Shown one piece after another: positions 1 to 64,000 of a stretch of DNA of 64,000 bases. The position numbers were made by a program, and so were the translations under genes. Numbering within the stretch: the stretch's first letter is position 1; every line of letters starts with the position of its first letter. Origin of the DNA: Halorubrum californiense DSM 19288. GTDB taxonomy: Archaea > Halobacteriota > Halobacteria > Halobacteriales > Haloferacaceae. The stretch is taken from contig NZ_AOJK01000057.1 in the NCBI RefSeq assembly GCF_000336875.1, positions 13,530 through 77,529 on the forward strand, given 5' to 3'. The notes under the pieces were generated by a model that saw only the letters and a list, made by a program, of their open reading frames with translations, was not told where the DNA came from and searched no databases.

Positions 1-83
1 TTGAGAAGCTTACAGCTCAGATTAGTTTCGCAGCCTCTTGGATCGATGATCACCTCGGTGACTATCTTCAAAAGTTACGCTAG
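1..83 (+). CDS. C-terminal end of an unidentified protein (partial)
   Basis: An open frame enters from the left edge (codons from base 3) and ends at TAG 81-83, giving about 26 residues that finish in DDHLGDYLQKLR. The composition is plausible for the end of a helical protein, but it is too short to assign to a family. The DNA is less GC-rich than carB downstream. The other two frames are closed or carry no sensible protein end. It could be chance. Confidence 0.3.
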   Translation, partial: EKLTAQISFAASWIDDHLGDYLQKLR

Positions 84-349
84 GTACTACGCCGGCGCCG
101 CCGAGCAGTTGGAGGGCACGGCGGCGGGAACAGGGCATGTCGTTCCGAAAATCTCGACATCTCGGTAAATTCCTTGTGGTGGGCGGCTCAGGCCGTTGAT
201 TCGACGGTGCCGCGCTGTACGGGCCGTGCGTCGAGTCCCGGCTCGTGATGGAAGGTATCGACTATCGTGGTGTATCATATCATCCACCGTGGTGCGAATT
301 AACTTGCGAAAATCGCAAACTCGCTGCGAGATTCGTACTCTACCGCCGA
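84..349. other. Noncoding stretch upstream of carB
   Basis: About 270 bases with lower G+C than the flanking gene and no convincing gene. A minus-strand open frame crosses it but is arginine-rich and runs into the carB start, so it looks like a shadow. Around 268-287 there is an imperfect palindrome (GGTG, an AT-rich core centred on ATAT, then CACC) that could be a regulator site. No other structure seen. Confidence 0.4.
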
Positions 350-358
350 CCTTATTAC
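350..358 (+). promoter_or_regulatory. Putative TATA box of carB
   Basis: CCTTATTAC lies about 28 nt upstream of the carB ATG at 382. That spacing fits an archaeal TATA box driving a leaderless transcript. The assignment rests on position and AT content only. Confidence 0.45.
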
Positions 359-381
359 GATGAGCGTATTCCGTCCGCGTA

Positions 382-3300
382 ATGAGCGAGGACCGGACGA
401 TTCTACTCATCGGCAGCGGACCGATCCAGATCGGGCAGGCGGCCGAGTTCGACTACTCCGGCGCGCAGGCGTGTCGCGCCCTTCAGGAGGAGGGCGCCCG
501 CGTCGTCCTGGTGAACTCGAACCCCGCGACGATCATGACCGACCCCGAGACGGCCGACCGGGTGTACATCGAGCCGATCACGCCCGAGGCCATCGCGGAG
601 GTCATCCGGATCGAGGAGCCGGACGGCGTCATCGCCGGCCTCGGCGGCCAGACCGGACTCAACGTCACCGCCGAACTCGCCGAGGAGGGAATCTTGGAGG
701 AACACGACGTCGAGGTGATGGGGACGCCGCTCGACACCATCTACGCGACGGAGGACCGCGACCTGTTCCGCCAGCGGATGGAGGGGCTCGGCCAGCCGGT
801 GCCGAAGTCGACCACCATCTCCCTCGACGACGACGAGTCGGTCACCGACTTCGACGAGGAGTACTTCCGCGAGCGCGTTCAGGACGCGGTCGACGCGGTC
901 GGCGGGCTCCCCGTCATCGCCCGGACGACGTACACCCTCGGCGGCTCCGGCTCGGGCGTCGTCGACGAGTTCGAGGAACTGGTCGAGCGCGTCCGCAAGG
1001 GGCTCCGCCTCTCGCGCAACAGCGAGGTGCTGATCACGGAGTCCATCGCGGGCTGGGTCGAACTGGAGTACGAGGTGATGCGGGACGCCGACGACTCCTG
1101 TATCATCATCTGTAACATGGAGAACATCGACCCGATGGGGATCCACACCGGCGAGTCGACGGTCGTCACCCCGTCGCAAGTGATCCCCGACGACGGCCAC
1201 CAAGAGATGCGCGACGCGGCGCTCGAAGTGATCCGCGACCTCGGTATTCAGGGCGGCTGTAACATCCAGTTCGCGTGGCACGACGACGGGACGCCCGGCG
1301 GCGAGTACCGCGTCGTCGAGGTGAACCCGCGCGTCTCGCGCTCCTCCGCGCTCGCGTCGAAGGCGACGGGCTACCCGATCGCCCGCGTCACCGCGAAGGT
1401 CGCCCTCGGCAAGCGGCTCCACGAGATCGACAACGAGATCACCGGCGAGACGACCGCCGCCTTCGAGCCCGCCATCGACTACGTGGTGACGAAGGTGCCG
1501 CGGTGGCCCATCGACAAGTTCGACGACGTGGACTTCGAGCTGGGCACGGCGATGAAGTCGACCGGCGAGGCGATGTCGATCGGCCGGACCTTCGAGGAGA
1601 GCATGGTGAAGGCGTTGCGCTCCTCCGAGTACGACCCCGCCGTCGACTTCGACGCGGTCGACGACGACGAGCTGGAGTCGGAGTACCTCGAACGCCCCAG
1701 CCCGGACCGCCCGTACGCGATGTTCGAGGCGTTCGACCGCGGCTACGCCGTCGACGACGTGATCGACCTCACCGGCATCCACCGCTGGTACGTCGAGCGG
1801 TTCGAGAACATCGCCGACGGCACCGCCGCGGCCGCCGAGGGCGACTTCACCGAGGCCGCGATGGTCGGCCGCACCGACTCGGAGATCGCGGCGACCGCGA
1901 CCGCGGGCGGCGTCGACGCCGACGTGGGCGAGGTCGAGACGGCGGTGCCCGACCGCACCTACAAGCAGGTCGACACCTGCGCCGGCGAGTTCGAGGCCTC
2001 GACGCCGTACTACTACTCCGCGCGGCTGCCGGAGTTCCTTCAGGGTGCGGACACCGCGGGCGCGGCCAACGAGGTTCGCGTCGACCCCGACGTCGAGAGC
2101 GTCGTGGTCGTCGGCGGCGGCCCGATCCGCATCGGGCAGGGCGTCGAGTTCGACTACTGCGCGGTCCACGCGGTGCGCGCGCTCCGCGAGTTGGGCATCG
2201 ACGCGCACGTGATCAACAACAACCCCGAGACGGTGTCGACGGACTACGACACCTCCGACGGGCTGTTCTTCGAGCCCATCTCCGCCGAAGAGGTCGCCGA
2301 CGTGATCGAGACCACCGGCGCCGACGGCGTGATGGTCCAGTTCGGCGGGCAGACCTCCGTCAACGTGGGCGAACCGCTTCAGGCCGAGATCGAGCGCCGC
2401 GGGCTCGACTGCGAGATTCTGGGGACCGGCGTCGAGGCGATGGACCTCGCGGAGGACCGCGACCGGTTCAACGTCCTGATGGACGAGCTGGGTGTCGCCC
2501 AGCCCGAGGGCGGCACCGCGACGAGCGAGGCCGAGGCGCTCGAACTCGCACACGGGATCGGCTATCCGGTCCTCGTGCGTCCCTCCTACGTGCTGGGCGG
2601 CCGCGCGATGCGGGTCGTCGAGGACGACGCGGAGCTGGAGGAGTACATCGAGGAGGCCGTCCGCGTCTCTCCCGACAAACCCATCCTCGTCGACCAGTTC
2701 CTCGACGACGCAGTCGAGCTGGACGTCGACGCGGTCGCGGACGGCGAGGACGTCCTCCTCGGCGGCGTGATGGAGCACGTCGAGAGCGCGGGCGTCCACT
2801 CGGGCGACTCCGCGTGTATGATCCCGCCGCGGTCGCTGGGCGAGGAGACGCTCGGCCGGGTCCGCGAGGTCACCGAGGACATCGCCCGCGCGCTCGACAC
2901 GGTCGGCCTGCTCAACGTCCAGCTGGCGGTCACGGGCGTCGAGAGCGACGCGGAAAGCGAGGTGTACGTGCTGGAGGCGAACCCCCGCTCCTCGCGGACG
3001 GTCCCGTTCGTCTCGAAGGCGACGGGCGTCCCCATCGCCAAGCTCGCGGCGAAGGTGATGACCGACGACCTGACGCTCGCCGACCTCGACGTCGACGAGC
3101 AGATCCCCGAACACCGCTCCGTGAAGGAGGTCGTCCTCCCGTTCGACCGCCTGCCGGGGTCGGACCCGCGGCTCGGCCCGGAGATGAAGTCGACCGGCGA
3201 GGTGATGGGCACCGCGACCTCCTTCGGCAAGGCGTACGACAAGGCGCAGGACTCGACCGGAAAGCCCATTCCGGAGTCGGGCACCGCCGTCGTCGACCTT

Positions 3301-3609
3301 TCGGCCGAGGAGTTCCCGGACCCAGGCACTGAGGCGGGCGAGGCGCTCGTCGACGGGTACGCCGAGCACTTCGATCTCAGCGAGGCGACGGACCTCATCG
3401 AGGCGGCGAAGCGCGGCGACCTCGACCTCATCGTCTCGCGCCAGCGCGACCTGCTGGAGGTGGCCGTCGAGGAGGAGATCACCTACTTCTCGACGCACGC
3501 CTCCGCGACGGCGGCGCTGGAGGCGCTCGACCACGCGGGCGACGACCTCGACGTGATGGCGGTGTCGGACCGACCGAAGCGCGTCGCGGAGTGGGGCGCG
3601 GGCGAGTAA
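382..3609 (+). CDS. carB: Carbamoyl-phosphate synthase large subunit
   Basis: Cytosolic enzyme that makes carbamoyl phosphate from bicarbonate, ammonia (supplied from glutamine by CarA) and two ATP, feeding pyrimidine and arginine synthesis. The 1075-residue product has the usual CarB length and the internal duplication: the first half opens with LLIGSGPIQIGQAAEFDYSG and the second half repeats it near residue 578 as VVGGGPIRIGQGVEFDY. Each half carries ATP-grasp signatures (TLGGSGSG and VLGGRAMR; EVNPRVSRSSAL and EANPRSSRT). The last 70 residues form the small regulatory MGS-like end. The ATG at 382 begins exactly at the conserved N-terminus. carA is not next to it in this window, so the two subunits are encoded apart or carA lies outside. 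Confidence 0.97.
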   Translation: MSEDRTILLIGSGPIQIGQAAEFDYSGAQACRALQEEGARVVLVNSNPATIMTDPETADRVYIEPITPEAIAEVIRIEEPDGVIAGLGGQTGLNVTAELAEEGILEEHDVEVMGTPLDTIYATEDRDLFRQRMEGLGQPVPKSTTISLDDDESVTDFDEEYFRERVQDAVDAVGGLPVIARTTYTLGGSGSGVVDEFEELVERVRKGLRLSRNSEVLITESIAGWVELEYEVMRDADDSCIIICNMENIDPMGIHTGESTVVTPSQVIPDDGHQEMRDAALEVIRDLGIQGGCNIQFAWHDDGTPGGEYRVVEVNPRVSRSSALASKATGYPIARVTAKVALGKRLHEIDNEITGETTAAFEPAIDYVVTKVPRWPIDKFDDVDFELGTAMKSTGEAMSIGRTFEESMVKALRSSEYDPAVDFDAVDDDELESEYLERPSPDRPYAMFEAFDRGYAVDDVIDLTGIHRWYVERFENIADGTAAAAEGDFTEAAMVGRTDSEIAATATAGGVDADVGEVETAVPDRTYKQVDTCAGEFEASTPYYYSARLPEFLQGADTAGAANEVRVDPDVESVVVVGGGPIRIGQGVEFDYCAVHAVRALRELGIDAHVINNNPETVSTDYDTSDGLFFEPISAEEVADVIETTGADGVMVQFGGQTSVNVGEPLQAEIERRGLDCEILGTGVEAMDLAEDRDRFNVLMDELGVAQPEGGTATSEAEALELAHGIGYPVLVRPSYVLGGRAMRVVEDDAELEEYIEEAVRVSPDKPILVDQFLDDAVELDVDAVADGEDVLLGGVMEHVESAGVHSGDSACMIPPRSLGEETLGRVREVTEDIARALDTVGLLNVQLAVTGVESDAESEVYVLEANPRSSRTVPFVSKATGVPIAKLAAKVMTDDLTLADLDVDEQIPEHRSVKEVVLPFDRLPGSDPRLGPEMKSTGEVMGTATSFGKAYDKAQDSTGKPIPESGTAVVDLSAEEFPDPGTEAGEALVDGYAEHFDLSEATDLIEAAKRGDLDLIVSRQRDLLEVAVEEEITYFSTHASATAALEALDHAGDDLDVMAVSDRPKRVAEWGAGE

Positions 3610-3683
3610 GCGGCGGTGACGGTCCGAAATTCGGGCTCTTCTAAGGGGGAACGCACAAGCCGTCCGCCGCCCTGCGGACCGGT

Positions 3684-4310
3684 GTGAACGTCGATATTCT
3701 GATCTACGACGGGTTCGACGAACTGGACGGGATCGGCCCGTACGAGGTGTTCGACTACGCGCTCCGCTACGCCACAGACGACGAGGACCGCGCCGGCCGC
3801 GTCCGGTACGTCACGCTCGACGAGCGAGAACGCGTGACCGCGAGCCACGGGACCCGCGTCGGCGTGGACGGGACGCTCCCCGACCCGAAAGCCGACGACG
3901 CGCCCGACCTGTTGGTCGTTCCCGGGGGCGGGTGGAGCGCGCGCGACGAGGAGGCGAGCGCGTGGGCGGAGGCACAGAAGGGCGACGTGCCGGACGCGCT
4001 CGCGGCGCACCACGCGGCCGGCACGCGCATCGCCTCGGTGTGTACCGGGTCGATGCTGCTCGCGGAGGCGGGCGTCACCGACGGCCGCCGGGCGGTCACG
4101 AACGCCTCGGCGATCGAGGAGCTCCGCGAGTCGGGCGCCGAGGTCGTCGAGGCGCGCGTCGTGGACGACGGCGACCTCCTCTCCGCGGGGGGAGTCACGT
4201 CCGGGATCGACTTGGCGCTGTACGTCGTCGAACGCGAGTTCGGGAGCGACGTCGCCGACCGCGTGGCGACCGTCATCGAGTACGAACGACAGTACGAGGT
4301 CGCGGAGTAG
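3684..4310 (+). CDS. DJ-1/PfpI family protein
   Basis: A 208-residue protein of the DJ-1/PfpI (class I glutamine amidotransferase-like) fold. It opens with VDILIYDGFDELDGIGPYEVF, typical of the isonitrile hydratase/AraC-N-like branch. The nucleophile elbow is IASVCTGSMLLAEAG near residue 120, with the cysteine present. NASAIEEL and SAGGVTSGIDLALYVV follow, as in this branch. The start is GTG 3684, because the conserved beta strand begins at once. Members are hydrolases, hydratases or stress proteins, and the substrate cannot be read from sequence. It converges on the UspA gene at 4383. Confidence 0.85.
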   Translation: MNVDILIYDGFDELDGIGPYEVFDYALRYATDDEDRAGRVRYVTLDERERVTASHGTRVGVDGTLPDPKADDAPDLLVVPGGGWSARDEEASAWAEAQKGDVPDALAAHHAAGTRIASVCTGSMLLAEAGVTDGRRAVTNASAIEELRESGAEVVEARVVDDGDLLSAGGVTSGIDLALYVVEREFGSDVADRVATVIEYERQYEVAE

Positions 4311-4324
4311 ACGGACTGCGGGGA

Positions 4325-4372
4325 CGACGAGCGTTCCCCGCCCACGAGCCCGACGAGCGTTCCCCGCCCACG
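4325..4372. repeat. Two 22-bp direct repeats, 26-bp period
   Basis: CGACGAGCGTTCCCCGCCCA followed by CG occurs at 4325-4346 and again identically at 4351-4372. They fill the gap between two convergent genes. This is a local tandem duplication with no evident function. Confidence 0.8.
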
Positions 4373-4382
4373 CGCCGGACGC

Positions 4383-4856
4383 TCAGTCGCCGTCGTTCGG
4401 GAGGGGGACGTCGCCGTCGTCGCCGCTTTCCGCCTCGTCGCCCGTGGTCTCGCCGTCGGCGTCGACCGTGATCACGGTACAGTCGAGCTCGCCGCGCAGG
4501 AACGAGTCGATGTCCGGGTCGGAGAGCAGCTTCTGGACCATCCGCCGCCACCGGCCGGCCTGCTTCGAGCCGATGACGACGATATCGGCCCCCTCGGCGA
4601 CGATCTCTTCGAGGATCGTCTCCTCGACGAGGAAGCCGCGGCGGACGACGTAGCGCGCGCGGTCGAGCCGACCGATCCGCTCCTCGACGGCGCGCTTGAG
4701 GTCGCTGCGCGAGACGCCGCCCGAGCGCTGGTACAGGTCGACGTGGAGGATCGTGAGGTCGGCGCCGCGCTCCTCGGCGATGCGAGCCGCCTCTCGGAGC
4801 GTCGCCGCCGAGTGCGACGAGGGAGGGAATCGGACCGGGACCACGACGAGCGTCAT
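4383..4856 (-). CDS. Universal stress protein (UspA family)
   Basis: 157 residues with the Usp alpha/beta fold: a first strand TLVVVPVRFPPS, then AARIAEERGADLTILHV, and a conserved late strand GADIVVIGSKQAGRWRR. The usual ATP-binding G-2x-G-9x-G motif is not intact after VIGSKQAG, so this copy may not bind ATP. The last 30 residues are an acidic tail. It is one of four UspA-type genes in the window. The ATG at 4856 begins at the first strand. Confidence 0.85.
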   Translation of the reverse strand: MTLVVVPVRFPPSSHSAATLREAARIAEERGADLTILHVDLYQRSGGVSRSDLKRAVEERIGRLDRARYVVRRGFLVEETILEEIVAEGADIVVIGSKQAGRWRRMVQKLLSDPDIDSFLRGELDCTVITVDADGETTGDEAESGDDGDVPLPNDGD

Positions 4857-4919
4857 GTCAGACCGGTGGGACCCCCGGCGTAAATACGCTGTCGGTGTGG
4901 CGGCTGCCCGGCCCGCCGC

Positions 4920-5897
4920 TCAGTCGTGGCCGTCGATCGGGACCGGCTCGTACGGCTCGGCCAGCCAGTCGAGGTCCGAGTCCGAGAGGTCGATTTCGAG
5001 CGCCTCGACGGCGTCGACGACGTACTCCGGCTTCCGCGCGCCGACGATCGGCGCGTCGACCGCGTCCTGATGGAGCAGCCACGCCAGCGCGATCTGCGCC
5101 ATCTTCACGCCCTGCTCCGCGGCGAGTTCCTCGACGCGCTCGTTTATTTTCCGGCCACCGTTCGCCGCGTACGTCGTCAGCCGGTCGTGGAGGTACTGGT
5201 CGGTTTCGCCGCGGACGGTCGCCTCCAGCTCCTCGTGTGGCCGCGTGAGGTACCCGCGAGCCAGCGGGCTCCACGGGATCAGCCCCACGTCGCGCCCCTC
5301 GCAGAGGGGGACCATCTCGCGCTCCTCCTCGCGGTACGCGAGGTTGTAGTGGTTCTGCATGGTGACGAACGGCTCGTACCCCCCGCGCTCGGCCGCGTGA
5401 AGCGCCTCGGCGAACTGGTAGGCCCACATCGAGGAGGCCCCCACGTGGCGAACGTCTCCTCGTCGGACCGCGTCGTCGAGCGTTCGCAGCGTCTCCTCGA
5501 TCGGCGTCTCGTCGTCCCAGCGGTGGATCTGATAGAGGTCGATCGCGTCCGTGCCGAGCCGATCGAGGCTGTTCGACAGCTCCTGTTCGATCGCCTTCCG
5601 CGAGAGCCCGCCGGAGTTCGGGTCGTCGTCGTCCATCTGGAAGTAGCCCTTCGTCGCGATCACCTGCCGGTCGCGGTCGTACCCCTCCAGCGTCTCGCCC
5701 AGAACGCGCTCGCTCGCGCCGGTGTTGTAGGCGTTCGCGGTGTCGAAGAAGTTGATCCCGTGTTCGATCGCGGTGTCGACGACGTCCTGCGCCTCTTCGG
5801 CCGAGAGGTGCCACTCGGCGTCGCCCCCGAAGGTGTTGGTCCCGATCCCGATCCGGCTCACCTTCGTCCCCGAACTCCCGAGCGTGGTGTACTCCAT
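4920..5897 (-). CDS. Aldo/keto reductase
   Basis: A 325-residue NAD(P)H-dependent oxidoreductase of the aldo/keto reductase TIM-barrel family. The catalytic tetrad is visible: Asp and Tyr in NFFDTANAYNTGASE, Lys in QVIATKGYF and His in LYQIHRWD. GIGTNTFG near the N-terminus and MAQIALAWLLHQ near the C-terminus are family signatures. The open frame extends 48 codons further upstream, but the conserved barrel begins at MEYTTLGSSGTK, so ATG 5897 is chosen. The natural substrate is unknown; it most resembles the voltage-gated K-channel beta-like (AKR6/YhdN) type. It is divergent from the RNase H gene at 6025. Confidence 0.9.
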   Translation of the reverse strand: MEYTTLGSSGTKVSRIGIGTNTFGGDAEWHLSAEEAQDVVDTAIEHGINFFDTANAYNTGASERVLGETLEGYDRDRQVIATKGYFQMDDDDPNSGGLSRKAIEQELSNSLDRLGTDAIDLYQIHRWDDETPIEETLRTLDDAVRRGDVRHVGASSMWAYQFAEALHAAERGGYEPFVTMQNHYNLAYREEEREMVPLCEGRDVGLIPWSPLARGYLTRPHEELEATVRGETDQYLHDRLTTYAANGGRKINERVEELAAEQGVKMAQIALAWLLHQDAVDAPIVGARKPEYVVDAVEALEIDLSDSDLDWLAEPYEPVPIDGHD

Positions 5898-6024
5898 ACG
5901 ACGGCCACGCGCGGCGGGGAGGAATGCGTTCGGTTCGCGGCCGCGACCGCGGGCTTTTGCCGCCCGCTCCCGAACGGACTCGTAATGAGTCGGGACGGAA
6001 CGCGAAGCGCGGTCGACGCCTGAG

Positions 6025-6669
6025 ATGGACCGCCTCCCCACCGAGCGGCTCTCGCCGCTCGCGAGCCGCGTCGACGACGTCCTCGCGCTGTACGGCTACG
6101 AGATGCGACCGGCGATCGACGCCATCGACGCCGCCGTGACCGGCTACGGCGGCCTGTTCGACCCGACGACGACCGACGCGGAGATCCGGACCGCCGTCGA
6201 GGAGGTGCTCGCCGCCGACCCGCCGCCGGCGAGCGACGACCCGCGTGCGGCCGCCGGCGACGCCGTCGTCCTCTACGTCGACGGGAGCTCGCGCGGGAAC
6301 CCGGGGCCGGCCGGCGCGGGGGCCGTGCTGCTGGTCGACGACGACCCACTCCTTCAGTTGGGCCGGCCGGTCGGCACCAGCGCCGAGAACAACACCGCGG
6401 AGTACGCGGCGCTCCACCTTGGGCTCGAAGCCGTGGCCGCGCGCTGCGACCCGGCTGCGGTCGAGGTCCGGATCGACTCGCGGACCGTGATCGACGACGT
6501 CTGGGGGGACGGCGACGGGGTCGCGGCGGCCGCGCCGTACCGCCCGGCGATCCGGGAGCGGCTCGGGGCGCTGCCGGCCTGCGAGTGGACCCACCTCGCC
6601 GACAGCGATCCGAATCCGGCGGACGCGCGCGCCGCGGTCGGCGCCGACATCGCGGCGCTCGGCCCGTAG
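6025..6669 (+). CDS. rnhA: Ribonuclease HI, archaeal type
   Basis: 214 residues: an N-terminal extension of about 75 residues, then an RNase H fold from residue 76 to the end. The acidic catalytic residues are all present: Asp in LYVDGSSRGNPGP, Glu in NNTAEYAALHLG, Asp in VRIDSRTV and Asp in NPADARAAVG. Such enzymes cut RNA in RNA/DNA hybrids, for example primers and R-loops. A similar N-terminal extension and lack of the basic protrusion are known in the Halobacterium RNase HI, which matches what is seen here. It starts at ATG 6025. Confidence 0.88.
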   Translation: MDRLPTERLSPLASRVDDVLALYGYEMRPAIDAIDAAVTGYGGLFDPTTTDAEIRTAVEEVLAADPPPASDDPRAAAGDAVVLYVDGSSRGNPGPAGAGAVLLVDDDPLLQLGRPVGTSAENNTAEYAALHLGLEAVAARCDPAAVEVRIDSRTVIDDVWGDGDGVAAAAPYRPAIRERLGALPACEWTHLADSDPNPADARAAVGADIAALGP

Positions 6670-6690
6670 ACGGCACCGACCGCGACCGCG

Positions 6691-7095
6691 TTACGACCCG
6701 TCTTCCTCGTCGCCGGCCGAGACGACCTCGGGGTCCCCTCTCGGGGGTTCGAGCCGAACCGGGTGCCGCGTGTGTCGGGCGTGGGTCCGCGCCCAGCGCC
6801 GCGCGGGCCGCTCGGAGAGGAACCGCTCCCCGTCGGGACAGCGGTCGCACCGAGCGACCCACGGAGTCACGCCGTCCGGGTAGTGGCCGGTGTGACGCTC
6901 GTGGTCGAGCGCGAACTGCTCGATCGCGTGGCTCCCCGGATCGAGGTCGTCGACCTCGCGGTCGAGCGTCCACTCCCGGTCGCATCGTTCGCACGAGACG
7001 GTCGGTCCCTCTCGGTCGTTGGAAAACCCGTCGTCGGAGAATCCATCGTCGGAGAAGCCGTCGTCGGTCACGGGATCGCTTCGGGGCGCACACAC
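6691..7095 (-). CDS. Hypothetical protein with two CxxC pairs
   Basis: 134 residues, not assigned. The N-terminus carries three consecutive DDGFS-type repeats (residues 10-25). Then come two cysteine pairs, SCERCDREW near residue 35 and RCDRCPDGERF near residue 85, which could bind one zinc. HERHTGHYPDG and HARHTRHP add histidines between and after. Zinc-finger proteins of this sort are common in haloarchaea and mostly uncharacterised. Its 3' end faces the RNase H gene 21 bp away. Confidence 0.6.
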   Translation of the reverse strand: MCAPRSDPVTDDGFSDDGFSDDGFSNDREGPTVSCERCDREWTLDREVDDLDPGSHAIEQFALDHERHTGHYPDGVTPWVARCDRCPDGERFLSERPARRWARTHARHTRHPVRLEPPRGDPEVVSAGDEEDGS

Positions 7096-7129
7096 TTGAA
7101 CGGCGACGCCGCAGTGTCCCGAAGGCGCC

Positions 7130-8182
7130 TCAAAGCGCGGGCGGCTCGTCGCGGCCGATGACGATCTCCTGCCCCTCGACGTCCTCCAAGGCGGCGACGC
7201 GGCCGCCGATCTCGACGCGCCCGTTCTCGGTCTCGACGACGAGCGACGCGACCTCCTCCGTCTCCACGATCGCGACGTCGACCACCTTCCCGCGGACCGT
7301 CACCTCCTCGCCGGTCTCGATGTCACGGCCCTCGACGGTCGCGTAGAACTCCTCGTCGTCGAACTCGCGGACGTCCTTCACGGCGCGGCGGATGGAGGCG
7401 TAGCGGCGCGGGAAGGGCCGCTCCTCCCCGTCGGCGGCGAGCGTCTCCGCGGTCGTCCACAGAACCGTCCCGAAGAAGCCCGAGACGAGGAAGCCGAGGG
7501 CGGAGCGGTTGAAGATGACGCCGTAGCGCTCGCGGTCGTCTCGCAGCGCGTCCTGCGTGGCGTACACGGAGTACTCGCCGTCGCCGACGGCGAGGACCGG
7601 CGTGGTAATCCCGCGGCGAGCGCGAGCGATGGTCGCGACTTCGAGGTAGTCGAACTCCGTCGGATCGGGCGCGTTCGACGCCGGCGTGACGAGCAGTTCG
7701 ACGCTGACGCCCGCGGCGACCTTCGCGGCGAGTTCGTCGCGGAACCGCCGAAGGAGCCCGGGCGTGAGCGACAGGGCGAGCTCGTACTCCGCGTTCGCGA
7801 TCACCTCTTCGAGGTACCGGAGGATCGTCGAGCGCGACTTCACGAGCGACACCGCCTCCGTCTCCCGCGTCGGCGCGGTGTATCGGGCCTCCAGCTCGTC
7901 AACCATCTCCGTGAACGACGAGCGCAGTTCGCCGAAGGCGTCGTCGGGGTCGACGGCGACGATCTTCATCGGCCGCGACTCGCGGAGCTCGACGAGCCCG
8001 CGGTCCGAGAGGCTCCGGACGGTGTCGTACACCCGCGGCTGCGGGATGTCGGTCCGGTCGGCGATGTCGCTCGCCGTCAGTTCCCCGTGTTCCAACACCG
8101 CGAGGTACGCGTCGATCTCGTACTCGCCGAGGTTGAACCGGTCCCCGACGCGGTCGAGGGTGTCCCGGAGATCGTCGGTCAT
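7130..8182 (-). CDS. trmB: TrmB-family transcriptional regulator
   Basis: 350 residues. Residues 15-80 form a winged helix ([20 protein letters not shown], then [20 protein letters not shown]). A coiled linker follows at about 85-115, then a PLD-like/sugar-binding TrmB domain (about 115-250) and a beta-rich C-terminal domain. Haloarchaeal TrmB is known to control glycolytic and gluconeogenic genes in response to sugar; that this is the same orthologue is inferred. A TATAAT-like box lies about 25 nt upstream of ATG 8182 on the minus strand, so the transcript is probably leaderless. It is divergent from the MscS gene. Confidence 0.85.
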
Positions 8183-8338
8183 GGTCAGACGAACGGGGGC
8201 GGGGATTATAGCTTTTTACTATGAGTCGAGTTGTACGCGTTTTCGGAGCGTGGTCCTCACCGCGGGACCCGCCGGCCGGTTCGCCGCCGGACGTACGCGG
8301 GGAGAAACGCTTTTTCGGATGGCCGACGGCGAATTCCC

Positions 8339-9373
8339 ATGGTCTTCCCGGAGGGGGCGGCGATGGCGGGAGTCGTCTCGCGGCTCGACGGGCTCGTCTC
8401 GCGGCTCGCGGATCTCCCGGGAACCGGCGTTCTGACGGTCGTCGCGTCCGTCGCGCTCGGCGTCGTCGTCGCCAACTTCCTCGTCCGACTGATCGGCCGG
8501 CCGGTGGCGCGTCGCGTGTCGCGACAGAGCGTCGCGCAGACGATCGTCCGGGGCGTCCGAGTGGGGACGATCGGGGCGGCGCTCCTCGTCGGTCTCAGCG
8601 CGGCCGGCTTCCAGTTCGAGGAACTCCTCGTCGGGACGGCGGTGTTCTCGGCGGTCATCGGTATCGTCCTCGCTCCGCTGGTGGGGAACTTCATCAACGG
8701 CGTCTTCATCCTCGCCGACCAGCCGTTCGAGATCGGGGACATGATCGAGTTGGAGGACGGGACGACCGGGTTCGTCGAGGACATCACGATCCGCTACACG
8801 AAGATATTCACGCTCGATAACACGTTCCTCGTCGTGCCGAACGGGACGATGCGCGAGCGCGACGTGACGAACTTCTCGGCCGAGGACGAGCGGACACGGC
8901 GGTCGATCGACGTCCTCGTCACCTACGAGAGCGACATCCCGGAGGCGCGCCGGCTCGTCGAGCGCGCCGCGCGGGACTGCGAGGCCGTCATCGACGGCGG
9001 GCCCGACATCCGCATCGGGGTGGCGCGGTACATGGCCGGACCGGACTGTCGGCTCCACGAGTTCGGCGACGACGGAATCTTACTCCGCCTCCGCTACTGG
9101 GTGAAGAAGCCGTACAAGCTGGCGAAGGTCCAATCGGACGTGAACACGCAGATCCGGCAGCGGCTGGCCGACGCGGACGTGGAGATGGCGTACCCGCACC
9201 GCCACCTCGTCTTCGACGACACGTCCGGTGTCGCCCGCGTCGACGCCGGGGCCGGGTCGCCGGCGGACGGCGACGCCGCCGCGGGCTCGGAGCCCCCCGG
9301 AGCGGACGGTTCGGAGTCGTCGAGCGCCGTCGACCCCGGCCGCGACCGGGGCGACCTGGGGACCGGAGGATGA
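8339..9373 (+). CDS. Small-conductance mechanosensitive channel (MscS family)
   Basis: 344 residues. The N-terminal third has three hydrophobic helices, ending in the pore-lining TM3-like stretch VGTAVFSAVIGIVLAPLVGN. Then comes the beta domain with FEIGDMIELEDGTTGFVEDI and FLVVPNGTMRERDVTNFS, both diagnostic of MscS. The C-terminal 45 residues are acidic and low complexity. The role is release of solutes on osmotic downshock at the cell membrane. ATG 8339 (MVFPEGAAM) fits a cytoplasmic N-terminus; ATG 8363 is an alternative, while the longer TTG start at 8231 adds an implausible arginine-rich leader. Confidence 0.92.
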   Translation: MVFPEGAAMAGVVSRLDGLVSRLADLPGTGVLTVVASVALGVVVANFLVRLIGRPVARRVSRQSVAQTIVRGVRVGTIGAALLVGLSAAGFQFEELLVGTAVFSAVIGIVLAPLVGNFINGVFILADQPFEIGDMIELEDGTTGFVEDITIRYTKIFTLDNTFLVVPNGTMRERDVTNFSAEDERTRRSIDVLVTYESDIPEARRLVERAARDCEAVIDGGPDIRIGVARYMAGPDCRLHEFGDDGILLRLRYWVKKPYKLAKVQSDVNTQIRQRLADADVEMAYPHRHLVFDDTSGVARVDAGAGSPADGDAAAGSEPPGADGSESSSAVDPGRDRGDLGTGG

Positions 9374-9417
9374 CCGAATCGGAAGTCTGATAGAGCGCCC
9401 CCGGCGTTTGTGTAGCA

Positions 9418-11037
9418 GTGAGCGACGAGCCCGCTGCCGATCCCTCCGATCCGTCGGACTCCACCGACGGGCCCGACGACGCCGTCAAGCGCCGCGAGGG
9501 CGACACGCCCGGCGACGGCCCCGAGGACGACGGCCCGCTCGACGACGAGTCGATCACCGAGGGGAGCCTCCTCCGGCCGCTGTTCCGCCTCGCGTGGCCG
9601 ATCGTCGTCATCCAGCTGTTACAGGTGACGTACAACATCGTCGACACCCTCTACCTCGGCCGGCTCTCGGCGGAGGCCGTCGGTGCGATCAGCCTCGCGT
9701 TCCCGCTGATCTTCCTGCTGATCGCGGTCGCCGGCGGCTTCACGACCGCGGGCGCGATCCTCGTCGCGCAGTACACCGGCGCCGACGGCGACGGCTCCGC
9801 CGGACTCGTGGCGGGACAGACCATCTTCACCGTCTCGGTGCTGTCCGCGTTCATCGGGGTCGGCGGCTACTTCTACACCCGGCCGGCCCTCGAAATCCTG
9901 CCCAGCGACGCGGACACCGCTGCGACGGTGATCCCGCTCGCGGCCGACTACATGGAGGTCATCTTCGCCGGGATCCCCTTGATGTTCGGCTTCTTCGTCT
10001 TCTCGGCGCTGATGCGCGGCTACGGCGACACGCGGACGCCGATGGCGGTGATGTTCATCTCCGTCCTCCTGAACGTCCTGCTCGACCCGTTCTTCATCTT
10101 CGGGTTCGACGGGAACCCGCTGTTCGAGTGGCTCGCCGCCGTGCCGGGTATCGCCGCGCTCGACCTCGTCGCGCTGGAGGCGACGCTGCTCTCGATGACG
10201 GGGGTCACCGGGATCGGCATCCAGGGCGCCGCGCTCGCGACCATCCTCTCGCGGGGCGTCGCGACGGGCATCGGGCTCTGGATCCTGTTCGGGACCGGGT
10301 ACGGGCCGAACGTGACGTTCGGCCACCTCGTCCCGGACCTCGACTTCATCCGCGACATCTTCCGGCTCGGCCTCCCCTCCAGCGTCGAGCAGACGACGAG
10401 CGCGCTCGCGATGATCACGCTCACCGCGATGATCGTCACCTTCTCGCCGCCGGTCGTCGCGGCGTACGGCCTCGGGAACCGCCTCATCTCGCTCGTGTTC
10501 CTCCCCACGATGGGGCTCGGCCGCGCCATCGACACGATGGTCGGGCAGAACCTCGGCGCGAACCGCGCCGACCGCGCGGGCAAGGCCGTGAAGTTCGCCG
10601 CCACGACCGGCGCGGGCGTGATGTTCCTCGTCGCGGTCGTCGCCGTGACGTTCACCGAGCCCATCGTCGGGGCGTTCCTCGGCGACGTGCCGGACGCGCC
10701 GGCGACGATCTCTTACGCGGTCGAGTACGTCCGGATCCGGTCGGTCGAGTTCGCCTTCATCGGCGTCTCGCAGGTGATCCTCGGCGCCTTCCGCGGCGCG
10801 GGCAACACGAAGACCGCGATGGTCATCTCGATCGTCACCCTCTGGGTTGGTCGGGTCGCGAGCGTGGCGTACCTCGTGTTCGTGGCCGGGTGGGGAGAGA
10901 CCGGCGTCTGGGTCGGCATGGCGCTCGGAAACATCCTCGGCGCGGTCGTCGGCGTCGCGTGGTTCTCGCGCGGCACGTGGACCGAGCGCTACATCGACGA
11001 CCCAGAGCCCGCCGTCGACCCCGTTGGCGACGACTGA
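9418..11037 (+). CDS. MATE family efflux transporter
   Basis: 539 residues with an acidic 45-residue cytoplasmic lead, then about 12 hydrophobic helices arranged as two related halves. RLAWPIVVIQLLQVTYNIVD and a similar LGLPSSVEQTTSALAMITL in the second half mark the MATE/NorM fold, and SALMRGYGDTRTPM and LGAFRGAGNTKTAM are the paired family loops. MATE proteins export cationic drugs or metabolites against Na+ or H+ entry; in a halophile Na+ coupling is likely (inference). It starts at GTG 9418. The gene lies 44 bp after the MscS gene on the same strand. Confidence 0.93.
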   Translation: MSDEPAADPSDPSDSTDGPDDAVKRREGDTPGDGPEDDGPLDDESITEGSLLRPLFRLAWPIVVIQLLQVTYNIVDTLYLGRLSAEAVGAISLAFPLIFLLIAVAGGFTTAGAILVAQYTGADGDGSAGLVAGQTIFTVSVLSAFIGVGGYFYTRPALEILPSDADTAATVIPLAADYMEVIFAGIPLMFGFFVFSALMRGYGDTRTPMAVMFISVLLNVLLDPFFIFGFDGNPLFEWLAAVPGIAALDLVALEATLLSMTGVTGIGIQGAALATILSRGVATGIGLWILFGTGYGPNVTFGHLVPDLDFIRDIFRLGLPSSVEQTTSALAMITLTAMIVTFSPPVVAAYGLGNRLISLVFLPTMGLGRAIDTMVGQNLGANRADRAGKAVKFAATTGAGVMFLVAVVAVTFTEPIVGAFLGDVPDAPATISYAVEYVRIRSVEFAFIGVSQVILGAFRGAGNTKTAMVISIVTLWVGRVASVAYLVFVAGWGETGVWVGMALGNILGAVVGVAWFSRGTWTERYIDDPEPAVDPVGDD

Positions 11038-11061
11038 CGGACTCAGCGGTCTCCCGTTCGC

Positions 11062-11289
11062 TCAGTGCCTGAACAGATAGACCGCGTCGCCGTCGCGGAG
11101 CAGACAGAAGCGCGCGCCGTCGTTCTCCGGGAACGTCGTGCCGGCCTGTCGCGTGAGGAACAGCCGCGAAAAGACGTCCTCGCACACCGGACACGCCATC
11201 TCTTCCCTGTTCTCCCAGAGGCTCGTGCGGCCCGAGTCGCGGAGCTGTTTCAGCTCGTGGCGGTGGTCGTGAACGTCGAACTCGCTCAT
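11062..11289 (-). CDS. Small CPxC-containing haloarchaeal protein
   Basis: 75 residues beginning MSEFDVHDHRHELKQLRDSG. A single CPVC motif near residue 34 and several histidines (HDHRHE) suggest a small zinc-binding or redox fold, and the C-terminus FCLLRDGDAVYLFRH is conserved-looking. I recognise the general pattern from haloarchaeal genomes but not a function. Its 3' end meets the MATE gene tail to tail, 24 bp apart. Confidence 0.6.
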   Translation of the reverse strand: MSEFDVHDHRHELKQLRDSGRTSLWENREEMACPVCEDVFSRLFLTRQAGTTFPENDGARFCLLRDGDAVYLFRH

Positions 11290-11502
11290 AGGCGGGGGTT
11301 CGACGGGAAGGTGTTGAACGTGTCCTCGCGAGTCTCAGTTCGGAGAACGCGGACTCAGCATTTTCGAGGTGGAGCCTCCGGCCTCGAGCGAACGGAGTGA
11401 GTGAGTAGGCTGAAGAGGAAACCGACATAGTACGACACAACCGGCATACCTCGACTACCTGACTCCCAAGAGTTTAAGAAGCGTTAGAACTACATCTGAA
11501 AT

Positions 11503-12744
11503 ATGGAGGTCCGACGTACTGCACCCGTCAAACTTGTCGTTCCCGACGAGCGCCGCGACGACCTCCACGAGTCCGCCCGGCAGTTCCTTCACTGCGCCAA
11601 CCGTGCCGCCGAGTTCTGTTGGTCCGACGACTCCTACACTGATTGTGTCACGGCCAACACGACCGCACGAGACGCACTCTACGATGAACTCCGGGAGGAA
11701 ACCGATCTCACCGCGAACCTTGTCCAAGAGGCCATCCGACGCGCCGTACAAGCGACGAAAGGATGCGTCGAACGGTGGAAACAAGCGAAGCGAGTGAGCC
11801 AACCGGAGTTTACGTCGTGGAGTATGCTCTACGACAAGCGCAGCGCCACATTCTATCGGAACAAAGTCTCGCTCTCAACCATCAACGGACGTGTAGAGTG
11901 TGATTTTGAACTCCCCTCGGATAGCCCGACGCCCTACGACCAGTACGTGCTGTCCGATGAGTTTGAGTACCGGGCGAGTACGCTTCAATATGATAAGGCG
12001 ACCGACGAGTTCTACTTCCACATCACCACGCGGAAGTATGACTCCGAAGAAGACAACGATTCGTCCGAGGTTTCGGAAGATGCCGGGCACCAAACAGTCC
12101 TCGGTATCGACCTCGGCGTTAACAGCCTCGCTGTTTCCTCAACGGGGCGCTTCTGGCAGGGAGACGACTACGACCACTGGTGTCGTGAGTTCGAGAAGCG
12201 GCGTGGTGAGATGCAACAGCGCGGCACGCAAGCCGCACACAAGGCCCTGCTTCGCCTCGGCAAGCGCGAAGAAGCGTGGCGGAAACAGTACATCCACACG
12301 GTTGCCAACGAGATCGTTTCGGAAGCCGTCGAACACGACTGCGACGTAATCGTGTTCGAGGACTTGACCGACATTCGTGAGCGACTTCCGCACGCGAAGT
12401 GGCACCACGTGTGGGCGTTTCGACGGGTGTTCGAGTACGTCTCCTACAAGGGACCAGAGGAGGGTGTCTCCGTGGAGGAGGTTGAGCCGAACCACACGTC
12501 CCAACGCTGTTCTCGGACGGACTGCGGGTTCACACACGGCGACAATCGCCACGGAGAACACTTCCACTGCCAGAAGTGCGGGTACGAAGTGAACGCGGAT
12601 TACAACGCGGCGAAGAACATTGGCGTGCGATACGGCCGGAAGCGACAACACAAACTCCGTTCCTCGCCCAAGTCGGGGAGTGGAGACGCACCAGTAGACG
12701 TGCGTGTGAATGGTGGGACGTTCACGAGAGCGGAGCTCTCGTGA
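11503..12744 (+). CDS. tnpB: TnpB RNA-guided nuclease of IS1341-type element
   Basis: 413 residues, full length. The helix-turn-helix-like N-terminus starts MEVRRTAPVKLVVPDE. The RuvC catalytic residues are present: D203 in GIDLGVNSLAVSS, E286 in VIVFEDLTDIRERL and D366 in EVNADYNAAKNIG. The zinc finger lies between them (C336, C341, C356, C359). TnpB proteins are ancestors of Cas12 and cut DNA under guidance of an omega RNA from the element's 3' end. With all active-site residues intact and no stops, this copy looks functional. No tnpA is nearby, so mobility would need a TnpA in trans. Confidence 0.93.
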   Translation: MEVRRTAPVKLVVPDERRDDLHESARQFLHCANRAAEFCWSDDSYTDCVTANTTARDALYDELREETDLTANLVQEAIRRAVQATKGCVERWKQAKRVSQPEFTSWSMLYDKRSATFYRNKVSLSTINGRVECDFELPSDSPTPYDQYVLSDEFEYRASTLQYDKATDEFYFHITTRKYDSEEDNDSSEVSEDAGHQTVLGIDLGVNSLAVSSTGRFWQGDDYDHWCREFEKRRGEMQQRGTQAAHKALLRLGKREEAWRKQYIHTVANEIVSEAVEHDCDVIVFEDLTDIRERLPHAKWHHVWAFRRVFEYVSYKGPEEGVSVEEVEPNHTSQRCSRTDCGFTHGDNRHGEHFHCQKCGYEVNADYNAAKNIGVRYGRKRQHKLRSSPKSGSGDAPVDVRVNGGTFTRAELS

Positions 12745-12890
12745 GCCAACCAGAACGCTTTGCGTTCTGGTGACGTTGAACGGCGAGAGTCACCAGCCTA
12801 TTGCTGGCGACTGATTGTCGGGAGTCCACATCAAAGCCCCACCCTCAAGGACCGAGGTCCGTATGCGCCGAGGGAGTAGGGTGGGGTAGT
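12723..12890 (+). ncRNA. Predicted omega RNA (guide RNA scaffold) of the tnpB element
   Basis: From the end of tnpB to the right end there are consecutive hairpins. 12723-12743 has stem CACGAGAG/CTCTCGTG; 12750-12770 has CCAGAACGC/GCGTTCTGG with a 3-nt loop; 12788-12812 has AGTC-A-CCAGC paired with GCTGG-C-GACT; 12849-12860 has GGAC/GTCC. A closing stem pairs CCCCACCC (12837-12844) with GGGTGGGG (12879-12886). This matches the position and style of TnpB omega RNAs and of sense-overlapping transcripts reported for haloarchaeal IS1341 elements. The guide would begin right after the element end, near 12891. Exact ends are inferred. Confidence 0.6.
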
Positions 12891-14087
12891 TTACTTCTCC
12901 AACCGCAACGGCTGTTTCTCCCCGTAGGTGAGCGTCCGCCACACCCACTCGACGGGGCCGAACCGGAAGTACCGCAGCCACAGCACCGAGAGGGGGACCT
13001 GAACCGCCCAGATGGCGACGACGATCCCGTACTGCTCGACCCGGCTGACGTATCCGAACAGCCCGAACCCGTGCCCGTAGAAGATCGTGGTGGCGATCAC
13101 CGTCTGGAGCAGGTAGTTCGTGAACGCGGTCCGCCCGACCGCGGCGAACGCCCGCGTCACGGGGCCGTCCGGCCGACGCTTTGCGTACAGCATGACGAGC
13201 CCGACGTACCCGCCGGCCACGAGGAAGCTCCCGACGAAGTTGAACTGGAGGAAGAACAGCGCGGCGTCGGCGCTCCAGTCGTTCGCCCGGATGTACGCGA
13301 CGCCCGCGACGACGATTCCGAGGCCCACGACGCCGGCGGCGACGAGCCGCCGGTACAGCGTCCGCGAGCGGTCGCCGGTCAGGACGCCCCACTTGTACAG
13401 CGCCATGCCGAGCAGCATGGTGCCGCCGATCTGCCAGAAGCTCTCGAAGATGGCCAGCTGTCGGTTGAACGCGGCCGGCACCCGGTGGTCGAGCTGTTGG
13501 AGCCAGCCGCCGCGGTAGGCCGCCACCTCCTGTCGGATCGCGGCCTCCGACGGCGCCCAAGACCCCCCGATCGCCTCGGCCCCGAGCGTCACCGCGGCGA
13601 ACAGCCGCAGGCCGACGAAAAGCAGGAGGAACGCGACGCCGAGCCCGGCCAGCTTCCGCGCCTCGAGGTCGCGGGCGAACACCAAGAACAGCGCCGAGAG
13701 CCCGTAGGCCACGAGGATGTCGCCGTACCACAGCACGTACGCGTGGAGGAGCCCGATCGCGATGAGCACGGCGGTCCGGCGATAGTGGAGCCGAACGGCG
13801 TCCTGCCCCTTCCGCTCCTTGCTCTCCGCGAACAGGACGATGCCCGCGCCGAACAGCGCCGAGAAGATCGTGATGAACTTGTTCTGCGCGAACACGTGGC
13901 CGACGAACCAGGCCCAGTAGTTCGCGCCCGTGAAGTCGCCGTACGAGGTGGGGTTGATCAGGGTCGACTCCGGCATCGCGAACACCCAGATGTTGATGGC
14001 GAGGATACCGAGCAGCGCGAACCCTCGGAGCGCGTCGAGGCTGGTGATCCGTTCGGAGGGCGGCGTCGGGCCGGAATCGCGAGTCAC
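12891..14087 (-). CDS. DUF418 family membrane protein
   Basis: 398 residues with about nine to ten hydrophobic segments. The N-terminal SLDALRGFALLGILAINI is the hallmark of the YeiB/DUF418 group, and the C-terminal part (FTNYLLQTVIATTIFYGHG, then GPVEWVWRTLTYG) is the DUF418 domain proper. The function is unknown; relatives have been proposed to be membrane acyltransferase- or transporter-like. The stop codon TAA (12891-12893 on the minus strand) abuts the right end of the tnpB element, so the last codons flank an insertion junction. ATG 14087 is used. Confidence 0.88.
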   Translation of the reverse strand: MTRDSGPTPPSERITSLDALRGFALLGILAINIWVFAMPESTLINPTSYGDFTGANYWAWFVGHVFAQNKFITIFSALFGAGIVLFAESKERKGQDAVRLHYRRTAVLIAIGLLHAYVLWYGDILVAYGLSALFLVFARDLEARKLAGLGVAFLLLFVGLRLFAAVTLGAEAIGGSWAPSEAAIRQEVAAYRGGWLQQLDHRVPAAFNRQLAIFESFWQIGGTMLLGMALYKWGVLTGDRSRTLYRRLVAAGVVGLGIVVAGVAYIRANDWSADAALFFLQFNFVGSFLVAGGYVGLVMLYAKRRPDGPVTRAFAAVGRTAFTNYLLQTVIATTIFYGHGFGLFGYVSRVEQYGIVVAIWAVQVPLSVLWLRYFRFGPVEWVWRTLTYGEKQPLRLEK

Positions 14088-14144
14088 GAGTTGTCAGAGG
14101 GGAATGAGTCCAGCACCGAATAGGTTCCCATCGCGGAGCGGCTC

Positions 14145-15209
14145 TCAGTCAAGCCGGACCGCCGCACCGATCTCCGAGGACCGGTAGATGGCGTCGATGA
14201 CGCGCTGGACGCGCAGTCCCTCCTCGACGGTGTTGATGCCGGGCGCCTCGCCCGCGGCGGCCGCTTCGAGGAACGTCTCCTGCTCGGCGGCGTGGGCGTC
14301 GCCCTCGCGCGTCTCGACGGTCGCGTCCGTGAGGTGGTGGCCGCCGCCGACGCCCGACTCGTGGACCGTGAGGTCGCCGCTGCCGCGGTCGAACGTCGCG
14401 CCCGCCTCGGTGCCCCGGACGACGAACTCGTCGGTCTCGGGCCGGTTCGTCGCCCACGCGGCCTCCAGCGACACCGTGGAGCCGTCTTCGGCGCGGATGA
14501 ACGCCGACGCGGAGTCGTCGACGTCGAACCCCTCCGGCCCGGCGTCGTCGCCCCACATGTGGACGTACGCGTAGTCGTCGCGGCCGCCGAACTCCGAGCG
14601 CGTCTTCCCCGAGACCTCCACGACCTCGGGGTGGTCGAGGAAGTAGAGGGCGAGGTCGATGGCGTGGACGCCGATGTCGATGAGCGCGCCGCCGCCGGCG
14701 ACGTCCGCCGACGTGAACCACGAGCCTCGGCCGGGGACGCCGCGCCGGCGCACGTAGTTCGCCTCGACGTGGGTGGTCTCGCCGAACCGCCCCTCGTCTT
14801 GGTAATGTTTGACCACTTGAACCGGCTCCGCGAACCGGTTGTTGAACCCGACCATACAGAACCCCTCGGCGGCGCGGGCGGCCTCGGCGATTCGCTCGGC
14901 GCTCTCCAGCGTGTGCGCCAGCGGCTTCTCCAAGAGGACGTCGAGGCCCGCCTCCAGCGCGGAGGTCGCGTACTCCTCGTGGAAGCGATTCGGCGTGGTG
15001 ACCAGCACGGCGTCGCAGGCGTCGTAGAGGGCCGCCTCGTCCTCGTAGGCGGGGACACCGAACTCCTCGTGGAACCGCCCGCGGGCGTCGGCGTCGACGT
15101 CCATTCCGCCGACGAGGGTCGCGCCGCGCTCGGCCAGCTTCGTCGCGTGGTGGGACCCGATGCCGCCGAGGCCGACGATGCCGACGGCGACGTCGTTCGG
15201 ATGCGTCAT
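14145..15209 (-). CDS. Gfo/Idh/MocA family oxidoreductase
   Basis: 354 residues. An N-terminal Rossmann fold (VGIVGLGGIGSHHATKLAER) binds NAD(P). LEKPLAHTLESAERI carries the conserved EKP lysine near residue 96, and the C-terminal GFO_IDH_MocA domain (about 130-340) includes GGGALIDIGVHAIDLALYFL with the catalytic-region histidine. Members oxidise or reduce sugars, inositols or their derivatives; the substrate is not predictable. It starts at ATG 15209, directly at the Rossmann strand after MTHPNDVAV. Confidence 0.92.
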   Translation of the reverse strand: MTHPNDVAVGIVGLGGIGSHHATKLAERGATLVGGMDVDADARGRFHEEFGVPAYEDEAALYDACDAVLVTTPNRFHEEYATSALEAGLDVLLEKPLAHTLESAERIAEAARAAEGFCMVGFNNRFAEPVQVVKHYQDEGRFGETTHVEANYVRRRGVPGRGSWFTSADVAGGGALIDIGVHAIDLALYFLDHPEVVEVSGKTRSEFGGRDDYAYVHMWGDDAGPEGFDVDDSASAFIRAEDGSTVSLEAAWATNRPETDEFVVRGTEAGATFDRGSGDLTVHESGVGGGHHLTDATVETREGDAHAAEQETFLEAAAAGEAPGINTVEEGLRVQRVIDAIYRSSEIGAAVRLD

Positions 15210-15294
15210 GGGCGGGATTCACAACGAGTGTTGTTAAGGCTCACGTCCGGGGCGACGGGGGCGCGGGACCGGTTTCACGCCGGCGGCCGCACCG

Positions 15295-15780
15295 TCAGGC
15301 GACCGGAACGGAGGCGATCACCGCCGCCGCGGCGTCGAGGGGCACGGCGTCGACCACCGCGGGCGACATCGAGTCGACGAAATCGAAGAGGCCGCCGAGC
15401 GAGCCCGCGTTCTCGACGAGCCCGTTCCACGCGTTCAGGAGCGCCCGGAACCGCTCCGGCTCGCGGGCGATCACGAACCGACCGACCGACGCGCCCGCCC
15501 CGAGGAACGCGAGAACGGCCAGCACGCGCGAGATCGCGAGCAGCTTCAACAGGATCGGGAGCGCCAGCGCCAACGCCAGCGCGGCGACGACCCCCGTGAC
15601 GACCTCGCCGAGGGATCCACCGTCGGCGAGGTCGACGACGCCCGCCCCGGAGAGCAGGACGAACCCACCGACGAAGAGCGCCAGCGTGCCCCACATGAAC
15701 GCCGCGAGGAGACGGACCGGCCCGTCGTATCCGTTCCCGGCGCCGTCGGGGACGTCGTCGTGGACCCACGGGTTGCGCAT
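15295..15780 (-). CDS. Hypothetical membrane protein
   Basis: 161 residues with about three hydrophobic helices: LLAAFMWGTLALFVGGFVLL (residues 24-43), VVTGVVAALALALALPILL and ISRVLAVLAFLGAGASVG. The C-terminal 50 residues are amphipathic. It has no recognisable motif; the start MRNPWVHDDVPDG is chosen at ATG 15780. It lies 85 bp downstream of the Gfo/Idh gene start on the same strand but without obvious coupling. Confidence 0.65.
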   Translation of the reverse strand: MRNPWVHDDVPDGAGNGYDGPVRLLAAFMWGTLALFVGGFVLLSGAGVVDLADGGSLGEVVTGVVAALALALALPILLKLLAISRVLAVLAFLGAGASVGRFVIAREPERFRALLNAWNGLVENAGSLGGLFDFVDSMSPAVVDAVPLDAAAAVIASVPVA

Positions 15781-15898
15781 ACCTCGGGTCGGGGGGCGAC
15801 GCTAATATAGATCGCTTCAAATCTCGGAAACGCTCCGCGTGAAACCGAGCGGCTACTCGCAGGGTCGCGGGGCTGTCACTCGCCCGGTCGTGAGGCGA

Positions 15899-17653
15899 TC
15901 ACTCGCTCGGATGCGGTCCGGTCATCCACTCGCTCGCCTGCGGTTCGGCCGGATCGGTGACGACCTCGACGAGCGCCGGGCCGTCGCGGGCGCGAGCGCG
16001 CTCGACGGCGTCGCCGACCGCGTCGCGCTCGCGGACGCGTTCCGCGGGCAGCCCCATCCCGGACGCGACCGCGACGAGGTCGAGGCCGGTCTCCGCCCAG
16101 CCGTAGCTCTGGTCCGGGAACTCGTACGACCGCGACGCCTCCTCGCTGATGATCGCGTAGTCGTCGTTGTTGAGCGCGACGACGGTCACGTCGATCCCCT
16201 CGCTCGCCAGCGTGTGGAGTTCGTGGACGCACATCATGAGCCCCCCGTCGCCGGTGAGCGCGACGACGTCGCGGTCCGGGTTCGCCAGCTTGGCGCCGAG
16301 CGCCGACGGGAGTCCGGTCCCCATCGTCGCCCATGAACCGGGGTTGACGTACGACTGCGGGCCGGCGGCGGGGAACGAGACGAGCGTCCACAGCCGGAAC
16401 CCGCCCGCGTCGGCGGCGACGACCGCCTCGTCGGGGACCGCGTCGCGCACCGCCGAGAGGACTTCGACGGAGCGGAGGGGGCGGTCGTCGTCGTCGCTGT
16501 CGTCGGCGCCGTCTCCGGCGTCGCTCGATTCCGAGAGCGCGTCGAACCGCTCGCGGTCGGCGGCGCGGACCGACGCCGCGCGCTCGGCGCCGGAGCGGTC
16601 AGGAGCGGCGGTGCGCCCCGCGTCAAGGCGGTCGTCGAGCGTGCGGAGGAAGCGGTCGGCGTCGGCGACGACGCCGAGGTCGGTCTCGTAGCCGAACCCC
16701 ACGTCGTCGCCGTCGAGTGTGACGTGGACCAGCGTCTCCGGCATCGAGACGGACCACGTGGCGGTCGCGACCGCGTCGAGGTCGGAGCCGACCACGAGGC
16801 CGACGTCGGCGCTCGCGAGGAGGTCACGCAGTTCCGCGCTGGCGCCGCCACAGAGGACCCCGGCCGACAGCGGATGCGTCTCGGGGAGCGTCCCCTTTCC
16901 TTTGTACGTCGTCACGACCGGTGCGTCCAGCCCCTCGGCGGCCGACCGGAGCGCGTCGCTCGCGTCCGACCGCCGAACGCCGCCGCCGGCGAGGACGACG
17001 GGCGAGTTCGCGCCGGCGAGCAGGTCGGCCGCCTCGTTCACCGCCTCGGCGGTCGGGGCCGGCGGCGGCGCGGGGTCCCGGTCGCCGACCGCCGGCTGGG
17101 GCGTTCGACCCGCGAGGAGGTCCTTCGGGATCCCGACGCGGACCGGCCCCTGCGGGTGTTCGCGGGCCGTTCGGATCGCCTCGACGACGGCCGGCACCGC
17201 GCCCGCGGGCGAGTCGACGAGGACGTTCTCCTTGACGACGGTGTCGTACGTCTCCGGCGGCGTCTCGTGGATTCCGTCGCCGCCGCGGACCGACCGTTCC
17301 GTCTCGACGGCGAGGTGGAGGAGCGGAACGCAGTCGTTCAGGGCGTTCTTCAGCCCGTTCATCGCGTTAGTGTCGCCCGGTCCGGGGACGACGCAGGTGG
17401 CGGCCATCTCGCCCGGATCGCTCGTCTCGGCGTACCCCCACGCCTGATGGGGGACCGCGGTCTCGTGCCGCGCGACGACGAACCGCGCGTCGCGGTCGGC
17501 GAGCGCCCGGTTCAGCGGGAGGGTCTGCTTCCCCGGGATGCCGAATACCGTGTCGACGCCGCGGTCGAGCATCGCGTCCACGACTGCCTCGGCGACGGTC
17601 GGCGGCGGGTCATCGTCCCTGTCGGCGGCGGGCGAGGGCTCGTCAGCGTCCAT
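15899..17653 (-). CDS. Thiamine diphosphate-dependent enzyme (acetolactate synthase-like)
   Basis: 584 residues with the three-domain layout of the ThDP decarboxylase/synthase family. An N-terminal Pyr domain has VFGIPGKQTLPLNRAL and the cofactor-activating glutamate E64 in VARHETAVPH; a central domain contains VVLAGGGVRRSDASDALR; a C-terminal PP domain has the ThDP/Mg motif (VVALTGDGGLMMCVHELHTL through LNNDDYAI). Related enzymes include acetolactate synthase and sulfopyruvate or oxalyl-CoA decarboxylases; the reaction here is undetermined, and no ilvN-type small subunit is adjacent. The frame extends upstream to 17806, but MDADEPSP at 17653 is the sensible start. Confidence 0.85.
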   Translation of the reverse strand: MDADEPSPAADRDDDPPPTVAEAVVDAMLDRGVDTVFGIPGKQTLPLNRALADRDARFVVARHETAVPHQAWGYAETSDPGEMAATCVVPGPGDTNAMNGLKNALNDCVPLLHLAVETERSVRGGDGIHETPPETYDTVVKENVLVDSPAGAVPAVVEAIRTAREHPQGPVRVGIPKDLLAGRTPQPAVGDRDPAPPPAPTAEAVNEAADLLAGANSPVVLAGGGVRRSDASDALRSAAEGLDAPVVTTYKGKGTLPETHPLSAGVLCGGASAELRDLLASADVGLVVGSDLDAVATATWSVSMPETLVHVTLDGDDVGFGYETDLGVVADADRFLRTLDDRLDAGRTAAPDRSGAERAASVRAADRERFDALSESSDAGDGADDSDDDDRPLRSVEVLSAVRDAVPDEAVVAADAGGFRLWTLVSFPAAGPQSYVNPGSWATMGTGLPSALGAKLANPDRDVVALTGDGGLMMCVHELHTLASEGIDVTVVALNNDDYAIISEEASRSYEFPDQSYGWAETGLDLVAVASGMGLPAERVRERDAVGDAVERARARDGPALVEVVTDPAEPQASEWMTGPHPSE

Positions 17654-17784
17654 GTCGCGAAGTCGCCGGAGTGCGTGTTGAAAGCTTCGCCCGGCGACGG
17701 ACCCGCGGGCGAGTACGGGGACCCGACACCGCGAGGGAGGGGAACTCGTCGGAGAGACGGCGACGCGCCGACTCGTACGTACAC

Positions 17785-17791
17785 TTATTTT
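17785..17791 (+). promoter_or_regulatory. Putative TATA box of the DUF5789-adkA operon
   Basis: TTATTTT is centred 28 nt upstream of ATG 17816, the expected spacing for a leaderless archaeal transcript. This spacing favours ATG 17816 over the in-frame ATG 17807. Confidence 0.55.
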
Positions 17792-17815
17792 CACGTGCGC
17801 TGTCACATGGTATGT

Positions 17816-18100
17816 ATGCGCTTACCAGAGACGCGAGACCTGTTCGCGAGGAAACTACAGTTTCCGGCGTCCCGGGACGAGGTGCTGGAGACGGTCGGTG
17901 ACACGGAGCTGTCGCCGCCGGACGGAGAGTCCACGACGATCCGGGCCGTGATCGATCGGTCGGACGTCGAGACGTACGGCTCGGCCGACGACCTCTACGA
18001 CGAACTGATGATGCTCGTCGGCGCTCGGTTCGTCGGCCGCCGGTACTACGACGACCGCGGCGGCATGCCGGGAGACGAGGAGAACGAGGTGAGCTTCTGA
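17816..18100 (+). CDS. Small conserved haloarchaeal protein (DUF5789-like)
   Basis: 94 residues starting MRLPETRDLFARKLQFPASR. The pattern (RDLFARKLQFP, then VIDRSDVETYGSADDLYDEL and VGRRYYDDRGG) resembles the DUF5789/DUF2795-type small proteins of haloarchaea; this family call is from memory of the pattern. Its TGA stop overlaps the ATG of adkA (TGATG at 18098-18102), so the two are translationally coupled. No enzymatic motif is seen. Confidence 0.75.
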   Translation: MRLPETRDLFARKLQFPASRDEVLETVGDTELSPPDGESTTIRAVIDRSDVETYGSADDLYDELMMLVGARFVGRRYYDDRGGMPGDEENEVSF

Positions 18101-18654
18101 TGTCCGTCACGCTCGTGTCGGGGGTCAACGGCGTCGGTCTCTCCAGCGTCTGTCAGGCCGTCAGGCGCGGACTCGGAGAGGGATACAAGCTGATCAACTT
18201 CGGCGACGCGATGCTCGAACAGGCGGCGGCGATGGGTATCGCGACCGAGCGGTCGCAGCTCGGCACGCTCTCGCAGACCGAAACGCGTCGACTCCAGCGT
18301 CGCGCAGGCGAGTTCGTCGCCGAGGAGGCGGAGACGACGAACGTGATCCTCTCGACGCACCTCGCGGTCGAAACGCCGACCGGCTACGTCCAAGGGCTCC
18401 CCGTCGAAGTGCTTCAGGACGTCTCGCCGGACGCGTTCGTCCTCGTGGAGGCGGAGCCGGCGACGATCCTGGAACGCAGGCGGGAGAGCGACCGCGACCT
18501 CGACGGGGTCACCGAACGCCGGATCGACTTCGAGCAGGACCTCAACCGATCCGCGGCGCTCCAGTACGCGAGAGACCAGAACGCGCCCGTCCGGTTCGTC
18601 GAGAACGAGGGTGAGATCGAGGAGGCGGCCGAGCGCGTGGCGGACGCGCTCTGA
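18100..18654 (+). CDS. adkA: Archaeal-type adenylate kinase
   Basis: 184 residues of the archaeal adenylate kinase family, which converts ATP plus AMP to 2 ADP. The first strand and loop read TLVSGVNGVGLSSVCQAV; the P-loop has Leu where classical Walker A has Lys, which is also the case in methanogen AdkA, so it is a family trait. YKLINFGDAMLEQA, then IATERSQLGTLSQ and VILSTHLAVETPTGYVQGLP are strongly conserved AdkA blocks, followed by VEAEPATILERR. It overlaps the upstream DUF5789-like gene by one base and is therefore probably cotranscribed with it. Confidence 0.85.
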   Translation: MSVTLVSGVNGVGLSSVCQAVRRGLGEGYKLINFGDAMLEQAAAMGIATERSQLGTLSQTETRRLQRRAGEFVAEEAETTNVILSTHLAVETPTGYVQGLPVEVLQDVSPDAFVLVEAEPATILERRRESDRDLDGVTERRIDFEQDLNRSAALQYARDQNAPVRFVENEGEIEEAAERVADAL

Positions 18655-18699
18655 TCGGGCGGTTCGACGCGCGGGTGGCTCGACGCGCCGAGAGGCGGC

Positions 18700-20616
18700 C
18701 TACTCCGCGACGTTCGTCTCGCGAACGCGGACGCCCTTCCGGCCGAGGTGCCGCATCTGTCGCTGGGCGAACTCCTCCCCGCTCGACCCGCGCGTCGCGA
18801 GGACGTAGACGAGCGCGGAGCCGGTCGGGCGCATCGTCCGCCCCGCGCGCTGTGAGCCCTGTCGCCGGGAGCCGCCCAGGCCGCTCGCGACGACCGCCAG
18901 CTCCGCGTTCGGGAGGTCGATCCCCTCGTCGCCGACCCGGGAGACGACGAGGACGTCGAGGGCGTCGTCGTCGCGCGCACCCGCCGAATCCTCCTCGCCC
19001 TCGGTCGCGTCGCCGTCTGCCGCCCGGAACCGCCGGAACAGCTCCGCGCGCTCGTGGTGGGGCGTCTCGCCGCTGATGAACGGGGCGTCGAGCGCGTCGG
19101 CGATCGCACGCCCGTGATCGAGGTACTCGACGAAGACGAGCGCCTTCTTGTCTCGGTGGGCGGCGAGCAGGTAGCGGATCTCCTCGACCTTGGCGGGGTT
19201 CTCGGCCGCGAGCCGTCGGCGTTCGCGGCCGTCCGCGGCGGCGTACTCGTTTCGGGCCGTCTCGTCACGCCACGGGACGTACCGTATCTCGACCTCGGGC
19301 TCTTGGACGAAGCCGGCCTCGAAGAGGGAGTCCCAGTCGGCGCCGATGGGTTGGCCGATGAGGGTATATATCTCCTCCTCGCTGCCCGTTTCGCTGACGG
19401 GGGTCGCCGAGAGCCCGAGTCGGTGTCTGCTCTGGAACTCGGCCGTCCGGGAGTAGACGGGGCCGGTGACGTGGTGCACCTCGTCGAAGCAGATCAGCCC
19501 CCACTCGCGGGAGTCGAAGAGGCTCCGGTGGCGGTCCATCCCGGCGATCTGGTACGTCGCGATCGTGACCGGGCGGATCTCCTTGGTGCCGCCGTGGTAC
19601 AGCCCGATGTCTGCGCGGTCGACCGTGGAGTGCTCCAGCAGTTCCTCCCGCCACTGGTCGGCGAGTTCGCGCGAGGGGACGAGGATGAGCGTCTCGCCGC
19701 CGACCGCCGCGATCGTCGCGATCCCGGCGACGGTCTTTCCGGAGCCCGGTGGGCCGACGTACACACCGGACTTGCGGTCGAGGAACGTCTCGACCCACGT
19801 CGCCTGGTAGTCGCGGAGGTCCGTGGTGAGTTCGATCTCGACCGGGTCGCCGGTCTCCAGGTCGCGGTCGTCCTCGACGGGGTAGCCGGCGTCGTAGAGC
19901 GCGCGCTTGACCGCGGCGACGGCGTCGTCGTTGACCCACGCCTCAGTGTCGGAGATGGGCGCGCGGAGGTGGTCGTCGTCGAGGTGCTGGTCGGCGACGT
20001 TGCCCATCAGGCTCTCCGAGGCGGCTTCGAGGACCACGTAGCCGTCCGCGTGGGTATACAGCCGGAAGCGGTGCGCGCGGCGCCACTGGTCGCGCACCCA
20101 GTCTTCGAGGTGGTCGTCGCGCCGCGGGATGACGGAGCGGAGCGCGCCCACGAGCGCGTCGGCGTCGTCGAACGGCGCGGCCCACACGTCCTCCTGCCGG
20201 ATCCGGTAGAGGTAGCCGCGGGTTCCCGGCTCGGTGCCGGTGGTGTCGACGAGGTTCGCGAACTGCGAGAGCCGCGCCCGGGTGTACTGCGTCGGGCGGT
20301 CGACGACTATCTCGCGGCGCTTCGGGAAGACCACGACGCGCTCGCGGCTCGCCAGCGCCCCCCAGTCGCGCGGGTAGAAGACGACGGGGTCGGCCTCGAC
20401 GTCGAGTCGGTCCACGTCGCCGCGGTCGACGAGCGCCGCGAGCGCGTCGCGGGCGGCCGCCTGCGTGGTCCCGAGTCGGCGGGCGACCTCGCTCGCGGTC
20501 GCGACCGGGCGCTCCTCGGCTTCGAGCGCCTCGTGGAAGCGATCCAAGGAGAGGTTGTTAGCGTCGTCCTCGCTGAGATCGTCTCCGGCGTCATCGCCGG
20601 TATCGTCGGTCATCAC
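18700..20616 (-). CDS. XPB/Rad25-like DNA helicase with winged-helix N-terminus
   Basis: 638 residues. Residues 10-75 look like a winged helix (ASEVARRLGTTQAAARDALA). About 75-250 is a damage-recognition-like region, and a two-domain SF2 motor follows. Motif I is GPPGSGKTVAG near residue 293, motif II is ICFDEVHHVTG, motif III is LGLSATP, and motif VI is GSQRAGRTMRP. DEVH-type motif II and the fold order match archaeal XPB. It is larger than canonical archaeal XPB, and a second, canonical XPB is encoded at 34932. A DNA repair or transcription-associated role is likely; the partner is unknown. Confidence 0.85.
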   Translation of the reverse strand: MMTDDTGDDAGDDLSEDDANNLSLDRFHEALEAEERPVATASEVARRLGTTQAAARDALAALVDRGDVDRLDVEADPVVFYPRDWGALASRERVVVFPKRREIVVDRPTQYTRARLSQFANLVDTTGTEPGTRGYLYRIRQEDVWAAPFDDADALVGALRSVIPRRDDHLEDWVRDQWRRAHRFRLYTHADGYVVLEAASESLMGNVADQHLDDDHLRAPISDTEAWVNDDAVAAVKRALYDAGYPVEDDRDLETGDPVEIELTTDLRDYQATWVETFLDRKSGVYVGPPGSGKTVAGIATIAAVGGETLILVPSRELADQWREELLEHSTVDRADIGLYHGGTKEIRPVTIATYQIAGMDRHRSLFDSREWGLICFDEVHHVTGPVYSRTAEFQSRHRLGLSATPVSETGSEEEIYTLIGQPIGADWDSLFEAGFVQEPEVEIRYVPWRDETARNEYAAADGRERRRLAAENPAKVEEIRYLLAAHRDKKALVFVEYLDHGRAIADALDAPFISGETPHHERAELFRRFRAADGDATEGEEDSAGARDDDALDVLVVSRVGDEGIDLPNAELAVVASGLGGSRRQGSQRAGRTMRPTGSALVYVLATRGSSGEEFAQRQMRHLGRKGVRVRETNVAE

Positions 20617-21029
20617 CGCCGCTTCGGTCGCGACGCGGAAATGGATAGCGTCAGCGGACGGGACGAGTCAGAGACGTCACCGAAATCGTATGGGCTTGCT
20701 GCCGGATAATCGACCGCGAACAGCCACAAAGCCCCAGCCGCGAGGCGGGCGCACGCTCGTTGCGCTCCTCAGTCGCTCGTTTCACTCGCTCCTTGCGGTG
20801 CTTACGTCGCCTCCGCCCGCCTCGCGGCTGCCCCTTTGAGTCCCGCCCCACCCCGAACCGCATCCTCATTCCTCCCCAACCCCGTCAGTCGCCTCCGCTT
20901 CGCTTCGGCGACTGACTCCCTCGCACGCGCTCCTCGCGCCCTGCGGGCGCTCGGAGGCGCGCGCCACAGCACTACTCGGTTGCTAGTGAATCGCGCGAAC
21001 AGGACTCGCTTAAAAAGCAATACCGACGA
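20617..21029. other. Structured noncoding stretch, probable dispersed repeat
   Basis: 413 bp without a supported gene. It holds a perfect 16-bp inverted repeat, AGCCGCGAGGCGGGCG (20736-20751) with its complement at 20814-20829, framed by CAAAG/CTTTG at 20727 and 20834. A 10-bp perfect hairpin GTCAGTCGCC/GGCGACTGAC lies at 20884-20893/20907-20916, and a GCGCCC/GGGCGC hairpin near 20936. The style (Cys/Ser-rich in all frames, many CTCGTT/CACTCG units) resembles noncoding repeats I associate with Halorubrum chromosomes; that is recollection, not a search. Confidence 0.5.
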
Positions 21030-21776
21030 CTACCGCCCCGGCGACCGCTGCCGACACCGTCGCGAGGTGATCCCCCCCTTCGAGCGGAACCGGCAGCCGC
21101 AGTCGGTACAGCGCACGAACGGCTCGCCCGGCTCGGTTTCGAGGCGGTGTTCGCCCACCTCGAACGGGCGGGTCACGGTCCGGGGTCGAATGCGGTCCGG
21201 AATGGGCGTCGACGACGACTCGCTGAGCGCGGCGCGCACGGCGATGGTGTCCACGTCGACGCCGTCCCACCGCGGCGCTTCGAGGGCGGCCTCGCGGTCC
21301 GCGACCTCGGTCCACCCCGTGACGACGACCGGGGAGTTCGTCTCCGTGTCGCTCACGACCACGACGAAGCGGACGCCGCCCTCAACGAGGGCGAACCGCC
21401 AGCCGTCGGTGTTGTTCCAGCGGAGCTGTCCCCCCCGGATCGCGTCGCTCACCGTGCGCGTCGAGACGTACCGACCGGGCTGTTCGAGCCGCTCGCGGAA
21501 GTGGTCGGTGAGCGCGTAGAGCGAGGGGTCGCGCACCGGGGGGTCCTCCGGCGTCCGGGCGGCGGCCTCCCCGCCGTGGGGCGGGTCGACCGACCGATAC
21601 TCCGGGCGGTCGGTTCGGCCGGCCCGAGCGCGGCGGCGCGCCGGCGACTCCGGCGGCGACCGGGGCCGAGCGTCTCCCTGCCGGCTCGCGGCGGCGGTCG
21701 TGGAAGCGGTCCGACGCTCCGTCGATCCGGGCCCGAGGGGCTCCGCGTCCCCCGACCCGCCCTGTCGGGATGCCAC
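21030..21776 (-). CDS. Hypothetical protein with C-terminal zinc-finger-like motif
   Basis: 248 residues, unassigned. The first 85 are disordered (Arg, Pro, Ser, Gly rich). Residues 85-190 look globular (YALTDHFRERLEQPGRYVST, then QLRWNNTDGWRFALVEGGVR and RFVVVVSDTETNSPVVVTGW), a compact beta-rich domain. The C-terminus carries FVRCTDCGCRFRSKGG with one further Cys, a possible zinc site. It is oriented with the nuclease gene upstream, but 33 bp separate them, so cotranscription is possible. Confidence 0.6.
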   Translation of the reverse strand: MASRQGGSGDAEPLGPGSTERRTASTTAAASRQGDARPRSPPESPARRRARAGRTDRPEYRSVDPPHGGEAAARTPEDPPVRDPSLYALTDHFRERLEQPGRYVSTRTVSDAIRGGQLRWNNTDGWRFALVEGGVRFVVVVSDTETNSPVVVTGWTEVADREAALEAPRWDGVDVDTIAVRAALSESSSTPIPDRIRPRTVTRPFEVGEHRLETEPGEPFVRCTDCGCRFRSKGGITSRRCRQRSPGR

Positions 21777-21809
21777 TACGACATCGTACCGAGCGCGCTC
21801 TTAAGTGTG

Positions 21810-22646
21810 TTACGCCGACACAGGGAGATCAGTTGTTTCGACCCCGAAACTGGGCAGCGACTCGCAGGCCTTCCCGTCGCCGTCGGCGTCGAGGTCGTGG
21901 GGATCGCCGGCGATCCGATCGAGGACGGCGTTCGCCTCCGCCCGCGTGTCGAAGTCGGAACAGTCGTAGTCCCCGTCCGCGGGGAGCGGCGGGAGGTCGG
22001 CGTCGTCGACCTCGCTCACCTCGGTGGGGTAGTCCGACTCGTCGAAGTCCCAGAGCCCGACCCCGCGCTCCCTCGCGTCGGCTTCGGCCGCCGCGTACGC
22101 GTCGCGCAGCGCGAACTCGGTGTCATACAGCCGCGCGTCCCCCTCCGTGAGCAGGCGCTCGTTGAAGTCCTCGCCGTCGACGTACAGCACCGCCAGCAGC
22201 CGCCCGTACCCCCCGCGGCGGTCGCCGCCGGTGACGACCGTGACCTCCTCGCCGGCGAGTTCCGACTCCGCGAACGCAGAGGCCTCGATCCCCCACGCCC
22301 GGAGGTGCGCCCGGCCGGCGTCCGTCTCCGGGATACCCTCGAACTCGGCGGGCGACGTCGATCCGGCGCTCGTCTCGGGCGTGTCGACGCCGAGGAGCCG
22401 GACGGTGTCGACCTCGCCGTTCGGGAACTCGATCTCCATCGTGTCGCCGTCGACGACGCGCACGACGGTCCCGATCCACGCCGTGTCGTCCGGATCGTTC
22501 GGGTCGGCGCCAGTCGGATCTGGGGGTGGCGAGTCGAGATCGGCGTCACCCGGGGCAGTGTCCGAGAGATCGGTGGTCGGCACGCCCGCACAACCCGCCA
22601 ACGCGACGAGCGCGACGACAACAATCGCTGCCCAACGGACTCGCAT
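21810..22646 (-). CDS. Secreted thermonuclease-family lipoprotein with excalibur domain
   Basis: 278 residues. The N-terminus MRVRWAAIVVVALVALAGCA is a lipoprotein signal with a lipobox ending in LAGC, so the protein is probably anchored outside the membrane. Residues 58-200 form a staphylococcal-nuclease-like domain: VVRVVDGDTMEIEF, VRLLGVDTPE with catalytic Asp, GGYGRLLAVLYVDG with Arg, and ERLLTEGDARLY. The last 45 residues hold an excalibur calcium-binding motif DLDADGDGKACESLP. It likely degrades extracellular DNA. ATG 22646 is chosen over 22673 because the signal peptide starts there. Confidence 0.9.
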   Translation of the reverse strand: MRVRWAAIVVVALVALAGCAGVPTTDLSDTAPGDADLDSPPPDPTGADPNDPDDTAWIGTVVRVVDGDTMEIEFPNGEVDTVRLLGVDTPETSAGSTSPAEFEGIPETDAGRAHLRAWGIEASAFAESELAGEEVTVVTGGDRRGGYGRLLAVLYVDGEDFNERLLTEGDARLYDTEFALRDAYAAAEADARERGVGLWDFDESDYPTEVSEVDDADLPPLPADGDYDCSDFDTRAEANAVLDRIAGDPHDLDADGDGKACESLPSFGVETTDLPVSA

Positions 22647-22828
22647 ACTCGTCGTGACGTCGGGAGCGCTCAAAAGCAGCGGGTTTGGTTGAGGTTCGCG
22701 TCGAGAAATCTGTGGGTATCTGTCACGATCTCAGGCACGAATGTGTATCATACCTTTCAGCGCCCAAAATTCCCAATTCCATTTTGGAACACTTCCAACG
22801 AAATGTACTATTCGGTTGCCATTGTCCC

Positions 22829-23389
22829 CTACTCGGGTGCTGACTGATTAAATATCCACATAGCCCCTGAAGCAATCATACCCACGTAGCTCACCAACGC
22901 AGCACTTAGTCCATACGTGATGAGATCATTTCCGGAGATAGGAAGTTGGTAGTATCCACCAATCTGAAAAACACCTACGAGTGTGATAGCAGTCCCTAAT
23001 ATCGCAGCAAGTATCGACACAGCAGCTGTTTGGACGTGGGTTTGATTTCGCCACTCAGAAAGTGATGTTTCGGAGGATTTCGGCTCAACCTCAACATCTG
23101 GTGGAATGGGCCAAGTCGACTCGGGGCGATTAACCCAGTATATCTTCCCGTTATTGATTTCTTGTAATCGTAGCACGTCTCTTTCATTCAGTTCTTCCAG
23201 CCGAGTTCGCACGGTATCGTCACTAGCTGAGCCCCCAAGAGCGGCGTGCATCTGAGAAACACTATAAAACGGCCGGTCACCAAATACAAACTCTTCAGCA
23301 ACCCGCTTTTGTGTCAGGTCTTTGTTGAAATTTGGTTCCTCAATTCTGGATGATATCCAATCTGGTAATACATCCTCTTCACTCTCCAT
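22829..23389 (-). CDS. Winged-helix protein with two C-terminal membrane helices
   Basis: 186 residues. Residues 25-85 fit a winged helix (YSVSQMHAALGGSASDDTVR, then TRLEELNERDVLRLQEI, ending in a wing with IYWVNRP). Two hydrophobic helices follow: VSILAAILGTAITLVGVFQI (about 122-141) and a second near ITYGLSAALVSYVGMIAS. It would be a membrane-tethered DNA-binding or sensor protein. The coding DNA is distinctly AT-richer than the chromosome around it, suggesting recent transfer. No relative is recognised. Confidence 0.6.
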   Translation of the reverse strand: MESEEDVLPDWISSRIEEPNFNKDLTQKRVAEEFVFGDRPFYSVSQMHAALGGSASDDTVRTRLEELNERDVLRLQEINNGKIYWVNRPESTWPIPPDVEVEPKSSETSLSEWRNQTHVQTAAVSILAAILGTAITLVGVFQIGGYYQLPISGNDLITYGLSAALVSYVGMIASGAMWIFNQSAPE

Positions 23390-23502
23390 AGGGCTAAAAC
23401 AGTGTGGTAGGTCAAAACTCTCATCCTGTTCTACATTCGCCGAAGCAGGTTCCCGAATCGTAGAATCGTCTTCTCTGTTTGTCGAATTCCGGTTTTTCAG
23501 TC

Positions 23503-23510
23503 TATTATAA
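23503..23510 (+). promoter_or_regulatory. Putative TATA box upstream of small membrane protein
   Basis: TATTATAA lies about 25 nt before tiny open frames beginning at ATG 23527 and ATG 23531, and 75 nt before ATG 23583. It would start a transcript carrying one of those short leader frames and then the 56-residue protein. Confidence 0.4.
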
Positions 23511-23582
23511 CGAGTATCACGTCGTTATGGATGGTGATGCGTTACAACAGCATCAACGCAAACGCAGCAGAGGTGATTAGTG

Positions 23583-23753
23583 ATGTCAATCAGTGCTGAG
23601 GCGTTATTAGCGAGTCTGGTGTTTCTCCTAACCAGTGTTGTATGGATTTACGTTCGTGGTCTATCCCCGACAGGATTTTCGGCACAGGCGAATCTCATAG
23701 CGTTCCTGTCGGCCGCAATCGCTGGTGTCGCCGTCTACGTCAACGCTAAGTAG
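23583..23753 (+). CDS. Small two-helix membrane protein (56 aa)
   Basis: ATG 23583 to TAG 23753 encodes 56 residues: MSISAEALLASLVFLLTSVV, a turn WIYVRGLSPTGFSAQ, then NLIAFLSAAIAGVAVYVNAK. It has two hydrophobic helices and a basic C-terminus. Small phage or mobile-element membrane proteins often look like this, but no family can be named. A 17-codon frame (23527-23580) ends two bases before its ATG. Gene density and AT content match the neighbour at 22829, from which it is divergent. Confidence 0.5.
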   Translation: MSISAEALLASLVFLLTSVVWIYVRGLSPTGFSAQANLIAFLSAAIAGVAVYVNAK

Positions 23754-23927
23754 GAGAAATAACCCAACCACAGAAGCTCATCGAGCTATTCTCCTAACTT
23801 ATCGACGAGAATACGAACAACGACAGTCCGTTTTAGAAGTGATGCGGCGACAGCGCACCCGATCCAAACTCTCACAATAATAAATTCTTCCAGCCGATTG
23901 CTGTCGCTTACCGATGGTGAGGAACAG

Positions 23928-24001
23928 TCCGCCCTCCCCGAATTGAACGGGGGACAAGTCGATCTACAGTCGACTGCTCTACCAAGCTGAGCTAAGGGCG
24001 G
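23928..24001 (-). tRNA. tRNA-Tyr (anticodon GTA)
   Basis: Read on the minus strand: the 7-bp acceptor stem CCGCCCT pairs with AGGGCGG and is followed by discriminator A; the D-arm contains AGCTTGGTAGAGC, the anticodon stem-loop is CGACTGTAGATCG with GTA at 34-36, and the T-arm holds GTTCAATTC. 74 nt, no intron and no encoded CCA. The AT-rich block 22.7-23.9 kb lies exactly on its 3' side. Confidence 0.95.
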
Positions 24002-24154
24002 TTACCGAAACATAGCCGCCGGATTCGACTTAAGGGTTCCCTTTCACGACCGGTGTGATCCGCCGTACCGCGGCCCCGATCGCCGGACTCGAACGCCGCT
24101 CGCGACCCGCGCTCGCCGCGCGGCAGTTAAGTCGCTCGCGGCGGGAGCGGGGAC

Positions 24155-25015
24155 ATGGCCGACGGCGACGACAGACAGGCGACGTTCGGGTCCGACGGGA
24201 GCCTCGAAACCGAGACGACGCCGGACGCGACGGGCGAGAACGACTTCGGCGAGGAGAAGGCGGCGAACGAGACCGACGGCGGGTACAGCCGGTACGTCGT
24301 CTCCAGCCTCCTCCAGAAGGCGGTCCGGCGCTCCGACGAGGAGGTCGCCGCGTGGGCGGCGTGGGAGCTGGCGCGCTCCGGGTACGCGTGGAACCTCTGG
24401 GACCGGCTCAACCTCTACGTCGTCGAGGACCTCCGCGCGGGCGACGAGGTCGCGCTCACCATCGAGCGCTACGAGGAACTCGCCACCGAGCGCTGGGAGC
24501 CGGCCGCGTGGAAGGGCCGCCTCTGTGCGATCCACGCGGCGCTCGCGGCCGCCCGCGCCCGCTCGACCCGCGAGGCGTCGAACGCGGACGCGTACTTCTC
24601 CGCCGTCGCCGACGTGCGGGCCGAGGCCCGCGAGCGCGGCGAGGCGCCCGCCCACGACTTCCCCGTCGGCGACCTCGACCCGGAGGGCAAGTTCGACGCG
24701 GTCTTCGACGGGCACACGGGCGAGGGGTCGAAGCGCGGGCGCGGCACCCGATTCTTCAAGACCCACGGCACTCGCGTCGGGCCGGAGGGCGAAGACGAGC
24801 GGAGCGCGCGCTGGCAGCGGCTCGCGATGCTGCTCGACGAGGACGTCGAGTACGACGAGAGCGAACTCGACCGCGCCGTCGCACCGGTCGACGCGGACGA
24901 CCCGTGGCGCGACTCGGACGCGAACGCCAGCGCTGACGGGAGCGGCTCGGGGGCGACCGACGACGCCGACGACGCGGACGACGAGACCGGATCGCTCACC
25001 GACTTCACGGAGTAA
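24155..25015 (+). CDS. Hypothetical protein, clamp-loader C-domain-like
   Basis: 286 residues. The first 40 and last 50 are acidic and disordered. The core (about 43-160) is alpha-helical: YVVSSLLQKAVRRSDEEVAA, WAAWELARSGYAWNLWDRL and NLYVVEDLRAGDEVALTIER. This resembles the C-terminal lid/oligomerisation region of MgsA/RarA and clamp-loader proteins, but without an ATPase domain; the similarity is by eye only. GEGSKRGRGTRFFKTHG further on is basic and could contact nucleic acid. It begins at ATG 24155 about 150 bp from tRNA-Tyr. Confidence 0.6.
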   Translation: MADGDDRQATFGSDGSLETETTPDATGENDFGEEKAANETDGGYSRYVVSSLLQKAVRRSDEEVAAWAAWELARSGYAWNLWDRLNLYVVEDLRAGDEVALTIERYEELATERWEPAAWKGRLCAIHAALAAARARSTREASNADAYFSAVADVRAEARERGEAPAHDFPVGDLDPEGKFDAVFDGHTGEGSKRGRGTRFFKTHGTRVGPEGEDERSARWQRLAMLLDEDVEYDESELDRAVAPVDADDPWRDSDANASADGSGSGATDDADDADDETGSLTDFTE

Positions 25016-25103
25016 CGCGCCGCTCTAATCGGCGCTGCGGCGGCACCCGGCTTCGATCCCCGCTTCCGTCAACGCTTATCAGCGGGGCGCGAGTATTGCG
25101 ACC

Positions 25104-25694
25104 ATGACGAACGTCGTAATCGTCGGCGGTGGCCCCGCCGGTCTGAGCGCCGGACTGTTCGCGAGCAAGAACGGCCTCGACACCACCCTCTTCGACACGG
25201 ACGGGACGTGGATGCACAAGGCGCACCTGTTCAACTACCTCGGCGTGGGCTCCGTCGGCGGCAGCGAGTTCATGGCGACCGCGCGCCAGCAGGTCGACGA
25301 CTTCGGCGTCGACCGCCACCAGGGCGAGGAGGTCACGGGCGTCGAGTCCGCCGGCGACGGCTTCACCGTGACGACCGAGGAGGGCGAGTACGACGCCGAC
25401 TACGTCGTCCTCGCGACGGGCGCGAACCGCGACCTCGCGGAGGAAATCGGCTGCGAGTTCGACGACGATGACACCGTGAGCGTCAACCTCTCGACGGAGA
25501 CCAGCGTCGACGGCGTCTACGCGACCGGCGCGATGGCCCGCGCCGAGGAGTGGCAGGCGGTCATCTCGACTGGCGACGGCGCCGCCGCCGCGCTCGACAT
25601 CCTCTCGAACGAGAAGGGCGAGCACTACCACGACTTCGACGTTCCTGACACCGCGGCGTCGGTGTTCGGCGACCTGATCGACGACGAGGAGTAA
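25104..25694 (+). CDS. FAD-dependent pyridine nucleotide-disulfide oxidoreductase-like protein (short)
   Basis: 196 residues. The N-terminal FAD motif is VVIVGGGPAGLSAGLFASKN, and YVVLATGANRD plus a C-terminal VDGVYATGAMARAEEWQAVISTGDG complete the thioredoxin-reductase-like FAD domain. The NADPH domain and the redox CxxC of true thioredoxin reductases are absent, so it is a single-domain relative found widely in haloarchaea. Electron donor and acceptor are unknown. It is followed at 25709-25714 by a T6 run that may terminate transcription. Confidence 0.85.
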   Translation: MTNVVIVGGGPAGLSAGLFASKNGLDTTLFDTDGTWMHKAHLFNYLGVGSVGGSEFMATARQQVDDFGVDRHQGEEVTGVESAGDGFTVTTEEGEYDADYVVLATGANRDLAEEIGCEFDDDDTVSVNLSTETSVDGVYATGAMARAEEWQAVISTGDGAAAALDILSNEKGEHYHDFDVPDTAASVFGDLIDDEE

Positions 25695-25708
25695 CGCCCC
25701 GACCGCGG

Positions 25709-25714
25709 TTTTTT
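25709..25714 (+). terminator. Oligo-T terminator after the FAD oxidoreductase
   Basis: A run of six T lies 15 nt after the stop codon at 25694, preceded by GC-rich GACCGCGG. Archaeal RNA polymerase terminates at such T-tracts without needing a hairpin. Confidence 0.5.
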
Positions 25715-25733
25715 CGCGACGACTGACTGCCGC

Positions 25734-27371
25734 TCAGCGACGCGACAGGCGCCGCCGCACCGCGTCGATGCTTCGCCGCGCCCCGCGAGCGACCCGCATG
25801 GCGGCGAACGCGCCGCGGACGAACCAGTCGGTCGGGATCCGCTCCGGGAACGTCAGCGGCCCGACCCGCGAGACGCCGACGGTACGGGTCTCCGTGTACC
25901 GCTGGATCCCCTCTCGCCCGTGTCGGCGGCCGAGTCCGGAGTCGCCGAACCCGCCCATCGGCGCGTCGTTCGCGCCCCACGTCGCGAGGAACGCGTCGTT
26001 GACGTTCACCGTGCCGCAGTCGATCTCGCGGGCGATTTCGGCGCCGCGCTCGCGGTCAGCGGTCCAGACGCTCGCGTTGAGCCCGTACGGAGAGTCGTTG
26101 GCCGCGTCGACCGCCGCCTCGGCGTCCGGGACCGGCGTCACCGCGGCCACCGGGCCGAACGTCTCCTCGCAGGCGACCGTCGAGTCCGGCTCGACGCCGG
26201 TCAACACCGTCGGCTCGTAGCAGTACGGGGCCACGTCGGGGCGGGCGCGCCCGCCGGTCTCGGCCGTCGCGCCCGCCTCGCGGGCGTCGTCGACGTGCGA
26301 CTCGACGCGGGCCAGCTGGTCGGCGTCGACGAGCGAGCCGAGGTCGGCGTCGTAGTCGTACCCGGTCCCGAGCGTCAGCGACTCCGTCTCGCGGACGAAC
26401 GCGTCGAGGAACGCGTCGTACGCGGACTCGACGACGTAGATCCGCTCGGCGGAGAGGCAGAGCTGGCCCGCGTTCGAGAAGCAGGCCTGGACCGCGCCCC
26501 GGGCGGCCTCGTCGATGTCGGCGTCTCCGAGCACGACGAGGGGGTTGTTGCCGCCGAGTTCGAGCGAGCAGCCGATCAGGTTCCGTCCCGCGCGCTCCGC
26601 GATGGTCCGCCCCACCGCCGTGCTGCCGGTGAACGCGACGTAGTCGACCGCGTCGATCAGCGGCGGCCCGACCGTCGGTCCCTCGCCGGTGACGACCTGA
26701 AAGAGGTCGTCCGGGAGCCCGGCGAGTTCCAGCAGTTCGGAGAGCAGCAGCGCCCCGTACGGCGTCTTCTCGTCCGGCTTGAGGACGACCGCGTTGCCGG
26801 CGGCCAGCGCGGGGATCGCGTCCGCCATCGACAGCGTGAGCGGGTAGTTCCACGGCGATATCACGCCCACGACGCCGACCGGCTCGCGGGTGACCGTCGC
26901 GGTCGTGACCCCGGACGCGACGCCCCGGCGCCGCTCCTCGGCGAGCGCGTCGGGCGCCTCGTCCGCGACGTACGCGCAGCCGCTCGGCACGTCGAACAGC
27001 TCCTCGACCGCGGTGCGACGCGACTTCCCGGTCTCCAGCTGGAGGAGGTCGAGCACCTCCTCGCGGCGGTCCGCAACGAGGTCGCCGAGCCGGTCGACGA
27101 CCTCCGCGCGCTCGTCCGCGGGAACCTCGGCCCAGTCGGCCTGCGCTTCTCGGGCGCGCTCGACCGCGGCCGCGACGTCGTCCGCGTCGCAGGCCGGGAC
27201 GCTGCCGATCCGGTCGTCGGTCGCCGGGGCGAACACGTCGATCGAATCGGCGGCCTCGGCGTCGTCGCGGGCGGGTCGCGAGCGCCCGACGCGCTCGGCG
27301 AGGCCGGAGAGTCGTCGCGCCGCGAGCGTCGGCGCGTCGCCGACAGCCGTGGGGGGATCCGTCGAGGACAT
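25734..27371 (-). CDS. Aldehyde dehydrogenase (succinic semialdehyde dehydrogenase-like)
   Basis: 545 residues. NAD(P)-binding ALDH: VVGVISPWNYPLTL, AIPALAAGNAVVLKPDEKTP and FTGSTAVGRTIAERAG form the cofactor site. Glu271 in LELGGNNPLV is the general base, and Cys305 in NAGQLCLSAER is the nucleophile. The C-terminal tail after GLGRRHGREGIQRYTET is about 50 residues longer than many relatives and ends in an arginine-rich stretch. The succinic semialdehyde-type motif PLVVLGDADIDEAARG suggests that subgroup, but substrate assignment is uncertain. Its 3' end faces the T-run of the convergent gene. Confidence 0.93.
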   Translation of the reverse strand: MSSTDPPTAVGDAPTLAARRLSGLAERVGRSRPARDDAEAADSIDVFAPATDDRIGSVPACDADDVAAAVERAREAQADWAEVPADERAEVVDRLGDLVADRREEVLDLLQLETGKSRRTAVEELFDVPSGCAYVADEAPDALAEERRRGVASGVTTATVTREPVGVVGVISPWNYPLTLSMADAIPALAAGNAVVLKPDEKTPYGALLLSELLELAGLPDDLFQVVTGEGPTVGPPLIDAVDYVAFTGSTAVGRTIAERAGRNLIGCSLELGGNNPLVVLGDADIDEAARGAVQACFSNAGQLCLSAERIYVVESAYDAFLDAFVRETESLTLGTGYDYDADLGSLVDADQLARVESHVDDAREAGATAETGGRARPDVAPYCYEPTVLTGVEPDSTVACEETFGPVAAVTPVPDAEAAVDAANDSPYGLNASVWTADRERGAEIAREIDCGTVNVNDAFLATWGANDAPMGGFGDSGLGRRHGREGIQRYTETRTVGVSRVGPLTFPERIPTDWFVRGAFAAMRVARGARRSIDAVRRRLSRR

Positions 27372-27446
27372 CAGATACCGGACGGACGGTCGGCGGAGGG
27401 AAAGCCGTACCGGCGGCGTCGACCGCGACCGTCCGCTCGGCGACGG

Positions 27447-28466
27447 TCAGTCCGCCGACTCCGCCGTTCCCTCCGACGCGACGGGGGCCACCTCGCTCTC
27501 GGACAGCATGTCGATCACTTCGAGCAGCAGCGACACGACGAGGGGGCCGACGATGACGCCGATCGCGCCGAGCGTGAGGATGCCGCCGACGAACCCGACG
27601 AAGTACAGTCCCGGGGAGATCCTGCCGGTCCAGTCGGCGAGTTGGGTCCGTATCACCGCGTCGGGGACGAAGGCGATGACGACGAGTCCGATCACCAGCA
27701 CGCCGACCGCCCGTTGGACGTTGCCGACGAGGAGGTCTCCCGCCCCGAGCCCGACGATGAGCACGCTCGGTCCGATCACGGGGATGAACTGGAAGACGCC
27801 GGCGATGACCGCCAAGAGGACCGGCGACCCGTAGCCGAGGATCCGGAACACCACGAGCGATAGGACGAACGTCGCCGCCGCGGTCGCGGCCTGAAGCACG
27901 TAGATCGAGTACAGCGTCTGCCGCGTGCGCTCGTGGAGCCGCGTCGGGATGTCGTGGTACTCGGCCGGAACGACGCCGAAGACGGCCGTCCCGACCGCTC
28001 CCGGCCGATAGAGGATGCCGTACACGAGGAACGTGAACACGACGAGCTCCAATACGAGCACCGGGGCCGCCCCGGCGACCGCGAGCGCGACATCCCGGAT
28101 CCACGCCTCGGCGGCCGCGACGAACGGCGCGATCTCGACGACGGTCGCGAACCCGCCGACACTGATCGGGACGAAGTCCGGGATCCCTTCGAGGATCGCG
28201 ATCAGTTCAGACCGCCGCCGGTACAGCGCGTACAGCAGCGGCGCCACGAGGAGCGTAGCCCCGAGGAAGGCGACGGCGGTGGCGACGGCGCACGCGATCC
28301 GACGCGAGAGCCCGCGCCCGACGAGCCCCTGTCGGAGGGGATACAGGACGTACGCGACGGTAACCGCGAACACGACGGTTCGCAGGACCTCCGCCAGCAC
28401 GGCCGCCGCGAGCGTCGCCAGCGCGACGAGCAGGGCGGCCAACAAGCGCTGCCGGTTGAGAAGCAT
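27447..28466 (-). CDS. AI-2E family transporter (UPF0118)
   Basis: 339 residues with about eight membrane helices: LLAALLVALATLAAAVLAEV at the N-terminus, then a cytoplasmic-like stretch, and a hydrophobic second half including GVFQFIPVIGPSVLIVGLGA, the characteristic QFIPxIGP motif of this family. Members have been linked to export of AI-2, other small molecules or Na+/H+ exchange; the role in archaea is not settled. It lies 76 bp beyond the start of the aldehyde dehydrogenase gene on the same strand. Confidence 0.88.
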   Translation of the reverse strand: MLLNRQRLLAALLVALATLAAAVLAEVLRTVVFAVTVAYVLYPLRQGLVGRGLSRRIACAVATAVAFLGATLLVAPLLYALYRRRSELIAILEGIPDFVPISVGGFATVVEIAPFVAAAEAWIRDVALAVAGAAPVLVLELVVFTFLVYGILYRPGAVGTAVFGVVPAEYHDIPTRLHERTRQTLYSIYVLQAATAAATFVLSLVVFRILGYGSPVLLAVIAGVFQFIPVIGPSVLIVGLGAGDLLVGNVQRAVGVLVIGLVVIAFVPDAVIRTQLADWTGRISPGLYFVGFVGGILTLGAIGVIVGPLVVSLLLEVIDMLSESEVAPVASEGTAESAD

Positions 28467-28578
28467 GTCTGCGTGTCACAATCGGCGAGCAAAGTCGTTG
28501 CGGTGGGAACCGCTCTCGCGGAGCAGCGGGGGCTCCCGAGACCACAGCACCTAACCTCGCGCCCGCCCGAGTACGGGC

Positions 28579-29733
28579 ATGCGCATCGACCCGTTCGGCC
28601 TCGAACGCTGGTTCGCGGAGCACGAACACGAGGCCGACATCATGCTGGCCGAAAGCGGCATCCGGTCGCTCGACGCGAGTCGGTTCGACCTCGACCCCGG
28701 AAAGCTCGGCTACGTCATCCCGACGAACGGCGACCCCGAGTTCCGGGCGTCCGTCGGCGACCGCTACGACCGGTCCGCCGACGAGGTGCTGTTCGCGTGC
28801 GGCACGCAGGAGGCGAACTTCCTGACCTTCCTCTCGCTGCTCGGCGACGAGGGTCCGGTCGATGGAGGGAGTGGAGAGGCGGGCGTCGGCTCCGGCACCC
28901 ACGCCGTCGTCGTCACCCCGACGTACCAGGCGCTCCACGCCGTTCCCGACGCGTTCGGCGACGTGACCCGCGTCGAACTGGAGCCGGCGGAGTGGGAGCT
29001 AGACCCCGAATCGATCGCCAACGCCGCCCGCGACGACACGGCCGTGATCGTCGTCAACAACCCGAACAACCCCACCGGGCAGTACCACGACGAGGCCGCG
29101 ATGCGGGCGGTGTACGACGTCGCCGTCGAGCGCGACGCCTACCTGCTCTGCGACGAGGTGTACCGCCTGCTCGCCGAGGACCCGCAGCCGCCCGTCGCGA
29201 GCTACGGCGCCCACGGAATCTCCACCACCAGCCTCACGAAGGCGTACGGCCTCGCCGGCCTCCGGTTCGGCTGGATCGCCGGGCCGGAGGCCGTCGTCGA
29301 GCGCGCGTGGCAGTGGAAGGACTACACGACCATCTCGCCGAGCCTGTTCGGACAGCACGTCGCGAAGCAGGCGCTGGGGGGAAGCGAGGAAAAAATCCTC
29401 GCGGAGAACCGCGAGCTGGCGGCCGCCCACCGCGAGACGGTCGCGGACTGGGTCGACGACCACGACCTCGACTGGCTCGACCCGGTCGGCGTCAACGCGT
29501 TCGTGACGGTCCCGGACGGGTTCGACGACGCGGAGGCGTTCTGCCGGACCGTCGTCGAGGAGGCGAGCGTCGTCCTCGCGCCCGGCGGCCTGTTCGGCTT
29601 CCCGGACCGGTTCCGGATCGGGTTCGGACTACCGACCGACGAGCTGGAGGAGGGGCTGGACCGGGTGAGCGGCGTGATAGAGGATCACGCGACGAAGACC
29701 GACTCGGCCGCGACGACCGGAGGTGACGCCTGA
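28579..29733 (+). CDS. PLP-dependent aminotransferase, class I/II
   Basis: 384 residues. Fold type I aminotransferase signs: VVNNPNNPTGQYHD, LLCDEVYRLL with the Asp that pairs with the pyridine nitrogen, and the PLP lysine K221 in STTSLTKAYGLAGLRFGW. RIGFG near the C-terminus supplies the carboxylate-binding Arg. The amino donor and acceptor are not predictable. Its TGA overlaps the ATG of the next small gene (TGATG at 29731), so the two form an operon. Confidence 0.92.
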   Translation: MRIDPFGLERWFAEHEHEADIMLAESGIRSLDASRFDLDPGKLGYVIPTNGDPEFRASVGDRYDRSADEVLFACGTQEANFLTFLSLLGDEGPVDGGSGEAGVGSGTHAVVVTPTYQALHAVPDAFGDVTRVELEPAEWELDPESIANAARDDTAVIVVNNPNNPTGQYHDEAAMRAVYDVAVERDAYLLCDEVYRLLAEDPQPPVASYGAHGISTTSLTKAYGLAGLRFGWIAGPEAVVERAWQWKDYTTISPSLFGQHVAKQALGGSEEKILAENRELAAAHRETVADWVDDHDLDWLDPVGVNAFVTVPDGFDDAEAFCRTVVEEASVVLAPGGLFGFPDRFRIGFGLPTDELEEGLDRVSGVIEDHATKTDSAATTGGDA

Positions 29734-30017
29734 TGGGGCTGCTCGGCGACCTCAAAGACGACGTGGTCGGGCTCGTCCGCGACCCGACCGACGAGCAGAA
29801 GATACTGGTCGTCGCGTTCGCCGCCATGGCGGTCTCGGACCGCTACTTCTACTTCAACGACATCCCGTTCGTCGTGCGGACGACCGCGGCCGTCGGGGTC
29901 GGCTTCATCGTCATGTTCGTCGTCAGCTACCTGTACACGGGCCAACTCGTCCCGCCGGACGGGAACGTCGGCGACGACGACGAGCCGGAGGAGTACGTCG
30001 ACGAGCTCGACCCGTAG
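29733..30017 (+). CDS. Small conserved membrane protein
   Basis: 94 residues. A short N-terminal helix (GLLGDLKDDVVGLVRDPTDE) precedes two hydrophobic segments, ILVVAFAAMAVSDRYFYF and TTAAVGVGFIVMFVVSYLYT. The C-terminus is acidic (DDDEPEEYVDELDP). It overlaps the aminotransferase stop by one base. No function is recognised. Confidence 0.75.
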   Translation: MGLLGDLKDDVVGLVRDPTDEQKILVVAFAAMAVSDRYFYFNDIPFVVRTTAAVGVGFIVMFVVSYLYTGQLVPPDGNVGDDDEPEEYVDELDP

Positions 30018-30104
30018 CGGCTTGGTACATTCGCGTCCGACCGCGACGCGCGCGGTCGTTGCTCGCCGCCCGCTCAACCCGGAGAGCGGCGGCGTTCCAA
30101 ACCG

Positions 30105-30110
30105 TTTATA
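30105..30110 (+). promoter_or_regulatory. TATA box of aIF5A
   Basis: TTTATA is centred about 27 nt upstream of ATG 30135, which supports a leaderless mRNA and decides in favour of ATG 30135 over the in-frame TTG at 30126. Confidence 0.7.
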
Positions 30111-30134
30111 CCCGCGCCGGGGAAATTGGCGGAC

Positions 30135-30512
30135 ATGCCGCGAGAGCAGAAGCAGGTTCGCGAACTCCAGGAGGGAAGCTACGTGATGATGGACGACGCG
30201 CCCTGTAAGATCAACCATTACAGCACCGCCAAACCCGGCAAACACGGCAGCGCGAAGGCCCGCGTCGAGGGGAAGGGCGTCTTCGACGACAAGAAGCGCT
30301 CGCTCTCGCAGCCGGTCGACGCGAAGGTGTGGGTCCCGATCATCCAGCGCAAGCAGGGACAGGTCGTCAACGTCAGCGGCGACGAGGTCCAGGTGATGGA
30401 CCTGGACACCTACGACACGTTCACGATGCGCATCCCCGAGGGCGAGGACTTCACCTCGGACGACAACATCGAGTACCTCGACTACGAGGGCCAACGGAAG
30501 ATCATCGGGTAA
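30135..30512 (+). CDS. eif5A: Translation factor aIF5A
   Basis: 125 residues, an SH3-like N-terminal domain and an OB-fold C-terminal domain. The modification loop [13 protein letters not shown] is intact, with K36 the expected (deoxy)hypusine site. [20 protein letters not shown] begins the OB domain. aIF5A helps ribosomes through difficult peptide bonds. The next gene, 4 bp downstream, is an agmatinase; in haloarchaea agmatine-derived chemistry supplies the aminobutyl group for the modification, so the pairing is meaningful. Start chosen from the TATA spacing. Confidence 0.96.
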
Positions 30513-30516
30513 TCGG

Positions 30517-31365
30517 ATGTTCCCCGGGGCGACGACAGACCGCGAAGCTGCTTCCTACGTGGTCGTCGGCGCTCCGCTCGACGCCACGACCACTTTTCAG
30601 CCGGGCACCCGGTTCGGACCGGACCGGGTCCGGCGATTCGCCGAGACGTACGACGACTACGACCGCCGCACCGACAGTCGCTTCTCCGCGCTGGGCGTCG
30701 GCGACGCCGGCGACGTGCGTCCGTGGGACGACGTGCCGGCGTACCTCGACCACCTCGCCGCCGAACTGCGGAGCGTCGCCTACGACGACGCCGTGCCCCT
30801 CCTCCTCGGCGGCGAACACACCGTCACCTACGCGGGCGTCAAAGCGGTCGATCCCGACGTTCTCGTCGTCGCCGACGCGCACCTCGACCTCCGCGAGGCG
30901 TACGACGGGAACCCGTGGAACCACGCCTGCGTCACGCGCCGGTGCCTCGACGACCTCGGCGTCGACCGCGCGGTGATCGTCGGCGCGCGGACCGGCTCCG
31001 AGGCCGAGTGGGACCGGGCGGCCGACGCCGACGTCGAGGTCGTCGCGCCCGAGGACGCCCGCGAGTGGGTCGACGCGCTCGACGGCGACGGCTCCGGGGA
31101 GGCCGGACCGTTCGACGACGGCGAGTCCGTCTACTGCTCGATCGACGTCGACGGGCTCGACCCCGCCTACGCTCCCGGGACGGGGACGATGGAACCGTTC
31201 GGGCTGGAGCCGCGGACGGTCCGCGACCTCGTCCGCGCGGTCGCGCCGCTGGCGGACGGGTTCGACGTCGTCGAGGTGAACGACCGCGACGACGGGCAGG
31301 CGGCCGCGGTCGCGGGCAAACTGCTGCGGGAGTTCGCGTACTCGCACGCCGCGGCGACCGAGTAG
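30517..31365 (+). CDS. speB: Agmatinase / ureohydrolase family
   Basis: 282 residues of the arginase/agmatinase fold, with the binuclear metal ligands visible: His in LLLGGEHTVTY, the Asp/His cluster in VVADAHLDLREAYDG plus NPWNHACV, and the late pair in SIDVDGLDPAYAPGTG. Agmatinase hydrolyses agmatine to putrescine and urea; in haloarchaea a protein of this type acts in aIF5A modification, consistent with the 4-bp gap to the aIF5A gene. Start ATG 30517. The strict substrate could be an aminopropyl- or aIF5A-bound form rather than free agmatine. Confidence 0.9.
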   Translation: MFPGATTDREAASYVVVGAPLDATTTFQPGTRFGPDRVRRFAETYDDYDRRTDSRFSALGVGDAGDVRPWDDVPAYLDHLAAELRSVAYDDAVPLLLGGEHTVTYAGVKAVDPDVLVVADAHLDLREAYDGNPWNHACVTRRCLDDLGVDRAVIVGARTGSEAEWDRAADADVEVVAPEDAREWVDALDGDGSGEAGPFDDGESVYCSIDVDGLDPAYAPGTGTMEPFGLEPRTVRDLVRAVAPLADGFDVVEVNDRDDGQAAAVAGKLLREFAYSHAAATE

Positions 31366-31384
31366 CCGGGCTCTCGACGGCGAC

Positions 31385-31636
31385 TTACGAGACCTCTGAG
31401 AGCCGGCGCCGCGCGGCGGTCACGGCCTCCATCGAATCGATCCACTCGCGGGGGTCGGTACACCAGATGCGGTCGCCCGCCACGCTGACGCAGAAGACGG
31501 ACTCGCCGGAGGGCGACAGCGTGACGCGGTCGACGTCCGGGCGGTCGCCGAGGTACGCGTCGATGAGCCGTCGGGCGGTCTCCGCCTCGGAGCGGAGGCG
31601 GTCCCCCGCGGCGTACTCGATGGCTATCTCTGCCAT
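31385..31636 (-). CDS. Small SelW/Rdx-like protein lacking the redox cysteines
   Basis: 83 residues. The layout IEYAAGDRLRSEAETARRLI, DRVTLSPSGESVFCVSVAGD and RIWCTDPREWIDSMEAV follows the order of SelW/Rdx thioredoxin-fold proteins (strand, CxxC, helix, then a beta hairpin with F-x-V and a W). At the CxxC position it has AAGD, so no redox pair. This relationship is judged by eye. Two unpaired cysteines lie in the hairpin. It converges on the agmatinase gene. Confidence 0.55.
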   Translation of the reverse strand: MAEIAIEYAAGDRLRSEAETARRLIDAYLGDRPDVDRVTLSPSGESVFCVSVAGDRIWCTDPREWIDSMEAVTAARRRLSEVS

Positions 31637-31742
31637 GTTGTCGGTTTATAACTACACGATTAATAACGACTGTCTTCTGGCAGCGATTGCGGCTTTCCCG
31701 GCGCTCCGCCGCGTCACCTCCCACGTCTCCGGTCTTCCCGGC

Positions 31743-33341
31743 TCACCGGTCGTCGAACACGACCTCGCCGTCGACGACCGTCAGCGCGACGTGGATCTCG
31801 TCGACGGCGTCGTCGCGCTCCCACGGCGAGTCGTCGAGCGCGACGAGGTCGGCCCGCTTTCCCGCCTCGATCGTCCCGAGCCGGTCCTCGTCGAAGCCGG
31901 CGTAGGCGGCGCCGCTCGTGTACGCGCGGAGCGCCTCGGTGACGGTGAGCCGCTGAGACGCGGCCGGCGCGTTGACCGCGTGATGGACGCCGACGAGCGG
32001 GTCCATCGGCATCCCGTCGGAGCCGAACGCGAGTTCGACGCCCGCGTCGAGCATCTCGCGGTAGCGGTTCGTCTCGGCGGTGCGCTCGGGGCCCAGTCGC
32101 TCCTCGTAGAGCCCGCCCTCCCGGGCCCACTTCAGGAAGTTCGGCTGGACGCTCGCGACGACGCCCGTCTCCGCGAGCCGCTCGATCGCGTCGTCGTCGG
32201 CCAGTTCGACGTGTTCGATCCGGTGGCGCGCCTCGCCCGCGTCGGTCCGCGAGGCGTCCTCGTAGGCGTCCAGCACGGCGTCGACCGCCTCGTCGCCGAT
32301 GGCGTGAGCGGTGAACTGGAACCCCGCGTCGGTGGCATCCGCCACCGTCTCGTTCAGTTCGTCGGGGTCGACGACCCACTGACCCGTCTCGTCGGTCGCG
32401 TCCGCGTACGGTTCCGAGAGCCGCGCGGTGCGGCCGCCGAGGCTCCCGTCCGTGTACGACTTGATCGCACCGACCTGAACCATGTCGCTCCCGGCGTTCG
32501 TCGCGAGCCCGACCTCCCGGACCGCGTCGAGGTGGTCGCTCCAGTAGTTGATCCGGACGCGGGCGGTGAGCTCCCCGGCGGCGTCGAGGTCGCGGTACAC
32601 CCGGGGGGCGTGCGAGTCGCGGACCATGTCGTGGAACCCGGTGATCCCGCGGGCGGCGCAGCCGTCGAGCGCGGCCTCGACGACCGCGCGCGTCTCGCTC
32701 GGTCCCGGTTCGACGGCCCGGTAGATCGGGTCGATGGCGGCTTCGAGGAGGACGCCGGTCGGCTCGCCGTCGTCGCCCGTCGGCACCGTCTCGTCGGGCG
32801 CGTCGGCGAGCGCGTCCGCGAAGCGGTCGAGCGCGACGCCGTTGACGGCGGCGACGTGCATGTCCTCGCGGAACGCCGCGACCGGGCGCTCCGTCGAGAC
32901 GCGATCGAGGTCCTCGCGGGTCAGATAGCGCGACTCGTCCCACGTCGACTCGTCGTAGCCGTAGCCCAGCACCCAGTCGTCGGATTCGGATTTCTCAGCC
33001 CCGCTCTCCGCCGATTCCACTTCCGCCGCGCGCTCCGCGAGCAGGTCGACGGCGTCGGCCGGCGAGTTCGCCGCGGAGAGGTCCGCGTGGACGAGGTAGC
33101 GCCCCACGGTGGTGAGGTGGGTGTGCGCGTCGACGAAACCGGGGAGGAGAACGCGGCCGTCGAGGTCGACCACGTCGGTGTCGACGCCCGCGAGCAGTTC
33201 CACGTCGTGCGTCCGCCCGGTTCGGACGATTTCGCCGTCGCGCACGGCGACGGCCTCGCGGACCGCGTCGCCGCCGTCGTCCGGGTCCGCGAGCGTGTGT
33301 ATCTCCCCGTTCACGAAGATCCGGTCCGCGGCCTCGGTCAT
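31743..33341 (-). CDS. YtcJ-like metal-dependent amidohydrolase
   Basis: 532 residues of the amidohydrolase superfamily. It opens with IFVNGEIHTLADP and VLLPGFVDAHTHLTTVG carrying the HxH metal motif; later blocks include GYGYDESTWDE, FTAHAIGDEAVDAVLDAYED with His, RIEHVELADD with His, and AFGSDGMPMDPL with the catalytic Asp. The C-terminus LGTIEAGKRADLVALDDSPW is the usual composite beta-sandwich return. Members of this branch hydrolyse N-acyl or imine groups, mostly of unknown substrate. Start ATG 33341. Confidence 0.88.
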   Translation of the reverse strand: MTEAADRIFVNGEIHTLADPDDGGDAVREAVAVRDGEIVRTGRTHDVELLAGVDTDVVDLDGRVLLPGFVDAHTHLTTVGRYLVHADLSAANSPADAVDLLAERAAEVESAESGAEKSESDDWVLGYGYDESTWDESRYLTREDLDRVSTERPVAAFREDMHVAAVNGVALDRFADALADAPDETVPTGDDGEPTGVLLEAAIDPIYRAVEPGPSETRAVVEAALDGCAARGITGFHDMVRDSHAPRVYRDLDAAGELTARVRINYWSDHLDAVREVGLATNAGSDMVQVGAIKSYTDGSLGGRTARLSEPYADATDETGQWVVDPDELNETVADATDAGFQFTAHAIGDEAVDAVLDAYEDASRTDAGEARHRIEHVELADDDAIERLAETGVVASVQPNFLKWAREGGLYEERLGPERTAETNRYREMLDAGVELAFGSDGMPMDPLVGVHHAVNAPAASQRLTVTEALRAYTSGAAYAGFDEDRLGTIEAGKRADLVALDDSPWERDDAVDEIHVALTVVDGEVVFDDR

Positions 33342-33461
33342 GGAGATTCGGCGGGCGCACAGCGTGTTAACCGTTCGGGAACCGGTCGCTGCGACGCGGC
33401 TGGGAACCGGTCACCGGGAACCGCCGACCGATTTATTCGGTGTGACGGCGAAGCGTCACGT

Positions 33462-33911
33462 ATGTACGACAACGTCCTCCTGCCCACCGACGGAAGCGTC
33501 GGCGTCGACCGCGCGACCGACCACGCGATCGACGCCGCCGACCGCTACGACGCGACGCTCCACGTCCTCTACGTCGTCGACAGCGACGTGATAAACGCCT
33601 ACTCCGGCGACGAGTTCGTCGACGGCGCGGAGGGGGCCGAGGAGACGCTCGAAGAGGCCGGCCGCGAGGCGCTCGACGCCGTGGCACAGCGCGCCGGCGA
33701 CGCCGGCGTGGAGACGGTCACCGACCTGCGATACGGCGTCCCGCACGAGGAGATTCTCCGGTACGTCGACGAGGCGGACGTGGATCTCACGGTGATGGGG
33801 TCGAAGACGCGCTCCGGGGACTACCGCCGGATGCTCGGCTCGGTCACCGAGCGCGTCTCGCGGCAGTCGACGGGCCCGGTGAGCATCGTCAAGACGACCG
33901 TCGAGGCCTGA
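33462..33911 (+). CDS. Universal stress protein (UspA family)
   Basis: 149 residues: MYDNVLLPTDGSVGVDRATD at the start and ADVDLTVMGSKTRSGDYRRM then LGSVTERVSRQSTGPVSIV at the end give the ATP-binding G-2x-G-9x-GS pattern intact. A TTTATT box at about 33432 lies 28-30 nt upstream of ATG 33462, so the mRNA is probably leaderless. It is divergent from the amidohydrolase and convergent with the esterase. Such proteins modulate stress responses; no partner can be read here. Confidence 0.9.
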   Translation: MYDNVLLPTDGSVGVDRATDHAIDAADRYDATLHVLYVVDSDVINAYSGDEFVDGAEGAEETLEEAGREALDAVAQRAGDAGVETVTDLRYGVPHEEILRYVDEADVDLTVMGSKTRSGDYRRMLGSVTERVSRQSTGPVSIVKTTVEA

Positions 33912-33925
33912 AGACCGAGCGCGCG

Positions 33926-34882
33926 CTACAGCCGGTCCCGCACGTCCCCGGCGACCGCCTCCAGCGCCGCCTCCCCGGCGTCGACGCGGTCCGCGAGGCT
34001 ACAGAACCCGTGCGCCATCGCCGGGTAGTGGCGGTGTTCGACAGGGGTACCCTCGCGCTCGAATCGCTCCGCGAGTGCGACGCCGTCGTCTCGGAGCGGG
34101 TCGAAGCCGGCGGTGACGACCGTCGCGGGCGGGAGGTCACCCAAGTCCGCCGCCTCCAGCGGGACCGCGTAGGGGTTCGCGGCGTCGACCGGACTGCGGA
34201 GGTACCGATCGTAGAACCAGCGCATGTCGTCGCGGGTCAGTAGGGGACCGTCCGCGTTCTTCCGGTAGGAGTCCGTCTCGAAGTCGTGGCCCGCGATCGG
34301 GTACAAGAGGAACTGCCCCGCCGGCTCGGGGAGATCGCCGAACTCTCGGGCGCGGAGCGCCGCCGCGACCGCGAGCGCGCCGCCGGCGCTGGTGCCCGAG
34401 ACGCCGATCCGTTCGGGGTCGACGCCGAGCGCGGCCGTCGTCGCCGCGACCCACTCGACCGCCGCGGCCGCCTCGTCGACCGCGACCGGGAACGGGTGTT
34501 CCGGCGCGAGCCGGTAGTCGACGGAGACGACGACTGCGTCGGCCCGGTCCGAGAGTTCGCGGCAGATCCCGTCGACCGAGTCGAGCGTGCCGAGCGTCCA
34601 CCCGCCGCCGTGGAGGTGAACGAGTGCGCGGGAGGGGGTCGCGTCTTCGGACGTTCCGGCGGCGCTTTCGGGGCGATACACCCGGACCGGCACCTCCCCG
34701 TGGGGCCCGTCGAACGCGAGGTCGCGGACCTCGGCCACCGGGGGCTCGGGCGGCCCGGAGAACAGGTCGTCTTCGAGCCGGCGGGCGGCCGCGACGGAGA
34801 GGTCGTTCCACGCGGGCAGGCCCAGCGACTCGATTTCGGCGACCGCCGCGGCGAGGTCCGGGTGGAGTTCGTCCGCGCGCAT
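33926..34882 (-). CDS. Alpha/beta hydrolase, hormone-sensitive-lipase family esterase
   Basis: 318 residues. The oxyanion-hole motif HGGGWTLG near residue 90 and the nucleophile elbow IGVSGTSAGGALAVAAALR with Ser near 164 place it in the HSL group. The catalytic Asp (TAGFDPLRDDGVALAE) and His (YPAMAHGFCSL) are present. It would hydrolyse short- to medium-chain carboxyl esters. Start ATG 34882, divergent from the XPB gene 49 bp away. Confidence 0.92.
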   Translation of the reverse strand: MRADELHPDLAAAVAEIESLGLPAWNDLSVAAARRLEDDLFSGPPEPPVAEVRDLAFDGPHGEVPVRVYRPESAAGTSEDATPSRALVHLHGGGWTLGTLDSVDGICRELSDRADAVVVSVDYRLAPEHPFPVAVDEAAAAVEWVAATTAALGVDPERIGVSGTSAGGALAVAAALRAREFGDLPEPAGQFLLYPIAGHDFETDSYRKNADGPLLTRDDMRWFYDRYLRSPVDAANPYAVPLEAADLGDLPPATVVTAGFDPLRDDGVALAERFEREGTPVEHRHYPAMAHGFCSLADRVDAGEAALEAVAGDVRDRL

Positions 34883-34931
34883 ACCGGGGCGAGGCGGTGG
34901 GCCTTTGTAAGTCGGTCGGCAACTCCGGGCG

Positions 34932-36314
34932 ATGGACGTCCGGTTGACTTACGAGGACGGCACGATCCGGGTCGACGCGGACGCCGACCTCGGGGCCGAC
35001 GCGTTCCCGCCGCTTCCCGGCGTCGAGACCGACCCCCGTACCGGAACCGGCCGCGCGCCGGCGCACCGCTACGCCGAACTCCGGCGCGCGCTCCGGGTGG
35101 CCGGCGTCTCCGTCGACGACCGGGTCCTCGACGCGAGCGACCGCGCCGCGAGCGACGCCGGCCTCCCGGACGCGCTCGCCACCGACTACGACCTCCGCGA
35201 GTACCAGCGAGAAGCGCTCGACGCGTGGCGCGACGCGGGCGACCGCGGCGTGGTCGAACTCCCGACCGGCGCCGGCAAGACCGTGATCGCGATCCGCGCG
35301 ATGGTCGACCTCGGCGTCCCGACGCTCGTCGTCGTCCCCACGGTCGACCTGCTCGACCAGTGGCAACGGGGGCTGGAGCGCGAGTTCGACGTGCCGATCG
35401 GCCGCTTCGGCGGCGGCGAGCAGCGTCGCGAGGCGATCACGGTGTCGACGTACGACTCGGCGTACCTGAAGGCGGACGGCGTCGGCGACGCGTTCGAGTT
35501 CGTCGTCTTCGACGAGGTCCACCACCTCGGCGGCGAGGGGTTCCGCGACGCCGCGCGCCTGCTCGCCGCGCCCGCACGGCTCGGGCTCACCGCCACCTTC
35601 GAGCGCCCGGACGGCGCGCACGAGGCGGTCGCGGAGCTGGTCGGCGACCGCGTGTACGCGCTCGACGTCGACGACCTCGCGGGCGACCACCTCGCGCCGT
35701 ACGATATCCGCCGGATCGAAGTGGAGCTGACCGACGCGGAGCGCGAGCGCTACGACGAGAAGCAGGGCACTTTCGTCGAGTACGTCCGCGACGCTGGGAT
35801 CACGTTCACGAGCGGGAGCGACTATCAAGAACTCGTCAAGCGCTCCGGCAACGACCCGGCCGCCCGGGAGGCGCTCCTCGCGAAGCAGGACGCCCGCGAA
35901 ATAATGATGAACGCGGAGCGGAAGGTCGAGCGGCTCGGCGAGATACTCGACCGCCACCGCGACGACCGCGTCATCGTGTTCACGGCCCACACTGACCTCG
36001 TCTACCGGCTCTCCGAGCGCTTCCTCCTCCCCGCGATCACCGCTGAGACGGGCGCGAAGGAGCGCCGCGAGATCCTCGAACGGTTCCGCGAGGGCACCTA
36101 CGGCCGGGTCGTCGCCGCCAACGTCCTCGACGAGGGCGTCGACGTGCCGGACGCCAACGTCGCGGTCCTGCTCTCCGGTTCGGGCAGCGAGCGGGAGTTC
36201 ACCCAGCGGCTCGGTCGCGTCCTCCGCCCGAAGGACGACGGCGGCCGGGCGACGCTCTACGAACTCGTGAGCGCCGAGACCGCGGAGGAGCGGGTCGCGA
36301 GCCGGCGGCGATAG
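34932..36314 (+). CDS. Archaeal XPB/Rad25 DNA helicase
   Basis: 460 residues, the usual archaeal XPB size. The N-terminal damage-recognition domain is about residues 1-90. Motif I is LPTGAGKTVIAIRAM near residue 117, motif II is VVFDEVHHLGGEG, motif III is LGLTATFERPDG, and the C-terminal motor holds NVLDEGVDVPDANV and FTQRLGRVLRPKDDG. A thumb-like insertion sits between the motors (about 255-330). XPB opens DNA in repair and transcription. The usual archaeal partner gene bax1 is not adjacent here. A second, larger relative is at 18700. Confidence 0.93.
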   Translation: MDVRLTYEDGTIRVDADADLGADAFPPLPGVETDPRTGTGRAPAHRYAELRRALRVAGVSVDDRVLDASDRAASDAGLPDALATDYDLREYQREALDAWRDAGDRGVVELPTGAGKTVIAIRAMVDLGVPTLVVVPTVDLLDQWQRGLEREFDVPIGRFGGGEQRREAITVSTYDSAYLKADGVGDAFEFVVFDEVHHLGGEGFRDAARLLAAPARLGLTATFERPDGAHEAVAELVGDRVYALDVDDLAGDHLAPYDIRRIEVELTDAERERYDEKQGTFVEYVRDAGITFTSGSDYQELVKRSGNDPAAREALLAKQDAREIMMNAERKVERLGEILDRHRDDRVIVFTAHTDLVYRLSERFLLPAITAETGAKERREILERFREGTYGRVVAANVLDEGVDVPDANVAVLLSGSGSEREFTQRLGRVLRPKDDGGRATLYELVSAETAEERVASRRR

Positions 36315-36332
36315 CCGACCGTCGCCGGCCGG

Positions 36333-36728
36333 TCACTCCGCGTCGCGATCCCGCCGAAGTTCCCTGACGCCCAGCAGCACGTACGCCGCGCCGACGAGTC
36401 TGAGGAACGTATCGAACCCCGGTTTCCATTCGACCGCGTCCGGGTCCTCGTAGAGGAGCCGCGCCGCGATCGCACGGTACGCCGTCGGAACGACGAGGAG
36501 GACGGTTCCGGAGGCGCCGGTGACGTACATCGCCAAGCCGTAGACCCGGCCGCCGATCAGGGCGAGCGCGACGACGGCCACGCCTTCGGCCCGAAGCGTC
36601 GGGCGCGTTCCCCGTCTCGGTTCGACGTCGTCCGGGTTCTCGACGGCGACGCGTTCGAAGGCGGTGACAATACGGTCCGGGACCAGCACCGTGAGCGCGC
36701 CGAGCGCGCCGATAATTGCTCGGATCAT
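36333..36728 (-). CDS. Hypothetical membrane protein
   Basis: 131 residues from ATG 36728: MIRAIIGALGALTVLVPDRI is a first helix, AEGVAVVALALIGGRVYGLA and GASGTVLLVVPTAYRAIAAR two more, and RLVGAAYVLLGVRELR a fourth. It has no charged membrane residues or motifs that name a family. Its 3' end faces XPB 18 bp away. Confidence 0.65.
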   Translation of the reverse strand: MIRAIIGALGALTVLVPDRIVTAFERVAVENPDDVEPRRGTRPTLRAEGVAVVALALIGGRVYGLAMYVTGASGTVLLVVPTAYRAIAARLLYEDPDAVEWKPGFDTFLRLVGAAYVLLGVRELRRDRDAE

Positions 36729-36793
36729 GGTCGGAAATACGCGCCGGGGCTCATTAGTCGCCCCTGCGGTTCTCTCGCTCTGAGAAGGTCGTC

Positions 36794-37492
36794 TCAGTCG
36801 TCGCCGTCCATGTCGAGCGAGCGCTTCTCGCCCAGCTCCGATTCGAGGCTGCCGCGCTCCCAACTCCTGACCGCGTCGCCCTCGACCTCGGCCCGGAGCT
36901 TCTCCTCGAGGAGGTTCACCGCGACGCTGTTGGCGCCCTCCGGGATGATCACGTCGGCGTGCTTCTTCGAGGGCTCGATGAACTGCTCGTGCATCGGCTT
37001 CACCGTCGAGAGGTACTGGTCGATGACACCCTCCAAGTCGCGGCCGCGCTCGATCACGTCTCGCCGAATGCGCCGCAGAATCCGCACGTCGGCGTCGGTC
37101 TCGACGAACAGCCGGAGGTCCATCATGTCGTTTATCTCCTCGTCGTACAGCGCCAAGATCCCCTCCAACACGATGACGTCGGTCGGCTCGACGGTGACGC
37201 GCTCGTCTTTCCGGTTGTGGATCTCGAAGTCGTACTGGGGCATCTCGACGGACTGTCCTTCGAGCAGCGCCTCCAAGTGTTCCCTGAGGAGTTCCCACTC
37301 GAACGCCGAGGGGTGGTCGTAGTTGACCTCCTGACGCTCCTCGAACTCGAGGTGCGAGAGGTCCTCGTAGTAGTTGTCCAGCGGGATCCGGGTGACGCTG
37401 TCGCCGAGGTCGCGGGTGACGAGCCGGGAGACCGTCGTCTTCCCCGCGCCCGTCCCCCCCGCGATCCCGATCACGAACGAGGGAATGACCAT
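36794..37492 (-). CDS. udk: Uridine kinase
   Basis: 232 residues. P-loop GIAGGTGAGKTTVSRLV near the N-terminus, then IPLDNYYEDLSHL and NYDHPSAFEWELLREHL that bind the nucleoside, VIVLEGILALYD with Walker B, and RRIRRDVIERGRDLEGVIDQ lid. It phosphorylates uridine or cytidine in pyrimidine salvage. ATG 37492 (MVIPSFVIGIAG) is chosen; the open frame reaches 37633 but the extra 47 residues are an arginine-rich shadow. Confidence 0.94.
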   Translation of the reverse strand: MVIPSFVIGIAGGTGAGKTTVSRLVTRDLGDSVTRIPLDNYYEDLSHLEFEERQEVNYDHPSAFEWELLREHLEALLEGQSVEMPQYDFEIHNRKDERVTVEPTDVIVLEGILALYDEEINDMMDLRLFVETDADVRILRRIRRDVIERGRDLEGVIDQYLSTVKPMHEQFIEPSKKHADVIIPEGANSVAVNLLEEKLRAEVEGDAVRSWERGSLESELGEKRSLDMDGDD

Positions 37493-37549
37493 ACCGCCGT
37501 TCGAACGCCGGAGGGTTTGAACGCTCCCTTTTCCTCGTCGCGGTGGGAC

Positions 37550-37595
37550 GCGATCCCCGTCGCACGCGGGCCGCGATCCCCGTCGCATGCGGGCC
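37550..37595. repeat. 23-bp tandem duplication
   Basis: GCGATCCCCGTCGCA then C/T and GCGGGCC occurs at 37550-37572 and 37573-37595 with one base difference; a third, partial copy starts at 37596. It lies in the 248-bp gap between the divergent udk and CBS genes. Confidence 0.75.
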
Positions 37596-37740
37596 GCGAT
37601 CACCGCCGCGGACACGCCGCACCTCCCCGCCACACGCGCCGCACACCGAATTTCATGCGAACCGATCGCAATTGTACGACCGGCACGAATAAAACCCTAC
37701 CGGGGGCACCTTTTAGCCGGTCGGAGCGGATCCGAGTCGT

Positions 37741-38472
37741 ATGCGAACAGACACCACGGTCCGTGACGTGATGCATCGCGAGTTCCTCGGCGTCAGCGAG
37801 TCGGACTCGCTCCCGGAGGCGGCCGCGCTGCTGGTCGACGAGGAGACGAACTGCCTGGTCGTCGTGCGCGGCGGCGAGCCCGTCGGGCGCTTGGAGTCCC
37901 GCGACGCGCTCGACGCGCTACTGGACGCGACCGGCGCCGCCGGCGCGTCCGGGGCCGAGACCGACCCTGCCGACTTCACCGTCGGAGACGCGATGGGCCC
38001 GCCGCTGCCTGCCGTGTCACCCGACGACTCGCTGGCGGCGGTCGAGGAGCGCCTCGTCGCGGAGGGGGCGGACCGCGTCGTCGCGGTCGCCGACGGCGAG
38101 GCCGTGGGCGTGGTCACCGACGGCGACGCGCTCGCCGCGGGCGCCCCGCGGACCGGCGCCGGCGCCGACGGCTTCGGCGACGAGGGCGCGGCCGGTGACC
38201 TCCGGTCGAAGGGGACGGTGCTGTCGACCGCGGCCGCCGCCGACTCCGATGCGGAGCGGGGCGCCGAGGCGACGATGGACCCCGAGGCGACACGGCCCGC
38301 CGCGGGCGGGTCGCGAGACGAACCCGCCGGCACGGACGGGGATGCCGATCCGGTCGCGGAGGCAGCGAGCGGAGCGTCGACGCAGGGCGTCTGCGAGAAC
38401 TGCGGCGCGCTCGTCCCCGACCTCGTCACCGCGAATGGGCAGGCCGTCTGCCCGAACTGCCGCGAGATCTGA
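37741..38472 (+). CDS. CBS-domain protein with C-terminal zinc ribbon
   Basis: 243 residues. Two CBS motifs form one Bateman module (DTTVRDVMHREFLGVSESDS at 3-60 and FTVGDAMGPPLPAVSPDDSL at 79-135), which usually senses adenine nucleotides or SAM. An acidic, variable linker follows (145-215). The C-terminus is a rubredoxin-like zinc ribbon, CENCGALVPDLVTANG then VCPNC. This pairing is common in haloarchaea; the regulated partner is unknown. Start ATG 37741. Confidence 0.9.
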   Translation: MRTDTTVRDVMHREFLGVSESDSLPEAAALLVDEETNCLVVVRGGEPVGRLESRDALDALLDATGAAGASGAETDPADFTVGDAMGPPLPAVSPDDSLAAVEERLVAEGADRVVAVADGEAVGVVTDGDALAAGAPRTGAGADGFGDEGAAGDLRSKGTVLSTAAAADSDAERGAEATMDPEATRPAAGGSRDEPAGTDGDADPVAEAASGASTQGVCENCGALVPDLVTANGQAVCPNCREI

Positions 38473-38538
38473 GTCGGCTTCGAAACGCCCGATCCGCCGG
38501 CCGGCAGTCTCAACACCCCGCGAGCCGAAGGCGTCCGC

Positions 38539-39099
38539 ATGGGCGAGACGGACGCGCGTATCGAGTCGGCGACCGCCGACGACATCGACGCCGTCACCGA
38601 CATGTGGGTGACGCTCGCGGCCGGCCAGCGCGAACACGGCGCCACACTCCGCGCAGAGGCGAACCGCGCGACCGTCCGCGAGTGGGTCGCGCAGTCGGTC
38701 GTCACGGGCGAACTGCTCGTCGCTCGCGACCCGGAGATCGACGACGGTTCTTCGCTCGTCGGCTTCGTCGGCTTCTCGCTCGAACGCGGCGACTACGAGC
38801 GCGACGCCGTCCGCGGGACCGTCAGCAATCTCTTCGTGGCCCCGGAGCGTCGCGGGGAGGGGATCGGCGCGGCGCTGCTCGACGCGGCCGAGCGCGCGCT
38901 CGCCGAGGCGGGCGCCGACGGCGTGACGCTGGAGGCGCTCGCCGACAACGAGCGCGCCCGGGCGTTCTACGCGGACCGCGGTTACGACCTCCACCGCGTC
39001 GAGTTGGCGAAATCGCTCGGAGACGACGCCGCGGCGGCCTCGGAGGAAGACGACGGTCGCGACCGTGCGGACGCCGCATCCGCGGACGAAAGCGACTGA
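38539..39099 (+). CDS. GNAT family N-acetyltransferase
   Basis: 186 residues. The acetyl-CoA binding core is textbook: VSNLFVAPERRGEGIGAALL (motif A, R-x-x-G-x-G/A), then VTLEALADNERARAFYADRG (motif B) and YDLHRVELAKSL. The last 25 residues are an acidic tail. The substrate is unknown; RimI-like protein acetylation or small amines are both possible. Start ATG 38539. Confidence 0.92.
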   Translation: MGETDARIESATADDIDAVTDMWVTLAAGQREHGATLRAEANRATVREWVAQSVVTGELLVARDPEIDDGSSLVGFVGFSLERGDYERDAVRGTVSNLFVAPERRGEGIGAALLDAAERALAEAGADGVTLEALADNERARAFYADRGYDLHRVELAKSLGDDAAAASEEDDGRDRADAASADESD

Positions 39100-39160
39100 C
39101 GCCGGCCGGGTTCGCGGAAAGCGACACGCACACATAGGAGGACCGAGTACGGCCGCACGC

Positions 39161-39234
39161 GCCAGGGGAGCATGGGTGGTTCATGCACTCGACTTGTAAT
39201 CGAGACTTCCGGGGTTCAAATCCCTGCCCTGGCT
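39161..39234 (+). tRNA. tRNA-Thr (anticodon TGT)
   Basis: Acceptor GCCAGGG pairs with CCCTGGC, discriminator T. The anticodon arm CTCGACTTGTAATCGAG has TGT at 34-36, and the T-arm GGGGTTCAAATCCC is regular. 74 nt, no intron. Its 3' half is the probable attachment site for the element that follows. Confidence 0.95.
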
Positions 39235-39474
39235 TCGATGGTTTTGTTCACACGCCAACGAAACAGCAGTCGCCACTATCCACGCCCCTCGGCCGAGATG
39301 GCCGGGGGGTCATTTCGCTGATCAACCCGATACGAGAGACGGCAGAGACGCCGCAGTCTCTCGGTTTCGGTCACCGCAGGATGAACGCCTCGGCGCAAAA
39401 CCCCACGCGTCGAGACAACCGTTACACGCCGATGTGAGAAGGAGGTACCGTAACCGTGCGTGGTTACTCGTCCG
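39235..39474. other. Noncoding stretch after tRNA-Thr
   Basis: About 240 bp. Nothing here forms a convincing gene in either direction; an arginine-rich minus-strand frame through it looks like a shadow of the 39475-39639 gene. No hairpins of note beyond short GC stems (GAGACGGCAGAGACGCCGCAG near 39334). Confidence 0.4.
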
Positions 39475-39639
39475 TTAGCGGTAGTCCGCCAAATCCACCG
39501 TCTCGTTCCGCGCTGAGACACGGCGCTCGTGTCGTCGCGCGGCGCGCTTGAGACGACGGCCGAACGGCGTGTCTTGTCGCATCGCTTGCCGGCGTGCGCG
39601 CTCCTCCTTGAACCACCGATCCAACTCCGCAGGATCCAT
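39475..39639 (-). CDS. Small charged protein (54 aa), element-borne
   Basis: Minus-strand ATG 39639 to TAA 39475 encodes 54 residues, MDPAELDRWFKEERARRQAM then RQDTPFGRRLKRAARRHERR, ending VDLADYR. GGAGGAA just upstream is a possible ribosome site. The frame stays open for 15 codons upstream (LPDGLHPPARWEE), suggesting an originally longer protein starting at ATG 39686 with one indel. Small charged proteins like this are typical of haloarchaeal plasmids and proviruses. No function known. Confidence 0.5.
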   Translation of the reverse strand: MDPAELDRWFKEERARRQAMRQDTPFGRRLKRAARRHERRVSARNETVDLADYR

Positions 39640-39682
39640 TTCCTCCCACCGTGCGGGAGGATGTAGTCCGTCTGGTAGTCAG

Positions 39683-39745
39683 TCATCCATCATCATCCGT
39701 CCGTTCGTCGTTCAACTCCCGCGCCTCGTCCGCGAGGTAGCGCCG
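39683..39745 (-). pseudogene. 3' fragment of an element gene, cut at the CRISPR repeat
   Basis: On the minus strand, 20 codons RRYLADEARELNDERTDDDG end at TGA 39683-39685, which overlaps the ATG at 39684-39686 of the next frame (ATGA coupling). Going upstream the frame meets a stop inside the first CRISPR repeat, so only the C-terminus remains. The junction with the repeat is at 39745/39746. Confidence 0.45.
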
Positions 39746-39969
39746 GTTTCAGACGAACCCCTGTGCGTTTGAAGCCTCGGACCAGTGCCGGGTCACGTCA
39801 CTTCGGAGGCGTTTCAGACGAACTATTGTGAGTTTGAAACAACATCGTGAAGCTGCTCCTAAACTCATTCTGAGGCTTTCAGGCGAACCCTCATGAGTTC
39901 GAAGCACGAGCGACGACACGGTGCTGTTTGTCGAGCACGGTTTCAGACGGGTAGCGTTGCGATAAGGAA
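39746..39969 (+). CRISPR. Degenerate four-repeat CRISPR array (orphan)
   Basis: 30-nt repeats at 39746-39775, 39811-39840 and 39876-39905, and a fourth starting at 39940 that matches only its first 10-11 bases (GTTTCAGACG). All begin GTTTCAGACGAAC or close, and end TTTGAAGC, TTTGAAAC or TTCGAAGC. Spacers are 35, 35 and 34 nt, and starts are 65, 65 and 64 nt apart. The repeat closely matches the haloarchaeal type I-B repeat known from Haloferax. The repeats differ from each other and the last is degenerate, and there are no cas genes in the window. Confidence 0.8.
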
Positions 39970-39993
39970 TGAGGCGGTCAAAAGATTGAGTGG

Positions 39994-41709
39994 TCAATGC
40001 TCAGTTTCGACCGCCTTAGCGATGGGTAGTTGAATTGTCACACAGGACCCTCCAAGTGTCGTTGCGTCCGTGATCGAAAATGATCCATTTGAGTTCCGAA
40101 TAGCGTATTCAACTAACCAGAGCCCCACACCCGAGCCATGTGACAGTGCTGTTTCTGTTCGGGTTGTCAGTGGCGTAACTTCGTCGCCGTCAATTCCTGG
40201 ACCATCATCCTCGATAGATACGATACCGTTGTTCCCTTCGGTTTGAACTGTCACAATGAGGTGTGGCGGTGAATCGCCTGTATGATGCTCAATCGCATTT
40301 TCAAACAACTCTTTTATTACAGTTTCGATGAGCGGGTGACCACTAACAGTAATCTTCTGTTCAATCGTTGTTTCGATTGTCGCCGGTGTATTGTCACTCA
40401 GTCGTTCGACGTGGGTCTGTACTATTTCAGAAATATTATGTTCCTGTTGTTGTTGATTATTGCGGATGAGTTTTCGGAGGTCAGTAGCTTTCTCACTGTG
40501 GGCGAGCAGTTGTTGGCTTGCCTGTTTGATTTCTTTAATCTCGCTTGTATGCTCATCCGCTGTATCGTTGCTCTCGACAAGTGCTGCGTACCCATTGATG
40601 ATATTCAATTTGTTTCGGAAGTTATGCCGGAACACCCGGGCGAAAATACCATTCAGAAGCTCTAAATCGGTTTCTCGTTTCCGAAGCTGGGTAATATCGC
40701 GGAAGACAATTACTGTCCCAACTTGTTGATTCCCTTGTCTGACTGCTTCTGTCTGTGGGATGAATTCCCGCTTCTCACCGTGCTGTGTCACGGTTAGCTC
40801 TGTGGGGGCCGTGTCCTCATCGATGACTGCCTGTAACTGAGGGTACTCCGCAAAGAGGTTCTCTGTGCTGACACCGACTGGATCTTTGTCGATATTGAAT
40901 ACGTCTTTTGCAGCCTGATTCATATCAACGACAACCCCAGACTGTCGCACTGTCATTACGGGATCACCCAAGATCTCAACGGCCGTACGACGACTCACTG
41001 GGACAAGATTGAGTAACTCATACCTGTTGAGAGCAAGTCCCCAGAGTGACGCCGTGATCAGAAAGGTCGTCGGTGTGAAATCAATATACAATGGAATTAA
41101 CTCAATATTTCGAAACAAATGTGTCTGAAGCGCCCCTGGAAACCCAATGGCCCATCCAGCCATCAGCAGCAACAGTTGGCGGCGGTGAATACCGTGTGCG
41201 CCGCGAAAATCAGAGATGAGCAGCCCTATCGGGAGCATTGCCAGCGTACTCGCGTACGCGATGTGAACGTAGTACCATGGCCTGAGAACGAACTCACTGA
41301 TACCTGCCGGGTTGGCCGGCGTTGCCGGGTCGATAATCAAATAGTGGAGCGGGTTTGTTGCTGCCAGTACGATACTACTAAGAGGAATGATTAACACTCC
41401 GACAAGTAATCTCTGTGAGACGTGTATTTGTTCACGGCGTAAGTATTCAACCACAAACAACGGCCACCCAACGGCAACTAATGTCTGAAATGTAAAGCGG
41501 CCCGTAATATTCATGTGGACAGGGAGTACAGCACTTGGCCACGTCAATAATAAAAGCATCAGCGACCATCCAACCATCCCAACCAAACAGAGCAATAACC
41601 CACGCGCACCTGGCCTGTCTCGATTCTGTAGCACATAACCAGTGACGCCAATAATTGGGATTGTTGAGAGAAACATCAAAAATGCCATCGACTGTGCTCC
41701 CTGTGTCAT
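39994..41709 (-). CDS. Membrane sensor histidine kinase (7TM-PAS-HisKA-HATPase)
   Basis: 571 residues. Seven N-terminal membrane helices (about 1-220) form a histidine-kinase 7TM sensor module. A PAS domain follows (about 240-345; GVVVDMNQAAKDVFNIDKDP, TVIVFRDITQLRKRE). The phospho-acceptor His is in VFRHNFRNKLNIINGYAAL. The ATPase domain has the N box IKELFENAIEHHT, G1 DDGPGID and G2 HGSGVGLWLVEYA. All key residues are intact. The codon usage is AT-richer than the chromosome. No cognate response regulator is adjacent. It would sense a membrane-borne or small-molecule signal of unknown nature. Confidence 0.92.
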   Translation of the reverse strand: MTQGAQSMAFLMFLSTIPIIGVTGYVLQNRDRPGARGLLLCLVGMVGWSLMLLLLTWPSAVLPVHMNITGRFTFQTLVAVGWPLFVVEYLRREQIHVSQRLLVGVLIIPLSSIVLAATNPLHYLIIDPATPANPAGISEFVLRPWYYVHIAYASTLAMLPIGLLISDFRGAHGIHRRQLLLLMAGWAIGFPGALQTHLFRNIELIPLYIDFTPTTFLITASLWGLALNRYELLNLVPVSRRTAVEILGDPVMTVRQSGVVVDMNQAAKDVFNIDKDPVGVSTENLFAEYPQLQAVIDEDTAPTELTVTQHGEKREFIPQTEAVRQGNQQVGTVIVFRDITQLRKRETDLELLNGIFARVFRHNFRNKLNIINGYAALVESNDTADEHTSEIKEIKQASQQLLAHSEKATDLRKLIRNNQQQQEHNISEIVQTHVERLSDNTPATIETTIEQKITVSGHPLIETVIKELFENAIEHHTGDSPPHLIVTVQTEGNNGIVSIEDDGPGIDGDEVTPLTTRTETALSHGSGVGLWLVEYAIRNSNGSFSITDATTLGGSCVTIQLPIAKAVETEH

Positions 41710-42199
41710 AACTACAGCTCCCTTGATATGTCATACTAAATTATATCAACAGTAAGTATATACTTTATGTATATCTTATTATATATCTTACTAAAATTAT
41801 ATAAAAGATGTCAGAGAGTGCTTCGGCGCTACTCTCATACTTAAGAAAGCAGAAATGCTCAACAACGACCGGCCTTAGAGCAGCTATTCACGGTGTTCAA
41901 CGATAATCTGGCCAATACGCAGCTCAGCGCGCGCTGGGTGCTAAACTACATACGCTCTTGTGGAGCACATTGTTGATGGACTGCGGTATTGCGACTTGCG
42001 GGTGCGTGAATCAAATTTGGAGTCCACGGTAGAGGTGATTAGAAAGTCAATTGGTGTTCCCACTCAGCTACCAACGACTGTATCAACAATCTCCTACAGA
42101 AGAGCGCATGTATAATTTCACTAACTGCTGAATAAAATAGTATTGGGTCTTCTTGCTTATTTATTTAGATTTATATGTTTCTGTGCGAAATGTTATATA
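41710..42199. other. AT-rich intergenic region between divergent kinases
   Basis: 490 bp. 41733-41810 is extremely AT-rich with several TATA-like runs (TATATACTTTATGTATATC, TTATTATATATC), which could serve both directions. At about 42160-42177, TTTATTTAGATTTATAT lies 25 nt before ATG 42200 and is the likely TATA for the GAF kinase. From 41875 to 41990 a plus-strand frame reads EQLFTVFNDNLANTQLSARW then VLNYIRSCGAH before a stop; it could be a gene remnant but is not recognised. Confidence 0.4.
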
Positions 42200-43318
42200 A
42201 TGGGATCTTCTGAGAGGGATAACATCGAATACCAACAAGCGGTTTCAGAGCTTCATAATGTCGCAAGTGAACTTGCCGAGATGGATTCTCAGGATGATAT
42301 CTGTCACCGGATTATCGATGCTGCGGAAACACTCTTAGATTTCGACTTCTCGATCGTTGCGCTTGAAGAAGGTGGGCGATTGTGTCCCAAAGCCGTCTCT
42401 TCAGAGTTAGAACCCGACGAGTTCGATACGATGTCTATTCACGACGGGGTCGCGGGAAGATCATATCGAACGGGTGAATCGTACCTTATTGATAACACGC
42501 GCGAGCATGAGGAGGCCGATCCGAGGGGACCGTGGATGTCCGCGATTAGTCTTCCAGTCGGTGAGTTTGGGAATTTTCAAGCGGTCAATGAAGATGTCGG
42601 TGCGTTCAATGAACAAGATTTACAACTGGCAGAATTGCTCATTACTCACGCCTCACATCATCTTAGTCGAATAGCGAATAAAGAGGAGTTATAACAACGG
42701 AACAATCGTCTAGAAAAATTCGCCAGCGTCGTCTCTCATGACCTCCGGAACCCGCTGAATGTCGCCCAAGGTCGATTAGAACTGGCCAGAGAGGAGTGCG
42801 ATAGTGAGCATCTTGACGACGTCGTTCACGCTCACGATCGAATGAGAAGTCTAATTGACGACCTCCTCACTCTGGGACGCACAGGCGACAGTGTCAGCGA
42901 GCTTGAACCAGTTGACCTGGCGAACCTCACCGCAAACTGCTGGAAAAATGTGGATACCGCCGGGGCGTCACTGACTACTGAGATCGATCGACAAGTTCTG
43001 GCCGACCAGAATCTGCTCCAACAACTCTTTGAGAATCTTATACGAAACGCAATCGATCACGGTAGCCCCGATGTAACGGTCGAAATCGGAGAGTTGGACG
43101 GAGGGTTTTATATTGAAGACGATGGGCCAGGGATTGCTGATAAGGAACAAGATGCGATATTTGAGCTAGGCTACTCAACCGCCGAAAACGGGATTGGACT
43201 TGGACTGAGCATCGTCAAACAGGTAACGCACGCTCATGGCTGGGACATCCATGTAACCGACAGCTCCCTCGGAGGGGCACGGTTTGAGATTACCGGCGCT
43301 GAGTTCGCTCATAAATAG
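42200..43318 (+). pseudogene. GAF-HisKA-HATPase histidine kinase interrupted by one TAA
   Basis: One 372-codon frame from ATG 42200 is broken only by TAA at 42692-42694 (codon 165). Before it is a GAF domain (about 20-160: ICHRIIDAAETLLDFDFSIV, DGVAGRSYRTGESYLID). After it the same frame continues with NNRLEKFASVVSHDLRNPL (phospho-acceptor His), MRSLIDDLL, N box LFENLIRNAIDHG, G1 DDGPGIAD and G2 GIGLGLSIVKQV, to TAG 43318. Without the stop it would be a normal soluble haloarchaeal kinase. As written it gives a GAF fragment and a possible internal product from ATG 42842 lacking the His box. Confidence 0.85.
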
Positions 43319-43582
43319 CTCTTCGATATATTGGAGGTCAGCTTTCCACAGTTCAGATCGATTATGGATTCGGTAGCTGCTTCATCTGTACTGAGCGATC
43401 GGGTTGGGTGTGGGAAGTCTTCTACGACACCCTCACCTCACACATATCAACATCTAAGCTTCAACAGAGCTAGCCATAGATTTCTGAGCGAATTTAGGAA
43501 CTGACACGTGGAACTCGGAAGGTTTCCATCGCCTCCGGTCGGCTAGTGATAATCTGTTACTGACGCGCCTTCCGCGGGCCGA
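43319..43582. other. Intergenic region between convergent kinase and integrase
   Basis: 264 bp, moderately AT-rich, with no open frame that resembles a gene and no clear repeat. Confidence 0.4.
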
Positions 43583-44818
43583 CTAGTCCTCTGCGAACAC
43601 GTCGCGGAGTTCGGGGTGTTTCTCGAACAGGTCCAGCAGGTCGGTCAGGCGGTCGGCGCTGTCACCCTCCACTTGTGCCAACATATCCGCGATTTCGAGC
43701 CGGTTGTCGGTGTCCTCCATCGACGCCTCCGCCTCCATCGCCTGCCCGCACCACACGCACCGCGACTCGTCACGGGGCGTCTCGCGGTCGCACCGCGGGC
43801 AGACGAGCGGCGCGAGTTCCTCGGTGGTATCCTCGTCCTCGACTTCGATGCCCATGAGCCGGGCGTACTCGTCGCCGATGTCCGCGTCGAAAATGGCGGT
43901 GTAGCGAGACACGGCATCGGAGCCGTGTTTCCGGCCCTGTCGGCGTTCGATGTAGCGGGCGTTCATGCCCTGCTTCGACAGCCACGCGAGGTTCGACTTG
44001 CGGAAGTTCGTGGGCGTCACGTCCTTCTCGACGCCGGCGCGTCCCGCGCAGTCCTTGAACATATCGAGGTACGAGCGGTAGGAGAGTTTGTCGGGCGAGT
44101 TGAGTTTCGACCACATCGGATCATCGCCGCCGCCCGGATGATCGGAGAGCCAGCGATTGACGTGCGGCGTCGACGGGATGAGGTCGACGGTGCGCTGGCC
44201 GGTCTTGCCGTCGACGGTGACCGCGAGGCCGTGATCCGTGCGGCTGATCGTGTCGATCGTGAGGTCGTACAACTCGCCGCCGCGAAGGCCGGCGTCGAAG
44301 GCCAACGCGATCGCTGCGGCGTCGCGGCTGTTGCGGGCCGCGTCGATCATCGGCTTCACGTCGTCTTCCCAGTCGAGCATCGCCGTGGGGTCGGGCGACG
44401 GGTCGTAGTCGTTCGGCAGGGTCGAGGAGATCCAGTCGATCGACGACGGCGGCGTGTCGCTCCCGTCGACACCCTCGTCGGTCGCACGGCGGCCGAACAC
44501 GCGGAGGGCGACGCGGTAGTTTTGGTTCGTCTCGGGCGTTTCGTGGAGGTCGTACTCGTCGTGTATCCACCGCACGATCGTCTCTGCGGCGTCACGGTCG
44601 GTGAGTGCGTCGGTGAGGTCGACGCCGTCGGTCTCCTCGGACATCCGCGTACAATGTCGGAGGAGTTTGATGTGGCGGTGCCAGCCGTAGTCTTCGCGCA
44701 ACAGTTTGAGGCGGTCGGAGAATTCGAGGAGGATGTCGCGGTCAGTGTCGGAGCCGCCTCGCTCGCCGGTCTGGAGTTAGGTGTGGAGTGTGTCGACCTG
44801 ACCTTTCGGGTCGGTCAT
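43583..44818 (-). pseudogene. Tyrosine recombinase/integrase with in-frame stop at codon 14
   Basis: From ATG 44818 the frame reads MTDPKGQVDTLHT, then TAA (44777-44779), then LQTGERGGSDTDRDILLEFS and on without break to TAG 43583. The rest is a full haloarchaeal phage-type integrase: SAM-like core-binding domain (about 40-120), catalytic Arg in FDAGLRGGELYDL, second Arg in TPTNFRKSNLAWL, GRKHGSD and nucleophile Tyr in AVSRYTAIF. A zinc ribbon follows near the C-terminus (LVCPRCDRETPRDESRCVWC). Restart at TTG 44701 would give 372 residues without the first part of the arm-binding region. Confidence 0.8.
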
Positions 44819-44856
44819 ACGCGGTGTCTTTATTCCTTGGTACTTGAGCCTTTGCC

Positions 44857-44880
44857 TCAAATCTCTTGCCTTGGCTTTGG
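44857..44880 (+). repeat. Candidate attR: diverged copy of the tRNA-Thr 3' end
   Basis: TCAAATCTCTTGCCTTGGCT followed by TTGG resembles the tRNA-Thr end TCAAATCCCTGCCCTGGCTT then CG (39216-39237). Over 23 aligned positions I count three mismatches, all C to T, and one 1-base gap. It is 39 bp beyond the integrase start, where an att site would be expected. Confidence 0.5.
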
Positions 44881-45115
44881 GCGTTTCGTTCTATCGCTCC
44901 TGTCGGTGCGGAGTTCGGACTCGAACACGCCGGAATTACGCCGGGCACGGCCGAGAAGTTCCACCTCGACACGGTCCGGAACTGTCCCGTACCCGGCTCG
45001 AAACTGACTCCGATCCGCGGGGTGTCGCCGAGTCAGAGCCCCGGAACGGGGTTGCTGACCCGGTCGGCGTTTGCCACCACGTGTACGCGAGTGATTTCCT
45101 CCGGCCCCTCCTCCG
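44881..45115. other. GC-rich intergenic region right of the element
   Basis: About 235 bp of chromosomal-style GC-rich DNA between the candidate attR and the stop of the RND gene. Open frames exist on both strands, but they have no recognisable protein features and overlap the RND gene; no gene is supported. Confidence 0.4.
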
Positions 45116-47590
45116 TCAACGCTGAGACGGGGTCGGGGACGGTTTCGTGCTGGGTTCACCGGGCTGGTACCGCTCCCACAGCAGCACGGCCGGCGGGAGC
45201 GCAACGATCGTGAAGATGAACGAGTAGATCACGCTCAGGGCCATGAGAAGCCCGAAGTCACCGAGGACGGGCGTAATCGCGAGCGCGAGCGCACCGGTAC
45301 CGAGCGACGTGGTGAGCATACTGCCGAGCAGCGCGCCACCGGTACCGGAGAACGTGATGACCATCGACGTGAGTGCGTCCCCGTTCTCGTTGTACTCGTC
45401 GATGAACCGGTGGGTCGCGTGAACGGAGTACGCGATCCCGAGTCCGATCGAGATGGACAGAATCGTTGCTGTCAACGCGTTAAGCGAGAGTCCAAGGGCG
45501 CGCATGGTTCCAAGGAGGAACGCGATGGCGATCACGATCGGGAACAGGTTGACGATCCCGAGCAGCGGCTTCCCCTCTAAGACGCCGTAGGCGATGACGA
45601 GGAAGACTCCGGTGAGCCCCATCGCGAGGATCAGCCCTTGGATCGCGGAGTTGAAGATGATATCCGTGACCGCGGCAAACACCACGAGTTGGCCGGTCGC
45701 GGTCGCCTCGAGTCGGAAGTCCTCAGCGAACTGGCTGGCGTCGGCGGCCGCTTCGCTCTGCGTTGCGCTCGAGTCGATGGCGTAGTCGATCTGTGCGTTT
45801 CGCCGGTCGGGGGTGAGATACTGCGCCGCCCGGTCACCGGCCGGTGACGCGAACAGTTCGTCGTAGATGCGCTCCAGATTACGGTCGGGAACGCCGTTGC
45901 CATCGACATCGCTGCGGGCGACGAGGCGGGCGAATTCCGGGTCCCGCTCGGCCTGTGACTGAATCACGGTGATGATGCTCGTCGGGCGAGCGCGGCCACC
46001 GTCACCGACGCCGAGCGTGCCGGGCGGATCCGCGTTCGGGGCGGCGATCGCTTCGAGCGCGTGATCCTCTTCGAAGTTCCCCTCGACGTATATCTTCACT
46101 GACTGGTCTTGGCTGGTCGAGAAGCGATCCTCCAGCAGTGAGACCGTTTCCGTAACGGTGTACTCGCTCGGCGCGAACGGCCCCGGAAGCGCAGTGACGT
46201 AGTCGGGGAGTTCCTCCGGCGGGAGGAAGTCTTCGGTCTCGAAGGAGGTGTCGACGCCGCTGCCGTAAGCCGTTGCCATCCCCCCCGAAATGAGCAGCAC
46301 GATGACAAGCGCGATCGGTGCGTACTGGCTGATCTGTGTCGGAAAGCTGAGTAGCTTACCGAGCGTCGAATCGCTCGAGGATATCGGCGCGGAGTTGAAC
46401 TCCGGCACGCCGTATGCGTCGCGGAGTTTGTCGACCTCGAGTTTCGCCGCCGGGAGGAACAGCCCGAAGATCAGGAAGGTGAAGACGATCCCGATCGCCG
46501 AGGCGATACCGAGGTCGCGGATCGGACCGAGATCGGAGATGACGTTGGCACCGAACCCGAACACGGTCGTGGCGGTGACGATGATGAACGCGATCATCAG
46601 CTGGTTGTTCGCCTCCCGCATCGCCTCGATGGCGCTGTACCCCTTGACGGTCTCCTCGCGGTACCGGTTGATGATGTGGATCCCGAAGTCGACCCCGACG
46701 GCAAGCAACAGCACCGGGACGGCTATCATCTGCTGGCTGAACGGAATTCCGGAGTAGCCGAGGAAGCCGAACGTCCACACGACGGTCATCAGCAGCGACA
46801 GAAGCCCCAGAGACAGGTCGATCGGGTCCCGATACGCGACCACGAGGAAGATCAGCAGCAGCAGCACGACGACCGGCATCACGATCGTGAGCGAGTCGCC
46901 GATAACGTTCGCCGTTTCGGCGTTCGTCACGCCGGTGCCGAAGGCGCGGAAGTCGCCCGGGTAGTCGTTCGTGATCGACTGGACGGTCGTCTGGAGTTCC
47001 TGAAGCCCCGAGAAGCCAGCGGGCACGTCGTGTGACACGACGGTGATCGACGCCGACGCGCTGACGGCGGTCGGATTGAAGTCGGTCGACACCGCGCGGC
47101 TAAACTGCGCGTTCTGAGATAGTCGCTGGACCGTCTGGCGGACCGTCGTCGGACTCGCCGCCTCGACCGCGCGCCGCTTCTCGGTGATCGTCGTCGCGGA
47201 CGGATCGATCGCGCTCGCGACCACCATCGCCGGACCGTTCGCCGACTCGACTCGCAGGTCGTCCCGTTGTGAGAGATCCTCGAGTAGTCGCAGCTCTCGC
47301 GTGAGTTCCTCCTTCGTGAGGACGTTTCCGCCGGTGTGGATGAGTTGGGTCGACTCGCTGTCGGCCTCGAACGGGTCGTCGAACTCCTGGTTGACCGCGT
47401 CGAGCGCTTCCTGTTCGGCGAGCCCCTCAGTGAACGCATCTGTCGCTCCAGTGTCGGTACTGACGAGTCCGATGCCACCGGCAAACACCGCAGTAAGCAC
47501 GAGGAACGCGACGATCACCTGTCGCGGGCGGTCGACGATGGCGTCGTTGAGCCGCCGGATACCCGCCTCGATCCGATCACTGAGCGACAT
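45116..47590 (-). CDS. RND superfamily exporter (MMPL/COG1033 type)
   Basis: 824 residues with two repeats, each having one helix, a large external domain and then five to six helices (TM1 VIVAFLVLTAVFAGGIGLV; the second set starts YAPIALVIVLLISGGMATA). Family signatures are LLAVGVDFGIHIINRYREE in the first half and ISIGLGIAYSVHATHRFIDE in the second. It would export lipid-like or hydrophobic compounds using ion gradients. It is 3 bp downstream of the CARDB gene on the same strand and divergent from a TetR gene, a typical regulated export cassette. Start ATG 47590. Confidence 0.92.
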   Translation of the reverse strand: MSLSDRIEAGIRRLNDAIVDRPRQVIVAFLVLTAVFAGGIGLVSTDTGATDAFTEGLAEQEALDAVNQEFDDPFEADSESTQLIHTGGNVLTKEELTRELRLLEDLSQRDDLRVESANGPAMVVASAIDPSATTITEKRRAVEAASPTTVRQTVQRLSQNAQFSRAVSTDFNPTAVSASASITVVSHDVPAGFSGLQELQTTVQSITNDYPGDFRAFGTGVTNAETANVIGDSLTIVMPVVVLLLLIFLVVAYRDPIDLSLGLLSLLMTVVWTFGFLGYSGIPFSQQMIAVPVLLLAVGVDFGIHIINRYREETVKGYSAIEAMREANNQLMIAFIIVTATTVFGFGANVISDLGPIRDLGIASAIGIVFTFLIFGLFLPAAKLEVDKLRDAYGVPEFNSAPISSSDSTLGKLLSFPTQISQYAPIALVIVLLISGGMATAYGSGVDTSFETEDFLPPEELPDYVTALPGPFAPSEYTVTETVSLLEDRFSTSQDQSVKIYVEGNFEEDHALEAIAAPNADPPGTLGVGDGGRARPTSIITVIQSQAERDPEFARLVARSDVDGNGVPDRNLERIYDELFASPAGDRAAQYLTPDRRNAQIDYAIDSSATQSEAAADASQFAEDFRLEATATGQLVVFAAVTDIIFNSAIQGLILAMGLTGVFLVIAYGVLEGKPLLGIVNLFPIVIAIAFLLGTMRALGLSLNALTATILSISIGLGIAYSVHATHRFIDEYNENGDALTSMVITFSGTGGALLGSMLTTSLGTGALALAITPVLGDFGLLMALSVIYSFIFTIVALPPAVLLWERYQPGEPSTKPSPTPSQR

Positions 47591-47593
47591 CAG

Positions 47594-49276
47594 CTACTGC
47601 CGCCTCCGGTAGACGATCAACCCACCAGTGCCCACCACGAGTGCGGCGAGAAGGATAATGGGGAGCGGAAGCCCACCACCCTCACTGGCAGTCACCTCGA
47701 TCGGCACCCGGTAGGTGTCCGAGAGCTGGCTATCGCCGTCGACGTCGTCGTACCGGAAGTCGAGCGAGATCGGGTAGGTACTCTCGGGCGTGGCCGAGTC
47801 GGTGGTGGAGAGTTCGAACGTCATCGTCGTCGACTCACCGGCGCCGAGCGACTGGACGTAGCCGGTGTCGGTGTCGCCGGTTTCGAGCGGGTCGTTCGCG
47901 AACAGCCGCGCTTCGAGATCGCTTGCGGGCTCGCCGAGCTCGTTCGTCACGGTCACCTCGACGGTCCGCGTCCCGCCGGCGTCGATGGTGCGGTTTTCGA
48001 TGGCGACGCTGAAGCTGTCACGCTCCGGGGCGACCTCGGCGTTCACGACGACGTCGCTGTAGGCGCGAGCCGCGCCCTCGTCGTTGCGATACTGGACGGC
48101 AACGTCGATCGTTCGGAGTCCCGGCTCAGCCCCACCGCCGACGGAGAGCGGCAGCGTGAAGCTCGTCGACTCACCGGAGTCGAGCGGTCCGACCGCCGCG
48201 GACTGTTCGATGGGAATGAGGTTCCCGGCGGTGTCGGCATACTGGATGACGACGTTGTCTGCTGCGACGGGGCCGGTGTTCTCCACCGTCCCGGTGAGTT
48301 CCCCGTCTTCGCCGACGCGGAGCGTCGACTCTACGTCTTCGATTGCGAACGTCTGTTCGCTGAGGGGCGTCACGCCCGCGGAGAGTCCCCGATCAGTCTG
48401 CGAAATGCCGTCCGGCGTCTCGAACGACACTTGCCCGGAGAGCGCGTACTCACGGATCGGGGCCGTCGGCGTGAATGAGACGGCGTACGGAACGGTGATT
48501 TCTTCCCCCGGCGCGATCGACTCGACCAGCGCCGCGTCCGACGCGCGCTGTCCGAGCCCCAAGCCCGAACTCGACGATTCGAGCGCCACGGTGGCGTCGT
48601 GCGCAGCGGTCGCGCCGACGTTTTTGATCGTCGCGTCGAGCGTGCCTCGGTCGCCGACTTGGGCGTCGGTCGTAACGTCGACGATCCTGAACCGAGCGTC
48701 GTTGCTCACTTCGACGTCAACGTCGGCCGTAACGGTTTCTGTCCGGTCATAGCTGACGCCGCCGGAGAGCTGAGACGTGTACGAGTATTCCATCTCGACC
48801 TCGAGCTCGTAGTTGCCCGGCTCCGTCCCGTTCGGGACGGTCACCCCAATCGGCACCTCTCGGGGTCGCGTTTCCGTCACCGCACCCAGTGAGAGCGTTC
48901 CGGTCTCCACGGTGAGCGGCGAGTCGTCGGCCTCGGCACTCAGCCGAACGTTTCGCGCGGTCGTGACAACCTCACGGTTTTGCGGGGTTCCGATATCCAC
49001 TTCTCCGTCATTGATGACTTGAAGCGTCACCTGGTTGGTTCGTCCCGGAGTAACCTCAGGCTGCGCGAGTGCGACAGACAGATCCGGTGAACCGCGAACC
49101 AGCGTAGTGGTCTGCGGTTGCGCAGAGGACCCTGTCGGCGATGCCGCCGAGAGGTCAGTAGTGGCGGCATCACCGACCGGTGAGCTCGACGATGTCAGGC
49201 CAGCAGCGGCCCCGACGGTACCACTCGTGAGCATCAACGTGGCCACGAATATCGTGAAGATCGACTGCCGGTTCAT
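47594..49276 (-). CDS. CARDB-repeat surface protein with C-terminal membrane anchor (COG1361-like)
   Basis: 560 residues from ATG 49276. An N-terminal signal (MNRQSIFTIFVATLMLTSGT) is followed by several Ig-like CARDB domains (for example VTLQVINDGEVDIGTPQNRE, GTLDATIKNVGATAAHDATV and GELTGTVENTGPVAADNVVI). The C-terminal helix PLPIILLAALVVGTGGLIVY is followed by RRR, giving a membrane-anchored outer-face protein. In haloarchaea such proteins accompany COG1033 RND exporters and probably serve as an external accessory. It is the first gene of the two-gene operon. Confidence 0.85.
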   Translation of the reverse strand: MNRQSIFTIFVATLMLTSGTVGAAAGLTSSSSPVGDAATTDLSAASPTGSSAQPQTTTLVRGSPDLSVALAQPEVTPGRTNQVTLQVINDGEVDIGTPQNREVVTTARNVRLSAEADDSPLTVETGTLSLGAVTETRPREVPIGVTVPNGTEPGNYELEVEMEYSYTSQLSGGVSYDRTETVTADVDVEVSNDARFRIVDVTTDAQVGDRGTLDATIKNVGATAAHDATVALESSSSGLGLGQRASDAALVESIAPGEEITVPYAVSFTPTAPIREYALSGQVSFETPDGISQTDRGLSAGVTPLSEQTFAIEDVESTLRVGEDGELTGTVENTGPVAADNVVIQYADTAGNLIPIEQSAAVGPLDSGESTSFTLPLSVGGGAEPGLRTIDVAVQYRNDEGAARAYSDVVVNAEVAPERDSFSVAIENRTIDAGGTRTVEVTVTNELGEPASDLEARLFANDPLETGDTDTGYVQSLGAGESTTMTFELSTTDSATPESTYPISLDFRYDDVDGDSQLSDTYRVPIEVTASEGGGLPLPIILLAALVVGTGGLIVYRRRQ

Positions 49277-49423
49277 CGGGACGACCCCGCTGTTCGACAA
49301 CCAGTCGGTGTGTGCGGTACAGTGCGCAAGGAAGCTAGCTTTTCGTCAGAATACTTCATTCGGTGTGTCCTGAGAAACGGCCCACGAATTGATAAACGTA
49401 TTGTTCTTGGAGTTCTAAGTGAC
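49277..49423. promoter_or_regulatory. Promoter region between the CARDB-RND operon and tetR
   Basis: About 150 bp of AT-richer DNA between two divergent starts. AATTGATAAACG (49387-49398) and TCAGAATACTTCATT (49344-49358) are the AT-rich candidates for TATA boxes in the two directions; the exact promoters cannot be fixed. Confidence 0.4.
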
Positions 49424-49445
49424 GATCGATGGAGGCAAATCGATC
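49424..49445. promoter_or_regulatory. Candidate TetR operator (perfect 7-bp inverted repeat)
   Basis: GATCGAT (49424-49430), 8-bp spacer, ATCGATC (49439-49445). The total length of 22 bp suits a TetR dimer, and the site lies 28 bp before the chosen tetR start, between the divergent genes. If tetR started at GTG 49419 the site would be inside the coding region. Confidence 0.5.
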
Positions 49446-49472
49446 AGCAATCTGGGCCGAAGTGGAAAGTCA

Positions 49473-50090
49473 ATGAGCCGATTTACTGACCGCGACAGAG
49501 AGCGGATCCGTTCGCAGTTGATCGAGGCCGGCCGGGCGCTATTCACGCAGTTTGGCTTCGAACGGACCCGTATTAGTGACCTGACGGAGGAGGTCGGTAT
49601 CGGGACGAGCACGTTCTATCAGTTCTTCGATTCGAAGGAGGAACTATACGTCAAGGTACTTCTCGTGGAACGGCAGCAACTCGAAGAGAAGATCGCCGAT
49701 GCCGTTACCGCAGGAGAGACGCCGCGCGAAGAGGTTCAGTTGTTTCTGAAGACGACGCTCGATGAGGTTCAAGCGAACCCGCTTATTTCGGCGTTGATCG
49801 TCGACGGTGAGTTACGGACGCTTCAGGATCAACTCGAAGGGTTGGACGTAAAGGGAACGTTCACCGTGCCATCACCGGACGGCCCGGAACTCCCGTTTAC
49901 GAAACGGTGGGCGCAGCTCGAGACGTTCCGATACGATGACCCGGAACTCATCGACCGGTTGCTCATCTCGCTCATATTCACGGTCCGGTCGCGGAACGCT
50001 CCCGTCGGGACGGACGGTGACGTCGAGTACGCCCAAGTGGAGGAAGCACTCATCGAGACCATCGTAGACGGACTCTTCGAAGCCAGTTGA
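49473..50090 (+). CDS. TetR/AcrR family repressor
   Basis: 205 residues from ATG 49473. The N-terminal HTH is classical: ERIRSQLIEAGRALFTQFGF, TRISDLTEEVGIGTSTFYQF and FDSKEELYVKVL. The C-terminal ligand domain is all-helical and variable. It very probably represses the divergent CARDB-RND operon and itself. GTG 49419 would add 18 residues without known content, so ATG 49473 is preferred. Confidence 0.9.
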   Translation: MSRFTDRDRERIRSQLIEAGRALFTQFGFERTRISDLTEEVGIGTSTFYQFFDSKEELYVKVLLVERQQLEEKIADAVTAGETPREEVQLFLKTTLDEVQANPLISALIVDGELRTLQDQLEGLDVKGTFTVPSPDGPELPFTKRWAQLETFRYDDPELIDRLLISLIFTVRSRNAPVGTDGDVEYAQVEEALIETIVDGLFEAS

Positions 50091-50181
50091 CCGCAGTAGG
50101 GAGAGACAGAGTACGCTCTACCGCTCTGTCGGAGCCGCTCATCGGACCATTTCTTAAGTAGTCCCGACGCCCACGTCTGGT

Positions 50182-50385
50182 ATGGACTCGTCGGACCGCG
50201 CGCTGCTCGGCGTGGCCGGAATCGTCGGCGCGCTCGTGGTGGCGGTCGCGTTCGCCGGCGGCGCGCTGTTCGGCTTCGACGAGTCGGTCGCGCGGCCGCT
50301 TCGCCTCCTCGCGGCCGAGCCGCTCACGTGGATCGTGATCGCCGCGCTCGTCGTCGCGGTCGTGGGAAACGCCTACATCGAGTAG
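50182..50385 (+). CDS. Small membrane protein (67 aa)
   Basis: Two hydrophobic helices: LLGVAGIVGALVVAVAFAGG (8-27) and LTWIVIAALVVAVVGNAYIE (48-67), joined by a short basic/acidic loop. ATG 50182 is preceded by a TTCTTAAGTA AT-rich patch about 25-30 nt upstream. Function unknown. Confidence 0.65.
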   Translation: MDSSDRALLGVAGIVGALVVAVAFAGGALFGFDESVARPLRLLAAEPLTWIVIAALVVAVVGNAYIE

Positions 50386-50418
50386 CGACGGGGCCTGCGC
50401 CGCCGGCGGGAGCCCGGT

Positions 50419-50838
50419 TCACCGCACGACCGTCACCGGCACCGGCGACCGCTGGAACACCGTCTTGGCCACGTTGCCGACGAACAAACGGTCCGCGAGC
50501 CCCCCGCTGTGGGTGCCCAGAACCACGACGTCGAACCCCTCGGCGTGGTCGATTATCTGCCGCGCGGGCCGCCCGGCCTCGACGACCGTCTCGATCGCCG
50601 CGTCGTACTCGGCGGCGATCCCGCGGGCCCGCTCGAACACCGGTTCGGCGGCCTCTTGGATCCCCTCGTCGCCGCCCTCCGAGAGTGCGATACCCGTCGC
50701 CTGCCCCATCATCGGCGACGCGCCGCCGACGACGTGTAACACGGTTATCTCGGCGTCGGGGTGGCCGTCGAGCGCGTACCGGAGCGCGCGCTCGGAGAGG
50801 TCGGAGCCGTCCATCGCCACGAGTACGCGCTCAATCAT
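50419..50838 (-). CDS. Universal stress protein (UspA family)
   Basis: 139 residues: MIERVLVAMDGSDLSERALR, DAEITVLHVVGGAS, FDVVVLGTHSGGLADRLFVG and VAKTVFQRSPVPVTVV. The ATP-binding loop G-2x-G-9x-G is recognisable, ending in GN. It converges on the small membrane protein. The start is ATG 50838. Confidence 0.92.
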   Translation of the reverse strand: MIERVLVAMDGSDLSERALRYALDGHPDAEITVLHVVGGASPMMGQATGIALSEGGDEGIQEAAEPVFERARGIAAEYDAAIETVVEAGRPARQIIDHAEGFDVVVLGTHSGGLADRLFVGNVAKTVFQRSPVPVTVVR

Positions 50839-50936
50839 ACCCGGCGATACGCGCCGTCAGCGCATAAACGCACGTGGTAGCATGGGTCGAACATCCCGGT
50901 CCATCCCGGGCTCACCCGTCTGCGTCCTCGACTGTT

Positions 50937-51449
50937 TCACCCGTCTGCGTCCTCGATCGTTCGGACGAGCGCGTCGAGCGCGCGCTCGGCGGCGCCGCGC
51001 TTCACCGCGTCGCGGTCGCCGTCGAGGACGGCCCGCTCGGTCCGCACGAAGGACGCTTCCGTGCCCCAGGGCGCGGCGTGCGCGACGCCGACGTACACCA
51101 GTCCGACCGGCTTCTCGTCGGTGCCCCCGGTCGGGCCCGCGATTCCCGTGGTCGCGACCGCCCAGTCCGCGTCCGCTCTGTCGCGCGCGCCCGCCGCCAT
51201 CTCGCGGACCACGGGCTCGCTCACGGCGCCGTGGGCGTCGAGCGACTCGCGGGAGACGCCCAACAGTTCGCGCTTGGCGTCGTAGGTGTACGTCACGAAC
51301 CCGCGGTCGAAGTAGGCGCTCGCGCCCGGCACGTCGGTCACTCGCGACCCCACCAGCCCGCCCGTGAGCGACTCCGCGGTCGCGAGCGTCTCGTCGCCGT
51401 CTGCGAGAAGCGCGTTCAGGCGCGCCGCGGGGTCCGTCGTCTCTTCCAT
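50937..51449 (-). CDS. CinA family protein (nicotinamide-nucleotide amidase)
   Basis: 170 residues: the CinA C-terminal domain alone. ETLATAESLTGGLVGSRVTD holds the catalytic Ser-containing TAES-TGG motif; SAYFDRGFVTYTYDAKREL and WAVATTGIAGPTGGTDEKPV follow. This domain deamidates NMN to nicotinate mononucleotide in NAD recycling. The start is ATG 51449 (MEETTDP); the longer frame to 51572 is not convincing. Confidence 0.9.
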   Translation of the reverse strand: MEETTDPAARLNALLADGDETLATAESLTGGLVGSRVTDVPGASAYFDRGFVTYTYDAKRELLGVSRESLDAHGAVSEPVVREMAAGARDRADADWAVATTGIAGPTGGTDEKPVGLVYVGVAHAAPWGTEASFVRTERAVLDGDRDAVKRGAAERALDALVRTIEDADG

Positions 51450-51508
51450 ACCCCTCTCTCCGAGCGGGCGCCCCTGAGGTTTACGCCCCGGCGCGTCGAA
51501 TAGCGTCC

Positions 51509-52195
51509 GTGACCGACACCGACTGGGACGAGCGGTTCGCGTCGGGCGAGTACCCCCCCGCGCCGGAGCCATCCCCCGTGCTTCGCGCCTACGAGCCGTC
51601 GCTACCCGGGGGCCGCGCGCTCGACATCGCGACCGGCACCGGCCGCAACGCGGTGTTCCTCGCGGACCGCGGCCACGACGTCGACGCGCTCGACGCCTCC
51701 GGCGAGGGCCTCCGTATCGTCCGCGAGCGCGCCGCCGAGCGCGGCCTCGCGGACCGGATCGAGACGATTCAGGGAGATGTCTCGACGTACGGGTTCCCGA
51801 CAGAGGCGTACGACCTCGTCACGATGAGTTATTTCCACACGGTCGACCGGTTCGCGGACCTCGTCGAGTCGCTCGCGCCGGGCGGGTACCTCTTCGTCGA
51901 GGGGCACCTGCGGTCGGCGGAGCCGTCGCCGTCGGGCCCGAGCGACGACCGCTACCGCTTCGCGGCGAACGAACTGCTCCGCGCCGGACTCGGGCTGAGC
52001 GTGCGCTACTACGACGAGACGACGGCGGAGCGCCCCGGCGACCGCCGCCGCGCCGCGGCGCGGTTGCTCGCACGGAAGTCGAGCGGCGGCCGCCAGTCGT
52101 ACCCGGAGCGCCCCGATCCGCCGGATCGGTGGTCGGGAGACGAGACCGAGTCGAACCGCGCGAACGACGCCACCACGGCCGACCGAGACGCGTGA
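51509..52195 (+). CDS. Class I SAM-dependent methyltransferase
   Basis: 228 residues, GTG start at 51509. WDERFASGEYPPAPEPSPVL, then motif I ALDIATGTGRNAVFLADRGH, motif II DALDASGEGLRIVRERA and YDLVTMSYFHTVDRFADLVE place it in the tellurite-resistance/ubiE-like group. The last 50 residues are basic and disordered. Substrate unknown. Its TGA overlaps the GTG of the next gene (GTGA at 52192-52195), so they are coupled. Confidence 0.88.
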   Translation: MTDTDWDERFASGEYPPAPEPSPVLRAYEPSLPGGRALDIATGTGRNAVFLADRGHDVDALDASGEGLRIVRERAAERGLADRIETIQGDVSTYGFPTEAYDLVTMSYFHTVDRFADLVESLAPGGYLFVEGHLRSAEPSPSGPSDDRYRFAANELLRAGLGLSVRYYDETTAERPGDRRRAAARLLARKSSGGRQSYPERPDPPDRWSGDETESNRANDATTADRDA

Positions 52196-52797
52196 GCGAC
52201 GACGACTCCGCGTCGCCCGCGGCTGTCCTCCGGTCGCTCGTGGCGCGCGCGGTCGACGCCGACCCCGCGGACCTCGACGGGCGGGTCGAGGTGGTCGAGC
52301 GCGGGAGCGAATCGGAGGGCGGTGACGCGGCCGGGAGCGACGCCTCGGCCCCCGCGAGACGGCTCGCCGAACTCGTCGGCGAGGCCGGCAGCGTCGTCGC
52401 CGTCGTCCCGCGGTTGGACGCCGACCTCGCCCGTCGACTGAACGAGTCGCTGGCGGCGGGAGGCGACGGGGCAGACGGGGAGCGCGACGCCGACCCCGAG
52501 GCGGACGTGTCGCGAGCGGTCCGCGTCGTGTTCACCGGCGCCGCGAGCGACCGCCTCGCCGGAGCGACGGGGTCGGTCGTCCGGCGCGCACTCGCCGACC
52601 GCGGCGTCGACGCGTACCGCCACGAGGGGGAGTCGCCGGTCGCGGTGGCCCTCGGCGACGACCGCGCGGTGGTCGGGCTGATCGACGGCGCCGGCGTCGC
52701 CGCGCTGCTGTGGACGGACGACCCGGCCGTCCGCGAGTGGGCGGCCGCGACCTGTCGGCGCTACCTCGACGCGGCCGAGCAGGTGACCGGCGACTGA
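52192..52797 (+). CDS. Hypothetical haloarchaeal protein coupled to the methyltransferase
   Basis: 201 residues from GTG 52192, overlapping the upstream stop. The pattern is alternating helices and strands: SPAAVLRSLVARAVDADPAD, GSVVAVVPRLDADLARRLNE, VRVVFTGAASDRLAGATGSV, VAVALGDDRAVVGLIDGAGV and AALLWTDDPAVREWAAATCR. The last part recalls the sensor half of some haloarchaeal regulators (TbsP-like), but no HTH is seen. Function unknown. Confidence 0.65.
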   Translation: MSDDDSASPAAVLRSLVARAVDADPADLDGRVEVVERGSESEGGDAAGSDASAPARRLAELVGEAGSVVAVVPRLDADLARRLNESLAAGGDGADGERDADPEADVSRAVRVVFTGAASDRLAGATGSVVRRALADRGVDAYRHEGESPVAVALGDDRAVVGLIDGAGVAALLWTDDPAVREWAAATCRRYLDAAEQVTGD

Positions 52798-52861
52798 GCG
52801 GCCCCGCCTCCGGCCCCCCGGGCGCCGGTCCGCTTTTGAGGGTCGCCGCCGAAGCAGGCGC

Positions 52862-53167
52862 ATGAAAGCGCTACTGCTGTTGGTGGCCGGAATCGGCGGA
52901 CTGCTCGAAGCCGTCGCGCCGCGGCGCGCGGTCGCCGTCTGGACGCGCGCGCTCTACCGGAACGCCGGCGAGGCGGAGCCGCGCGAGTGGGTGTACAAGG
53001 CCGCGAAACTCGAGGGAACGCTCGTCGCGGCGGGGGCGCTCGTCGGACTCTTCAAGCTCGCGACCGCAGACGACGACGTCGCGGCGGACACCGACGCCGC
53101 GGCGGGCGACGAGCCGACCGCGGGCGAGCGAGACGTGGACGCGGCGGCCGAATCGGCCGCCGCGTGA
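52862..53167 (+). CDS. Small membrane-associated protein
   Basis: 101 residues. Two hydrophobic stretches (MKALLLLVAGIGGLLEAVAP and LEGTLVAAGALVGLFKLAT) surround a basic segment; the C-terminal 30 residues are Asp/Ala-rich and disordered. Conserved-looking but unidentified. Confidence 0.7.
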   Translation: MKALLLLVAGIGGLLEAVAPRRAVAVWTRALYRNAGEAEPREWVYKAAKLEGTLVAAGALVGLFKLATADDDVAADTDAAAGDEPTAGERDVDAAAESAAA

Positions 53168-53197
53168 CCCGATAGTCGCCGACCCGACCCACCCGAA

Positions 53198-53205
53198 CGT
53201 ATATT
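53198..53205 (+). promoter_or_regulatory. Putative TATA box of the response-regulator gene
   Basis: GTATATTT near 53199-53206 is centred about 28 nt before ATG 53230, so that ATG is chosen over GTG 53212 and the mRNA is likely leaderless. Confidence 0.55.
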
Positions 53206-53229
53206 TGGCAGGTGCCGGTCGGTGTTCAC

Positions 53230-54418
53230 ATGACGGGGCCTCCCGCGGACCCCAGGGCGCCGGACGCATCGACGGTTCGTGTCCTCCACGTCGACGACGA
53301 TCCGGCCTACCTCGACCTGACGGCGACCTACCTCGAACGGATCGACGAGACGTTCGAGGTGACGTCCGAGACGGGCGTCGACGACGCGATAGAGACGCTG
53401 ACGACGGCGCCGATCGACTGCGTCGTCTCCGACTACGACATGCCCGAGGCGGACGGGCTGACGCTCCTCCAACGGGTCCGCGACCGCGGCGTCGAGATCC
53501 CCTTCGTCCTGTTCACGGGGAAGGGGAGCGAGGAGATCGCGAGCGAGGCCATCTCGGCGGGCGCGACGGATTACATCCAGAAGAGCGGGGGTAACGACCA
53601 GTACGAGGTGCTGGCCAACCGGGTGCGCAACGCCGTCGACCAACACCGGTCGCGGGTCGCGCTCGCAGCCAGCCAAGAGCGGCTCTCGCGGTTCATCGAC
53701 CAGTCGCCGCTGGGGACGATCGAGTACGACGACGGGTTCCGGATCGTCCGGGTGAACCCCGCCGCCGAGGAGATCCTCGGCTACGACGAGTCGGAACTGC
53801 TCGGGGGGACGTGGTTCCCGCTCGTCCCCGAGTCGGACCACCGACACGTGGCGGCGCTCGAACGCGACCTGCTCTCGGACAAGGGCGGGTACCAGAGCGT
53901 CAACGAGAACGTGCGGCGCGACGGCGAACGGATCCGCTGCGCGTGGCACAATCAAGTGGTGACCGACGCGGGGGGGAAGTCATCGGCGTGTTCTCGCAGT
54001 TCGAGGACGTCACCGAGGCGACGGCGCGCAAACGCGAGATCCGAGGTCGAACGCCGTGTTGTCGACCGCGCTCGACGCGCTGCCGGTGGGGATGCCCGTC
54101 GAGGACGCGGACCGGGAGGTGATCCGGGTGAACGAGCGGCTGTACGAGCTGTTCGACGTCGAGGGGAACCCGGAGACCGCCGCCGGCCGCGACTGCGAGG
54201 AGTTCGCGGCCGAACTGAGCGCGGTGTTCGCCGATCCGGAGGGGTTCCTCGGGCGGATCGAGGCGATAGTCGAGGCGCAGCGCCCGGTCGACGGGGAACG
54301 GCTCGCGCTCTCGAGCGGGGAAGCGCTGATACTGACGTACCGGCCGATCGACCTGCCGGGCGGAGACGGTCACCTCTGGGCCTACCGCCGGGCGCGTTCG
54401 TCCGAGCGAGTCGACTGA
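53230..54418 (+). pseudogene. Response regulator-PAS-PAS protein with two frameshifts
   Basis: From ATG 53230: a receiver domain (RVLHVDDDPAYLDLTATYLE, phospho-Asp in VVSDYDMPEADG, Lys in VLFTGKGSEE), then a PAS domain (RFIDQSPLGTIEYDDGFRIV). The frame is lost in a run of seven G (53970-53976); one more G would restore EVIGVFSQFEDVTEATARKR. It is lost again at CGAGGTCG near 54042-54049, after which SNAVLSTALDALPVGMPVED and a second PAS-like domain run to TGA 54418. Both losses look like single-base deletions. No kinase domain is present, so the intact protein would be a receiver with two PAS sensors. Confidence 0.8.
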
Positions 54419-54419
54419 G

Positions 54420-55067
54420 TCAGTCGTTCGCGGAGTCGGCCTCAGCGCTCTCGAACGGTCGCTCCTCGTCGGGTCGATCGCCGGTCAACAGGACGTGGCA
54501 GTCGCGACACCGCGCCTCGTAGGACTCCTCGGCGCCGACGAGGATCGTCGGGTCGTCGGCGTGAGCGGGCTCGCCCTCGATGAGCCGCTGATTCCGGGAG
54601 GCCGGCTCGCCGCAGACGGAGCAGATGGCCTGGAGCTTGTCGACGTACTCGGCGGTCGCCATCAGCTGCGGGAGCGGCTCGAACGGCTCGCCGCGGAACG
54701 TCTGGTCGGTGCCCGAGACGATCACGCGGCTGCCGCGGTCCGCGAGGGCGTTACAGACCTCGATGAGCGCGTTCGAGAAGAAGTTCGCCTCGTCGACGGC
54801 GACGACCTCGGCGGGCTCGTCGTCGAGGATGTCGAGCGGGCCGTCGCCCTCGTTGTCGACGACGGTCGCCTCCCACTGGCGGCCGGTGTGGCTCCCGATC
54901 GTCGCCTCGCCGTAGCGGTCGTCGATCGCGGGCGTGTAGACGGCGACCGACTGCCCGGCGATCTCGGAGCGCCGGAGCCGACGGAGCAGCTCCTCCGTCT
55001 TGCCCGAGAACATCGACCCGGAGATGACCTCGATCCACCCGGATCGAGTGATTGCGTGCATACCCAT
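54420..55067 (-). CDS. tdk: Thymidine kinase
   Basis: 215 residues, type II TK. P-loop ISGSMFSGKTEELLRRLRR, Walker B/lasso VVAVDEANFFSNALIEVCN, and the zinc site CSVCGEPA plus CRDC. It phosphorylates thymidine in salvage. The start is ATG 55067 (MGMHAITRS) or the second ATG 55061; the conserved part begins shortly after either. Its 3' end meets the broken regulator gene 1 bp away. Confidence 0.95.
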   Translation of the reverse strand: MGMHAITRSGWIEVISGSMFSGKTEELLRRLRRSEIAGQSVAVYTPAIDDRYGEATIGSHTGRQWEATVVDNEGDGPLDILDDEPAEVVAVDEANFFSNALIEVCNALADRGSRVIVSGTDQTFRGEPFEPLPQLMATAEYVDKLQAICSVCGEPASRNQRLIEGEPAHADDPTILVGAEESYEARCRDCHVLLTGDRPDEERPFESAEADSAND

Positions 55068-55154
55068 TCGGGCCGGAGCCAGCGACTAAACCGTTTCTCT
55101 CCCGGCGCGCGGTCGTCCCCGAACGGGGCGGACGCGTCGGCCGGCGAGCCCGGG

Positions 55155-55610
55155 TCAGATTCCGGTCGCGATCGCGACGATCGCCGCGGCGACGACGACG
55201 TACGCCGCCGCGGAGACGGCCCAGTCTCGCCGGATCGGACCGAGCCGCTGCCGCGGGAGCCCGGACGCTCGGGGCAGCGGGACGAGTGCGAAGAAGCCGA
55301 CCATCAGCACGAACAGCGCGACCCCCGCGACGGCGACGGTGAGGAGGGATCCGGTCCCGAGGAGCCGGCCGGTCGCGGCGACGAGGCCGACGAACAGCAG
55401 CCCCGAGCCGCCCCCGGCGACGTAGTGGACCCACGTCGCCAGCCGCTCCGGCGCGTCGTCGACGGGAGTGTCCGTGAGTACGCTCGCGGCGACCTTCGGC
55501 GCCGTCGTCCCTTCGGGGAGCCGCGCCATGGCGGCGTCCATCGCGAGCGTCGCGACGAGTCCGACGACCGGCCCGAGCGCGACCCCGGCGAGCAGCGAGA
55601 GCGTCGTCAT
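55155..55610 (-). CDS. Hypothetical membrane protein
   Basis: 151 residues from ATG 55610. Helices are MTTLSLLAGVALGPVVGLVA, YVAGGGSGLLFVGLVAATG, LLTVAVAGVALFVLMVGFFA and VSAAAYVVVAAAIVAIATGI. The first 10 residues of the longer frame (MKPLPPLSPL) are not needed. No family recognised. Confidence 0.7.
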   Translation of the reverse strand: MTTLSLLAGVALGPVVGLVATLAMDAAMARLPEGTTAPKVAASVLTDTPVDDAPERLATWVHYVAGGGSGLLFVGLVAATGRLLGTGSLLTVAVAGVALFVLMVGFFALVPLPRASGLPRQRLGPIRRDWAVSAAAYVVVAAAIVAIATGI

Positions 55611-55687
55611 GAGAGGGGACAGGGGCGGGAGCGGTTTCACTCCGTCGGCGGGGGAAGCCGCTCTCCGAAGCCGCCGGACCGGCCGCG

Positions 55688-56752
55688 TCAGTCGTCGCGC
55701 GGGACGACGGGCTTCCCACCGATCACGACCCGCGAGACGTCGGCGTGACCGGCGCGCCTGACGACCGCCCGGACAAGGTCGCGCGCCCCGGCGAGGTTGT
55801 CGGAGTCGCCGTCGAGGACGAGCAGGTCCGCGTCCGCGCCGGACTCGATAACGCCGCGGTTCAGCCCGGCTATCTCGGCGCCGTTGACCGTCGCCATCCG
55901 CAGTATCTCTCGCGCGGGGAGGTCGGAGAGCTTCGCCGCGAACTCCATCTCGCGGAACATCGACGGCGAGTCGGTCATCACATTGTCGGTGCCGAGCGCG
56001 ACCGTCGTCCGATCGGCCAGCTCGCGGATCGGCGGGACGCCGACGTTCGTCACGAGGTTCGAGCGCGGGCAGACGACGACGGGGGTCCCGCGGTCGTCGA
56101 GCCGTTCGAGGTGGATCGCCTCGGCGTGGACCATGTGGACGAGGAAGTCGGGGTCGAGGTCCATCGCGGCGTTGACGTCGGCGGCGTCGCGCTCGCCGGC
56201 GTGGATCCCGAACAGCTTGCCGGCCTCGCGCGTCTCCGCTCGGACCGCGTCGAAGTCGGCGTCGCGGGCGCCGGAGGCCCCGTACCCGTCAGCGACCGAG
56301 AGCACGTCGGGGTCGTCGCGGCCGAAGACGACCGACTCGATCGCGCGCTCGCCGAACTCGACCCCCTCGCCCGCGAGCGCGTCGCGGAGCGCGGCGACGC
56401 CGTCGACGCCGCCCTCGCGGAACTCGAGGAACGTCCCCGTGCCCGTCGACTCCATGTACCGCAGGGTGCGCGCCATCGCTGCCACCTTCTCCCCGTGGCT
56501 CGCCGACCGGAGGAGGCGGTGTTTCAGCCCGTCCGGCGGCGCGACCAGCTCGTCGAGGGAGAGGCCCTCGCCCGCCTCCTTGGCGATCGAGTCGCCGATG
56601 TGAGTGTGGGCGTTGACGAACGCCGGGAGGATCACGTCGTCGCTGTCCGTCTCGTGCTCTTCGATCCCGACGACCTCGCAGTCCGCGACGACGACCCGGC
56701 CCTCGACCGGCTCGAAGTCGGGACCGACCAAGACGGTCCCCTCCAGATGCAT
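55688..56752 (-). CDS. Amidohydrolase family protein (cytosine deaminase/TRZ-ATZ-like)
   Basis: 354 residues. VILPAFVNAHTHIGDSIAKE carries the HxH metal site; GKLFGIHAGERDAADV, FLVHMVHAEAIHLERL and TVALGTDNVMTDSPSMFREM provide the remaining His and catalytic Asp. ADLLVLDGDSDNL closes the composite domain. The substrate is probably an N-heterocycle or guanine-like compound (inference from subgroup). Start ATG 56752. Confidence 0.9.
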   Translation of the reverse strand: MHLEGTVLVGPDFEPVEGRVVVADCEVVGIEEHETDSDDVILPAFVNAHTHIGDSIAKEAGEGLSLDELVAPPDGLKHRLLRSASHGEKVAAMARTLRYMESTGTGTFLEFREGGVDGVAALRDALAGEGVEFGERAIESVVFGRDDPDVLSVADGYGASGARDADFDAVRAETREAGKLFGIHAGERDAADVNAAMDLDPDFLVHMVHAEAIHLERLDDRGTPVVVCPRSNLVTNVGVPPIRELADRTTVALGTDNVMTDSPSMFREMEFAAKLSDLPAREILRMATVNGAEIAGLNRGVIESGADADLLVLDGDSDNLAGARDLVRAVVRRAGHADVSRVVIGGKPVVPRDD

Positions 56753-56841
56753 ACCGGAGGCTCGCCGGCCGAGGGTATAACCTCACGGGAACCGATCGCC
56801 GTGCGCCCAAGCGCTCGGACCCCGCGCCCGGAATTGGCCCC

Positions 56842-58110
56842 TCAGAACTCGTCGAGCGTCGTCGGCATCGCCCCGCGCACCTCGGCCACGAGGCCGTCGG
56901 GGTCGAGGCCGAGCACGTCCGCGGCGGCGTGGCCGACGCGGTCGGTCGCCGGCTCGGGGGCGTACACGCCGAGCCGCCACTGGTTGCGCTGGGCGGTCCG
57001 GAGCGCGGAGACGAGCGGCGACTGGCGTTCGAGCCGCCGGATCTCGCCGTTGACGGTGACGCGCGCGGTCGACTCGCGCATCGTCGGCTCGGGCGGCACG
57101 TCGAGGATAACGTGGTCGCGGGCGACGCCCGCCGCCGCGGCGATTTCCCGTTCGAGGGCCGTCTCGGCCGCGCGGTCCGCCTCGTGGACGCGCTCGGGGA
57201 CGTCGTCGTACTCGGCCCACACCGCCAGCTTGTACAGGTCGCGCTCGTCGTAGCGGCGGGAGAGCTCGACCGTCTCGCGGCAGTCCCGGATCGCGGCGAG
57301 GAAGTCGTGGTCGTCCATCCGGCGCAGCTCGGTCGCGGTCGTCGCGGTGGCGTCGAGCAGTTCGCTCGCCGCCCGGCGCAGCATCGCCTTCGAGATGCGC
57401 GCGACGTGGTGGGTGTAGACGACCGGGTTCATCAGTGCGCGGGCGAGCAGCAGGCTCTCGGCGGTCTGGACGTTCCCCTCGTCCAAGACGAGTTCGGGCC
57501 CGTCTCGGTCCGCCCCGTCGCGGCCGGGTACGTCGTCGAGGTCGGCTTCCTCGACGAACGTCAGCTCCCTGACGAACCGCTCGGTGTCGATGGTGCCGTA
57601 CGGGACGCCCGTGTGGTAGGCGTCGCGCACGAGGTAGTCCATGCGGTCGACGTCGAGCTCGCCCGAGACGAGCCCGGCGTACGGCCCCTCTCCGGCGACG
57701 ATGCCGGCGATCCGGTCCGGGTCGAGGTCGTGGTCGCGCAACACCTCGCCGACCGCGCCGGTCGCGAGCAGCTCGTCGACGTCGTCGTGGTACTTCCCGG
57801 TCCGGCGGTGGGTGAGCGATTCGAGGTTGTGGCTGAACGGCCCGTGGCCCACGTCGTGGAGCATCGCCGCCGCCTCGATGCGGTCGGCGCGTTTCCCCTC
57901 GATCCCGAGATGGTCGAGCGCGCGGCTCGCGAGGGGGTAGACGCCGAGGCTGTGCTCGAACCGCGTGTGGTTCGCGGAGGGGTAGACGAGCTGGACCGTG
58001 CCGAGCTGTTTGACGTGGCGGAGCCGCTGGAGGGCAGGCGTGTCGACGAGGTCCGCGGCGACACCGTCGATCTCGATGTGGTCGTGGACGGTGTCCTTGA
58101 CCGTGATCAT
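56842..58110 (-). CDS. HD-domain phosphohydrolase (SAMHD1/YwfO-like), paralogue 1
   Basis: 422 residues from ATG 58110 ([20 protein letters not shown]). Metal ligands: H53 in [11 protein letters not shown]85-D86 in [13 protein letters not shown] and the late Asp in [16 protein letters not shown]. Such proteins hydrolyse dNTPs or other nucleotides. The C-terminal half is a helical extension plus a beta domain. It is a close relative of the protein at 58725, with matching positions across the HD core. The longer frame to 58242 is arginine-rich and rejected. Confidence 0.9.
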
Positions 58111-58274
58111 ACGTCCGCCTTCGGCGGCACGGGATAAAAGGCTGTGAGTGTCGCCCGGGTCGAGGTAGCGGCGCCGCGGCCCGATATCCTCGCGAGCCGA
58201 CTCCGCCCCGGAGCGATTGCGACGCCCGCGAATTCGCGGCACGATTTATCATCCGGCCGCGCGAACGGTCGCGT

Positions 58275-58679
58275 ATGTACGACGTACTCATCGGCGTCGG
58301 GCTCGACGACGAATCGCGCGCGACAGCACAGGCCGAAGCGGTCGTCGACCTGCCGGGCGATTCCGACGAGGTGGCCGCGCACCTCTGTCACGTCTTCCAG
58401 GATAACCCGGAAGGGGCGTCGGTTCACCAGATCGGGACCGTCCGGCGCGCCCGAGAGGTGTTGGAGGCGGCCGGCGTGACCTGTACCCACTACGAGGCCA
58501 GCGGCGACGCCGGCACGGAACTCATCGCGGCCGCCGACGCCGTCGACGCCGACGCCATCTGCGTGTCGGGCCGAAAGCGGAGCCCGGCCGGCAAGGCCGT
58601 CTTCGGCAGCACGACGCAGACGGTCGTGTTGAACGCCGACCGACCTGTGTTGACCGTTCCGGTGCCGGTCGAAGACTGA
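58275..58679 (+). CDS. Universal stress protein (UspA family)
   Basis: 134 residues: [40 protein letters not shown] and [20 protein letters not shown]. The ATP loop is close to canonical ([14 protein letters not shown]). A TTTATC box at about 58245 lies 28 nt upstream of ATG 58275. It is the single plus-strand gene between the two HD paralogues. Confidence 0.9.
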
Positions 58680-58724
58680 GTCGACACAGAAGACCGGCTC
58701 GGGCGCCGCCGTCGACCGCGGCGC

Positions 58725-59927
58725 TCAGGCAGAGGGTCGTCCCGTCGCGCGCAGCCCCAAGACCTCCCGCGCCGCGGCCGCGACTGCGTCGACGTGTTCG
58801 GCGGGACAGTAGACGCCGAGCGTCCAGCGGCGGCGTTCGGCGGCCCGGAGCCCGGTCACGAGCTCCGAGGCGTCTTCCAGCCGCTGCGGGACGCCGTCGA
58901 CGACGACGGCGGAGCCGGACTCCTTGAGCGCCGGGCGCGAGGGGATGTCCACGAGGACCGCGTCGCGGTCGATCCCGACGGCGTCAGCGATCTCCCGCTC
59001 GGCGGCCCGCTCCTCCGCGCGTCCCGCGTCGACCGCCCCCGCCGGCACCTCGTCTATCCCGGCCCAGACGGCGCGCTTGTAGAGGTCGCGCCGCTCGATG
59101 CGTTCGCCGAGCGCCGGGACGCGCTCGCGGAGTTCGACGAGGAGGTCGTGGTCGGCCATCCGACGGAACGCCTCGACATCGGTCTCCGTGCGGTCGAGGT
59201 AGCGCTCGCAGGCCCGCTCCAGCATCGCGCCCGCGACCCGGGAGACGTGGTGGCGGTAGACGACGGCGTTCATCAGCGAGCGCGCGACGAGCAGGCTCTC
59301 CGCGGTGGCCACGTTCCCCTCATCTAAGACGAGGTCGGCGGACTTCCCCGCCCCGTCCCCGCCGACCAGCCGGAGTTCGGTGACGAGCCGACCGGTGTCG
59401 ACGGTGCCGTACGGGACGCCCGTGTGGTGGGCGTCGCGCACGAGGTAGTCCATGCGGTCGACGTCGAGTTCGCCCGAGACGAGGGGGCCGAGCGCGCCCT
59501 CGCCGTCGATGAGTTCGGCGGCGCGCTCGGGGTCGAGCCCGTTGCGTTCGAGGACTCGACAGACCTCGCGGTCCGCGTCGGTGAGCAGCCATCCCACGTC
59601 GTCGTGGTCGCGCCCGGTCGCGCGCCGGATGATCCCCTCCGTCTGGTGGCCGTACGGGCCGTGCCCCACGTCGTGGAGCATCGCCGCGGCGCGGACGTGC
59701 GCCGCGGTGTCGGCGTCGACGCCAAGTCCCTCGATCGCGCTGCGCGCGAGGTGGTAGACGCCGAGGCTGTGCTCGAACCGCGTGTGGTTCGCGGAGGGGT
59801 AGACGAGCCGGACCGTGGACAGCTGTTTGATGTGTCGCAGCCGCTGGAACGCCGGCGTGTCGACCAGTTCGGTGGCGAGGTCGCCGAGCCGGACGTGGCC
59901 GTGGACGCTGTCCTTGATCGCCTTCAT
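58725..59927 (-). CDS. HD-domain phosphohydrolase, paralogue 2
   Basis: 400 residues from ATG 59927 (MKAIKDSVHGHVRLGDLATE). It aligns without gaps through the HD core with the protein at 56842: H53 in [11 protein letters not shown]85-D86 in [13 protein letters not shown] and [16 protein letters not shown]. Differences concentrate in the C-terminal half. The duplication is local, with a UspA gene between the copies. A second copy with intact metal ligands suggests a separate substrate or a mixed oligomer (inference). Confidence 0.9.
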   Translation of the reverse strand: MKAIKDSVHGHVRLGDLATELVDTPAFQRLRHIKQLSTVRLVYPSANHTRFEHSLGVYHLARSAIEGLGVDADTAAHVRAAAMLHDVGHGPYGHQTEGIIRRATGRDHDDVGWLLTDADREVCRVLERNGLDPERAAELIDGEGALGPLVSGELDVDRMDYLVRDAHHTGVPYGTVDTGRLVTELRLVGGDGAGKSADLVLDEGNVATAESLLVARSLMNAVVYRHHVSRVAGAMLERACERYLDRTETDVEAFRRMADHDLLVELRERVPALGERIERRDLYKRAVWAGIDEVPAGAVDAGRAEERAAEREIADAVGIDRDAVLVDIPSRPALKESGSAVVVDGVPQRLEDASELVTGLRAAERRRWTLGVYCPAEHVDAVAAAAREVLGLRATGRPSA

Positions 59928-59997
59928 TGGCGGACGGTCGCCCCGCGCCGGATTGGACGTTTCGGCTCGGCGCGGATCGCTTTCTGCGCGGCGCGGC

Positions 59998-60552
59998 TCA
60001 CTCGTCGACGACGTCGATCCCGAACCGCTCTTCGAGCGCGCGCACGACGGACCCGCCCACGTTGGCGGTCGCGGCCCGCCCGTCCTCGACCGCGAGCAGG
60101 TCGTCCTCGTCGAGGTCGAGTTCCGCGGCGACCTCCTCGACCGTCAGCCCGGCGTCCTGTCGCGCCTCGGTGACGACGTCGCCGTACCCGGAGACGAGGT
60201 ACGGGAGGCGGTCCGCCTCGTAGCTCGTCCCCTCCTCCTCCCAGCGCTTCGAGTCGCCGGTCGCGGAGTCGTACATCTTCGCCTGCTTCCGAGCGAGCTC
60301 CTTGTTCCGGCTCTCGGTCGGCTGCGACTCGGAGCCGGCGCCGCCGGGGCTGCCCCCGGAACTGCCGCCGCGGGATCCGCCGCCGCCGCTCGGCGCGTTG
60401 CCGGCGTCGTCGTGGGGGCGGCAGTCCGAACACACGAGCAGCTTCGCGCCGGCGACCGTCGCCTTCCGGAGGTCCGTGGTCTCGCGACCGCAGAGCTCGC
60501 ACGCGTCGCCGTCGTCGCCGCCGCCGCCGCCGCCCGTCGAGTACTTCGGCAT
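59998..60552 (-). CDS. Multiprotein-bridging factor 1 (aMBF1)
   Basis: 184 residues. An N-terminal zinc ribbon (CELCGRETTDLRKATVAGAK, then CSDC) and a glycine-rich linker (55-80) precede a basic helix. The Cro-type HTH is DVVTEARQDAGLTVEEVAAE then LDLDEDDLLAVEDGRAAT. This is the standard archaeal MBF1 arrangement; the protein associates with the ribosome and basal transcription. Start ATG 60552. Confidence 0.93.
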   Translation of the reverse strand: MPKYSTGGGGGGDDGDACELCGRETTDLRKATVAGAKLLVCSDCRPHDDAGNAPSGGGGSRGGSSGGSPGGAGSESQPTESRNKELARKQAKMYDSATGDSKRWEEEGTSYEADRLPYLVSGYGDVVTEARQDAGLTVEEVAAELDLDEDDLLAVEDGRAATANVGGSVVRALEERFGIDVVDE

Positions 60553-60610
60553 ACCCCGTGTAGAGGGCCGGGCCGTTAAAAAGCCGTGGAGGGCGGAGTC
60601 CGTCGCCGCC

Positions 60611-60706
60611 GAGTCGTCGAGGCGGGCGGGAGACGGTGGGTCGTCGACGCGGGCGGGGGTCGCCGGGTCGTCGACGCGGGCGGGGGTCGCCGGGTCGTCG
60701 ACGCGG
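60611..60706. repeat. 27-bp tandem repeat, about 3.5 copies
   Basis: GGGTCGTCGACGCGGGCGGG then GGTCGCC occurs at 60638-60664 and 60665-60691 identically, with a diverged copy at 60611-60637 and a partial copy at 60692-60706. Lies between aMBF1 and the EamA gene, upstream of both starts. Confidence 0.85.
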
Positions 60707-60746
60707 TTCGACGCATACTTCGCCGTCGGCGGCGACCTGCCCGTGA

Positions 60747-61637
60747 ATGAGTCGCTACGGGACGGCCGGCCGGTTCCTGCTCCTCTGTGCCGTCTGGGGC
60801 ACGGCGTTCATGGCGACGGACGTCGGGCTGGCCGACCTCCCCGCCGTGCCGTTCGCGGCCGTGCGGTTCGACGTCGCCGCCGCGCTGCTGTTCGCCGCCG
60901 TGTTCGCCTCCGGGACGGAGGTCCGCCCCCGGACGCGAGACGACTTCGTCTACGTGCTCGGCGGCGGCGCGCTCACAATCGGCGCGCACCACGCGTTCCT
61001 CTTCGCCGGCCAGCGGTACGTCACGGGCGGCGTCGCCGCCGTGCTGCTGGGTCTCGTCCCCGTGGTGACGCCCGCGCTCACGCGCCTCGTCTCCACCGAC
61101 GAGGAGTTCACCGCCGCCACCGCGCTCGGCGTCGCGCTCGGCTTCGTCGGCGTCGTCGTCATCGCCGACCCCGACCCCGCGAACATCGCGGCCAGCGTCC
61201 TCGGCGTCTCGCTCGTGCTCGCGTCCGCGCTCGCGTTCGCCGTCGCCGCGGTCGTCACGCACAGCCGCTCGCCGTCGATGCCGTTCCTCTCCACCCAAGC
61301 GTGGATGATGGCTATCGGCGCCGTCGTCCTTCACGCCGCCGTCCTCGCGCTGCCCGGCCAGTCGTTCGCGGCCGCCACGTGGACGCCGTCCGCACTCGCC
61401 GCGCTCGCGTACCTCTCCGCGGTCGCCGGCGTCGGCGGCTTCCTGCTCTACTTCACGCTGCTGGACGACCTCGGCCCCATCGAGATGAGCTTCATCGAGT
61501 ACGTGATACCCGTGTTCGCGGCGCTGGCGGGCTGGCTCGTCCTCGGACAGGAAGTGACGCCCGCGACCGTCGCCGGGTTCGCGTTCATCGTGGCGGGGTT
61601 CGTCGCCGCGAAGTGGCGGACGCTGCGCGAGATATAG
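60747..61637 (+). CDS. EamA/DMT family transporter
   Basis: 296 residues with about ten helices in two homologous halves (FLLLCAVWGTAFMATDVGLA and FLSTQAWMMAIGAVVLHAAV). LLGLVPVVTPALTRLVSTDE and FIEYVIPVFAALAGWLVLGQ are the paired EamA signatures. Exports metabolites or imports small molecules; substrate unknown. Start ATG 60747. Confidence 0.92.
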   Translation: MSRYGTAGRFLLLCAVWGTAFMATDVGLADLPAVPFAAVRFDVAAALLFAAVFASGTEVRPRTRDDFVYVLGGGALTIGAHHAFLFAGQRYVTGGVAAVLLGLVPVVTPALTRLVSTDEEFTAATALGVALGFVGVVVIADPDPANIAASVLGVSLVLASALAFAVAAVVTHSRSPSMPFLSTQAWMMAIGAVVLHAAVLALPGQSFAAATWTPSALAALAYLSAVAGVGGFLLYFTLLDDLGPIEMSFIEYVIPVFAALAGWLVLGQEVTPATVAGFAFIVAGFVAAKWRTLREI

Positions 61638-61767
61638 CGGCGCGGAGGGATCGATCACAGGCAGATCCAAGTGAAAGACGACGACTCCCTTGACGACTAC
61701 GTCTCCCCGTGTCCTTCGACGAATTCCACGAACGATACCTCGAAGCGATCTACAAGTTCGGCTTACG

Positions 61768-63084
61768 CTACGCCTGCGGCCCGAGATACCCCCACGCTTG
61801 GAGCCGATCCCCGTCGCCGTCGACCCAGCGTTCGCCGATGTCGTCCCGGTAGTACATGTTCGGCATCACGATGTCGTCGATGCGTCCGTACGCCTGCTCG
61901 CGCGCGGCCTGCATCGTGTCGTCTTTCCCGGTGACGACGATGGGCATCCCGCTCTCGCCGGCGACGCGCCACTGCCCGTCCACCTGTTTCGTGTCCTTCA
62001 GGTGAATTCCGTCGCGGCCCTCCGTCTCGAAGACCACCGCGGCGTTCCGCGAGTTCTCGTCGTACGTCTTCTCGTCGTCGAACGGGAACGGCGACAGGAC
62101 GACCCTGACGGCGATCTGGTACCCACCGTGGACCTCGGGCTCGGGCTTGTTGCCGTGCGCGAGGTCGGCGAAGAACTCGGCCGTCGACGACTCGATCGAC
62201 TCCTCCTGGAGCGCGATGGTCGGGTAGCCGAACCGCGGGGTGAACTCCAGCGGATAGATGCCCGTCTCGTTGACGATACAGTTGATGTCGATGCTGCCGA
62301 CGTACCCCTCGTCGGCGAGCCACCCCTCGATCTTCCCGAAGGTCTCTTCGAACAGCTTGTTCCGGCCCGCCCAGAACATCGAGGTCCCCATCTCGCCGGT
62401 CGACGGCCCAATGTTCCCCGGAAACAGCTTCTTGTGCTCGAAGTTGAAGTTGACCCGGTCGACGAACTCGTTCCCGTCGAAGAAGCCGCAGACCGCGACG
62501 TCGACGCCCTCGACCTCCCGGTGGAGCTGGAACCCCTTCATCCGGTGGCCTCACGCCTTCTTGTACGCCCGGAGGACGTCGACCACGTCGCTGCCGTCGT
62601 CCTCGTTGCCGACGTACAGCGGGCGCTTGACGTTCTGGACCTCTCCGAGCGGTTTGATCACCTACGGCGCGGGGTTCTGCTGAACGTGTTGGATCCCCGC
62701 GTCGAACTCGTGGAACAGGTGATGTTCGACCGTGTTCACGCCGTGTTCTTCGAGGACCTCCATCGCGTAGCCGCGGTCCTCTTCGAGGCGGTCGGTGTTC
62801 GGCGTCCCGCCGACAACGGCTTTCCCCTCCGCGCGGAGTTCCTGCGCGAGTTCGCCGGTACCCACGTCGGAGCCGACCCAGATGTCGTCGAAGACGATCA
62901 CGTCGGCCCAGTCGACCTCGGCGCGCCAGTCGTCCGTCTTCGGGACGAACCCGTCGCCGATCTCGCGGTCGCTCTCGGCCTCGATGTAGTACTTCACGTC
63001 GTGGCCCTCGCGCCGGACCTGCCACGCCAGATCGGTGATCAGCGCCGCGTCGGCCGAGACGAAGAGGAAGTTGGCGGTGTCCAT
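61768..63084 (-). pseudogene. purD: purD homologue (phosphoribosylamine-glycine ligase) with two in-frame stops
   Basis: From ATG 63084 a 438-codon frame matches the haloarchaeal PurD-type ATP-grasp protein (FLFVSADAALITDLAWQVRR, ADVIVFDDIWVGSDVGTGEL, VVGGTPNTDRLEEDRGYAME, FPGNIGPSTGEMGTSMFW, IYPLEFTPRFGYPTIALQ). It is broken at codon 141 by TAG (62662-62664, in NPAP-*-VIKPLGEVQ) and at codon 178 by TGA (62551-62553, in AYKKA-*-GHRMKG). Relatives have Tyr or Val and Trp there. No frameshift exists, and the coding signal is continuous across both stops. As written neither half would be a complete ATP-grasp enzyme. Confidence 0.85.
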
Positions 63085-63203
63085 GCGCGACCGTCACCCG
63101 CGACGGCCTTGAGTGTGGGTGGCGGGGCGCGCTCCCCGGTAGGGGGTGCGAGGTTGAAACGTTAACACGCGGATTGATGGACCGCGGCACGGTCGATCCG
63201 GGT

Positions 63204-64000
63204 ATGCCAACTGTGACACGGGACGGCGTGGCGATCGACTACGCCGTCGACGGGGACCCCGACGGACCGACCGTGCTGCTGCTCGAAGGCCTCGGGTACG
63301 GCCGGTGGATGTGGCGGTGGCTCGCCGAGGCGTTGGCCGACGGCTACGAGGTACTCCGCCCGGACAACCGCGGAACCGGGGACTCCGACGTGCCGGAGGG
63401 GCCGTACACGGTGCCGGAGATGGCGGCCGACGCGGCCGCGGTTCTCGACGACCGCGACGCCGACGCGGTCCACGTCTGCGGCGCGTCGATGGGCGGGATG
63501 ATCGCGCAGGAGCTGGCGCTCGCGGACGACCGCGTCGCCTCGCTGACGCTGCTGTGTACCTCGCCCGGGGGCGACGACGCGGCCCCGACGCCGCCGGAGG
63601 TCCAAGAGCACATCTTCTCCGCGCCCGAGGACGCGGATCCGCGCGAGCGGATCCGCTACCTGATGGAGCCCGCGGTCTCCGACGGGTTCTACGAGCGCGA
63701 GCCTGAACTCGTCGACCGGATCGTCGACTGGCGGCTCGCGGGTGACGCGACGCCGACCGGCCGCGAGGCGCAGGCGGCGGCGGTGGCGGCGTTCGACGCG
63801 AGCGACCGACTCGACGCGGTCGACGTGCCGACGCTGATCCTCCACGGGACGGCCGACCGGGTGCTCCCCGCGGAGAACGCGGAGCTACTCGCCGACCGCC
63901 TCCCGCACGCCGATGTCGAACTGTTCGACGGCGGGCCGCACCTCTTCTTCATCGAGGAGCGCGAGCGCGTCAACGACCGGATCCGGACCTTCCTCGGCGA
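63204..64000 (+). CDS. Alpha/beta hydrolase (partial, runs off the window)
   Basis: 265 codons from ATG 63204 to the right edge, still open. VLLLEGLGYGRWMWRWLAEA, then DNRGTGDSDVPEGPY, nucleophile Ser in HVCGASMGGMIAQELALAD, Asp in LILHGTADRVLPAENA and His in FDGGPHLFFIEE give the complete catalytic triad of the esterase/haloalkane-type family. Substrate not predictable. It is divergent from the purD remnant. Confidence 0.9.
   Translation, partial: MPTVTRDGVAIDYAVDGDPDGPTVLLLEGLGYGRWMWRWLAEALADGYEVLRPDNRGTGDSDVPEGPYTVPEMAADAAAVLDDRDADAVHVCGASMGGMIAQELALADDRVASLTLLCTSPGGDDAAPTPPEVQEHIFSAPEDADPRERIRYLMEPAVSDGFYEREPELVDRIVDWRLAGDATPTGREAQAAAVAAFDASDRLDAVDVPTLILHGTADRVLPAENAELLADRLPHADVELFDGGPHLFFIEERERVNDRIRTFLG

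Follow-up and report, generated by a model that had tools for sequence, protein, structure and literature searches.

Within an inserted island beside a tRNA gene of Halorubrum californiense DSM 19288, we identified the remains of a CRISPR array. We favour the reading that it is a leaderless relic of a type I-B array, truncated by an insertion sequence (IS), and put the probability of this reading at roughly 80%. Four observations lead us to it: a missing leader, a fourth repeat cut by an IS, repeats that are individually degenerate in the manner of the trailer half of a congener's array, and congener I-B loci at the same insertion site. The initial annotation had described a decaying orphan mini-array in a tRNA-linked element and had offered a relic of a larger array as one of two readings. 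The description is borne out, and that reading favoured, by the degenerate repeats, the 10.9-kb island beside tRNA-Thr, the absent leader, the IS-cut repeat and the I-B loci that other species carry at the same tRNA-Thr.

The fragment lies on the forward strand of the window, by which we mean the whole 64,000-nt stretch of DNA that was analysed. Three 30-nt repeats, R1 (39746–39775, GTTTCAGACGAACCCCTGTGCGTTTGAAGC), R2 (39811–39840, GTTTCAGACGAACTATTGTGAGTTTGAAAC) and R3 (39876–39905, CTTTCAGGCGAACCCTCATGAGTTCGAAGC), are followed by a truncated R4 (39940–39949) that comprises the first 10 nt only, GTTTCAGACG. Measured from repeat start to repeat start, the spacing is 65, 65 and 64 nt. The intervening spacers S1 (39776–39810), S2 (39841–39875) and S3 (39906–39939) are even in length (35, 35 and 34 nt) and all differ from one another in sequence. 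R1 exceeds the gathering score of the Rfam family CRISPR-DR24 (35.3 versus 35 bits), R2 scores 24.4, under the cut-off, and R3 has no Rfam report yet stands in register with R1 and R2. We also scanned the 64-kb window with the haloarchaeal repeat consensus GTTTCAGACGAACCCTTGTGGGGTTGAAGC, accepting at most 8 mismatches. Exactly three places qualified, namely R1, R2 and R3, compared with none in three mononucleotide-shuffled windows, which argues against a chance origin of the repeats. ORFs of 74 and 82 aa overlap the array. Repeat number and length, spacing and spacer lengths all agree with the initial annotation, and the R1 score supports its assignment of the repeat to the haloarchaeal type I-B family. 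The array it had delimited is real, but its right end at 39969 overruns by 20 nt into an IS end; the true end is 39949.

R4 stops exactly where this IS end starts, so that GTTTCAGACG runs directly into sequence beginning GGTAGCGTTGCGATAAGGAATGAGGCGGTC. The 73-bp segment (39950–40022) is an end fragment of an IS6/IS240-family insertion sequence. Host contig C38 holds a 75-nt copy (46243–46317) that is 91% identical and has different flanking sequence on both sides. In congener copies (L049 and L051), a related full IS shows the same arrangement, followed by a transposase ORF with a DDE_Tnp_IS240 domain. No inverted partner end was found in 38–46 kb of the window, and the IS at 39950–40022 is therefore itself a remnant. 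The last codons and the stop of the histidine kinase ORF at 39994–41709 fall inside it. The possibility, raised in the initial annotation, that the repeats are a dispersed transposon end can be set aside: the IS end is solely the 3' neighbour of the array and does not include the repeats.

Upstream of R1, no leader is recognisable. We compared 39235–39760 with five I-B leaders, one from the host array and four from arrays of three congeners; the five do match one another, and the best match to the fragment's upstream sequence had an E value of 0.43. For this reason we call the array a fragment and not an array in its own right; with its leader missing, it should be unable to gain new spacers and should lack its own array promoter. 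Part of this left flank (39263–39449, forward strand) is 76% identical to sequence that, in the congener G402 (locus L151), lies just past the trailer of a degenerate I-B array; among 392 sampled genomes of the order, nothing else matched it at E ≤ 1e-6. Between this segment and R1 lies a possible small-gene remnant on the reverse strand (39475–39639; 54 aa from an ATG). It has weak similarity to a phage protein family of unknown function (phrog_37693, E 1.2e-5 over 28 residues) and gave no match in a tblastn search of plasmids.

The repeats have drifted to different degrees. Mismatches to the consensus number 3, 5 and 7 across the three, and anchor-2 is altered in every one. In haloarchaeal I-B systems, Cas6 binding involves the first 12 repeat nucleotides, the last 8 form the handle, and the adaptation anchors occupy repeat positions 11–15 and 18–22 (PMC9458426). 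In H. volcanii, A, U and G are all permitted as the first handle base, and position −1 tolerates U or A (PMC4326828). Judged by these published rules, R1 would have both its Cas6-binding nucleotides and its 5' handle, UUUGAAGC, intact; the U at −8 is as in the H. volcanii P2 array (PMC4326828). R2 would likewise have an intact Cas6 part, with a handle, UUUGAAAC, that is changed at −2. R3 is altered at positions 1 and 8 and, in its handle (UUCGAAGC), at −6; a C at position 1 is also seen in regular arrays of the congeners G015 and G241. R1 and R2 both retain all of nucleotides 1–12, which could reflect residual constraint or simply recent decay. Since R1 keeps its Cas6-binding nucleotides and UUUGAAGC handle, the host Cas proteins could conceivably act on it in trans and yield a single crRNA, that of S1. 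H. hispanica Cas6 processed regular repeats of other haloarchaea and did not process degenerate CreTA repeats (PMC9458426).

Such proteins appear to be available. The initial annotation had stated that no cas genes are near, which is true of the window on contig C57, but the host genome is not devoid of them. The genome-wide search for cas genes and full arrays that it had proposed turned up I-B cas genes on contig C67, together with an array of ~76 repeats (GTTTCAGACGTACCCTCGTGGGGTTGAAGC), a sister repeat to that of the fragment. There, cas1 adjoins the array and is followed by ORFs matching Cas3, Cas5, Cas7, a Cas8-like Cas_TM1802 protein and Cas6, a gene set (cas6-cas8-cas7-cas5-cas3, cas1) that looks complete at the level tested. 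The main array has two single-N assembly joins (18761–18784 and 21813–21836; L042), each flanked by a duplicated spacer, and its repeat number is uncertain at these points. Its spacers do not target the window, the best match having 8 mismatches.

The left edge of the island is a tRNA-Thr (TGT) gene (39161–39234, forward strand; ARAGORN and Rfam). From there the insert extends for ~10.9 kb (39235–50145), with its right edge between 50120 and 50150. Homology to congeners ends within ~0–12 nt of the tRNA-Thr 3' end. Using sequence matching window positions 39205–39246 as an anchor, we located the empty site in close congeners (loci L132, L135 and L137–L140), where tRNA-Thr is followed within ~4–32 nt by the equivalent of window positions 50120–50150. 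The island encodes a tyrosine recombinase of the phage integrase type (43583–44701, reverse strand; Pfam Phage_integrase, 3.5e-13; phrog_1), and this gene and the empty site in congeners together suggest that the island may be mobile. A search for a second attachment repeat found no copy of the tRNA end of at least 11 nt. Across the genus (L132–L171), tRNA-Thr (TGT) is an insertion hot spot, empty in several species and holding short inserts in others.

At this same tRNA-Thr, G015 (L146) and G241 (L145) carry I-B cas genes and arrays. G015 has arrays on both sides of its cas genes. The trailer-most repeat of the first lies ~27 nt after tRNA-Thr; the second, which points outward, has the orientation of our fragment and also ends in degenerate repeats. 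In G402, the sequence resembling 39263–39449 comes directly after the trailer of an array that is half degenerate and accompanied by a more distant cas set. The trailer half of that array shows drift of the same kind, position 21 being one of the two most heavily mutated. Because G015 and G241 have I-B loci at the same tRNA-Thr and G402 provides the flank match, these comparisons make a former I-B locus at the site plausible. The main loose end of the relic account is orientation. The fragment points away from the tRNA; in G402, G015 and G241, the arrays closest to the tRNA or to the matching flank have the reverse orientation. A one-step deletion next to the tRNA therefore does not give this arrangement, and either an inversion or descent from a second array beyond the cas genes, as in G015, is needed. 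The G402 locus itself (L151, G402:C90:2000-20000) belongs to a distant I-B lineage: its Cas proteins are 27–47% identical to those of the host, its trailer half is highly degenerate, and no Cas1 match was found in the assembly.

The initial annotation had also proposed a search for spacer targets. We searched IMG/VR with two exact 19–20-nt patterns per spacer, one for each half, and used BLAST to compare the array with phages and the joined spacers with plasmids and 392 genomes of the order. None of the three spacers had a credible protospacer in any of these collections, an absence that fits a relic but may also reflect sampling. A single IMG/VR contig contained an exact 19-nt match to S3 that does not extend, with 23 of 34 identities overall. 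S3 also matched many haloarchaea at 91–92% over 23–24 nt. We inspected the 20 best of these loci and rejected them as chance similarities to short, GC-rich coding stretches of unrelated genes; none exceeds 27 of 34 identities, and they have no PAM in common. Also set aside was an S1 match in Halobacterium noricense (G174), with 26 of 35 identities ungapped and a 5' CTG.

These searches bear on the other reading offered by the initial annotation: a living mini-array on a mobile element that borrows the host I-B Cas proteins in trans and whose crRNAs attack competing viruses and plasmids. The borrowing is conceivable, as the host system is complete at the level tested and R1 keeps nucleotides 1–12 and the handle U at −8 known from H. 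volcanii P2 (PMC4326828). The island also has an integrase and adjoins a tRNA, and mini-CRISPR arrays borne by Sulfolobales viruses, likewise very short and on a possibly mobile element, have been published (PMC6858448). Unlike those arrays, the fragment has no rival-element target that we could find, and its repeats are degenerate and IS-truncated. A role as a weapon against rivals is not supported. No credible protospacers came from IMG/VR, phages, plasmids or the 392 genomes, the leader is absent, the handles of R2 and R3 are changed at −2 and −6, and R4 is broken by the IS end. Furthermore, relatives of the island integrase (39–53% identity) at 11 loci had no such repeats in the flanks examined, up to 9 kb on each side. 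We regard this reading as improbable.

A regulatory role comparable to that of CreA, in which degenerate repeats guide Cascade to partly matched promoters, possibly those of the island kinases, strikes us as more improbable still. We looked for self-targets in the host by BLAST of the joined spacers, with one S1 seed pattern and in selected genome stretches. S2 has a gapped partial match on the reverse strand at 41875–41897, in the intergenic region upstream of the two kinases, and within these 433 nt its score is reached by none of 148 control spacers. However, we chose this stretch only once the match had been seen, and across a wider 7.3 kb the score is reached by 40 of the 148 controls. 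The match also contains a 2-nt bulge, sits ~165–190 nt upstream of the kinase start codon and has a 5' TTG, a trinucleotide missing from the six PAMs that PMC4326828 names for H. volcanii. S1 and S3 gave nothing convincing in the island, no TTC-flanked seed match of the spacers above chance was found within 38.5–46 kb, and there was no match of note between the spacers and the region upstream of cas6 or the CRISPR leader region. Degenerate ectopic I-B repeats that have lost the anchor-2 motif are typical of haloarchaeal CreTA modules (PMC9458426, PMC8501985), and in this respect the fragment resembles them. It differs in carrying three spacers where a CreTA module has one, and in lacking a linked cas operon (C67 versus C57), a TTC-flanked partial match in the vicinity and any recognised toxin RNA. 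Most improbable of all, to our minds, is an anti-cas orphan array, its spacers serving to block other CRISPR systems; PMC9071438 cites a report of this for E. coli CRISPR4. In its favour, the fragment is an orphan array, several I-B lineages circulate in the genus, and S3 has a 22/26-nt match to a cas5-coding stretch of the G015 locus. This match does not run across the whole spacer and is equalled by 1 of 40 control spacers, and S1 and S2 matched I-B loci no better than control spacers did.

We therefore return to the relic, for which we propose the following history. The fragment would be an internal or trailer-side piece of an I-B array left in an island at the tRNA-Thr hot spot. An IS6/IS240-family insertion sequence would have entered the fourth repeat, and a later rearrangement, presumably an IS-mediated deletion, would have removed the remainder of the array together with the bulk of the IS, whose 73-bp end was left joined to the gene for the histidine kinase. 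The leader and the rest of the left side would have gone as well, and the repeats would then have drifted. We infer this order of events and descent from a local I-B locus, as well as whatever activity is left or has gone. In principle, the host I-B system could process read-through RNA into one S1 crRNA. Taken further, transcripts from the flanks might be cut by host Cas6, and a crRNA of at least S1 (possibly also of S2, directed at the region between the kinases) might load Cascade and block an unsampled element or tune an island gene, the scrap being kept as a fixed guide gene. We think this unlikely.

Compared with regular haloarchaeal I-B arrays (Rfam CRISPR-DR24), the relic has the same 30-nt repeats, 34–35-nt spacers, GTTTCAGACG start and, in R1, TTGAAGC end, but it consists of three and a third degenerate repeats with neither leader nor adjacent cas genes. 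Objects of this kind are ordinary; the history of this one can be read. Orphan arrays have been discussed as possible remnants of decaying systems (PMC9071438) and are similarly short, cas-less and located on accessory DNA; our fragment differs from them in its readable truncating IS end and insertion site, and in the system with a close repeat on another host contig. It offers a clear snapshot of the death of a CRISPR array, with the leader lost, a repeat cut by an IS and the repeats drifting in a tRNA-gene island. With complete I-B loci at the same tRNA in other species, this picture supports the view that I-B loci turn over at one fixed insertion site. Only a demonstration that the scrap is used by the host machinery would give the fragment greater weight.

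The kinase gene joined to the IS end encodes a 7TM histidine kinase (39994–41709, reverse strand; Pfam HisKA_7TM and HATPase_c) and is part of the island's cargo. Further cargo includes an MMPL transporter, a protein with CARDB/NEW3 domains and a TetR regulator. At 42143–43318 (forward strand; Pfam and ORF list), GAF and HATPase domains are encoded by two ORFs in the same frame that are separated by a stop, and these are probably one broken histidine kinase.
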